IMG/VR virus record: IMGVR_UViG_3300046007_004315
Location: 1 to 33,400 of that record
Source of the DNA: a virus
Length of the DNA: 33,400 bases
Direction: 5' to 3' (one strand)
Positions 1-33,400 of this stretch are shown one piece after another; position 1 is the first letter of the stretch, and every line of letters begins with the position of its first letter. The notes beneath the pieces were generated by a model, which saw only the letters and a program-made list of their open reading frames with translations, was not told the DNA's origin and did no database searches. Position numbers and translations under genes: made by a program.

Positions 1-1
1 G

Positions 2-388
2 TACATTCTAACGGATTTTGGGATAAGTGAATTTCCATCGACGATTGAGCGATTGCCGCCACCACCAAAAACAATAGATGAAATTATGTCAAAACCGACA
101 AATGTAGAAATAAAAGAAATTGAAGTAATACCGATTAACCAAAAGACGGTTAATGAAATCAATCGAACCGTTAACTACAATGACAACGTAAATAGCCCGC
201 CACATTATAATGTCGGTGACATTGAATGTATCGACGCTATCAAATCATCAATGACACAATCGGCATTTCTAGGTTATTGCAAAGGCAATGTTCAAAAATA
301 TATGTGGCGATACGAGCATAAAGGCGGCATCGAATCACTGAAAAAAGCACAATGGTATTTGAACAAAATGATTGACAGTATGGTATAA
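2..388 (+). CDS. DUF3310 family phage protein (5' end cut by window)
   Basis: The C-terminal half matches the DUF3310 family, small phage proteins found near replication or nucleotide-metabolism genes whose biochemical role is not established. The recognisable part is the NSPPHY motif, then an ECIDAI segment, and then the GNVQKYMWRYEHKGG motif followed by KKAQWYL. A TTG at 53 and an ATG at 86 could be starts, but the frame stays open to the first base of the window and neither has a convincing ribosome binding site. I therefore treat the gene as entering from outside. The N-terminal region rich in Pro, Lys and Ile before the domain looks like a variable linker. The stop codon overlaps the -10 box of the promoter for the next unit. 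Confidence 0.85.
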   Translation, partial: YILTDFGISEFPSTIERLPPPPKTIDEIMSKPTNVEIKEIEVIPINQKTVNEINRTVNYNDNVNSPPHYNVGDIECIDAIKSSMTQSAFLGYCKGNVQKYMWRYEHKGGIESLKKAQWYLNKMIDSMV

Positions 389-389
389 T
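382..389 (+). promoter_or_regulatory. Extended -10 promoter of the RNA element upstream of Rha
   Basis: The sequence TGGTATAAT gives a perfect TATAAT at 384-389 preceded by the TGn extension. No good -35 box lies at normal spacing; a TTGACA at 372-377 is only 6 bases upstream and cannot serve. Seven bases past the -10 box is G396, exactly the first base of the predicted structured RNA. The same TGn-TATAAT style recurs at most accessory units in this window. Confidence 0.7.
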
Positions 390-395
390 TGCATC

Positions 396-484
396 GTCAA
401 GTTATATCAATAGCCCCTTTAATTCCGAATAGTGATTACTTAATTGCTATAACTTGACAGTTTGGAATTCTAAGGGGCTTTTTT
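396..484 (+). ncRNA. Pseudoknotted terminator leader, element 1
   Basis: Four segments pair in interlocked order. Segment B, 396-406, is perfectly complementary to B', 448-458 (11 bp). Segment C, 412-426, pairs with C', 464-479 (8 bp plus 6 bp around a 1x2 internal loop), and C' runs into six Ts at 479-484. The order B-C-B'-C' is that of an H-type pseudoknot superimposed on an intrinsic terminator. B' can alternatively fold into a small hairpin, AACT-TGAC-AGTT (451-462), whose TGAC loop is complementary to the GTCA at the RNA 5' end. The copy at 27860-27760 on the minus strand has the same pieces with compensating changes. The Rha start codon lies 14 bases after the T run, so the RNA would attenuate rha or be released as a small RNA. 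The role is inferred. Confidence 0.75.
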
Positions 485-497
485 ATGAGTAAAAATT

Positions 498-1151
498 ATG
501 AATGAATTAGTAACACAAGATTTAACCACAACATCAATAGCGATTGCTGAATTGTTTGGTCGTGAACATAAAAGTGTTTTACGCACAATTCGCGGCATCG
601 TAAAAGATATGAATAGTGACGAATTACAACGGCGCAAAATTGCGCCATTAAAAACGTTAGTATCTGTCGGAAAAAATGGTACAAAAGAAATTGATTATTT
701 TGTACTTGGTGAAGAAATGACACTTGTTGTCACGGGTCGTTTAACTGGAAAAAATGCGTTAATTGCTCAATTGAAGTTAGCCGATGCTTTCATTGAAATG
801 CGCGATTATATTCGCAATCATCAAAACAATGCACTTGCCGAATATCAAAAACAGTTGTCAGCGCAATCGTCGCAACTCGCGTTAATAAATCAACGCGAAC
901 CACGCGACGAAAAAACACTCGCAGTAATTATGAATTGCCCCACACGTCAAGTTACAAAACACTTTGATATTTTGGTGCGTAACGGTTATTTAAATCGTAA
1001 AGAATTACCACCTGTTACGCGATACACTTACGAAGCTACGCATGAAATAGGTGCGTTGTGTATTGGTAAAAAAGGCGATTCGCTTTTATTTGATGATAAA
1101 GTAAAAGACTTAATAGGTTTGCTAAATCAAACCGAATCACTATTTGATTGA
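498..1151 (+). CDS. rha: Rha family phage regulatory/antirepressor protein
   Basis: The N-terminal 100 residues fit the Rha family (pRha). There is a winged-helix-like start with IAELFGREHKSVLRTI (about residues 16-31), then a KNGTKEIDYFVLGEEMTLVV segment and the helix LIAQLKLADAFIEMRDYI. Rha proteins are phage regulators or antirepressors, first described in phi80, where Rha affects growth in IHF-deficient hosts. The C-terminal half (from about 110) begins with a Gln/Ala-rich helix and ends in a helix-turn-helix-like region (TRQVTKHFDILVRNGYLNRKELPP), often seen in phage antirepressors. The start at ATG 498 has a GAG ribosome binding site at 487-489. A six-codon reading frame at 485-505 overlaps this start. 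The gene is antisense and convergent to the tape measure gene and is preceded by RNA element 1. Confidence 0.88.
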   Translation: MNELVTQDLTTTSIAIAELFGREHKSVLRTIRGIVKDMNSDELQRRKIAPLKTLVSVGKNGTKEIDYFVLGEEMTLVVTGRLTGKNALIAQLKLADAFIEMRDYIRNHQNNALAEYQKQLSAQSSQLALINQREPRDEKTLAVIMNCPTRQVTKHFDILVRNGYLNRKELPPVTRYTYEATHEIGALCIGKKGDSLLFDDKVKDLIGLLNQTESLFD

Positions 1152-1156
1152 TAAAG

Positions 1157-1183
1157 AAAAGCCCCTTAATCGGGGCTTTTTTT
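1157..1183 (+). terminator. Terminator between rha and the tape measure gene
   Basis: The stem AGCCCC/GGGGCT (1160-1165 with 1172-1177) has a six-base loop and is followed by seven Ts. The four As upstream give only a weak U tract for the opposite strand, so it mainly ends plus-strand transcription. It lies in the 33-base gap between two convergent genes. Confidence 0.85.
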
Positions 1184-1184
1184 A

Positions 1185-4100
1185 TTATGCAGCGCGTCTT
1201 AGTCGCGTATCAGTTCGTAACCCTTCAATTTCGGTCACTAATACCTGATTCTGCTTTCTGCTTTCTTGAGCCGCCGCAATCAATGTGTTAATCATAATCT
1301 CTTGCTTGCGGCTAATTTCTCTTAATTCTGCAACAGTTTCGCCGCTATCATTTGCGCTATCACGGCTTAAAGTTACTGGAATAGTGCGTCCGTCTGGCAA
1401 TGGAACGGCTGCTTCAGCACCTGCTTCACCGAAAATGGATGCTGTGTTAGCAATACCACCATTTGCGAATTTAGTTAATCCCGATGCTTTGGCGGCAGTT
1501 TCAGACATTGCATTATATTTTGAGCTTAACGCGCCCAAAATTTTCAACTCATCTACAGTGGCAATTTTAGATTGCTTGGTGATAACTGGCTTAGGACTTA
1601 AAAAAGCATTCATAGCATCAATATCTGTTAAATCTCCTTGATAACCTGCATTTGTAGCTTTAGATTCTAAAAACGCATTTCCCTTTGTTGTTGTTTCGCG
1701 TTTGGCAGCATCAGCCATTGCAAGCGATTCCATTGCATATTTAGCGTCATTTGCGCTTTTAGTAATTTGCTCGAATGATGCTACCGTACCAGCAACAGAT
1801 TCGGTGTTTAATCCGAATTTTGTATTGTTTGCAGTATTGCTGAAATCTACAATCTTTGCACCTGTATCGACTGTTTTAGTAATAACAACGTCATACTGTC
1901 CATTTAGGTCTTTTAATCCACCTGTTAAACCTGTGACGCTTGTTTTGGCGTTATCTGTTTCAGTTGTTGGTAGTTTTACTTCTTTCCATGATGCATTAAC
2001 GCGGTCAGTTTCGGATTTAAATGATTCAGAAACATTGAATCCGATTTGCTTGTTAAAGTCAGCCAAAACACCGTTGATGACGCTTTCTTTTTGAGACAAA
2101 CTAAAATCCGCGCTTTCAATCAGTATCTTTGTTTGAACTTCAAGTGATTGCCCGCCACTGATTAACTTATCAATAAATGCCGCGTCTTTGCCTTCTTGTT
2201 TTGATTTATCAATCGACAAGATAACGCTTGCAAAAGCATCATATTTAAGCTGGTTTTCAGCCGTTGGATTCAATTTTGCATCAATGCCCGCTTGCTTTGT
2301 TGCATTGATTAAAGACTGATAATTTTTATCGCCTGCAATTGTTCCATCGTCAATTGCATCTTTAATGCGTTGCAATTCATTTAGTTGTAATTCTTGAATT
2401 GATAAACCTTTTTCAAGCCCGCTAACTTCTTTGATGACTTGCTCAATTGCATTCACGCCTTCTTCGCTTGAAGCATAGTAGTTTTTCAGTGCGTTAATGT
2501 AAGTATCAGCATAACCAGTGATACCACTCAATGCCGTGCGTTTAATTTCAGCCGTTGCGCCAAATTGTGCAAGTTTCATTTGTTCGCCAAAGTTAGCCTG
2601 TGATGCTTTTAGTTGGCTTTCAGGCGTTCCAAGTGAAGTTGCGCGTAAGTTTTTAACCCAGCTATCAATTGAACGGCTAAAGTCCATTAAGTATTTTCCG
2701 CTATCGCTTAGTTTTTTAAGAATCTTTTCTTGTTCGGTAAGCGAATCGCTATATCTTTGCAGTGTTTTTTCTGTGATTACAGCCGTTTCACCAATGCTTT
2801 TTAGCCACGCAATTACCTTTGAATTAACTAATTCGTCACCACCTGAAACTAATTTATCACTCAATGATTTAACTACGGCTTTTTGGTTTCTAATTAGCGT
2901 TTCATTTGGTGTGGTGATTTTTTTCAAAATTGATTCATAAGACGCGCCAATTCTTTTTCCGTCATCATCAAGTTTTTGAGCTGTATCGGCTGTTGAAGTT
3001 GATATATTTGTAAGTGCTTTGGTTAGCTCTTTTGCTGGTTCAACCGCTTTAGATGCCGAATCTTCTAGCGATTGGAGTTGCAACAAATCAATCGGCAATC
3101 CCATTGCCGTTAATGATGATTCTCCTTTTGCTTTTGTTGATTCGTTTTCAATGAAATGTTTTATCGCTGGTTGGAATGCGGCATCCCACTTGGTACTACT
3201 TGAACCCACTTTTTTCTCTGCTTCAGCTAACGTATCTGATTTAGACACGCCCCACTTTGAAAAAAGCGTAATCATTGCGTCTGTTATCTTTGGGTTTTCA
3301 TGCACAAACGCCTGTTCTTTTGCCGTCGTATAATCGGTTTTTTGGAATCTGTTATTTGCTAGGCTTAAATCTTGAAATTTTGTATCTATATCATTAACGG
3401 TTTTCATTGCCAACACAGACATATCACTAATCTGTTCTGCTGTTTTTGGTATGTTATTTTTTACATCATTTGCGAAATTGGTAAATGGTGTTAAATCAAC
3501 TTTTAAATCTGATGCCGCCTTAGTTACAGCGTCTGTTTTTAACGTGTCTAAAATGTTTGATGCACTAATATCAGCTTTCACGTCTTTACTAACAAACTTA
3601 CTTATTAGCGCATCCATGCTCGCAACAAAGTTTTTCAATCCACCTGTTGCATCTAGCATCTGCTGACTGAAAATAACAAAGTCTTCACCTGTTAGTGAAA
3701 CTTGCATTCCCGCACTTCTCATTGACGATTTAACGCTATTAGCATCAGTGACTAAACGCCCTAAAGTGTCACCGATGGATTCGCCCATTGCTTGAAATTG
3801 CTTAACAAACCCACCCAAGACGTGTGTAATCATTTGGTCGTAAGTCATTGAAGTCCAATTTTTAAGCGCGTCCGTTACTTCGCTATCCTTCATGCCAAAC
3901 GTTTTGATATAAGCCGAAAAACTAAATCCACCAATTGCCTCCGCGCCTTTTTTCATATCTAAGCCTAGATACTCCCAAAATGACGCAACATTTTTAGACA
4001 TTGAAAGAATTACCGTGCTTAACCCGTCACCGATTGATTTATCTAATCCCGATAACATTTCAGTGATTCTTGTTTTGCTGCCACCAAAAAAGCTCTTTTT

Positions 4101-7100
4101 TGTAGTTTGAATAATGCTTGATACTTGTGCATCAAACGCATTTCCAGCTTGTAAATCAGCTACCGATTGTTCATTGATTTTAATACCGCCGCCAACGGTT
4201 GAAACTTTTGTACTGCCAAAAAAACCGCCGCTTTTCGTATTTATCATTTGTAAGTCAATTCCCGTTCTAGCCACGACAATTAACATCTTGTCGATAGACT
4301 TAACGAAGTTTTCCATTGAGCTTGAAATGTTTTTTAGTTCGGGGAATTCGCGTGCATGGATTTCTTCAAGTTTCGCGCTAACGTTTTCAACGGATTTTGA
4401 TTGCGCTTCGCTATCACCTAAAACACCGCCTGTAGTTTTGGTATATTCAGGAATTGCGCCGCTTGAACTGCTGCCACCAGAACTTGCTCCCATAAATCCA
4501 AGACCTGCAATTACCGCCATCATTGCCGCTACACCAGCAAAACCAGCCCATCCACTTTGCGCGAAAAATTGAGCCGCCCCCGCTTGCATTCCAACAACCG
4601 TTTCAACAAGATTCATTGCTATTTTCTTTGCAGAAATTGCCATCTCAATAATTGATAATCCAACCTCGATAGCATGAAATGCTTTTCGAGCGGATGATTT
4701 TTCACCGAACATTTTTGACGCTGCACCTGCTATTTGACGCGCTCCGCTTATTTCTGCTTTAAATGACGCGCTTTGATATGCCGCATTTTCTTTTTCAAAT
4801 CCGATTTTAGCTTTTGCTTTGTCTTCTTCACTTTTTGTTGAATCAGACATGAACTTTTCATAATTTTTAGCATAATCAGTATGGTTTTCATTTAGTTTTT
4901 CCATGACATCGCCGAAATTAGTGGCTGCTGCAGCTACCGCGCTAATGCCACCTAACAAACCATCAAATGCCATCTTGCCACTATCGCCGATTTGCTTGAA
5001 TGAATCAGTGGTTTTTTTAGCCAAATCATCTAGTTTTGTGAGTGCTTTTGCAGATTCATCAATGTTTTTCGCGTCGATTACTTCCGATGTTTGATTAACT
5101 GGAATCTTTTTATCTGTGGCTTGATTCATTAAGCCCGCGTTAGCTTGTGCAACACCTAAACCATATTCAGTTGGTGTAATTGCGCCGCGTTGTTTGTTTT
5201 TGGTTAATTCATCAATCGTTGCGTTGTAATCTGTAATATCTTCAAGGTATTTTTTGTGCTTTGCTAATTCTTGATTGTATGCGCTCAAATCAACCGTAGC
5301 CTTTAAGAATGTATCGGCTATTTTTTTAGCGTTATCTTGATATGTGACGGAGCTTTTATCATCATAAAGTTTATTCAATTCCGCCATATCGGTTAGATAT
5401 TTTCCGATAGGCGAGTTTTCATAAATTTGTTGTTTTGCTTGATCTGTTTTTTTAGCGGCTTGTTCTTGTTCGTGTGCTAGTTTTTTAGTTTCTTGAGCTG
5501 CTTCGCTTGCTGCTTTGTTATAAGGCGCAAACGATTTAGAAACGCTTTGATTTTGCAATTCTAAGCCAACGCTTACTTTATTCCACCAGTCTGACGCTTC
5601 TTTGAATAAGTTAATATCAAAAATGCCTTTATTCTTTTTAATGCGGTCATAAATGGTTTGGTGCTTCGTTGTGTAAAGCGCGGCGGCAAATTCTGCCTGT
5701 TGATTTGCTTCAATGGTTCCTTTTATTACTGCTTGCTTTGCAACGTCCATTGAATCCTGCCAAACTTTCAAACCCAATTTAACGGCAATAGCAGAATCAT
5801 CCATAACCTGTTGTTGTGTGTAACCTGCTTTCTTAAAGTTTTCAGGCATGACTTGCATCAAACCAACAGCACCAACGGGGCTAATTGATTTATTGTTTCC
5901 AGTAGATTCAACCGCAACAATAGACATCGCTAACTTAGCTGATATACTAGCCTTTTCAGCCTGTTGTCGAATGATTTCTTTATCGGTTTCTTTGATTGCG
6001 TTTAACTTCGCCGCCATGTGCTTTTTAAGGTAAACCTCATCGCCATTAGCAATCGCTTTATCTGTTTCAACTTGCGCTTGTATTTCTTGCGCTTTTTTGG
6101 TGTCTATCGCAGCCTTATCCATTTTAGCAACGTCATCAATGCCTTTTTGTTTTTGCTTTTTCAATTGTTCAAGCATAATGCTTTCCTGCATATAGCGTTC
6201 ATAAGCAACACCGTACACTGCACTATTTTTATTTTCTGGAATTGATTTTTTAGCCATGGAAACTTTTGATTCTAGGTCTGCAATTCTAGCATCTAAATCA
6301 TCGCTCATTTTTTTAGTTAAAAATTCAAGCGTAGCTGACATCCCACCCAAAATATTCTTTACAAATCCTTCACTTTTATCACTCATCAAAACATCGACAA
6401 AACCGCTCCACGCGCTGCCCAATCCTTCAATTTTACCGCGCATGGTATCCATTGCTTTCGCGCTTGATCCACTGGACATTTCAAATAATAAATTTAACGC
6501 CTTTTCCATGATTTTGTTATTAAGTTCGCCCGCCTCCATCATTTTGATAATAGCACCCGCGCTTTTGCCAGTAACTTGCGTCAACAAGCCATACAACGGA
6601 ATACCACGCTCAATCATTGCGTTAGCGTCTTGCGCGTGCAATGCACCTTTCATATTGGCTTGACCATACTGACGAATAACACCCGTCAACATATCCGCCG
6701 TGCCACCAAATTTAGACGCTACATCTGTCCAGCCACGCATGGATTTTTCACTGGTATCTAATCCGCTATTTCTTAATAGTAAAAACGCTTTTGTAATTTC
6801 ATCAATTGATTGCGGGGTTTCTTTAGCTATTTTCAGAATCAATGAAAAGGCGTTACTAGCGGCTGCCATTGAAGGCATGGTCATATTTAGACGCGCTCGC
6901 AATGCTTCCATTTCAATGTTTACTTGTAATATATTTTTTGCCAGCATTGCCAATCCAGCAATACCTGTTGCAACCCCAAAAGCACCTAAAACACGGTTTA
7001 AACCGCTCATTTCATTAGCAGAATTTCGCGCCGCGCTTGATGTATTGGCTAACTGTCCATTTAGGTTGTTTAATTGCCCTGCTAGTCGTGCTGTTGATTG

Positions 7101-7289
7101 TGCAGACGATGATGTTCCATTTGCCATGCCTGATAAAGATGCAGCCGCCGACCTTGCCGCGCTTGACGTATTGTTTAATTCGCGCTCAGTTTGTGTAACT
7201 GTGCTATTTAAATTTTGTAGGTTGCGTTGCGCTTGTTGTGCGCTTGAACTGTCTACGTTAATGCGAATGCTATAATCTTCGGCTGCCAT
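1185..7289 (-). CDS. Tail tape measure protein with lytic transglycosylase domain
   Basis: This 2034-residue protein should set tail length and travel with the DNA during ejection. Residues about 100-300 resemble the tape measure N-terminal domain (EITKAFLLLRNSGLD, then GGTADMLTGVIRQYGQ and MIERGIPLYGLL). Residues about 450-560 form an SLT-type lytic transglycosylase domain with probable catalytic Glu461 (AVESTGNN) and the GAVGLMQVMP motif, so the tail may locally open the cell wall on infection. A hydrophobic, Gly/Ala-rich stretch near 900-940 could insert in a membrane. The middle is mostly helical and rich in Lys, Ala and Ser. The end carries the usual tape measure motif GEAGAEAAVPLPDGRTIPV and then a coiled coil. 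It begins two bases after the T frame. With a B-DNA-like rise per residue it implies a tail of roughly 300 nm; this length is a rule-of-thumb estimate. Confidence 0.95.
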   Translation of the reverse strand: MAAEDYSIRINVDSSSAQQAQRNLQNLNSTVTQTERELNNTSSAARSAAASLSGMANGTSSSAQSTARLAGQLNNLNGQLANTSSAARNSANEMSGLNRVLGAFGVATGIAGLAMLAKNILQVNIEMEALRARLNMTMPSMAAASNAFSLILKIAKETPQSIDEITKAFLLLRNSGLDTSEKSMRGWTDVASKFGGTADMLTGVIRQYGQANMKGALHAQDANAMIERGIPLYGLLTQVTGKSAGAIIKMMEAGELNNKIMEKALNLLFEMSSGSSAKAMDTMRGKIEGLGSAWSGFVDVLMSDKSEGFVKNILGGMSATLEFLTKKMSDDLDARIADLESKVSMAKKSIPENKNSAVYGVAYERYMQESIMLEQLKKQKQKGIDDVAKMDKAAIDTKKAQEIQAQVETDKAIANGDEVYLKKHMAAKLNAIKETDKEIIRQQAEKASISAKLAMSIVAVESTGNNKSISPVGAVGLMQVMPENFKKAGYTQQQVMDDSAIAVKLGLKVWQDSMDVAKQAVIKGTIEANQQAEFAAALYTTKHQTIYDRIKKNKGIFDINLFKEASDWWNKVSVGLELQNQSVSKSFAPYNKAASEAAQETKKLAHEQEQAAKKTDQAKQQIYENSPIGKYLTDMAELNKLYDDKSSVTYQDNAKKIADTFLKATVDLSAYNQELAKHKKYLEDITDYNATIDELTKNKQRGAITPTEYGLGVAQANAGLMNQATDKKIPVNQTSEVIDAKNIDESAKALTKLDDLAKKTTDSFKQIGDSGKMAFDGLLGGISAVAAAATNFGDVMEKLNENHTDYAKNYEKFMSDSTKSEEDKAKAKIGFEKENAAYQSASFKAEISGARQIAGAASKMFGEKSSARKAFHAIEVGLSIIEMAISAKKIAMNLVETVVGMQAGAAQFFAQSGWAGFAGVAAMMAVIAGLGFMGASSGGSSSSGAIPEYTKTTGGVLGDSEAQSKSVENVSAKLEEIHAREFPELKNISSSMENFVKSIDKMLIVVARTGIDLQMINTKSGGFFGSTKVSTVGGGIKINEQSVADLQAGNAFDAQVSSIIQTTKKSFFGGSKTRITEMLSGLDKSIGDGLSTVILSMSKNVASFWEYLGLDMKKGAEAIGGFSFSAYIKTFGMKDSEVTDALKNWTSMTYDQMITHVLGGFVKQFQAMGESIGDTLGRLVTDANSVKSSMRSAGMQVSLTGEDFVIFSQQMLDATGGLKNFVASMDALISKFVSKDVKADISASNILDTLKTDAVTKAASDLKVDLTPFTNFANDVKNNIPKTAEQISDMSVLAMKTVNDIDTKFQDLSLANNRFQKTDYTTAKEQAFVHENPKITDAMITLFSKWGVSKSDTLAEAEKKVGSSSTKWDAAFQPAIKHFIENESTKAKGESSLTAMGLPIDLLQLQSLEDSASKAVEPAKELTKALTNISTSTADTAQKLDDDGKRIGASYESILKKITTPNETLIRNQKAVVKSLSDKLVSGGDELVNSKVIAWLKSIGETAVITEKTLQRYSDSLTEQEKILKKLSDSGKYLMDFSRSIDSWVKNLRATSLGTPESQLKASQANFGEQMKLAQFGATAEIKRTALSGITGYADTYINALKNYYASSEEGVNAIEQVIKEVSGLEKGLSIQELQLNELQRIKDAIDDGTIAGDKNYQSLINATKQAGIDAKLNPTAENQLKYDAFASVILSIDKSKQEGKDAAFIDKLISGGQSLEVQTKILIESADFSLSQKESVINGVLADFNKQIGFNVSESFKSETDRVNASWKEVKLPTTETDNAKTSVTGLTGGLKDLNGQYDVVITKTVDTGAKIVDFSNTANNTKFGLNTESVAGTVASFEQITKSANDAKYAMESLAMADAAKRETTTKGNAFLESKATNAGYQGDLTDIDAMNAFLSPKPVITKQSKIATVDELKILGALSSKYNAMSETAAKASGLTKFANGGIANTASIFGEAGAEAAVPLPDGRTIPVTLSRDSANDSGETVAELREISRKQEIMINTLIAAAQESRKQNQVLVTEIEGLRTDTRLRRAA

Positions 7290-7291
7290 CT

Positions 7292-7669
7292 CTATTTACC
7301 TTTTTTCTTTTGTGACTGTTTCGCTTGCACTGTTAAAAATGCCGCGTCGATTTGTGTTAATGCCCTAATTTCTAAAGCTGTAGGCTTGCGCCTTGTTAAT
7401 CTTGACCATGCGTCAATGTCGATGTAGGTTATCGGATTAACTCCAAAACCGTTGCTGGTTCGACACCGATGCAATTCAATAAACCACTCCCAAATGTGGC
7501 TAACCAAATCAGGGAATGGCAACGATAAATAATCAGGTGGAACGAATGCGCCTTGACGCTCTAATGATTTAGCATCATCGCGTAACGTCCCACCGTGTTC
7601 ATCTACAGCATTTAACTCAAATTCGCGCGTTGCATAATCAACGAGTTCGAGAATCAGTCTTTGCTGTAG
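7292..7669 (-). CDS. Tail assembly chaperone T-type frame, reached by -1 frameshift from the G-type gene
   Basis: This frame has no good start of its own. Read upstream, it stays open from its stop at 7292 back to a stop at 7681-7679 and overlaps the end of the G-type gene, where the -1 slippery heptamer GGGAAAC lies at 7675-7669. Slippage there would join 133 residues of the upstream protein to 125 residues of this frame, giving a 258-residue fusion, close to lambda gpGT (279) against gpG (140). A TTG at 7522 could give a 76-residue product, but that would discard a protein-like segment (EFELNAVDEHGGTLRDD, then ERQGAFVPPDYL). Such chaperones coat the tape measure protein before the tail tube assembles, and the tape measure gene follows directly. 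The C terminus is Lys-rich (KQSQKKKGK). Confidence 0.82.
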   Translation of the reverse strand, partial: LQQRLILELVDYATREFELNAVDEHGGTLRDDAKSLERQGAFVPPDYLSLPFPDLVSHIWEWFIELHRCRTSNGFGVNPITYIDIDAWSRLTRRKPTALEIRALTQIDAAFLTVQAKQSQKKKGK

Positions 7670-8067
7670 TTTCCCAATTCATTTGACGCTTGCAACACTT
7701 GCATTCTTGCGTGGACGTTGCGTGCCATTAACCGTGTTACGTTTTCTTTATTGAACGGCTCAGCTAAACCACTCCACCCGATAACACGAACCACTGCGCT
7801 TTCAATAATATATTCGTCATCTTCTTCTGCGGTACGCACTTTTTCTTTACCTGTTACGCTTTTTTGCGTGGCTTGAGTGCGAATTCTGTTGGCTTGTCGA
7901 TTTGTCCACTCTTGAACTTTCTCGCTTTCACTGCCCAAAACTTGCAAAGTCAATGCGGTTTTAACGCCTTTTGTGTTCAAAACTTCCAAATCAAACGGTG
8001 TATCGCTTGCTGTTGATAAGTCGAAATCGTCAAGTGATAATAATTTTGTTTCTGTTGCTTTTGTCAT
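7654..8067 (-). CDS. Tail assembly chaperone, G-type (137 aa)
   Basis: By position and size this is the lambda gpG equivalent: 137 residues, between the tail tube and tape measure genes, ending 20 bases after a frameshift site. The sequence begins with TKATETKLLSLDDFDLSTA and contains a charged middle region (SVTGKEKVRTAEEDDEYII) and a WSGLAEPFNKENVTRLM segment, which fits small phage tail chaperones. Its product should be made in excess over the frameshifted fusion. The ATG at 8067 is preceded by GGTAAATACC, with only a weak ribosome binding site. A terminator lies between it and the tail tube gene, so its transcript level is probably lower than that of the tube. Confidence 0.8.
   Translation of the reverse strand: MTKATETKLLSLDDFDLSTASDTPFDLEVLNTKGVKTALTLQVLGSESEKVQEWTNRQANRIRTQATQKSVTGKEKVRTAEEDDEYIIESAVVRVIGWSGLAEPFNKENVTRLMARNVHARMQVLQASNELGNYSKD
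7669..7675 (-). other. Programmed -1 ribosomal frameshift site GGGAAAC
   Basis: Read 5'->3' on the minus strand the heptamer is G GGA AAC in the G-gene frame, the XXXYYYZ form needed for two tRNAs to slip back onto GGG AAA. Lambda uses the very similar GGGAAAG at the same place. The frame entered after slipping is the one that stays open to the tape measure start. Confidence 0.88.
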
Positions 8068-8090
8068 GGTATTTACCTGTCGTTAAATTA

Positions 8091-8127
8091 AAAAAAACCG
8101 CCACACTCAAAATGAATGTGACGGTTT
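8091..8127 (-). terminator. Terminator between tail tube and G-type chaperone genes
   Basis: On the minus strand, AAACCGTCACATTC pairs with GAGTGTGGCGGTTT (two G-U pairs) across a four-base loop, followed by eight Ts. It should release most transcripts after the tail tube gene and let a fraction read through to the chaperone and tape measure genes, matching the excess of tube protein needed. Confidence 0.8.
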
Positions 8128-8151
8128 CCATTGTAGCATAATCGACAGGAA

Positions 8152-9429
8152 TTAAACCACAGTGATTGCTTGCGAATCTTGAATTTGAATGGTTGTCAAT
8201 TCAAGACCAGACGTTGCCGTAGCCACTTCGTTTTTAATCGCAGTGAATGGGAATGTACGCTTCATTCCGCCTTCTGTGAAATCAACATCTGCACCGCCTA
8301 ATTTTACGCGCGGCATAGTGAACGAAACAAAATCTGTTGTTGGTGTGTTTTCAGCCGATAAAACAACAATGATTGTGATGGCTGTTTCGTTAATAAATGC
8401 GTTTTGCATTGCTAATGCGCCAACCGTATCAAAATGCGCTGTGATTGTGCCTGTTACGCCTATTTTGCCTCTAAACACGTCAGGGCGATTAACACTACCA
8501 ACCACGCCGTCGGCTGCGGTCACATTGCCGTTAATATCAAAATCAATACCAGTAACAATGCCGCTAATAACACCATCAACCACGATAACGCCATTTGCAC
8601 CAGCTTCGATGCCATAAGTAGGCGTTGCGGCAGGTGATGTGATTTGAAAATCAGTGTTAGTTGTTGGCACTGTTTTAGTCATGCCCAAACCAATCAACGG
8701 GAAGTCAACGGTTGCCATACCATTAGATTGAATTTTAACCTGTGCGTTTGTCGGTCTGACGTCGGTATAAAGCTCGCTTATTCTAACCGCGTCATCGGTA
8801 TAGAATTTTTCTAAGCAATAATAATGGTTTGTGTGACTCGTCTCAGGAACAAAAGTAACCATGCCATGAACCACAATCGTTGCGCCTGTTGCAGCTCCAG
8901 CGTTAGCAACTAAATCCGTTCCGCCAATTGCTTTTGCTGTGATTACCGTATTTGTTGCTGACAAAATAACAAAACGATTATTTACGTTAGTGGCATGAAT
9001 TCCTGTGCCAGAATTGCTAAACGAGCAAACCATACCCACGCGCAACAATGTCAAGAATGTCGTGGTTGTACCCGTAATTGTCGCAATGCCACTTGATACG
9101 GTTTGACTAGCAATGGCAAGCGTTGTCAATGACGCGCCCGATACAGCCGCAAATTCTTTTCTCACAACATCGGATAAAAACAACTGATTTGCTTTTGGTG
9201 AAATTTCAGCAGAAATTGTGCCGCTTGTTTGAACTGCACCATGTCTAAAATCTGCCACCTGTTGGTCGGGGCGAATTTCGTTTGATTGATACGTTTCTTT
9301 TTGTAGGTTCATTGTTGAGCTTACAACACGAAGTTTTTGTTTTCCAGTTGCGCTTGTAGCACCTGCACCTAGTCCAGTTTGCCGCGCTAAAATGGTGGTA
9401 CTTTTAATACCTTGATAAATTGAAGCCAT
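8152..9429 (-). CDS. Major tail tube protein
   Basis: This 425-residue protein sits just before the chaperone pair, the usual place of the tail tube gene. The N-terminal part (IKSTTILARQTGLGAGA, then KETYQSNEIRPDQQVADFRH and QTSGTISAEISP) is characteristic of the siphovirus tail tube family in which the protein begins with a long arm and a beta-sandwich ring domain. The rest is rich in Thr, Val and Gly with alternating beta-type residues, including an insert at about 95-170 (ASQTVSSGIATITG onward) that may form an extra surface domain. The C terminus returns to a typical tube motif (VKLGGADVDFTEGGMKRTFPFTA). It should polymerise around the tape measure protein. It is followed by a terminator. 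Confidence 0.85.
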   Translation of the reverse strand: MASIYQGIKSTTILARQTGLGAGATSATGKQKLRVVSSTMNLQKETYQSNEIRPDQQVADFRHGAVQTSGTISAEISPKANQLFLSDVVRKEFAAVSGASLTTLAIASQTVSSGIATITGTTTTFLTLLRVGMVCSFSNSGTGIHATNVNNRFVILSATNTVITAKAIGGTDLVANAGAATGATIVVHGMVTFVPETSHTNHYYCLEKFYTDDAVRISELYTDVRPTNAQVKIQSNGMATVDFPLIGLGMTKTVPTTNTDFQITSPAATPTYGIEAGANGVIVVDGVISGIVTGIDFDINGNVTAADGVVGSVNRPDVFRGKIGVTGTITAHFDTVGALAMQNAFINETAITIIVVLSAENTPTTDFVSFTMPRVKLGGADVDFTEGGMKRTFPFTAIKNEVATATSGLELTTIQIQDSQAITVV

Positions 9430-9449
9430 AATTTTGTTCTCGAGTTAAA

Positions 9450-9854
9450 TTAAAAAATGTCAGCTTGCCAATAAATACTAATGGCAATGCGTATTCTATC
9501 ACCATCAGTGATAAACTGCGATTTAGCGGGTGTTTTATGGATTAAAACATTGATACCGCTATTGGTGATTGTTGTGCCGCGCTTGAAATGAGTACACAGC
9601 AAATCAGCGCGTTGCGTTGCTGTTTTTGTGCCTACGTTTGCAGGATAGCAAAGCGTTACTTGAAAGATACCTTTTTCACGATAATGCCCATCACCAATGG
9701 ACGGGTTCAAAGTGTCAGACGGTAAAAGATTAACTTGTTGGTATGGTGTGCCGCTAACTGGTGTAAATGGTACACCCTCCCATGCCGTAGCAAGTGCAGG
9801 TGTAAGCGCGTTAAGTTTAGATTCCAATGCGGTTTTTATTGCAGTGATACTCAT
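9450..9854 (-). CDS. Tail terminator protein (DUF4128-like)
   Basis: The protein has 134 residues, and the sequence (ITAIKTALESKLNAL near the N terminus, TAWEGVPFTPVSGTPYQQV, then a beta-rich GIFQVTLCYP and a closing RIRIAISIYWQ strand) fits the DUF4128 family, related to lambda gpU-type tail terminators that cap the tube and join it to the head. The order gp10-like, terminator, tube supports this. Its start codon overlaps the stop of the previous gene by one base (TAATG), so translation is probably coupled. Confidence 0.82.
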   Translation of the reverse strand: MSITAIKTALESKLNALTPALATAWEGVPFTPVSGTPYQQVNLLPSDTLNPSIGDGHYREKGIFQVTLCYPANVGTKTATQRADLLCTHFKRGTTITNSGINVLIHKTPAKSQFITDGDRIRIAISIYWQADIF

Positions 9855-10210
9855 TAAACCACCTCAGCGAATCTATCAATTGAAACACGAACCATACCAG
9901 AGGGGGCTTTTGTGCTGTGTCCATATTCGAGCTTTTGAATGTATGGCAGGTTGTTTGTTAAATACACCTTGCTACCCGCTTGATTTGGTGTTGTTGCAAT
10001 CATCGCGCCTTCCGCTATCGTTCCCGTAGGGTCTTCAATATCTAAAATAGTATTCGCAGGGCTACCGATTGTGCATTGCCAGTTACCTTTTGCCCTGCCA
10101 GTATCAACAGGCGTCATGCGAATTACGCTCGAAAATACACCAATAGTTACCGCCCGTACTTGTTCATTAACTCTTTGCTGTGTAACTTGCACAATTCGCT
10201 CAAAACTCAT
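9854..10210 (-). CDS. HK97 gp10-like tail completion protein
   Basis: The motif TPVDTGRAKGNW (about 32-43), followed by LTNNLPYIQKLEYGHSTKAPSGMV near the C terminus, is the signature of the HK97-gp10/tail-completion (lambda gpZ-like) family. These proteins act at the head-tail interface, helping tails to join filled heads. The length of 118 residues is normal for compact members. The ATG overlaps the TGA of the upstream gene (ATGA), and its own stop overlaps the next ATG, so three joining genes are translationally linked. Confidence 0.88.
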   Translation of the reverse strand: MSFERIVQVTQQRVNEQVRAVTIGVFSSVIRMTPVDTGRAKGNWQCTIGSPANTILDIEDPTGTIAEGAMIATTPNQAGSKVYLTNNLPYIQKLEYGHSTKAPSGMVRVSIDRFAEVV

Positions 10211-10566
10211 TTTCTAACCTGCAATTCGTAAATAGCCACTTTCTCGCCGCTCCAAATGCTTTTAACCGATAGCACATTATAAACCAGTGAATCAATCGTC
10301 ATAGCATCGCCAATTTGTGGTTCTGTTGCGTTTAACGCTGCAATACTAACCTTTCTATCACCTGATTGAATTACACCGCTTAAAAGCTCAATACCGTTAA
10401 AATCTTTAACCAATGCCGATACGGTTTGCGTAGTTGTTGAACCACCTGATAATTCCCCCGTATCAGGATTATAAGTTCCTTCGGTTACGCGCGTTAAAGT
10501 GACTTGCTTACCGAATTTACCGATAAGTTTGTCAGCCGTGGCGCGTGCTTTCGTGTCGAGTGTCAT
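10207..10566 (-). CDS. Head-tail joining (stopper-like) protein
   Basis: A 119-residue beta-rich protein. It contains GKQVTLTRVTEGTYNPDTGE and then GDRKVSIAALNATEPQIGDAM, a pattern seen in small head-tail joining proteins of the gpFII/SPP1 gp16 (stopper) type that close the connector below the adaptor. Assignment rests mainly on this pattern and on position between the adaptor-like gene and the gp10-like gene. It starts one base after the upstream stop codon (TAAATG) and overlaps the downstream start by four bases. Confidence 0.72.
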   Translation of the reverse strand: MTLDTKARATADKLIGKFGKQVTLTRVTEGTYNPDTGELSGGSTTTQTVSALVKDFNGIELLSGVIQSGDRKVSIAALNATEPQIGDAMTIDSLVYNVLSVKSIWSGEKVAIYELQVRK

Positions 10567-11097
10567 TTATGCGCGTACAGTTTTAGCTTCATAGCTATTT
10601 GTGGATTGTAGCAATGTAGATAACATAGCGTCGATTTGTGAATATCTTGTTTGAGCAGGTGAAAATTCACTATATTCCACTTCAATAACATCTACTTTCT
10701 CCCTAATTACAGTTTGACCAACATCGACCATCAACGCGCCATCATTCGCTTTTAATGCCAATTCAGCACACGCATTTTTTACTTCATTTGGTACAACATT
10801 ATCATCCAATAAAAATGGATATGCACCAACAGCACCATAAACAAACGGTTCTAAATAACAGAATGAACGGGGAAAGTCTAACGTCTGCGTAGCTGTTTTA
10901 CGATAACCGCGCCATAACGTGCGATAACGCGCCACCATATAGTCAGTTGATTTACGCAACAACTGCTCTTTAACTGTTGTAGTTAAATCAGCCCATGTGG
11001 CATTGCCACGATTTGAATGATAAGTATCGGCATCCGTAACGCTAATGTAGCTTTCTGCTCCAGCAACGATACTGCCATCTTCTACAATTAGTGTCAT
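10567..11097 (-). CDS. Head-tail adaptor (DnaT-like family) protein
   Basis: This 176-residue protein has the family pattern GSIVAGAESYISVTDADTYH at the N terminus, then WADLTTTVKEQLLRKSTDYM and DFPRS. That is the pattern of phage proteins often labelled 'putative DnaT-like ssDNA binding protein', which by gene order act as head-tail connector adaptors of the HK97 gp6/SPP1 gp15 type. The helical content and the position at the head of the joining cluster fit. It is the first gene after two terminators in the 250-base gap upstream, so it should need its own promoter or antitermination. I could not define a clear promoter in the 40 bases between the nearer terminator and its start. Confidence 0.78.
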   Translation of the reverse strand: MTLIVEDGSIVAGAESYISVTDADTYHSNRGNATWADLTTTVKEQLLRKSTDYMVARYRTLWRGYRKTATQTLDFPRSFCYLEPFVYGAVGAYPFLLDDNVVPNEVKNACAELALKANDGALMVDVGQTVIREKVDVIEVEYSEFSPAQTRYSQIDAMLSTLLQSTNSYEAKTVRA

Positions 11098-11137
11098 AAT
11101 ATTGGGTGATTGGTGAGTTGATAAATTGTGCGCTTAG

Positions 11138-11185
11138 AAAAAAGGGGTGCGCGATAGCTAATGCGATAGCGTACCCCTTTTTTTT
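11138..11185. terminator. Bidirectional terminator-like hairpin before the adaptor gene
   Basis: GGGGTGCGC (11144-11152) pairs with GCGTACCCC (11169-11177), with A runs on one side and T runs on the other, so it can act on both strands. The arms and loop include two direct copies of GCGATAGC (11151-11158 and 11163-11170). Confidence 0.75.
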
Positions 11186-11221
11186 GCTAAAATCAAGCCG
11201 CCCCTTAAAATAATAAAGTTT

Positions 11222-11315
11222 AATAAAATCAATAAGTTATGATTTTAAAAAGGTTGGTTGGATATAAAACCAACCAATCCAACCAATCCAACCATAATAA
11301 AATCAATAACTTATT
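11222..11315. repeat. Nested inverted repeat with GGTTGG arms
   Basis: An outer pair, AATAAGTTAT (11231-11240) with ATAACTTATT (11306-11315), encloses an inner pair of GGTTGGTTGG (11252-11261) with several CCAACC units (11270-11294). A 14-base direct repeat AATAAAATCAATAA lies at 11222-11235 and 11296-11309. Read on the minus strand, the inner arm and loop contain GGTTGGTTTTATAT, which also occurs on the plus strand at 27993-28006 next to the primase gene. No gene is seen in this gap. Confidence 0.7.
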
Positions 11316-11324
11316 ATAAACAAT

Positions 11325-11348
11325 AAAAAACCGCCTTTCGGCGGTTTC
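11325..11348 (-). terminator. Terminator after the 149-aa virion protein gene
   Basis: On the minus strand, AACCGCC and GGCGGTT (11340-11346 with 11329-11335) form a compact hairpin with a GAAA tetraloop, then six Ts. It follows the stop codon at 11351 directly. Confidence 0.85.
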
Positions 11349-11350
11349 TT

Positions 11351-11800
11351 TTAAAAAGATGGTGTAATGGTTGCACCTTGTTCTAATGGTTCGTATCGGA
11401 TGTAATGCCGCCATAATCCCGTGGTACTGCCATTATTCACGGTTAATTTTAAATAACCGCGTGGCGCAATGATTCCTCTCGCATCCATTCCAACGCTTAC
11501 ACCACCAACTACAACATTCGGCGCGTTTGCTAAAGTATTGTTATCGCAGATTATGCGCGTGCCAATTACTGCATTGGCTAACGTTGCACAAAGTCCACTA
11601 ATATCAGTATCGCCATCTAATGCAGAATGAACGGTGTATTTAATGCGTGTACCAGTAACATCGTTTGCGCTGTAGCATTCACTCGATAATGATAGAATTT
11701 GAACATCGCCCGTAATGTTGAAAATAACATCTTGGTCAATCATTGCTTTTGACGTTGTTTTGGCTAAATGGTCTGAATTATCTCGAATTTGACGCGCCAT
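11351..11800 (-). CDS. Putative phage virion protein, unrecognised (149 aa)
   Basis: I do not recognise a named family. The protein has 149 residues: a short polar N terminus (MARQIRDNSDHLAKTTSKAM), then a beta-rich, Thr/Val/Gly-containing body (DVQILSLSSECYSANDVTGT, later VVVGGVSVGMDARGIIAPRG), ending with WRHYIRYEPLEQGATI. Its place between the capsid genes and the head-tail joining genes suggests a structural head component such as a decoration or fibre-like protein. It starts two bases after the upstream stop and its transcript ends at the strong terminator just downstream. Confidence 0.65.
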   Translation of the reverse strand: MARQIRDNSDHLAKTTSKAMIDQDVIFNITGDVQILSLSSECYSANDVTGTRIKYTVHSALDGDTDISGLCATLANAVIGTRIICDNNTLANAPNVVVGGVSVGMDARGIIAPRGYLKLTVNNGSTTGLWRHYIRYEPLEQGATITPSF

Positions 11801-11802
11801 AA

Positions 11803-12081
11803 TTAACCCACCTTGTGAAATGAAAGAGTTCCAGTTCCTGACGCGGTTATTGCACCAATGCGGCGCATATCATCAACAAAAAGCGTTATCACATTACCAC
11901 TATACAAAATGTAGCCGTTAGATGCTGTTACGCCTGTTGCTGTTTCATCTACTCTCAAATAACAATCAAGCGTTGACCAAACATCGTAATAACCTTGTTC
12001 TAACGGATTAGATTGTGAAGCAACAGTTGAAATACTAAACGACTGCTGCACTTGGTTCTCTAAATAGATTGCTTCGTTCAC
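11803..12081 (-). CDS. Small phage head-region protein, unrecognised (92 aa)
   Basis: A 92-residue protein of unknown function, apparently all beta: SISTVASQSNPLEQGYYDVW, LDCYLRVDETATGVTA, GYILYSGNVITLFVDD, TGTLSFHKVG. Such small beta proteins lie after the capsid gene in many siphoviruses and may be surface or joining proteins; this is inference from position. The start is GTG at 12081, overlapping the TGA of the small gene upstream (GTGA), which implies coupled translation. Confidence 0.65.
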   Translation of the reverse strand: MNEAIYLENQVQQSFSISTVASQSNPLEQGYYDVWSTLDCYLRVDETATGVTASNGYILYSGNVITLFVDDMRRIGAITASGTGTLSFHKVG

Positions 12082-12224
12082 TTTGTTTTAGTTGTTTTTG
12101 GTTCAACTGGTGCTTCAGCTTGTTTTGGTGCTGACGTTGCCAAGCCTGCCGCTAAACGCTCGTTGGCATCAACCTTGTTTAATGTAATTGGTTCGCCTGT
12201 TTTTGAATCATAAACGGTTTTCAT
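12078..12224 (-). CDS. Small basic head-region protein (48 aa)
   Basis: An ATG at 12224 with a good ribosome binding site (AAGGA, 12230-12234) opens a 48-codon frame that ends in a GTGA overlap with the next gene. It encodes MKTVYDSKTGEPITLNKVDA followed by a Pro/Ala/Lys-rich tail (KPTTKTK-like end, exactly EPKTTKTK). Short Lys/Pro/Ala-tailed proteins of this kind are common between capsid and connector genes in phages; I know of no assigned role. It is the first gene served by the minus-strand promoter at 12254-12259. Confidence 0.72.
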   Translation of the reverse strand: MKTVYDSKTGEPITLNKVDANERLAAGLATSAPKQAEAPVEPKTTKTK

Positions 12225-12253
12225 TTGGAATCCTTTTTAAAATAAGAGTTTTA

Positions 12254-12262
12254 ATTATAGCA
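12254..12262 (-). promoter_or_regulatory. Extended -10 promoter for the 12.2-11.4 kb minus-strand genes
   Basis: The minus strand reads TGCTATAAT, with TATAAT at 12259-12254. Its upstream contact region lies on top of the plus-strand -10 box at 12271-12276, so only one polymerase could bind at a time. A promoter is needed here because the terminator at 12735-12768 separates these genes from the capsid genes. Confidence 0.65.
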
Positions 12263-12270
12263 AAATCGGT

Positions 12271-12276
12271 TATAAT
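12271..12276 (+). promoter_or_regulatory. Plus-strand promoter of RNA element 2
   Basis: A perfect TATAAT, divergent from the minus-strand box 12 bases away. The two boxes and their flanks form an imperfect palindrome (ATTATAGC ... GGTTATAAT). No TGn extension or clear -35 box is present. A start near G12283 is expected. Confidence 0.6.
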
Positions 12277-12282
12277 AGCTGT

Positions 12283-12384
12283 GAGTTTTTTAGATTTGTG
12301 CGGACGAGGCATGACAATCTAAAGAATTTATTCTTAACCCTGTTTAATAATGCACTCGTCCTGTATTGTTAGCAGGGTTTTTTA
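12283..12384 (+). ncRNA. Pseudoknotted terminator leader, element 2
   Basis: Hairpin A pairs 12289-12299 with 12314-12323 (10 bp, one bulge); its loop holds GGACGAG (12302-12308). The terminator stem C pairs 12336-12344 with 12371-12379 and is followed by Ts. Inside the terminator loop, a second hairpin, AATGCA with TGTATT (12349-12354 with 12362-12367, one G-U), presents CTCGTCC (12355-12361) as its exact seven-base loop, fully complementary to the loop of hairpin A. This is a kissing-loop arrangement in the order A-B-A'-C-B'-C'. A GGAG ribosome binding site follows the T run, then the 23-codon leader peptide. Confidence 0.75.
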
Positions 12385-12397
12385 TTGGAGTTAAAAA

Positions 12398-12469
12398 ATG
12401 AACAAAGACTACACCAGAGCAACTGACGATTTCCTTGCTAAGTTCGAGCGCGTGGGAGGTGAGCGATGA
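12398..12469 (+). CDS. Leader peptide (23 aa)
   Basis: ATG at 12398, six bases after a GGAG ribosome binding site, opens a 23-codon frame: MNKDYTRATDDFLAKFERV and then GGER. Its TGA overlaps the ATG of the next gene (ATGA), and the strong GGGAGGTGAG site of that gene lies within the last codons. The peptide has no recognisable domain. It may couple translation of the downstream gene to readthrough of RNA element 2. Confidence 0.6.
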   Translation: MNKDYTRATDDFLAKFERVGGER

Positions 12470-12729
12470 ACGATTACACACCTTCGCCTTGGTCAGTTTT
12501 GCACTCAAAAACATTTAACAAAGTTTCATCGTTTGATGTTAAGCAAAATGATATTAGCGAGGCTGAATGGAATTTAAAGCTAATCGCCGCCGCACCTGAT
12601 TTGCTTGAGGCTTTGATTGATGTTTTAGATGCTTTTGAGCGTCACACGGCTGGTCATTCAAGAGGTTATGAATTGAATACCGTTATCTGCGAACAAGCCA
12701 AAAATGCAATCGCAAAAGCTACACAATAG
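12466..12729 (+). CDS. Ea-like small phage protein (87 aa)
   Basis: The pattern YTPSPW near the N terminus followed by NLKLIAAAPDLLEALIDVL (about 43-61) and a closing AKNAIAKAT is shared by many small proteins of lambdoid and related phages, often in accessory regions. Their function is unknown. It is a plus-strand gene within the minus-strand late cluster, between the cement gene and the small head genes, with its own promoter, RNA leader and terminator: a typical moron layout. The ribosome binding site GGGAGGTGAG is among the strongest in the window. Confidence 0.82.
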   Translation: MNDYTPSPWSVLHSKTFNKVSSFDVKQNDISEAEWNLKLIAAAPDLLEALIDVLDAFERHTAGHSRGYELNTVICEQAKNAIAKATQ

Positions 12730-12734
12730 ACAAT

Positions 12735-12768
12735 AAAAAACCCGCCTTAAAAAAGCGGGTTTTCTTTT
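12735..12768. terminator. Bidirectional terminator between convergent genes
   Basis: AACCCGC (12739-12745) pairs with GCGGGTT (12755-12761). T tracts follow on the plus strand, and on the minus strand the A tract upstream provides the T run, so both the Ea-like gene and the cement gene can end here. Confidence 0.85.
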
Positions 12769-12779
12769 ATGCGGTAAAT

Positions 12780-13211
12780 CTATTCGTCTTTAGCAATGAA
12801 CGCGCTAAAGTCAATTGAAGGTGTTGTACCTGCAATTAACGTGTACAAACGCGCATAACGATACGTTGTGCCATTGCGTTCATTTCTAAACGGCAATACA
12901 AAACGCCCGATTGCATCCGCCGCGCCGTTTGGCGAAGTAGCCGTTGCGCCACCGATATGTAATTGAGCAACAACGCGAATGTTTCCAGCAGTGCCAAAAG
13001 CTGCGTCAGGTGACATTTGAACCATGAACTTATAAGATTCATCGCCTGTTGTCACGTCCAATGCGGTAACGTCAAAAACCGCATAAGCATCAATTAAACC
13101 CGTTCCCAAGTCTAAAATAGTCGCATTTGTTTCGGTTGCAGTAATCGCCGCGCCATCAGCGCGTAATTGCAACTCTTTATCAAATGTGAATTGTGAATAT
13201 AAATTAGCCAT
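12780..13211 (-). CDS. Bbp16-type capsid cement protein
   Basis: A 143-residue beta-rich protein directly after the major capsid gene. The opening NLYSQFTFDKELQLRADGAA, the ILDLGTGLIDAYAVFDVTAL stretch, DESYKFMVQMSPDAAFG, and the closing TYRYARLYTLIAGTTPSIDFSAFI resemble the Bbp16 family of capsid cement proteins. These bind the outside of the mature head and stabilise it. It shares the transcription unit of the capsid gene (10-base gap) and is followed by a bidirectional terminator, consistent with high expression of both proteins together. Confidence 0.8.
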   Translation of the reverse strand: MANLYSQFTFDKELQLRADGAAITATETNATILDLGTGLIDAYAVFDVTALDVTTGDESYKFMVQMSPDAAFGTAGNIRVVAQLHIGGATATSPNGAADAIGRFVLPFRNERNGTTYRYARLYTLIAGTTPSIDFSAFIAKDE

Positions 13212-13221
13212 GAATTTCCCC

Positions 13222-14163
13222 TTACGCTACGATAGCTGAATTTGCGATTGAACCCAAACGAGTTACAGCGCGTCCGTTGAACACAGCTAATCCGTTATAC
13301 CATTCAATGCGAGTTCTGAAAACTGGTGCAGTTGGTAATTCGCCTAAATCACGAACGTCAATTGTACCGTTTTGCAGACCTGTTAAAGCGTCAGCACCCA
13401 TCGAAACGATGTAAATTGATGCACCTGTTGCAGTACCGCCCCACGCGCTTGATGTGTAGCTAACTTCGTTAAATCCTAAGATAGCCGTGCCAGTGTTGTC
13501 TAAATCAACAGTGACAATTGGAATGCCATTATAAGACATGACACGCTGACCAAATTGCCCAATGTCATAGCTGATATAACCTGCAATTGTGTATGTACGA
13601 GCAGCAGCCGCGAATTTACGCGCCATTGCTTTTGACATAATCAAATGCGTTGGGTTTAATGTTTGGTCAATTGCTTCATCAAGTTTAGCCAATGATAAAG
13701 CCGTACCGCCGTCAGTTGTACCAGCCGCAATCTTTTGGTCACCAACTACACGAACCTGCAAACCATCAAATTCGCGTGGGTCAGATTGATTATCGCCTTT
13801 AATAAATTTCTTTGTCCACGCTAATGATAATGCGCGGATTTTCATTTGTTCATGAACGGTGCGTTGTTGCACGCCCATCGTATCGACAATGAATTTATCA
13901 ACGTCTAAATCACCACCAGCAATAACAAGCGATTCGGTTAGCGGATTCAATACACCAGTTGAAGCTGTGTAAGTTTCATTGACACCACGAAAACCAACAT
14001 TAGGCAATGATTCTTCACGGGTATACGACATCGCGTTGCCAGTGATATTTTGAAAGGGAAGGTTTGAAAGTATTTCGCTTGAGCCTGCATATAACTCAAT
14101 AACGCCGCTTTTATAAGCGTTACCTGTTTCGAGTTTTGCAGCTTCTAATAATGTTAAAGCCAT
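13222..14163 (-). CDS. Major capsid protein
   Basis: A 313-residue protein of the HK97-fold group, placed between a coiled-coil scaffold-like gene and a cement gene. Recognisable parts are the N-terminal ALTLLEAAKLETGNAYKSGV, the MSYTREESLPNVGFRGVNE segment (E-loop region), then DFDGL-type FDGLQVRV (about 131-138) and the LIMSKAMARKFAAAAR segment of the P/A domains, closing with FRTRIEWYNGLAVFNGRAV. No separate protease gene was seen, so proteolytic maturation may be absent or act in another way. It should be the most abundant head protein. Confidence 0.9.
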   Translation of the reverse strand: MALTLLEAAKLETGNAYKSGVIELYAGSSEILSNLPFQNITGNAMSYTREESLPNVGFRGVNETYTASTGVLNPLTESLVIAGGDLDVDKFIVDTMGVQQRTVHEQMKIRALSLAWTKKFIKGDNQSDPREFDGLQVRVVGDQKIAAGTTDGGTALSLAKLDEAIDQTLNPTHLIMSKAMARKFAAAARTYTIAGYISYDIGQFGQRVMSYNGIPIVTVDLDNTGTAILGFNEVSYTSSAWGGTATGASIYIVSMGADALTGLQNGTIDVRDLGELPTAPVFRTRIEWYNGLAVFNGRAVTRLGSIANSAIVA

Positions 14164-14222
14164 TTTTTTACTCCATAGTTAAACTGATATTGCACCAGCC
14201 TAACTATGGATTTGACTAAAAC

Positions 14223-14810
14223 CTATTTTGCTTGGTTTCGTGCCGCGTTCATGCGTTCGACTGGTGACAACTTCATTAAGTCGTTGTTGGTTGGTGTTTT
14301 ACTGCCATCCGCACCGCCGCCACCATTGGCAGGTGCTTGTACAAAATGTTTTCCTTCGTCGCTTGCTGACCATTCAGTTACGAATGCGGATAATTCCTTA
14401 TCTCCGATAACCGCTTTGCGTGTATCACCGTCTGCGATTACTTTCGCCTGCGTTGATAGCAAAGACTTAGCCGCTGGAAGCAATTCTTTTTTAATGCCAG
14501 CTTTCACTAATGCATCAGTCAATCCGTTGTCCAAAAGCAATTTTGAAGTAAAACCTGATTCACTTTCTAATTGTTTTGCAACGGTTTCTAATTGTTTGGT
14601 GGTTTCTTTTGTTTGTTTAACTAACGTGTCACGCTCGGTTTCGAGTGCTTCAATGCGTTCATGCAACTTTTCAACGTCACCGACGTTTTCAAGGTTTTTG
14701 CGTGCTACTTTTACTTCTTTGAGTAATTCATCACGCTTTTTAATTAGTGGCTGTGTTGCATCTTCAATAGCCGCGTCTAATTCTTCTTGGGTATATGTTT
14801 TATCTGTCAT
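14223..14810 (-). CDS. Head scaffolding protein
   Basis: A 195-residue, highly charged protein with a long coiled coil (about 5-90, heptads such as KLHERIEALETERDTLVKQT), then a helical domain (LLLDNGLTDALVKAGI), a Gly-rich linker (NGGGGADGS) and a C-terminal helix with SPVERMNAARNQ. This is the standard plan of phage scaffolds, which guide capsid assembly and then leave. The C-terminal helix usually binds the capsid protein. It is immediately upstream of the capsid gene and its TAA lies about 60 bases before that start. Confidence 0.88.
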   Translation of the reverse strand: MTDKTYTQEELDAAIEDATQPLIKKRDELLKEVKVARKNLENVGDVEKLHERIEALETERDTLVKQTKETTKQLETVAKQLESESGFTSKLLLDNGLTDALVKAGIKKELLPAAKSLLSTQAKVIADGDTRKAVIGDKELSAFVTEWSASDEGKHFVQAPANGGGGADGSKTPTNNDLMKLSPVERMNAARNQAK

Positions 14811-14958
14811 TTTAATCCTCTGGATTGTTTAGGCTCTGCCTGTTTAGTTTAATGCCGCGTAACTTAATCGCGGCTCGAACTCTGCAATTCTCTTTTAAGC
14901 CGTGTTTGCAATCTTAGGCTTTAACCTTTTTAGAATCTAACCAATGGCGTTGTTTAGA
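14811..14958 (-). promoter_or_regulatory. Long 5' leader of the capsid operon
   Basis: From the predicted start near 14958 to the scaffold ATG there are about 148 untranslated bases. They include a hairpin, GCCGCG with CGCGGC, around a nine-base loop near 14857-14877, and a GAGG ribosome binding site just before the ATG. I see no open frame of interest here. Confidence 0.5.
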
Positions 14959-14965
14959 TGCGCGG

Positions 14966-14994
14966 ATTATGCACAATTAAACTGGAATAGTCAA
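14966..14994 (-). promoter_or_regulatory. Sigma70-type promoter of the scaffold-capsid operon
   Basis: On the minus strand TTGACT (14994-14989) and CATAAT (14971-14966) are separated by 17 bases, a near-consensus pair. It overlaps the region a polymerase would cover at the divergent promoter at 15002-15010. Confidence 0.7.
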
Positions 14995-15001
14995 ATGGTT
15001 A

Positions 15002-15010
15002 TGGTATAAT
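15002..15010 (+). promoter_or_regulatory. Extended -10 promoter of RNA element 3
   Basis: TGGTATAAT, the same extended box as at 382-389. It points away from the capsid promoter, and the two footprints overlap. Confidence 0.68.
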
Positions 15011-15013
15011 ATG

Positions 15014-15117
15014 CTTATCCGTAGTGGGATAAATAAGAATTTAAACAAAACCGTTTTTCATAAGTTCGTGGCTCAATTCTTAGCCTCCACTACCGAACCT
15101 TGAAAGCGGTTTTTTTT
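15014..15117 (+). ncRNA. Pseudoknotted terminator leader, element 3
   Basis: A short hairpin TTATCC/GGATAA (15015-15020 with 15027-15032) carries GTAGTGG (15021-15027), complementary to CCACTAC (15087-15093). TAAGAATT (15034-15041) is perfectly complementary to AATTCTTA (15075-15082). Both pairs enclose segment C (15047-15060), which pairs with C' (15101-15113, about 12 bp with one G-U and a bulge) to form a terminator followed by a T run. The order is again B-C-B'-C'. A competing local hairpin, GTTCG with CGAAC (15064-15068 with 15094-15098), exists inside the terminator loop, so at least two folds are possible. The downstream GAGTAAAA spacing to the ATG resembles element 1. Confidence 0.72.
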
Positions 15118-15131
15118 ATTGAGTAAAATTT

Positions 15132-15836
15132 ATGCAAGATTTAATTTTAAGAGATTCAAAAGGCGAATTAGTTGTAACCAGCTTAACAATCGCTGATGTT
15201 TTTGAGCGAAATCATTTTGATGTTTTATCATCAATTGATAAGGTTAATAAGCAACTTATTGATATTACTAACGAAAGCCAAATCACTTTTGTGAAAGGTA
15301 AAGACAAAGAAGGAATTAGAAACACTCGCACGGCATATTTAAACGAGCGTCAATTTTTGATGGTGATGCCTTTTGTTGGTGGTGAAAAAGCATTGCAAGG
15401 GCAAATCAAGTTAGTTGATGAATTTATGCGCTTACGCGCTGCAACAAAAACACTTGAACAACAACGCCGCGAATTATTACTTGATGCACCCGATGCGTGG
15501 ATAAAATTGTTTGATGAAACGTTTTATACCGCAATCATGCTTTTGCACAATGACACTTTTACGACCAATGCAAAAACGCCGATGTATTGCGCTAATATCA
15601 CTTATCGCCACATTTACAGCGTGGTTTTAGGGCATGAATTGCTGCGCGAATTGAAAGATAAGCAACACAGTGAAAAGCTCCACACATGGTTTAAAGATGG
15701 CGGGCGACTTGAATTAGCAAAACAAATTGAGCGAGTGACGATGATTGCGCGAATGTGTGTTAATCGCAGTGAATTTGAATCTAAATGCGCGATTATGTTT
15801 CACGGAAAGCCACTGCAATTAACCACTTTTAATTAG
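15132..15836 (+). CDS. Rha-N / P63C domain phage protein
   Basis: The first 95 residues are Rha-like (VVTSLTIADVFERNHFDVL, then NTRTAYLNERQFLMVMPFVGG and IKLVDEFMRLRA). The second half, from about 115, fits the P63C domain: PDAWIKLFDETFYTAIMLL, YRHIYSVVLGHELLRELKDK, LHTWFKDGGRLELAKQIERV, MIARMCVNRSEFESK. P63C occurs at the C terminus of phage and viral regulatory proteins; its biochemical role is unknown. The gene differs from the Rha at 498 in its C-terminal half, so the two are domain-swapped relatives rather than copies. It lies antisense between the MuF-type and scaffold genes, with its own promoter, RNA element 3 and terminator. Confidence 0.87.
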   Translation: MQDLILRDSKGELVVTSLTIADVFERNHFDVLSSIDKVNKQLIDITNESQITFVKGKDKEGIRNTRTAYLNERQFLMVMPFVGGEKALQGQIKLVDEFMRLRAATKTLEQQRRELLLDAPDAWIKLFDETFYTAIMLLHNDTFTTNAKTPMYCANITYRHIYSVVLGHELLRELKDKQHSEKLHTWFKDGGRLELAKQIERVTMIARMCVNRSEFESKCAIMFHGKPLQLTTFN

Positions 15837-15876
15837 TCACTGATAACGTTTGAAACGCAGGCAGTGAAACAACCTA

Positions 15877-15902
15877 AGCCGCCCCACAAAGGCGGCTTTT
15901 TT
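15877..15902 (+). terminator. Terminator after the Rha-P63C gene
   Basis: AGCCGCC (15877-15883) pairs with GGCGGCT (15891-15897), followed by six Ts. The minus strand has no T run here, so MuF transcripts could continue leftward. Confidence 0.85.
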
Positions 15903-16929
15903 ATTTCTCAATTTTCTTTAATTGTTCAAGTGTCAAGGTTTTACCGCTATCATCAACAAACCTGTCAAGCGTTGTGCCATTCCTAAACATTTCACCGCGT
16001 GCCTTGCCCAATACATCGTCTTGGAATTCTGGTGGCTTTTTAGATAACCATGTTTGATATGTTTCTGTTTCTGGAATTTGACCATTTAAAGAACTTCTCG
16101 TTCCTGCCGTTGGTTCTTTTAAGCCTAATTCTTTCCACGACTTCAGCACCGCTGTAACAACGCTGCGGCATCTAAAATGCAATGGCGGTCTTGGATAAGC
16201 TGTAAGCGGATAAACTTGACCATCTTTTGAGCGACATATCGGCGTGGTTCTCATATCAAGCGTTGCTACAAATTGCACCGACTTAACTAAATCATCATTC
16301 GCCTTGTAAAACTCGTCACGCGCGGCATTAGTTGAGTGTGCAACGGCGGTTGATACTAAAGCCTGTGTTTTGGTTCTGTTTAGGTGCATAACGCCATCGC
16401 TATATTGCAGTGCTTTTGTGCCGATTATGCGCCGTGTTATATCGCTATAGCTTTGACCTTCAACTAATCCCATTCTAACCGCCGATTGAATTGAATTAAA
16501 TGATTCAGTATCGAGTTTATCAATCCATTCTTTTAACAGTTTGCCCTGAAACGGCGTGTCTTCAATTGCTGCAAATAACGTCACGGGTGCAGCCATTACA
16601 AGGTTAAGCTCAATAGGAACGGCGTTTGTAATGGTTTTATGCTGCCATTCCTGTTCGTAAATTGCCGCGTCTTTCATTTCTTGCAATAAGTCACGCCCCA
16701 TTAGGTCGTAACCTTCGTTTAAAACTGTTCGGATTGATTCGAGTTGTTTATCAACTTGCTTAATAGTTGTATTGCTATCAATATCAAGCGTTTTTAGCTT
16801 CAACACCAAATCTTTTTCAACGGTTCGTAATAACTCCATTACTTTTTTAGTTGTGTTGGAATAATAGCGATTAAGTAGGATTTCGTGTGCAATGGTTTTG
16901 TCGCGTAAGATTTCGTTGGCTGTTTGCAT
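15901..16929 (-). CDS. MuF-type (SPP1 gp7-like) head morphogenesis protein
   Basis: The C-terminal domain is typical of the Mu gpF/SPP1 gp7 family: TAVAHSTNAARDEFYKAN, VQFVATLDMRTTPICRSKDG and then PRPPLHFRCRSVV. Members sit beside the portal gene, are packaged in few copies, and influence head assembly or DNA exit. The N-terminal two thirds are helical (RYYSNTTKKVMELLRTVEKD). The start is uncertain: ATG at 16929 is listed, but a TTG at 16938, preceded by AAGAAAA, would add three residues. No toxin domain is fused, unlike many long MuF proteins. The portal gene lies upstream, separated by the antisense KilA-N gene. Confidence 0.87.
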   Translation of the reverse strand: MQTANEILRDKTIAHEILLNRYYSNTTKKVMELLRTVEKDLVLKLKTLDIDSNTTIKQVDKQLESIRTVLNEGYDLMGRDLLQEMKDAAIYEQEWQHKTITNAVPIELNLVMAAPVTLFAAIEDTPFQGKLLKEWIDKLDTESFNSIQSAVRMGLVEGQSYSDITRRIIGTKALQYSDGVMHLNRTKTQALVSTAVAHSTNAARDEFYKANDDLVKSVQFVATLDMRTTPICRSKDGQVYPLTAYPRPPLHFRCRSVVTAVLKSWKELGLKEPTAGTRSSLNGQIPETETYQTWLSKKPPEFQDDVLGKARGEMFRNGTTLDRFVDDSGKTLTLEQLKKIEK

Positions 16930-16982
16930 AAATAACAATAATTTTCTTATTAAAAATAATAATAGATTTTCATAATAATATA

Positions 16983-16991
16983 TGTCATAAT
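16983..16991 (+). promoter_or_regulatory. Extended -10 promoter of the KilA-N gene
   Basis: TGTCATAAT, one mismatch from the TATAAT consensus with the TGn extension. Unlike the Rha and BRO units, no terminator or pseudoknot is visible between it and the start codon. The minus strand of the same gap is AT-rich and may hold a divergent promoter (ATGACA and TATTAT), which is weak evidence. Confidence 0.55.
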
Positions 16992-17027
16992 CTACGCTCT
17001 TTTATAACTATCTAAAGGTTGTTAATT

Positions 17028-17666
17028 ATGAAAACAGAAGTAATTATGAAACGTGAGTTTTTTGGTGATTTTATTCAGCAACGCTCGCATAGTGAATTGT
17101 TTTGTGCAACTGACTTGTTGCGCGTCGAAAATGAAAAAAGAAAGCTGCAAGGAAAAAACCCAAAATTCATGCAATCATACTTCGACACGCAAGAAACAAA
17201 AGAGTTAATCAATCAAATCAAATGGGAGTTTAGCATACAAGACAGTCAGGTTAAAAGCGTAACAAAAGGTCGTCATGGTGGAACGTGGATGCACCCGATG
17301 TTATTTGTTGATTTTGCCATGTGGTTAAGCGTTGAAACAAAGGTGCGTGTTTTAAAGTGGGTTTTAGATGGTTTAATGGAATTGCGCGATAATAGTGGTG
17401 ATACATTTAAATCTATGAATGCCGCTTTGCTTGAAAATTACCCAAATCACGCTAACGCTACAAACTATATGCGGATTGCAAACGCAGTATCTAAAGCGTG
17501 TGGCGTATATGAATTAGGTGCTGATAAATGGCAACTAGCAACAAAGGAACAAATTGAAATGCGCGATAGAATCCAAAATAGAATCGTAACCTATGCAGAT
17601 GTTGTCGATAATATGGAAGATTGCATTAACCGCGCAATTCAAAAAGAGTTGAATGTAAAAATCTAA
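17028..17666 (+). CDS. KilA-N domain phage protein
   Basis: The KilA-N DNA-binding domain covers about residues 10-115, with the hallmark GRHGGTWMHPMLFVDFAMWL and FCATDLLRVENEKRK (the domain's early helix). KilA-N is found in phage antirepressors and in DNA-virus proteins; P1 KilA kills the host when overexpressed. The C-terminal part is helical (NYMRIANAVSKACGVYELG, ending RAIQKELNVKI). ATG 17028 is preferred over TTG 17019 because AAAGG lies at a suitable distance. The gene is antisense, inserted between the portal and MuF genes that are normally adjacent, with its own promoter and terminator. Confidence 0.88.
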   Translation: MKTEVIMKREFFGDFIQQRSHSELFCATDLLRVENEKRKLQGKNPKFMQSYFDTQETKELINQIKWEFSIQDSQVKSVTKGRHGGTWMHPMLFVDFAMWLSVETKVRVLKWVLDGLMELRDNSGDTFKSMNAALLENYPNHANATNYMRIANAVSKACGVYELGADKWQLATKEQIEMRDRIQNRIVTYADVVDNMEDCINRAIQKELNVKI

Positions 17667-17722
17667 ATGTGTAGATTCCACACATTTAAAACCTAAGCCC
17701 GTCTAAACAACGGGCTTTTTTT
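17664..17722 (+). terminator. Double hairpin terminator after the KilA-N gene
   Basis: A first hairpin, AAATGTGT/ACACATTT (17665-17672 with 17680-17687), overlaps the stop codon. A second, AGCCCGT/ACGGGCT (17696-17702 with 17710-17716), ends in a run of seven Ts and is the actual intrinsic terminator. Confidence 0.82.
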
Positions 17723-19109
17723 ACACTGTCGGCATTCCAGCAGGGTACATTTTTATAGCCTCCTGTTGGTCGTCAAAAGTAACTTCTGGTTTAATAATAT
17801 CGTTTTGTTTCAACTGGTTAAATAAGTCCAAACTAGATATTGCTCCACTTTGCCACGCTGTCACCAACGCCGTTAAGTCTTGAGCTGTCATGGTAGGCGG
17901 AACAAAGTCACGGTTTAATTCAACGATAACATCGCCTGTAATGTTTGACCAATCACGTAACCATTCCAAAACGTGAGTTAATGAAATGCTAATTGACTGG
18001 CTAATTGAAGCTAATACACTATTTTCACCAGCACGATGAATTGAAGCGGTTTGAGCAGATTCAATGCCTTTTGCTTCGGGTGCTAACATTCTCGCGCCTA
18101 GCGTTGCCATCATGGATTCCTTCTCACGCATAGCTTCACGCAATTCGCCCAAACCTTGACCAGTGAATTCTAAAAACGTTGCGCTTGCTTGCGGATCGGG
18201 AAAAACCCACGCCTTAGCACTGCCAATGCTTAACGATTGACCTGATTCTAACTGAACACCACAAACAACAGGCGTTGGCAATCCAGTGAAGTGTCTACCA
18301 TGTTCTAAATCTGCGCTGGTGCAATAGTGCGACAAATTAACATCGACTAAATCCAGCAATGGCGGTTTATCAACACAGGGCGAATTGTCACGAACGCCAA
18401 TAAATTCAAACGGTATAAATGACATCGTTTTACCATTAGCAAGCGGGTAAATATCGTCGCCAACCTGTTGAATGTTGCCGTGTTTATCTTCTTCAAACAC
18501 ACGTTGACGATAACCAAACTCAGATAAATCTAATACGCGATAACGTGTCACGCTTTGTGATTCAAATTCATCCAACTGTATTTGCGCCGATTCTTTTAAA
18601 ACAACCATCGACAACATCTGCACATTATTAACGCGCTTATTTTTCCAGTTGATAATGCAATCGGCATCGTATTTAGTCGCGTAGGGTCTTGCGCCTAACT
18701 GCGTCATTTCTGCCATTGTTGACGCATTAGTTATCGGCGGAAAGTCTACCAACACACCACAACGCCCAACGGTTACAATATCATCCGTTACCATTTCAGC
18801 GAATTGGTGCAGTGATAATCCAGTCATCGTAATATCATCGACAATGGACTGCATTGCTGTTGGATATTCAACCTTTGGTGGTTTTAAAAACAACATACCT
18901 GTCAAACCGTCAAGCGTTCTACCAGTTGCGTTGTAATAAAGAGCGCGTTTAACATAAGCTCTATATTCAGCATCATTTTGACCACTAAGTCGTGGCAAAT
19001 ACATTTCACCGTGTTCGTGTATTTCATGTTGACCTGCTACAGCGTGATTGCATTTACGCCATAGCTTTTTATTTTCGGTATATTCGTGCGATTCGGTATT
19101 TACAGGCAT
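17721..19109 (-). CDS. Portal protein (DUF4055 family)
   Basis: The sequence fits the DUF4055 portal family. It has an N-terminal GEMYLPRLSGQNDAEYRAYV, the YYNATGRTLDGLTGMLFLKP motif (about 54-73), then GRCGVLVDFP and a late segment WVFPDPQASATFLEFTGQGL and MLAPEAKGIESAQTA (about 350-365). The length of 462 residues is normal. The portal forms the ring through which DNA is packaged and to which the adaptor binds. It starts three bases after the stop of the tail-fibre-assembly-like gene, so the fibre block and the head block are one transcript. Confidence 0.9.
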   Translation of the reverse strand: MPVNTESHEYTENKKLWRKCNHAVAGQHEIHEHGEMYLPRLSGQNDAEYRAYVKRALYYNATGRTLDGLTGMLFLKPPKVEYPTAMQSIVDDITMTGLSLHQFAEMVTDDIVTVGRCGVLVDFPPITNASTMAEMTQLGARPYATKYDADCIINWKNKRVNNVQMLSMVVLKESAQIQLDEFESQSVTRYRVLDLSEFGYRQRVFEEDKHGNIQQVGDDIYPLANGKTMSFIPFEFIGVRDNSPCVDKPPLLDLVDVNLSHYCTSADLEHGRHFTGLPTPVVCGVQLESGQSLSIGSAKAWVFPDPQASATFLEFTGQGLGELREAMREKESMMATLGARMLAPEAKGIESAQTASIHRAGENSVLASISQSISISLTHVLEWLRDWSNITGDVIVELNRDFVPPTMTAQDLTALVTAWQSGAISSLDLFNQLKQNDIIKPEVTFDDQQEAIKMYPAGMPTV

Positions 19110-19112
19110 GGA

Positions 19113-19508
19113 TTACAACCAAGTCAATAATGGCAATGGTTCGTTGTTGTAAAACGCCAACCATGTTAAATCCCACAGTTCAATCGCTCTTTGCGATTCG
19201 CTTTTCCAAGTTACATTTGCAGAATTTAGCAATGCGCTTGCCTCACCGATTGAATCAATGTTTTTCAAATCTAAAAACACCTTAAAATCTGCTTCAATAC
19301 TTGCGATTGTTGCACGCTGTTTTTCTTCGGGCGTTGGTTCAATATAAGCGGGTGCTTGAGCGACAAAAACACCGTTAATGTAATCGTCACCTATGTTTGC
19401 TGTTTCAGATTTAATCAATGTCCAATCACTTGGCATTAAACCGACATTTTCATCTTCAAGCATGATGACGTTTTCTACTTTTCCGTTTTCTATTTTTGCA
19501 TATCTCAT
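19113..19508 (-). CDS. Putative tail fibre-associated/assembly protein (131 aa)
   Basis: The N-terminal MRYAKIENGKVENVIMLEDE and the SDWTLIKSETANIGDDYING segment match short phage tail proteins that accompany fibres, where this opening repeats in many phages (YAxIENGxVxNVI). The middle TPEEKQRATIASIEADFK is helical and the C terminus (WDLTWLAFYNNEPLPLLTWL) is rich in Trp and Leu. Such proteins act as fibre chaperones or remain at the tip; I cannot tell which. It directly follows the glycine-rich gene with a four-base gap. Confidence 0.7.
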   Translation of the reverse strand: MRYAKIENGKVENVIMLEDENVGLMPSDWTLIKSETANIGDDYINGVFVAQAPAYIEPTPEEKQRATIASIEADFKVFLDLKNIDSIGEASALLNSANVTWKSESQRAIELWDLTWLAFYNNEPLPLLTWL

Positions 19509-19512
19509 TTTC

Positions 19513-20298
19513 TTACTCCGTCCACGCTATTAAACAATACCCACTTCCTCCAGCACCACCACCAGCACCACCAGCACCACCACCGCCGCCGCCGCCGCCA
19601 CCGCCACCACTGTTATTAGCACCACCACCACCACCACCACCAGAACCACCAGCACCACCAGCACCACCACTACCGCCACCTCCAGCACCACCAGTACCAC
19701 CAGCAGCAACACCATTATTAGCACCACCACCACCGCCGCCGCCGCCTAGCGCAATACAAGAATCGCCGCCCTTGCCACCAATAAAAAAACCTAGTCCGAA
19801 AGATGTTGTATTGCCGCCGCCATTAAAGCCACCAGAAGAAGTACCAGCACCGCCGCCAGCACCACCATTATTAGCACCACCACCACCACCACCGCCATTA
19901 AAGCCGCCAGCAGCACCTGTGCCGCTGCCTCCAGCACCAGAACCACCAGCACCACCAGCAAGTGTAATTCCGCCTATTGTTGTGAGTGACCCACTTCCTC
20001 CAGCAGCACCATAACCACCAGCACCAGCACTGCCACCGCCGCCAATAGTAACTGTTAGATTTTTATCCACTGAAACTACGCCAGAAAAAGAAGTACCACC
20101 ACCACCACCACCACCACCACCAGCATCACCAGCACCACCACCACCACCGCCGCCGCCACCGCCACCAACGGCTTTAATATAAACCGTTTCAACTCCAGCA
20201 GGTTTTACCCACACACCACTTGTTAAAAACTCTTGTACTTTTAACTTACCATTACCTAGCAATAAACCACTAGGGAAATCAAAAAGACCTTGATTCAT
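19513..20298 (-). CDS. Glycine-rich putative receptor-binding adhesin
   Basis: After a folded N-terminal region (KLKVQEFLTSGVWVKPAGVE, then VYIKAVGG) the protein is dominated by Gly with Ala, Ser and Asn, in runs up to 11 Gly. It ends in GSGYCLIAWTE. This plan matches the phage glycine-rich domain proteins in which polyglycine-II helices pack at the fibre tip, as in the T-even gp38-type adhesins, and the aromatic N-terminal motif is usual there. Specificity normally lies in variable loops between Gly runs. The DNA is mostly GGN codons in long triplet repeats (CCACCA on the plus strand), prone to slippage. Its ATG overlaps the previous stop (TAATG). Confidence 0.8.
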   Translation of the reverse strand: MNQGLFDFPSGLLLGNGKLKVQEFLTSGVWVKPAGVETVYIKAVGGGGGGGGGGGAGDAGGGGGGGGGTSFSGVVSVDKNLTVTIGGGGSAGAGGYGAAGGSGSLTTIGGITLAGGAGGSGAGGSGTGAAGGFNGGGGGGGANNGGAGGGAGTSSGGFNGGGNTTSFGLGFFIGGKGGDSCIALGGGGGGGGANNGVAAGGTGGAGGGGSGGAGGAGGSGGGGGGGANNSGGGGGGGGGGGAGGAGGGAGGSGYCLIAWTE

Positions 20299-20711
20299 TA
20301 GAAGTCCCCTGCAATAACTGGAATAATGTTAAATGTTTCAGCATTATGTGTTGAAGCGTACAAAATAGCGTTTGCTTGTAAAACCAAGCCGCGTTTCATA
20401 AATCCGCTTGAATCACCATTGCCGATATACGCGCTAAAAGCTGCTACTGTTGCGCTTGGTGTAGCTGCGGTTACTGCCACCTCGCCAATTAATCGTTTAG
20501 TTGTGCCGCCGTCAATCGAAGTAAATAATCGAATCATTCCAGCGGTTGTTGTAGATGCTGCTTGAATAACGATATTGTCAATTCTTGAACCTGTTGTACC
20601 TGCTGTGTAAACCGTTGCAAGCGTTCCTGTACCATCACGGTTAGTGTTAGCGGTTGCTACTTGAGCTGAACCGTTTTTTGGTGTTGCTGCGTATTGTGCT
20701 GTTGATGCCAT
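20298..20711 (-). CDS. Putative tail tip/fibre protein (137 aa)
   Basis: A Thr/Ala/Gly-rich, probably beta-rich protein. Recognisable parts are ASTAQYAATPKNGSAQVATA, TNRDGTGTLATVYTAGTTGS, a RIDNIVIQAASTTTAGMIRL stretch with FTSIDGGTTKRLIGE, and LQANAILYASTHNAETFNII. Similar short proteins lie just before the glycine-rich adhesin in other phages and are thought to be fibre shaft or tip components. No catalytic motif is visible. It starts one base after the previous stop and its own stop overlaps the adhesin start. Confidence 0.65.
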   Translation of the reverse strand: MASTAQYAATPKNGSAQVATANTNRDGTGTLATVYTAGTTGSRIDNIVIQAASTTTAGMIRLFTSIDGGTTKRLIGEVAVTAATPSATVAAFSAYIGNGDSSGFMKRGLVLQANAILYASTHNAETFNIIPVIAGDF

Positions 20712-20712
20712 T

Positions 20713-21144
20713 TTAAATAATTCCTTGAGCCATAATTAAAAAGTCAGGTGGCGATACCGCTTGCCATGTTGCGGTTGTCGCGCTTGTTGCTACTAATGCT
20801 TGCCCTGTAGTCGGTGGACTTGCTGCATTAACCATTACAGCCGCGCCTGTACCTGTAGTTTGTAGACCAGTTGCTGCACCTAATGTATTAACTTGCGCTA
20901 CAGATGCAGCAGCGGCGTTTTGAGATGCTAAAGCAGCGTCAGCACTTGCAGCAGCATCAATAACATCTTGCGTAGTACCACCCGCAACAGATACAACATT
21001 ACTAGCAACCGCCACCACTTGCGCCATCATGGGAACAAGTCTTAGAATAGACCCGCCATTGCCCAATCCTGTGCTTGGTGAATCATCATCTGTGACGGTT
21101 GTTCCATCACCACCAACAACCGTATCAAAAGTTACACTTGCCAT
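20713..21144 (-). CDS. Putative tail fibre shaft protein (143 aa)
   Basis: The N-terminal half contains GGDGTTVTDDDSPSTGLGN and RLVPMMAQVVAVASNVVSVA. It is followed by an Ala-rich helical stretch (TQDVIDAAASADAALASQNA, AAASVAQVN) typical of fibre proteins that trimerise through Ala-rich coiled coils. A C-terminal PTTGQALVATSATTATWQAV motif is common in phage fibre proteins that carry such repeats. Its start overlaps the upstream stop. I infer a shaft or connector of the tail fibre. Confidence 0.68.
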   Translation of the reverse strand: MASVTFDTVVGGDGTTVTDDDSPSTGLGNGGSILRLVPMMAQVVAVASNVVSVAGGTTQDVIDAAASADAALASQNAAAASVAQVNTLGAATGLQTTGTGAAVMVNAASPPTTGQALVATSATTATWQAVSPPDFLIMAQGII

Positions 21145-22304
21145 TAAACTATTTCCTCTAATTTTAATGCTGTTTGAAACCGACCAACAAAAGGATTGTC
21201 AATCGGGCTTAATTCTGAAAAGTTACACAAAAACGTGCGAGCGTAAAAGTTTTTATCTACTGTCATGTTAATGTCACCAATATATTCAGGCTTTGAGTAA
21301 GTATAAAGTAATTCGCCACTCAACCCGACCTCACGCTGTGCATCGTAAAATCCACTAAATGCCTCAGCTTGCGATAATGACTTAAACACACATGACAGGG
21401 TTCTCATTTTAGGCTTAACGTAAAAATACTTAGTGTTATCAATTGAGCGTTGAATTTCAGTTAAATCAACGTAGCCCTGCGATATATCGCCATATTCGGG
21501 ATTGATGCGCGGCTCAACAGTACGACCTAAAAAGATACGCCCTATTTCAAGATAATTATCACCATTTATCAAAGACCACGCATTATGTGAACCAGTGCCG
21601 CCATACATGGTAGCGTTTAATACTAACGCGCCTGTAGTGCTATTGTATGATTTAATTTTGCCACTAACAAACGTGCCAATATCGCTGGTTTTATAGATTG
21701 TGACTTCTTGACCTGCGATTAAGGTTAAACCAGTGCCAACCGTGAATGTTTTATCACCCAAACCAACCGTGACGGATGTTGTGCTAGTTGTTGCGGCGGT
21801 TGTTGTGTCATCAATAACAATCTTTACGCTGCGAATCATTTGGTTATCAGTCGGGTAATAAGTACACATTGAAGTATAACCTTTACGTTGTTCTTCTTCG
21901 ATTGTTCCTGACCACCAGTTTCGAGATTCCCACGGTATTACTTCGCCTGATTGACCATTAGCAAAAATTGGGTGTAAGATTGTCCACGCCCTAAAGTTTT
22001 CGCCACTATCGAATCGAACATCGCCGCCAAAATCTAATTCACTGTAACCAATAAATCGAACCTTTGCGGATGTTGTGAAGTTGTGATTGATAACCGACAC
22101 AACACCAATTGAACGCGCCTCATAAGGCAAATTGACCTTTAAAACAGTGGCACGAATACCTGTTAAAGTACGCGCTACACGCTTCAATACTTTGTTTTGA
22201 ATGTTTGATAATGGCAATGTTGTTGACCAATCAGCAGGGTTATCATCACTGATTTCGCATTCATCGCATCTATTCGGGTACGAAAGGCTTACGTTGCTAG
22301 TCAT
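21144..22304 (-). CDS. Putative tail tip protein (386 aa)
   Basis: A beta-rich protein of 386 residues. It opens with NVSLSYPNRCDECEISDDNP, has SIGVVSVINHNFTTSAKVRF (a typical tail-tip strand pair), WESRNWWSGTIEEEQRKGY and later YLEIGRIFLGRTVEPRINPE, and ends KNFYARTFLCNFSELSPIDN. An inserted segment near 170-240 (TTSTTSVTVGLGDKTFTVGT) looks like a repeat-derived domain. I infer a distal tail or hub component from its gene neighbours (hub-like gene upstream, fibres downstream), not from a named match. Confidence 0.68.
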   Translation of the reverse strand: MTSNVSLSYPNRCDECEISDDNPADWSTTLPLSNIQNKVLKRVARTLTGIRATVLKVNLPYEARSIGVVSVINHNFTTSAKVRFIGYSELDFGGDVRFDSGENFRAWTILHPIFANGQSGEVIPWESRNWWSGTIEEEQRKGYTSMCTYYPTDNQMIRSVKIVIDDTTTAATTSTTSVTVGLGDKTFTVGTGLTLIAGQEVTIYKTSDIGTFVSGKIKSYNSTTGALVLNATMYGGTGSHNAWSLINGDNYLEIGRIFLGRTVEPRINPEYGDISQGYVDLTEIQRSIDNTKYFYVKPKMRTLSCVFKSLSQAEAFSGFYDAQREVGLSGELLYTYSKPEYIGDINMTVDKNFYARTFLCNFSELSPIDNPFVGRFQTALKLEEIV

Positions 22305-22315
22305 GCTATATCACC

Positions 22316-23785
22316 TTAGCCCAAGCATTCCAACATGATAGTTTTTTTCTTAGCATCAATCGTGAATCCGATAATAGTTAAAATTTTTCCCGCATCATAC
22401 CCTATTTTATCGGTGGTAACTAGCACGCCATCACCCAAATCAATAGACGGTATTTCATTTACCACCGCCGTGATATTCACAACATCAACTCGTACTTTTG
22501 AAAGGTTCAATAATGCAGTTGCAACTGTTATCGCATTGGCTTCAACACGCAAGCAGCTTTCGATATTAATTGAACCAGCTAACGGGTGCCGTGTAATAAC
22601 AGCCGCATCAGCAATAAAAGCACTTCTAAACTGATTACTTAAAACAGCCTTTCTAGCCGCCGTTACACTACCCGCTAATTCTGTTTCTTGTTGTGCGGTT
22701 TCTATTTTATCGTATTTAAACGTGATTGCAGAAACAGGCAAACCATTTGAACCAAGTCCAGTTCCAACGCGCTCAAATGCAATGTTTTCAGAATTAGTTA
22801 AATCAAAAACGCTGGTTGTTGCAAGCGCAATCTTTTTAGCATAAACAACATTGTTGAGAAAGTACCAGTATGCACCACATGATTGCGCTATCTGATTTAG
22901 TAACGCGGTTGTGCTAGTTTCACCAGTAACGAATAATCCCACCGTTCCGATTGCATTTAACGTGGTTTTACTGGTTGCATTAAGTGTCAATGATTCTTCA
23001 ACAAGTATTGTTTCAAACACATCACCCGCCGATGTTGTGCTATCCGAGCAATCGCCTGTAATCGTTCCAACTGGTGTGCTACCTAATTTCACATAGCCAG
23101 CGCAACGATTGAACTGCCCTGCCGTAACAGCCGTAGTCTGAAATGTTGCAAAGTTAGCCCATGTGTAATTTGTGCCAAGTGTAATGCTTGCACCTTTATC
23201 ATAAACCGCGCTAACGGTTGCAGTATCACGGTCTGAAAACTGATAAATCAATCTCGAAGTATTAACCAAAACAGGCGTGGCATTGATTACACTGCCAAAA
23301 ACACGGGGCTTTACATTGCCTTTAATGTCACCAGCCACACCTTCAACACCTGCTGGCAGTGAGTTATTTCCCGCGAATTTATTATTAACGTGGTTTCGCG
23401 TTAATACTTCTGACATTGAACGAACTGTTAAATAAACCTTATCGCCACGAAACGCCATGTTTTCGACTTTTCCGCTAAGATAGTCGGTTCTTTGACCATC
23501 TTCACCGATTAACGACAAATTGATTGTTCCATTGTCTAACGCGTAATCAGCCAAATAATTTAAACCACCGTCGATGTTAATAAGCTCAATTTCACCAATT
23601 GACGGACTACTAAACACGCCAAACGTACCGCCATCGTCAGGGCTAACCTTGATTAAAGCAGGTTGTGTCATTCTGTTTTCGTAATAGTAGCCGCTATTGT
23701 CGATATACGCGCCATCGCTGAATCGTAGCGTAACGCTTGCATCACTGCCATCTAACGCGCCGATTGTTGCTATCCATGTTGACAT
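22316..23785 (-). CDS. Putative tail hub/baseplate-like protein (489 aa)
   Basis: This 489-residue protein begins STWIATIGALDGSDASVTLR and contains repeated beta patterns such as LTRNHVNNKFAGNN, GNVKPRVFGSVINATPVLVN, ALLNQIAQSCGAYWYFLNNV (typical of tail-hub domains, in which a metal- or ring-forming fold contains this Cys/Trp segment), and a C-terminal IDLGDGVLVTTDKIGYDAGK that resembles the end of tail-hub and Mu gp44-like proteins. It probably forms the hub at the tail tip. It begins one base before the stop of terminase (TAA at 23786) and precedes the other tip genes in the same direction. Confidence 0.7.
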   Translation of the reverse strand: MSTWIATIGALDGSDASVTLRFSDGAYIDNSGYYYENRMTQPALIKVSPDDGGTFGVFSSPSIGEIELINIDGGLNYLADYALDNGTINLSLIGEDGQRTDYLSGKVENMAFRGDKVYLTVRSMSEVLTRNHVNNKFAGNNSLPAGVEGVAGDIKGNVKPRVFGSVINATPVLVNTSRLIYQFSDRDTATVSAVYDKGASITLGTNYTWANFATFQTTAVTAGQFNRCAGYVKLGSTPVGTITGDCSDSTTSAGDVFETILVEESLTLNATSKTTLNAIGTVGLFVTGETSTTALLNQIAQSCGAYWYFLNNVVYAKKIALATTSVFDLTNSENIAFERVGTGLGSNGLPVSAITFKYDKIETAQQETELAGSVTAARKAVLSNQFRSAFIADAAVITRHPLAGSINIESCLRVEANAITVATALLNLSKVRVDVVNITAVVNEIPSIDLGDGVLVTTDKIGYDAGKILTIIGFTIDAKKKTIMLECLG

Positions 23786-25027
23786 TTAAATACCTAAAAC
23801 CGTTGCAAAGGTTGGAGTGTTGCGAATAATTGGGAACTTGTACGCGATAAAGTATCCGCTTGAGTCTGTCCAGTCATCAATTGACGGATGCGCGTTAAAT
23901 TTTTCGGGTTCATTTTTATCATCATAACCGTGTGTTTCAAGTGCATTTGTTAGATTAGGGCATTTGTCAGTGTTTATCAAAAACCTGTCATGTGATAATA
24001 AACCATTAAACGCATTTATTCTATCTCTTACGGCTGGATTGCTAGGATTATGCAAAACTTGAAAGCCTGCTTGCCTAATCAAGGCAATATCCGAAAGTGA
24101 AGCGTTTGTTTTTTGAGCCGCGCCGCTTGCGTCAGGATAGATGATTATTTTTTTAGATTTAAAGCGTGTAAGATTGTTAATAAAGTCTTGCGTATCGTGT
24201 GATACAAACTCATCAACAGCAATTGGATTGTTTGCATCAAGAACAAACACAACAGCACAACATCCGCCGATATTAAAATCAATGCTGATATGAATAACTG
24301 TATCGGATTCATTTAAAACTCTATTTGAATGATGTTTTTGTCTGTCGAAAAAGTGATAAATCTTTGATTGATTGAGTGATACGAATTCACCGTTTAAATA
24401 CAACTCAGCAAGTATCGGGTCGTAATTCGCTAAAATTTGCGCGGCGTAATCGGGTGGTAAAAAAGGATTGCTGTAAGTGCTTGCTTTAAATAAAACGTAT
24501 CCTTTTTGCTGCATCTTTACCCATTTCATATAGGTAAATCCGTTAATGCCTTGGTCTGGTGTGGTTACAATTCCTATTGAATTAACACCATCAAACTTTT
24601 GTCGCGTTCTCTCAGTTATTTTTCTCCAAACCAACGCGGCTTTGTCAATTGGCAAAACATCAATTTCATCAACAATAGAATGCGCTACTTCAAAAGATAC
24701 GATTTTTGTAGGATTGTCGTAACTTCTAAAAATTATAAAACCATATCCTTTAACGTCAATTTTAAATTCAGATTTATTAACCGTAAAATCTAATCCGATA
24801 GACTGCAAGTCATCCTCTACTCCAGGCATTGCTCGCAATCTAAGCAGGTCGTATGTTGGAAGGAAAAAGCCGATATTAACACCTGGATTTTCAAGCAACA
24901 GCAGCACGGCACGCATTGTTCCCGCTCTTGTTTTTCCACTTCCAAGCCCGCCGACAATGGCGGGGAATGGCTCTTTTGAGAATGCAAATTGACGCTGTGG
25001 CAGCGTCAAGGGTATTTCAACATTCAT
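23786..25027 (-). CDS. terL: Terminase large subunit
   Basis: ATPase half: Walker A GGLGSGKT at 26-33 and Walker B with catalytic Glu (IVDEID, VDE at 119-121), followed by a coupling motif region (IGIVTTPDQG). Nuclease half: candidate acidic residues Asp250 (HISIDFNIGG), Asp299 (IIYPDASG) and Asp384/385 (HPSIDDW), the RNase H-like arrangement expected of TerL. The length of 413 residues is on the short side of normal. It cuts and packages DNA with the portal. Its ATG overlaps the end of the HNH gene by 11 bases, so an upstream insertion has brought the nuclease gene into contact with it. Confidence 0.95.
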   Translation of the reverse strand: MNVEIPLTLPQRQFAFSKEPFPAIVGGLGSGKTRAGTMRAVLLLLENPGVNIGFFLPTYDLLRLRAMPGVEDDLQSIGLDFTVNKSEFKIDVKGYGFIIFRSYDNPTKIVSFEVAHSIVDEIDVLPIDKAALVWRKITERTRQKFDGVNSIGIVTTPDQGINGFTYMKWVKMQQKGYVLFKASTYSNPFLPPDYAAQILANYDPILAELYLNGEFVSLNQSKIYHFFDRQKHHSNRVLNESDTVIHISIDFNIGGCCAVVFVLDANNPIAVDEFVSHDTQDFINNLTRFKSKKIIIYPDASGAAQKTNASLSDIALIRQAGFQVLHNPSNPAVRDRINAFNGLLSHDRFLINTDKCPNLTNALETHGYDDKNEPEKFNAHPSIDDWTDSSGYFIAYKFPIIRNTPTFATVLGI

Positions 25028-25784
25028 CGAAAATAGAACCTTGAGTAAGTTTTACGCCTTTTTCTTTTGCTATTCTTAACTCAATAGAATTTACAATTGA
25101 TTGTTTTGGCATTTTAGAACCTTTAATTATGTTTTCTTTTGCCCAAAGAGGGCGCAAATTTAAATAATGACTAAGCCTTAATAGCTCATCTTCTGTTTTT
25201 GCACTCGATATTGGTATGATGTGGTCAATGTGCCATTCACTTCTATTTTTCCAGTTCATTCCATCTTTAAATTGTGATTCAATATGAATCATAAAATCAT
25301 TGTAACTACAGCCTAATATATCTCTTGTTTTTGATGTTTTTTTAAATCCGCTATTCCTAAATCCATAGCCAACAAGACTTCTCAATCTTCCTTTCATTAA
25401 ATAAATTGGGTCTATTTTTCTTCTATTTAATGAATAAATTCTTTTTTCTTCGGATAATTTTGATTTGTTTTCTTCCCTGTATTTTTTTGCTTTTTCTGCG
25501 ATTGGAAGTAAATTTTTTAAGTAATACTCATCCTTATAAATTTTTACCACATCTTTGTTTTGGGCATAATAAACAGATTGATTTAAAATAATTTTTTCTT
25601 TGTTGTTTTGATAATAATCTTCAAAGTATTTTTTTCTTTGTGATTTTTTCAAGCTGGAATCATGCTTTCTGCATTCTTTGCATACGCAGTTTTTACCGTC
25701 TTTTCTTTTGTTGTCAATGCCAAAAGAATCTAGGTTTTTTTCTGTTTTGCATTTACCGCATGTTTTTACTGTGATTTGTGACAT
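25017..25784 (-). CDS. HNH endonuclease
   Basis: An N-terminal zinc-finger-like region (CGKCKTEKNLDSFG, then CVCKEC: four Cys pairs in CxxC form) is followed by a Lys-rich helical middle (KKYREENKSKLSEEK). The C-terminal HNH nuclease has WHIDHIIPISSAK (His-Asp-His core, about 184-196) with LNLRPLWAKENIIKGSK. The gene is clearly more AT-rich and Lys-rich than its neighbours, suggesting recent transfer as a homing-type element. HNH nucleases near the terminase can also assist packaging, so both roles are possible. It has its own extended -10 promoter and leader and overlaps terL by 11 bases. Confidence 0.88.
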   Translation of the reverse strand: MSQITVKTCGKCKTEKNLDSFGIDNKRKDGKNCVCKECRKHDSSLKKSQRKKYFEDYYQNNKEKIILNQSVYYAQNKDVVKIYKDEYYLKNLLPIAEKAKKYREENKSKLSEEKRIYSLNRRKIDPIYLMKGRLRSLVGYGFRNSGFKKTSKTRDILGCSYNDFMIHIESQFKDGMNWKNRSEWHIDHIIPISSAKTEDELLRLSHYLNLRPLWAKENIIKGSKMPKQSIVNSIELRIAKEKGVKLTQGSIFDEC

Positions 25785-25797
25785 TTGAAATCCTTCG

Positions 25798-25890
25798 TTA
25801 GTGGATTATTCATTACAGGATTAAGTGCAAAGATGGGTAACGATTCCATTTTTCAGCCGCTAAGCCTATTTGCACAATGCAATTATATCA
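25798..25890 (-). promoter_or_regulatory. Promoter and possible structured leader of the HNH gene
   Basis: TGATATAAT (25890-25882) is an extended -10 box overlapping the end of the small terminase gene. Downstream, GTGCAAA (25875-25869) pairs with TTTGCAC (25831-25825), while TTAGCGG (25863-25857) in its loop can pair, with one C-A mismatch, with CCACTAA (25804-25798) near the ribosome binding site. AATCC copies can also pair with the GGATT at the ribosome binding site. There is no terminator, so this is at most a distant relative of the five RNA elements. Confidence 0.5.
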
Positions 25891-26157
25891 CTTATTCATA
25901 TTTTCAGCATGAATAATTGTTATTGTTTTTATTGCTTTTCCGTCATTTTTTTCTTCTATTTGTTTTGTTTCTTGCGGCGTGATGTGTTTAATCAAAGACG
26001 CAAACGCAGCAGGATTTTCCCTTGCGAGTGTTACAAAGTATTCCTGCCCGTTCAATTCATCAATCGCGCCCAAAATCATTTCTTTTACTGATTTAGAAAC
26101 TTTATTGACCGCGCCTTTTGGTCTACCTTGACCGCGATTGCCTGCTCTCTTTTCCAT
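25888..26157 (-). CDS. terS: Putative terminase small subunit
   Basis: An 89-residue protein beginning with a basic, low-complexity GRPKGAVNKVSKSVKEMILG (about 12-30), followed by ALDEL-like AIDELNGQEYFVTLARENPA and ASLIKHITPQ. This is the usual pattern of compact phage proteins placed just before terL and annotated as small terminases. They recognise phage DNA and regulate TerL. The body is mainly helical with a charged tail (TKQIEEKNDGKAIKTI). A hairpin with a T run lies directly before its ATG. Confidence 0.72.
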   Translation of the reverse strand: MEKRAGNRGQGRPKGAVNKVSKSVKEMILGAIDELNGQEYFVTLARENPAAFASLIKHITPQETKQIEEKNDGKAIKTITIIHAENMNK

Positions 26158-26177
26158 AAAAACCCGTAATTTACGGG
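26158..26177 (-). terminator. Short terminator-like hairpin before the small terminase gene
   Basis: CCCGTA/TACGGG with a three-base loop (26163-26177), followed by five Ts and then the ATG. It could attenuate readthrough from the lysis genes into the packaging genes. Confidence 0.6.
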
Positions 26178-26178
26178 C

Positions 26179-26328
26179 TTACCCCTTACTCACAAAAATT
26201 GCACCAGCAAGCATGGCAATAGCCGCCTGTTGGTCTTGCGTTAAATCCAAGCCAAAGAATGCGCCACCGACAGCAAATAATGCACACCACGTTGACGGCT
26301 CTCGTAATCGTGAAAATAACCAGTTCAT
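26179..26328 (-). CDS. Small holin-like membrane protein (49 aa)
   Basis: The ATG at 26328 directly follows the stop of the previous lysis gene (TAAATG) and opens a 49-codon frame. The sequence begins MNWLFSRLREPSTWCALFAV, a pattern common in small phage holin-like proteins, and has two hydrophobic segments: CALFAVGGAFFGLDL (about 15-29) and AAIAMLAGAIFV (about 35-46). With the neighbouring endolysin it probably makes the membrane pore that lets endolysin reach the wall. A longer frame on the same strand is a different reading and carries no protein-like pattern. Confidence 0.75.
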   Translation of the reverse strand: MNWLFSRLREPSTWCALFAVGGAFFGLDLTQDQQAAIAMLAGAIFVSKG

Positions 26329-26691
26329 TTAGCCAATTCCAAACATATATTTTCCAATTAGAACGGCGATAATGGTAGCACCAGCCCAAACAATGCGCTC
26401 GAAGTTACTAATTGATTGTTTTTGAATCTCAAAATTACTACGCAACTGTGAGACATCTTTTTTTAATTCTTCTGTACAGTGACTGATTCTGTCGATTTCT
26501 TTTGATTGCGTTAAAACTTGCTGCTCTAGCTTAATCATAACGCGCATCTCGTCGCTTAAATCGTCAACCTTTTCTTCTATTCGTGCCAGTGACATTGATA
26601 TATTCGCAAATGTGTCTAATTTTCCGCAGGTTTCTTTTGGTGTAATTGTAACTGGCTTTGCTCGGCGGTCATATCCTTCCTTGATTTCCAT
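26329..26691 (-). CDS. XhlA-like coiled-coil membrane protein of the lysis cassette
   Basis: The start is taken at ATG 26691, which overlaps the TAA stop of the endolysin gene (TAATG), giving 120 residues. A longer frame with 23 more residues exists but lies inside the endolysin gene and looks unnatural. The central part is coiled coil (ISMSLARIEEKVDDLSDEMR, IDRISHCTEELKKDVSQLRS), and the C terminus has one membrane segment, IVWAGATIIAVLIGKYMFG. This is the plan of XhlA/hemolysin-type phage lysis proteins, which cooperate with a holin. Confidence 0.75.
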   Translation of the reverse strand: MEIKEGYDRRAKPVTITPKETCGKLDTFANISMSLARIEEKVDDLSDEMRVMIKLEQQVLTQSKEIDRISHCTEELKKDVSQLRSNFEIQKQSISNFERIVWAGATIIAVLIGKYMFGIG

Positions 26692-27152
26692 TAGGCATAC
26701 ACCCCTGTTTTCATTTGTGTCGCCAATTCCGTTGCACGACCGTGAACCTGTGTCGCCCATCTACTTGCAAGCATACCTTTTGCAGCTAATTCAAAATCAC
26801 CGTGTTCAACCGCCAATAATGTATTTTTAAATCCTAGTAATCCATTAATGCCCATGTTGTACGCCATATTTACTAAAACCGTTTGGCGTGTTTCGTCCAA
26901 CGCATCAAACCATTTGAGCTTTTTCGACAAATCAATTTCAATTTGAGAAATAATTAAATTAGTCAGGTGGTCAGAAATTCTCTGCGTGATACCGTGCTTT
27001 TTAAATTCTGCGATTTCAAAATCGGAAAGGTGCAGAGGATTCGCATCTAAGTTATAACCACACGCAATTGTCCAATGACCCGATGTGCATAAATAAGCTC
27101 TTAATTTTTCGCCTTCATGCCGTTTAATTTGTGCTAATCGTTTTTGATTCAT
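26691..27152 (-). CDS. Endolysin, GH24 (T4 lysozyme-type) muramidase
   Basis: The N-terminal active-site region reads KRHEGEKLRAYLCTSGHWTI with Glu13, Cys22 and Thr28. Spacing equals that of T4 lysozyme Glu11-Asp20-Thr26, but Asp is replaced by Cys, a known variant (E-C-T) in several phage lysozymes. A CGYNLDA stretch follows, and later helices (VLVNMAYNMGINGLLGFKNT, ELATQMKTGVYA) complete the fold. At 153 residues it has the usual size. No signal peptide or membrane anchor is present, so it should act after holin opens the membrane. It cleaves the beta-1,4 link between MurNAc and GlcNAc. Confidence 0.92.
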   Translation of the reverse strand: MNQKRLAQIKRHEGEKLRAYLCTSGHWTIACGYNLDANPLHLSDFEIAEFKKHGITQRISDHLTNLIISQIEIDLSKKLKWFDALDETRQTVLVNMAYNMGINGLLGFKNTLLAVEHGDFELAAKGMLASRWATQVHGRATELATQMKTGVYA

Positions 27153-27182
27153 GAAAATACAATCACTATTAAATTTTTATGT

Positions 27183-27219
27183 TGGCGCGATTATAACCAC
27201 AATCGCGCCATGTTGTCAT
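27183..27219 (-). promoter_or_regulatory. Promoter-like boxes inside an inverted repeat before the endolysin gene
   Basis: A perfect 10-base inverted repeat, TGGCGCGATT (27183-27192) with AATCGCGCCA (27201-27210), contains on the minus strand a TATAAT (27195-27190). A TGACAA (27218-27213) lies 17 bases upstream. The repeat could be an operator over the -10 box or an RNA hairpin; no T run follows, so it is not a typical terminator. Confidence 0.5.
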
Positions 27220-27389
27220 TTAGTTTTAGATTCTGCAATGCAATCCACAACATGATGTTTGTCGATTGACTGCTTAACCACTAAGCAATCTTTTAACGCC
27301 ATACGTTCAACGTTTGCCACATAGTTAATGTGTGGCTGCCCTAACGCGCTAAATGTTGTCACCATCGAAATAATAACTGCAAGTGCCAT
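27216..27389 (-). CDS. Small exported or membrane protein of the lysis operon (57 aa)
   Basis: The preferred start is ATG 27389, with GGAG nine bases upstream, giving 57 residues. A frame with 32 more residues would overlap the gene upstream. The N terminus (MALAVIISMVTTFSALGQ) is a hydrophobic signal-like segment; the rest is a short charged domain with Cys (KDCLVVKQSIDKHHVVDCIA). It may be a spanin-like or other lysis accessory protein, but I see no lipobox or further support. It begins two bases after the stop of the 117-residue gene. Confidence 0.6.
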   Translation of the reverse strand: MALAVIISMVTTFSALGQPHINYVANVERMALKDCLVVKQSIDKHHVVDCIAESKTK

Positions 27390-27390
27390 T

Positions 27391-27744
27391 TTATTCTCCA
27401 ATAAAATCAGATTCACATTTTGCCAGTGCGTGCTTTTCAAGCAACAAGAATGGCATATCATAAAATCTAAATTCATCTTGTTCATAACAATTTACAGCTG
27501 AAACAAAATCACACCCGCGAATTGTAGGATAAAAATAGCCATCTGATTTAAAAACAAATCCGCCGTTATTAAGAATTTTAAGCGCGGCATTGATGTCATC
27601 TTGCGATATGTAAATGTCGCCATCATAAGAATCTACAAACTCATGCCCGCAAGATGATTTTAAAATATCCTCAACTGTTACCGTTTCGCTTTTTCCATCC
27701 AAATAAACGCGATGTAAAACAGCAAACAAATTCAAACTATCCAT
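27391..27744 (-). CDS. Unrecognised phage protein (117 aa) behind RNA element 4
   Basis: I do not recognise a family. The sequence opens MDSLNLFAVLHRVYLDGKSE and goes on VEDILKSSCGHEFVDSYDGD, IYISQDDINAALKILNNGGF, FKSDGYFYPTIRGCDF. It is mixed alpha/beta with acidic residues and four Cys (SSCGH, RGCDF, VNCYE, KCESD). GAGG before the ATG is a fair ribosome binding site. It is the first gene of the minus-strand unit led by element 4, which continues into the small exported protein and possibly the lysis genes. A regulatory role is possible but unsupported. Confidence 0.65.
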   Translation of the reverse strand: MDSLNLFAVLHRVYLDGKSETVTVEDILKSSCGHEFVDSYDGDIYISQDDINAALKILNNGGFVFKSDGYFYPTIRGCDFVSAVNCYEQDEFRFYDMPFLLLEKHALAKCESDFIGE

Positions 27745-27759
27745 AAAAACCTCTGAAAA

Positions 27760-27860
27760 TAAAAAAAGCCCCTTAATCGTTCCAACTTGTCAAAGTTTCA
27801 TAGCAATTTTTTAATTACCATGCTGGAACGATTAAAGGGCTATTGATATAAAACTTTGAC
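27760..27860 (-). ncRNA. Pseudoknotted terminator leader, element 4
   Basis: On the minus strand B (27860-27851, GTCAAAGTTT) is perfectly complementary to B' (27798-27789), and C (27841-27824) pairs with C' (27784-27767) over 18 bp with one G-U, followed by seven Ts. Order B-C-B'-C'. B' overlaps a hairpin AACTT-TGAC-AAGTT whose loop TGAC equals that of element 1, and the ATATCAATAGCCC block is shared with element 1. Stems differ from element 1 by paired changes, which supports base pairing. The RNA is expected to start exactly at G27860, seven bases after the -10 box. Confidence 0.78.
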
Positions 27861-27866
27861 GTGCAA

Positions 27867-27875
27867 ATTATAGCA
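27867..27875 (-). promoter_or_regulatory. Extended -10 promoter of RNA element 4
   Basis: The minus strand reads TGCTATAAT, with TATAAT at 27872-27867. It is the same box type and spacing to the RNA 5' end as at element 1. Confidence 0.68.
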
Positions 27876-27915
27876 TAATCATAAAAATAATACAGTTGTA
27901 ATTTTAGCGTTTATA

Positions 27916-28000
27916 GGTTGGTTGAGTGGGGTGTCTATAGACACACCCAACCCAACCAACCACCAACTTAACGCCGATTTGGTTGGTTGGTTGGTTGGTT
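27916..28000. repeat. GGTTGG-rich repeat and imperfect palindrome after the primase gene
   Basis: The plus strand has GGTTGG-rich arms around TGTCTATAGACA (27916-27961, imperfect palindrome of about 46 bases), then (GGTT)5 at 27981-28000, ending at the primase stop codon. The GG spacing could form a two-layer G-quadruplex. Related GGTTGG runs occur inside the primase gene near 28173-28213 and 28798-28821 and in the gap at 11252-11294. No gene is seen in 27876-28000. Confidence 0.65.
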
Positions 28001-29941
28001 TTATATATTTTCCAACTCAACCAACCAGTTATATATGCCATCGAAATCAATATCACCACTAGCCTTTAAAGCCTTTCTGGCATCACATACCTGCTCTTTT
28101 AGCTTTTTAGAATCGTCATGTTTAAGCTCTTTTGAGATGTACTCTTTCCATTTCTCTGTTAAGAGTAGTTTTTCGGTTGGGTTGGCTTTTAATGAAACCA
28201 ACCCACCCAACCCATCGTCATTATCAATTACGTTGCCATCATCAAAAGCCTTTTTCATGGCATTAAGTATTTTTTGACGTATTGAGTTTTCTTTTTTGTC
28301 AGCTTCTTTTCCCTTGCTAACACAATCATAAACTAAATGAACGCTTGAAATGTTGTCGTCAATATCTTCATCGTAAAAACAATCGCCAATTAGCTTAACC
28401 TTGTTAATTTGAAAGTTTAGCGGCGCACCAGCCTCAAAGTCTTTGCTTTTAGTACATGAAAATGTAACGCTAGTTTTGTTGTTTTTGGTTACGCAAAATT
28501 CGGCATCATGCCCAGCACGCAGCGCACTACTGCCACGAACGCGGTTTTTGTCACCTAATCCGCTATGATGAACCGTTAAAATAGCGCAATTGTATTTTTT
28601 AGATACCATTTCAACGCCTTTTAAGTATCGAGCAACATCTTCCGCGCTATTTTCATCGCCTATCATGTTTCTGTTTAAAGTGTCGATAACACAACAAACA
28701 GGCGTAATGCCATACATATCAACCATTGCGTCGATAGATGCTATAATTTCATTGATTTGAGCAATATCTAAAAAATCAGTGCTGCCATGACTAACCATTA
28801 GGTTGGTTGGGTTGGTTGGGTCTTCATATTTTTGCTCAATAGCTTGCTCTCGCATTGCTATACCGCGCTCGCCTTCGCCTTGTATGTAAAAAACTGCGCC
28901 TTGCTCTTTTACTTTGTGTCCGTGCCAATCTCTACCGTTTGCAATGCAGCACGCCCAATCAAGCGCAAACAAAGATTTACCCGCGCCACTTTCACCAAAA
29001 AGTAAGCATAAGCTGCCACGCTCAATAATCCCTTTAATTATCCATTGTGGCGGCTTTATGTTTGCTTTCATATCAGCAAGTGTGCGAAATAGATTTTTTT
29101 CAATTCCAACACCAAAAAACGATTTACACCCTTCAATGCCTAAATCATTAAAATCAGTTGGCTTTCCATTGATTATTTGCGGGAAAACAACCTTCGCGCC
29201 TTTGCACTCGTTGGCATATTTTAAACCCACACCATGCGCGTCATTATCAGCGCAAACCGTGACAACCCTACCCGCTTTCAACTTATCATAAACAACAGGC
29301 ATATTTGAAGCACTAAACGCAACAATAACGCCCTTTCCAGTTGCGGAATTGATTGTTAATCCTGTTGCTAATCCTTCGCACAAATAGCAATCCGCGCCAA
29401 TATCACCAACAACAAAAAAACCGCCTTTCATTTTGCCATCGGTTTTAAATTGCTTTTTTCCTTCACTGTCGATGTATTGCAATGATTGTATTTTTTCGCT
29501 GGATTCAAACACTGGAACAATCAAACGCCCATCCAAACCTACGCGCAAATTTTCACACGCGGAAACAGATTTATAATCTAAATATGCGTGTGATTCGCAC
29601 ACAGGCGCGTTTTGCCATTCTTCGAGTGATTCACTAGCTGCAAAGTTTTGGCGTTGCTCGCGCTCAAATTCAGCCTGTTGCATTGCCATTCTACGTTTAA
29701 ACTCGAAAGCATCGCGCTCTTCACTGGACATTGATTCAAACTTTGATTTGTCGCTCCAAGTAAAGCGAGTACCTTCGCGCCAACAACCAAAACACGCGCC
29801 ACTATCATCAAACACAACCAACCATCCATCTTTGTTGTGTGTTTTTCCATTGGTACTAAACCGTGTTATTTCGCCACTGGTAGAATCAGGTGGATTAAAA
29901 CCAGCATCAAGCATTGCATCGTAAAGCCCCGCTGCAATCAT
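28001..29941 (-). CDS. Toprim primase-RepA-like helicase fusion
   Basis: The N-terminal part (to about 100) has a Cys pair (GACFGCW) and basic regions as in phage primases. Residues about 180-260 form a Toprim domain with Glu189 (CEGLATGL) and the ADNDAHG motif (Asp232/Asp234). From about 300 follows a RecA-fold ATPase of the RepA/AAA-25 type: Walker A GESGAGKS at 316-323, Walker B ending Asp420 (CCVID), a sensor-like VHHSG (457-461) and VRGSSALRAGHDAEF. It should prime and unwind DNA at the phage origin. Its ATG overlaps the TGA of the Cro-like gene. The C-terminal 100 residues are charged and of unknown role. GGTTGG repeats follow the gene. Confidence 0.9.
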   Translation of the reverse strand: MIAAGLYDAMLDAGFNPPDSTSGEITRFSTNGKTHNKDGWLVVFDDSGACFGCWREGTRFTWSDKSKFESMSSEERDAFEFKRRMAMQQAEFEREQRQNFAASESLEEWQNAPVCESHAYLDYKSVSACENLRVGLDGRLIVPVFESSEKIQSLQYIDSEGKKQFKTDGKMKGGFFVVGDIGADCYLCEGLATGLTINSATGKGVIVAFSASNMPVVYDKLKAGRVVTVCADNDAHGVGLKYANECKGAKVVFPQIINGKPTDFNDLGIEGCKSFFGVGIEKNLFRTLADMKANIKPPQWIIKGIIERGSLCLLFGESGAGKSLFALDWACCIANGRDWHGHKVKEQGAVFYIQGEGERGIAMREQAIEQKYEDPTNPTNLMVSHGSTDFLDIAQINEIIASIDAMVDMYGITPVCCVIDTLNRNMIGDENSAEDVARYLKGVEMVSKKYNCAILTVHHSGLGDKNRVRGSSALRAGHDAEFCVTKNNKTSVTFSCTKSKDFEAGAPLNFQINKVKLIGDCFYDEDIDDNISSVHLVYDCVSKGKEADKKENSIRQKILNAMKKAFDDGNVIDNDDGLGGLVSLKANPTEKLLLTEKWKEYISKELKHDDSKKLKEQVCDARKALKASGDIDFDGIYNWLVELENI

Positions 29942-30108
29942 AATGACTCCAAATAATCAGACAACTTCACTACGTCTTCATAATTAACATTGCGTTTTCT
30001 GCCATTCAACGTCATCCATAAGCGATTGTATTTAATGCCTGTCATATTACTCACGGCGATTAAATTCATTGGTTTCATGCGCTCTTTTATCTGTTCTAGT
30101 GTCAACAT
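29938..30108 (-). CDS. Small Cro/XRE-like DNA-binding protein (56 aa)
   Basis: An ATG at 30108, with strong GGAG ribosome binding site, opens a 56-codon frame ending in an ATGA overlap with the primase start. The pattern MNLIAVSNMTGIKYNRLWMT, then LNGRKRNVNYEDVVKLSDYL is that of small Cro-like phage HTH proteins (LxxVSxxTGxxYxxLxRxxxG.xxPSYExxxKLSDYL). It would bind the divergent control region just upstream, where a 38-base palindrome lies, and repress its own and/or the plus-strand promoter. No CI-type repressor gene is in the window. Confidence 0.8.
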   Translation of the reverse strand: MLTLEQIKERMKPMNLIAVSNMTGIKYNRLWMTLNGRKRNVNYEDVVKLSDYLESL

Positions 30109-30142
30109 ATCCAAATCTCCTTAGTTAATTTTGGTAGGCGCA

Positions 30143-30191
30143 TAATATAGTAATTTTTAGAAAATAAAAATATATTTTTAAAATCTAAAAA
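30143..30191. promoter_or_regulatory. Divergent control region with 38-base palindrome (probable operator)
   Basis: TTTTTAGA (30154-30161) and TCTAAAAA (30184-30191) are symmetric around the perfect 16-base palindrome TAAAAATATATTTTTA (30165-30180). Only three positions per side break the symmetry. A minus-strand TATATT-type -10 (30148-30143) is adjacent, so protein bound here would control the cro-primase promoter. Which protein binds is inferred from the neighbouring Cro-like gene. Confidence 0.65.
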
Positions 30192-30219
30192 TAATTATGT
30201 ACTTTTCTATTTTTGAGCG

Positions 30220-30225
30220 TATAAT
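30220..30225 (+). promoter_or_regulatory. Probable promoter of the plus-strand recombination operon
   Basis: A perfect TATAAT, 52 bases before the ATG at 30277. No good -35 box or TGn extension is evident, so activation or weak basal use is possible. The 5' leader has GGAG at 30265-30268 as ribosome binding site. Confidence 0.5.
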
Positions 30226-30276
30226 TTTTAACCGTAGCCAGTGAGCTGCACAACTTAACCAATCGGAGATTCAAAA

Positions 30277-30519
30277 ATGTATTCACAAGATATTTTAGAT
30301 TTAGCCCAATCAATGGGCGTATCACCAGCAGATGTTTTAATGTTTGCTCAAAGCGTTGCGAATTCAATGCAACAAGACAAAATGCAAGATTCAAAAGATG
30401 TTGAAACTGTTTTGGCTTACGCACAACACTCAGTAAGAAAATACCGCGATTTTTCAAACCGCTACTTTTCAAATCCTAACGCGGCAAAAGCGTTTCAAAT
30501 GTCAGTTTTTGGAGCTTAA
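30277..30519 (+). CDS. Unrecognised early protein (80 aa)
   Basis: An 80-residue, mainly helical protein (MYSQDILDLAQSMGVSPADV, MQDSKDVETVLAYAQHSVRK, FSNRYFSNPNAAKAFQMSVF). It is the first gene of the plus-strand operon and is separated from the Sak4-like gene by two bases. No conserved domain is recognised. Small acidic or helical proteins at this place in phages are often regulators or accessory recombination factors; nothing here decides between these. Confidence 0.65.
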   Translation: MYSQDILDLAQSMGVSPADVLMFAQSVANSMQQDKMQDSKDVETVLAYAQHSVRKYRDFSNRYFSNPNAAKAFQMSVFGA

Positions 30520-30521
30520 TC

Positions 30522-31295
30522 ATGTTAAACACAATCACAAAACCAGTTGACAAGTTCAAACTGTTCACAATCTATGGCGGCGCAGGTATTGGCAAAACAA
30601 ACCTTGCGGCGACATTTCCAAAACCTATCTTTATTCGTTTTGAAGACGGTATGCAATCCATTCCAAATGCAAACCGCCCTGACGCATTTCCAGTAGCGCA
30701 TTCATTCAATGACGCAACGTCACAACTAATGGCGTTAATCAATGAACATCACGATTACAAAACGCTAGTCATTGACTCAATCACAAAAGCTGAACGCATT
30801 TTTATTGAAGAAATTGTGCAAGGTAGCTCGAAAAGTGGCACAAACCAATTCGACAATAAAGCACTCGCAAAAGCGGGCGGCGGTTATGGCGCGGGTTATC
30901 AAATTCTAAGCAATTATCACCAACGCATCAGAAACGCTTGCGGTATTTTGGTTGAAAAAAAGAATATGAATATCGTGTTTATCGGTCATGCCGACATTGA
31001 AACAATCGACTTGCCAGACGCGCCAGCACATAACCGTTTTGGCTTGAAAATGAATAAGCAAAGCGTAGCGCATTATGTTGATGATGTTGATTTGGTTGGT
31101 TTCTTACGTCTTGAAACGTTTGTCATGACAGACGACAACAAGAAATCAAAAGCGCGTTCCAGTGGCGAACGCATTTTGCAATGCACCAGTGCAGCATCTA
31201 GTATCAGTAAAAACCGCATGGGCATCGCGGACGATATTGCCGTGCAATTCGGCATCAATCCTTTATCAAATTACATTAACAACATTGGAGAATAA
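30522..31295 (+). CDS. Sak4-like/AAA-24 recombination ATPase
   Basis: A 257-residue RecA-fold protein. Walker A GGAGIGKT is at 19-26, a Walker B-like LVIDSITK at 82-89 (Asp85), followed by a conserved Lys/Gly region (NQFDNKALAKAGGGYGAGY), then IVFIGHADIE. This is the pattern of Sak4-type phage annealing/recombination ATPases (AAA-24). Together with the SSB-like protein and YqaJ exonuclease next door it forms a phage recombination module, like the Redbeta/exo pair of lambda but with a RecA-fold annealing partner. It should act at DNA ends or replication forks. Confidence 0.88.
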   Translation: MLNTITKPVDKFKLFTIYGGAGIGKTNLAATFPKPIFIRFEDGMQSIPNANRPDAFPVAHSFNDATSQLMALINEHHDYKTLVIDSITKAERIFIEEIVQGSSKSGTNQFDNKALAKAGGGYGAGYQILSNYHQRIRNACGILVEKKNMNIVFIGHADIETIDLPDAPAHNRFGLKMNKQSVAHYVDDVDLVGFLRLETFVMTDDNKKSKARSSGERILQCTSAASSISKNRMGIADDIAVQFGINPLSNYINNIGE

Positions 31296-31297
31296 AA

Positions 31298-31420
31298 ATG
31301 AGTAAAACAAATACAAACTACCGCAAAAAAGTAGTTGGTTATAACCGTTGCGCAGTGTTTCAAACTTACATTAACCCTGTTTTGGCAGGTCTTTTAGCAC
31401 GAATTGGAGTGGTAGCATGA
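31298..31420 (+). CDS. Unrecognised small protein between recombination genes (40 aa)
   Basis: An ATG at 31298 with GGAG seven bases upstream opens a 40-codon frame that ends in ATGA overlap with the SSB-like gene. It is basic at the N terminus (MSKTNTNYRKKVVGYNRCAV) and hydrophobic at the C terminus (INPVLAGLLARIGVVA). Tight gene packing and a good ribosome binding site support it as real; its role is unknown. Confidence 0.65.
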   Translation: MSKTNTNYRKKVVGYNRCAVFQTYINPVLAGLLARIGVVA

Positions 31421-31923
31421 GTTTCTTTAAATTAAGCAGCGGCGAAGCGGTAAAAAGTACAGGTGAAGTCGAATTAGGCGGCGCGTCTTTAATTCCTGAC
31501 AATACAACGTGTGAAGCAATGATTGTTGAATGTGGTTGGACTACCTACGAAGGAAAAAGCTATATCAACGCCAAATGGCAGGTAACAAAGCCGAGTCAGT
31601 ACGCCAACCGTGTTGTATTCCAAAAGATTCAATTAATGGAAACTGACAGCAAAAAGCTAGACAACGCAATCAAAATGTTTGCAGCGATTGACCAAAACGC
31701 AACGGGTGGTAAGTTGGTTGCAAGTGGAGAACGACCAACAGACGCATCGTTGTTTGCATTACTCAACAAACCAATGCTGATAAAGGTTATGGTGTGGGAA
31801 TTTAACGACAAAAGTGGCAACTGGATCAGCAAAGTGTCACCACGTTCACAGCAAGCAGCACCAGTGGCACAACCAGCACCAGCACCAGCACAACCTGCTT
31901 ACGACGATGACATTCCATTTTAA
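31417..31923 (+). CDS. SSB-like protein (DUF669)
   Basis: A 168-residue protein with an OB-fold-like pattern (ASLIPDNTTCEAMIVECGWT, YINAKWQVTKPSQYANRVVF) of the DUF669 family. It has a Pro/Ala/Gln-rich linker (about 144-162) and an acidic C-terminal tail DDDIPF at 163-168, the same tip that bacterial SSB proteins use to recruit partner proteins. It probably covers single-stranded DNA during phage recombination and may present the tail to host or phage proteins. The gene lies between the Sak4-like and exonuclease genes. Confidence 0.85.
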   Translation: MSFFKLSSGEAVKSTGEVELGGASLIPDNTTCEAMIVECGWTTYEGKSYINAKWQVTKPSQYANRVVFQKIQLMETDSKKLDNAIKMFAAIDQNATGGKLVASGERPTDASLFALLNKPMLIKVMVWEFNDKSGNWISKVSPRSQQAAPVAQPAPAPAQPAYDDDIPF

Positions 31924-31978
31924 TTTGAAATAGGACTTTCACGCACAAGGATGTGCATTTAATTAACTTTTTAGGAAT

Positions 31979-32854
31979 ATGGCAATGGAAAATACAACAG
32001 AATTACAACAAGGTTCAGACGACTGGTTTAACGCTCGCGTTGGACGTGTGACCGCTTCAAATGTCGGGGCAATACTTGGATTGTCACCATTCCGCAAGCG
32101 TTCCGACGTAATGCGCTCGATGGTTCGTGAATGGCACGGTGCGTTGAGTGAATTCACTGGCAACGTTGCAACAGAATATGGCAACATGAATGAGCATTTA
32201 GCGCGTACTGATTACCAGTTGGTAACAGGAAACATGGTTGAAACTACAGGTTTTCACACTCATGAATTATGGCTTGGTGCAAGTCCAGATGGATTTATCC
32301 ACAACCAAAATGGAATCATCGAAATTAAATGCCCTTACGGTTTGCGTAATGGCGGCGAGTTTAAATCAATCAATGAACAGCCACATTACTACGCGCAGGT
32401 TCAAATTCAAATGTTTGTGACTAAAACGCAGTTTTGTGATTTTATGCAATGGAATCGTAATGACCATCAAATTGAACACATTGCATATAGCGCAGATTAT
32501 GTAAATGAAATACTGCCAAAACTTAAAGCGTTTTACGATGAATTTCTCGAAGAATTAAACAATCCCGTGCATTTAAAAAGCCGTCACGACACCATTGAAA
32601 ATGACATGACTGCGTATCGCGTTGAACAGTATTTGAAACTAAAAGCCGAAATAAAAGCCACGCAAGATTTGGCGGATTTGATGCTAAAGCAAATCATTGA
32701 AGATTGTGGCGAAAATGAATCAACTATCGGCAAACACAAACTAACTCGCGTTACTCGAAAATCAATTGGTTACAAAAACGCCATTGCTGACTTATTTCCA
32801 GATGCTGATTTGAGCAAATATGAATCAACAACAAGTTATTGGACGCTAAAATAA
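31979..32854 (+). CDS. YqaJ/lambda-type 5'-3' exonuclease
   Basis: A 291-residue protein of the viral recombinase YqaJ family. Diagnostic parts are QGSDDWFNARVGRVTASNVG (11-30), NMNEHLARTDYQ with Glu72, ASPDGFI with Asp104, and IIEIKCPYG with Glu115 and Lys117, the metal-binding D-ExK core. These enzymes chew the 5' strand to leave a 3' single strand for the annealing protein. A Lys-rich C-terminal helical half (about 215-260) is typical. The ATG at 31979 has AGGA just upstream; a second ATG two codons later is possible. It is the last gene before RNA element 5. Confidence 0.9.
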   Translation: MAMENTTELQQGSDDWFNARVGRVTASNVGAILGLSPFRKRSDVMRSMVREWHGALSEFTGNVATEYGNMNEHLARTDYQLVTGNMVETTGFHTHELWLGASPDGFIHNQNGIIEIKCPYGLRNGGEFKSINEQPHYYAQVQIQMFVTKTQFCDFMQWNRNDHQIEHIAYSADYVNEILPKLKAFYDEFLEELNNPVHLKSRHDTIENDMTAYRVEQYLKLKAEIKATQDLADLMLKQIIEDCGENESTIGKHKLTRVTRKSIGYKNAIADLFPDADLSKYESTTSYWTLK

Positions 32855-32858
32855 ATCG

Positions 32859-32867
32859 TGTTATAAT
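32859..32867 (+). promoter_or_regulatory. Extended -10 promoter of RNA element 5
   Basis: TGTTATAAT, with TATAAT at 32862-32867 right after the exonuclease stop codon (32852-32854). No clear -35 is seen. A start near G32874 is expected. Confidence 0.65.
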
Positions 32868-32873
32868 TACGGC

Positions 32874-32977
32874 GTGTTTTTAGATTTAGCTCCTACCACA
32901 GCATTCAAATCTAAAAGCATAAACTTTTAACCCGTGTAATTTATCAGTGTGGTAGCTGATACGTTGCACGGGTTTTT
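32874..32977 (+). ncRNA. Pseudoknotted terminator leader, element 5
   Basis: Hairpin A: TTTTAGATTT (32878-32887) with AAATCTAAAA (32907-32916), 10 bp perfect. Its loop carries CTACCACA (32893-32900). Terminator stem C: AACCCGTGTAA (32929-32939) with TTGCACGGGTT (32964-32974), 11 bp with one G-U, then Ts. In the terminator loop, TATCAG with CTGATA (32942-32947 with 32956-32961) presents TGTGGTAG (32948-32955) as its eight-base loop, perfectly complementary to CTACCACA. The layout A-B-A'-C-B'-C' with two facing loops is identical to element 2 although loop and stem sequences differ. GAGG and the BRO-N ATG follow. Confidence 0.8.
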
Positions 32978-32993
32978 TATTTTGCGAGGTTTT

Positions 32994-33400
32994 ATGAAAG
33001 ATTTACAGTTATTTAATTTTCAAGGTTCAAACGAAATCCGTGTTGTTAATAGCGAAAACGGTGATATTTGGTTTGTGGCGAAAGATGTTTGTGTAATTTT
33101 GGAGATAAGCAATGTTAGTCAAGCATTGAGCCGATTAGATGATGATGAAAAGGGCATCATTAGTAATGATACCCTTGGAGGCGCGCAGGAAATGTCAATC
33201 ATCAATGAAAGTGGTTTATATTCTTTGGTGTTAACAAGTCGCAAACCAGAGGCAAAAGCATTTAAAAAATGGATTACAGCAGAAGTTTTGCCTTCAATTC
33301 GTAAAACTGGCAGTTATTCAGTTGAAGCAAAACCGCTTTCGCATCTTGAAATTTTGGCGCAATCCGCGTTAGCACTTGTTGAAATTGACGCTCGAACTAC
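32994..33400 (+). CDS. BRO-N family antirepressor-like protein (3' end cut by window)
   Basis: The ATG at 32994 has GAGG eight bases upstream and opens a frame running out of the window (135 codons visible). The BRO-N domain is clear: IWFVAKDVCVILEISNVSQA (about 22-41), LDDDEKGIISNDTLGGAQEM, SIINESGLYSLVLTSRKPEA and then FKKWITAEVLPSIRKTGSYS. BRO-N occurs in phage antirepressors (P22 Ant/Ant-like and others) and large DNA viruses. The C-terminal part begins with PLSHLEILAQSALAL, like the second domain of such antirepressors, but is incomplete here. It is led by RNA element 5. Confidence 0.9.
   Translation, partial: MKDLQLFNFQGSNEIRVVNSENGDIWFVAKDVCVILEISNVSQALSRLDDDEKGIISNDTLGGAQEMSIINESGLYSLVLTSRKPEAKAFKKWITAEVLPSIRKTGSYSVEAKPLSHLEILAQSALALVEIDART

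Follow-up and report, generated by a model that had tools for sequence, protein, structure and literature searches.

Natural variation among uncultured phages shows strong selection on an intrinsic terminator to keep its loop paired with the extreme 5' end of the transcript. This selection is seen across three architectures and ahead of many different genes; terminators are usually described through their stem and T-run alone. If the contact controls termination, it would constitute a compact, programmable, protein-free valve, and would suggest how phages give newly acquired genes ready-made expression control. The 33.4-kb stretch of DNA analysed here, referred to as the window, is a virus record from IMG/VR. 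It carries two elements of the first architecture (type I), in which a 5' hairpin (hairpin A) and the terminator hairpin each expose a loop:

12271-12276, plus strand: -10 box (TATAAT) of element 2, 6 nt upstream of the first paired base of hairpin A
12283-12329, plus strand: hairpin A of element 2 (18 bp in the MFE fold, with a 3-nt bulge on the 3' side, a 4-bp inner stem and a 7-nt loop)
12302-12308, plus strand: kissing loop GGACGAG of element 2, within hairpin A
12336-12383, plus strand: intrinsic terminator hairpin (~18 bp) and T-run of element 2, from sequence and MFE fold
12355-12361, plus strand: kissing loop CTCGTCC of element 2, at the tip of the terminator hairpin
32862-32867, plus strand: extended -10 box (TGT-TATAAT) of element 5
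32874-32920, plus strand: hairpin A of element 5, from sequence and MFE fold
32893-32900, plus strand: kissing sequence CTACCACA of element 5, with CTACCAC as its strict loop-loop portion
32929-32978, plus strand: intrinsic terminator hairpin and T-run of element 5, from sequence and MFE fold
32948-32955, plus strand: kissing loop TGTGGTAG of element 5, in the terminator hairpin

Unconstrained MFE folding of elements 2 and 5 gives a hairpin A of 17-18 bp, a terminator of 18 bp and loops of 6-8 nt. An earlier sequence-only reading had claimed that the element 2 loop CTCGTCC is exactly complementary to GGACGAG in hairpin A, and this holds at 7/7 positions, with both sequences presented as closed 7-nt loops in the unconstrained fold. 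Its claim of an eight-base complementarity in element 5 also holds, CTACCACA and TGTGGTAG being exactly complementary over 8; as a strict loop-loop match, however, the pairing is 7 bp (CTACCAC/GTGGTAG), because the last A of CTACCACA closes a 3-bp inner stem in the MFE fold. The statement that complementarity fills the loop end to end both times is thus correct for element 2, while the eighth pair of element 5 uses this inner-stem closing A. Under mononucleotide shuffling of the apical segment of hairpin A, element 2 would show its match by chance with a probability of 0.006 and element 5 with one of 0.0015, or about 1e-5 for both jointly.

Homologues were sought by pattern scans of viral contigs in which only the A-stem arms, or one A arm together with the CCCG and CGGG arms, were queried, and the loops were not. 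These loop-blind scans returned true homologues adjoining promoters and terminators. In an alignment of 15 distinct type I sequences (A1), all of the scorable cells of the kissing helix form standard pairs (103/103), and five of its seven pairs are altered on both sides. Pairing falls to 33-48% if the partner is slid by 1-3 columns, and stands at 71% if partners are shuffled. A covariance model built without the kissing pairs (R1) found two further, more diverged members, L333 and L334, both of which kiss through new loop sequences (CGACCAG/CTGGTCG and GAGCAG/CTGCTC, respectively). Complementarity is therefore retained in 17/17 complete homologues, the 15 of A1 plus these two, with ten different loop sequences and three loop sizes (loops of 6 and 7 nt that form 6 and 7 bp, respectively, and loops of 8 nt that form 7 bp); one contig that ends before hairpin A (L335) is not among the complete homologues. 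In a bias-free swap test, the longest strict match between a sequence's own partners is 6-11 bp, apart from a value of 3 in L169 that is due to one G-U, as compared with a mean of 4.2 for swapped partners. MFE folds without pseudoknots yield two hairpins with 6-8-nt loops in nearly all type I members, and the linker between hairpin A and the terminator is 5-10 nt long (15 in L157). Every homologue belongs to an uncultured metagenomic phage.

As the loops have been altered on both sides and yet the pairing has been kept, we conclude that this is a real RNA element, and that covariation shows the type I loop-loop pairing as well as both hairpins. The sequence-only reading had proposed a precise contact rather than a simple terminator, naming natural covariation between the loops as support and homologues with lost complementarity as evidence against; the former is observed, and none of the latter was found among the 17 complete type I homologues. 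Covariation cannot, however, separate pairing in cis from pairing in trans, and pairing within one molecule remains an inference.

It could be argued that the inverted repeats instead act at the DNA level, as operators for a phage repressor close to the start point, and that the RNA pairing is incidental. Consistent with this, the A-stem core TTTTTAGATTT is invariant across A1 and adjoins the -10 box. However, in L333 and L334 the A stem too has been replaced through compensating changes, and the loops covary across about 55-70 nt, which would be meaningless for an operator. We consider the operator explanation very unlikely.

A separate observation on the type I elements concerns a run of U directly 5' of the 5' arm of the terminator, seen in the window (12330-12337 and 32920-32930) and in most type I homologues. 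Ordinary terminators often carry A in this position. It is possible that the U run and the A/U-rich lower stem of hairpin A make a U-A-U triple helix.

Analogous contacts in other architectures, which had been missed by the sequence-only reading, occur in elements 1 and 3 and in a minus-strand element (27860-27761):

15005-15117, plus strand: element 3 (type II), from the -10 box to the terminator end, followed by a Rha gene (15132)
15015-15032 and 15047-15117, plus strand: hairpin and terminator, respectively, of element 3
15021-15027 with 15087-15093, plus strand: contact 1 of element 3, GTAGTGG with CCACTAC, hairpin loop to terminator-arm bulge
15035-15041 with 15075-15081, plus strand: contact 2 of element 3, AAGAATT with AATTCTT, free strand to terminator apical loop
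384-485, plus strand: element 1 (type III), with -10 box at 384-389 and terminator at 412-485, followed by a Rha gene (498)
396-406 with 448-458, plus strand: contact of element 1, GTCAAGTTATA with TATAACTTGAC, in the 3' bulge of the terminator
27761-27872, minus strand: type III element, with -10 box at 27872-27867 and terminator at 27841-27761
27860-27851 with 27798-27789, minus strand: contact of the minus-strand element, GTCAAAGTTT with AAACTTTGAC

Element 3 opens with a short hairpin; a free strand comes next, and after it a conserved linker (UUAAACAAAACCG). Both type II contacts are kept with altered letters in 8/8 distinct homologues, five of which came from a model without the contact pairs. 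All 112 cells of the contacts are paired (112/112) in a register chosen by eye, and in a swap test that does not depend on register, own partners form 11-15 paired bases, while swapped partners form at most 13 and mostly 8-11. In type III, 10-11 bases at the extreme 5' end pair with the 3' bulge of the terminator, and an insertion in one strand is matched by an insertion in its partner. Behind the minus-strand element comes a 117-aa ORF (27744), the first in a series of minus-strand genes among which are an endolysin-like gene, the terminase and the structural genes; by analogy, this leader would be placed like a late-operon valve.

Several further features of these regions can be noted. The A-rich type II linker UUAAACAAA is invariant in L346, L348, L349, L354, L347 and the window (15042-15053), where both adjoining contacts vary; it may lie docked in a groove of that stem of the terminator or serve as a protein-binding site, although both are no more than possibilities. 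AACC/GGTT repeats (CCAACCAACCAACC) lie in intergenic gaps of the window (11252-11288 and 27925-27998), one of them directly upstream of the minus-strand element. In two more distant phages, L291 (~7970-8080, plus strand) and L292 (~13820-13930, plus strand), leader-terminator pairs show 7-8-bp matches (TAGGACG/CGTCCTA and GGTGCAAC/GTTGCACC). These plausible cases may represent further architectures and were left out of the counts; an unrestricted detector of a hairpin plus a terminator returned many chance candidates among other phages.

The elements are also fixed in position. In nearly all elements of types I-III the -10 box lies 6 nt ahead of the first paired base, the exceptions being L163b, L333 and L334 (8-10 nt) and element 3 (4 nt); in L093a and the L068 group, the 6-nt figure refers to a weaker -10 hexamer that was picked by eye. 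From this spacing, the paired structure should start at the first transcribed base. The AUG is found 13-23 nt past the T-run in 27 of the 28 listed elements, some of which come from overlapping contigs. Sequence comparison thus establishes fixed spacing to the -10 box, the T-run and the AUG. The layout is that of an attenuator leader: a promoter, a leader, a GC-closed stem with a T-run, and then a ribosome-binding site and a gene.

The same arrangement could be read as a set of small-RNA genes, in which the product is a terminated RNA of ~100 nt, closed off by its 5' hairpin, its 3' terminator and the kiss. Its targets in trans would be other leaders, host RNAs or a protein, and the gene would merely ride along. 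In support of this, the RNA is compact from the inferred +1 through the T-run, and the paired loops vary freely while matching each other. Nevertheless, the regularity with which a reading frame follows the T-run is greater than a free-standing RNA gene needs, and we regard this explanation as unlikely.

The reading towards which we lean, in the absence of expression or probing data, is that the elements are promoter-coupled, pseudoknotted 5' leader attenuators that serve as interchangeable valves. RNA polymerase would start ~7 nt past the -10 box, as inferred from the spacing, and the first RNA made would fold as hairpin A in type I, provide a hairpin plus a free strand in type II, or remain a free strand in type III. 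The apical loop or bulge of the emerging terminator would then pair with this 5' structure, in type I as a 6-7-bp kissing complex. The predicted product is a compact pseudoknotted RNA of ~90-110 nt, with its T-run end right before the ribosome-binding site. By default a short terminated RNA would be made, and the downstream gene would be expressed only upon read-through by polymerase; relief of termination by a phage or host factor, or by infection stage, is inferred.

In none of the three types does the contact take up bases of the terminator stem; it is made through loop and bulge bases. This suggests a design in which contact and terminator exist together, the former setting the strength of the latter, and not a mutually exclusive antiterminator. 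Inspection of the folds, without a systematic search, revealed no alternative antiterminator helix overlapping the terminator stem. Together, these two observations favour a leader attenuator set by a tertiary contact. The sequence-only reading had given no role for the loop contact, and any role is inferred; this applies to the transcription start, working and regulated termination in the cell, cis pairing, the sign of the effect and the relieving factor. Sequence alone does not reveal whether the contact helps or hinders termination. A phage antitermination factor has not been identified, in the absence of a systematic search for one of Q type.

A simpler possibility is that each element is a constitutive terminator or insulator with leaky read-through, where the contact merely stabilises the RNA or speeds its folding and nothing is regulated. 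The lack of a noticed competing antiterminator pairing, and the compatibility of the contact with the terminator stem, are in its favour. However, it leaves unexplained both the succession of promoter and terminator ahead of the element's own gene and the conservation of the contact in three architectures, and we judge it unlikely.

The geometry of the attenuator bears on whether pairing occurs in cis. With a hairpin A of 17-18 bp, a kiss of 6-7 bp and a terminator of 15-18 bp, a stacked rod would by inference exceed 100 angstrom. The linker of 5-10 nt is too short for such a rod, so pairing in cis needs a sharp bend at the conserved 3-nt bulge of hairpin A or fraying at the weak base of A. 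That the contact draws hairpin A onto the terminator, as suggested earlier, would agree with the shortness of the linker and with the 3-nt bulge, but has not been shown. Given this tight geometry, trans pairing or partial opening of the stem is possible, and there may be room for mechanical competition between docking and completion of the terminator.

Trans pairing would imply that accumulated terminated leader binds the loops of the nascent leader and so feeds back on termination, in the manner of antisense RNAs of phages and plasmids such as the P1 C4 RNA, which acts on its antirepressor operon. Loops that match within one RNA would pair between two copies as well, the cis geometry is tight, and several of the downstream genes are of antirepressor type (Rha, Bro-N). 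Against this, there was no match in Rfam, which includes the C4 antisense RNA family (RF01695, listed in PMC2864571): the whole window gave none at gathering score, six type I loci gave no credible match with E <= 1, and the C4 covariance model matched neither the window at gathering score nor the six loci. The kissing sequences all differ within each genome, no more than by chance (P = 0.31), which therefore argues neither for nor against trans pairing; the idea that they have been selected to differ within a genome was rejected on the same value as not significant. Trans feedback seems to us an improbable account of the elements.

A bolder version of the attenuator reading is possible, in which the elements form a new class of RNA-only transcription valve, where a 5'-terminal hairpin would dock through kissing loops on the tip of the terminator and the strength of loop pairing would set read-through. 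Docking and terminator completion would oppose each other, because the 5-10-nt linker is too short for both 18-bp arms plus the kiss. If this is true, phages swap valves as ready-made cassettes, with at least three architectures built on one principle.

The element is apparently undescribed, and may be viewed as an attenuator-type leader with a new tertiary architecture. No description of it as a kissing or pseudoknotted phage terminator was found in the literature searched, most subscription papers being outside that search. Like the late-gene valve of lambda at pR'-tR' (6S RNA), it combines a promoter with an intrinsic terminator within ~100-200 nt, before a gene or operon, and one element here heads the run of lysis, packaging and structural genes. 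The lambda valve is not known to contain a kissing interaction or pseudoknot; in contrast to lambda, no Q-like factor is identified here, and many separate single-gene cassettes carry the valve. The C4 antisense RNA of P1/P7 controls an antirepressor operon; stretches of it that are left unpaired form base pairs with others close by in that operon. The shared features are a structured phage RNA that pairs locally and an association with antirepressor genes, but the target here is an intrinsic terminator loop, and most of the genes are not antirepressors. With 5'-leader attenuators and riboswitches the elements share the order of leader, terminator, ribosome-binding site and gene; neither a conserved ligand pocket nor an alternative antiterminator helix was noticed in them, and what is conserved is a tertiary contact made with the loop of the terminator. 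Fully complementary loops of 6-7 nt are also found in ColE1 RNAI/RNAII and HIV TAR/TAR*. TAR has a 3-nt bulge like that of hairpin A (~4-5 bp from the loop), but on the other strand, and here, unlike in the ColE1 and TAR complexes, both loops are in one transcript and one is a terminator loop. The put RNA of HK022 likewise forms two hairpins near the start of a phage transcript and influences termination; in the present elements, the second of the two hairpins is the terminator itself, with its T-run, and sequence and fold are not comparable.

The terminase of the window shares 57% identity with its counterparts in Plesiomonas phage phiP4-7 and in Kagunavirus-type Escherichia phages. In the cultured relatives phiP4-7 and hz69, comparable inserted genes stand behind plain promoters, with no pseudoknotted leader, and the element thus appears so far to be confined to uncultured phages. 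A DNA similarity search of cultured phages gave short chance matches only, and no such leader was noticed in 25 regions upstream of Bro-N protein relatives in other phages. Two matches in a genome collection were rejected as chance, neither having the kissing or the terminator, and thus no host was identified.

Most structural genes of the window are on the minus strand. The plus strand carries a few regulator-like genes (Rha at 498 and 15132, KilA-N at 17028 and Bro-N at 32994) and small reading frames. The KilA-N gene, the fourth plus-strand gene of this kind, has no such leader in the region inspected. The genes behind the two type I elements are:

32994-33400, plus strand: Bro-N domain gene behind element 5 (Pfam PF02498, 8.3e-27), truncated by the window end
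12398-12729, plus strand: reading frames behind element 2, a 23-aa ORF (12398) and an 87-aa ORF (12466)

Across the homologues, the genes that follow the leaders vary, and include Rha, Bro-N, an SNF2-like helicase, a probable TSCPD-type protein and small unknowns; gene names not backed by Pfam matches, such as SNF2-like and TSCPD-type, are what we take the sequences to be on reading them. L164 carries an identical copy of element 5 and of its upstream flank, but the gene there starts with a Rha-like and not a Bro-N domain, and the two genes have in common a C-terminal stretch starting KPLSHLEILAQSALALVEIDART. The element thus marks a border where one gene can replace another, and sequence comparison shows such exchange of downstream genes. 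Behind element 2, the 23-aa ORF (12398-12468, plus strand; MNKDYTRATDDFLAKFERVGGER) corresponds to the C-terminus of proteins of 274 and 288 aa encoded behind the homologous leaders L086 and L333, and is probably the remnant of a longer gene that shrank by deletion while the leader and start were kept.
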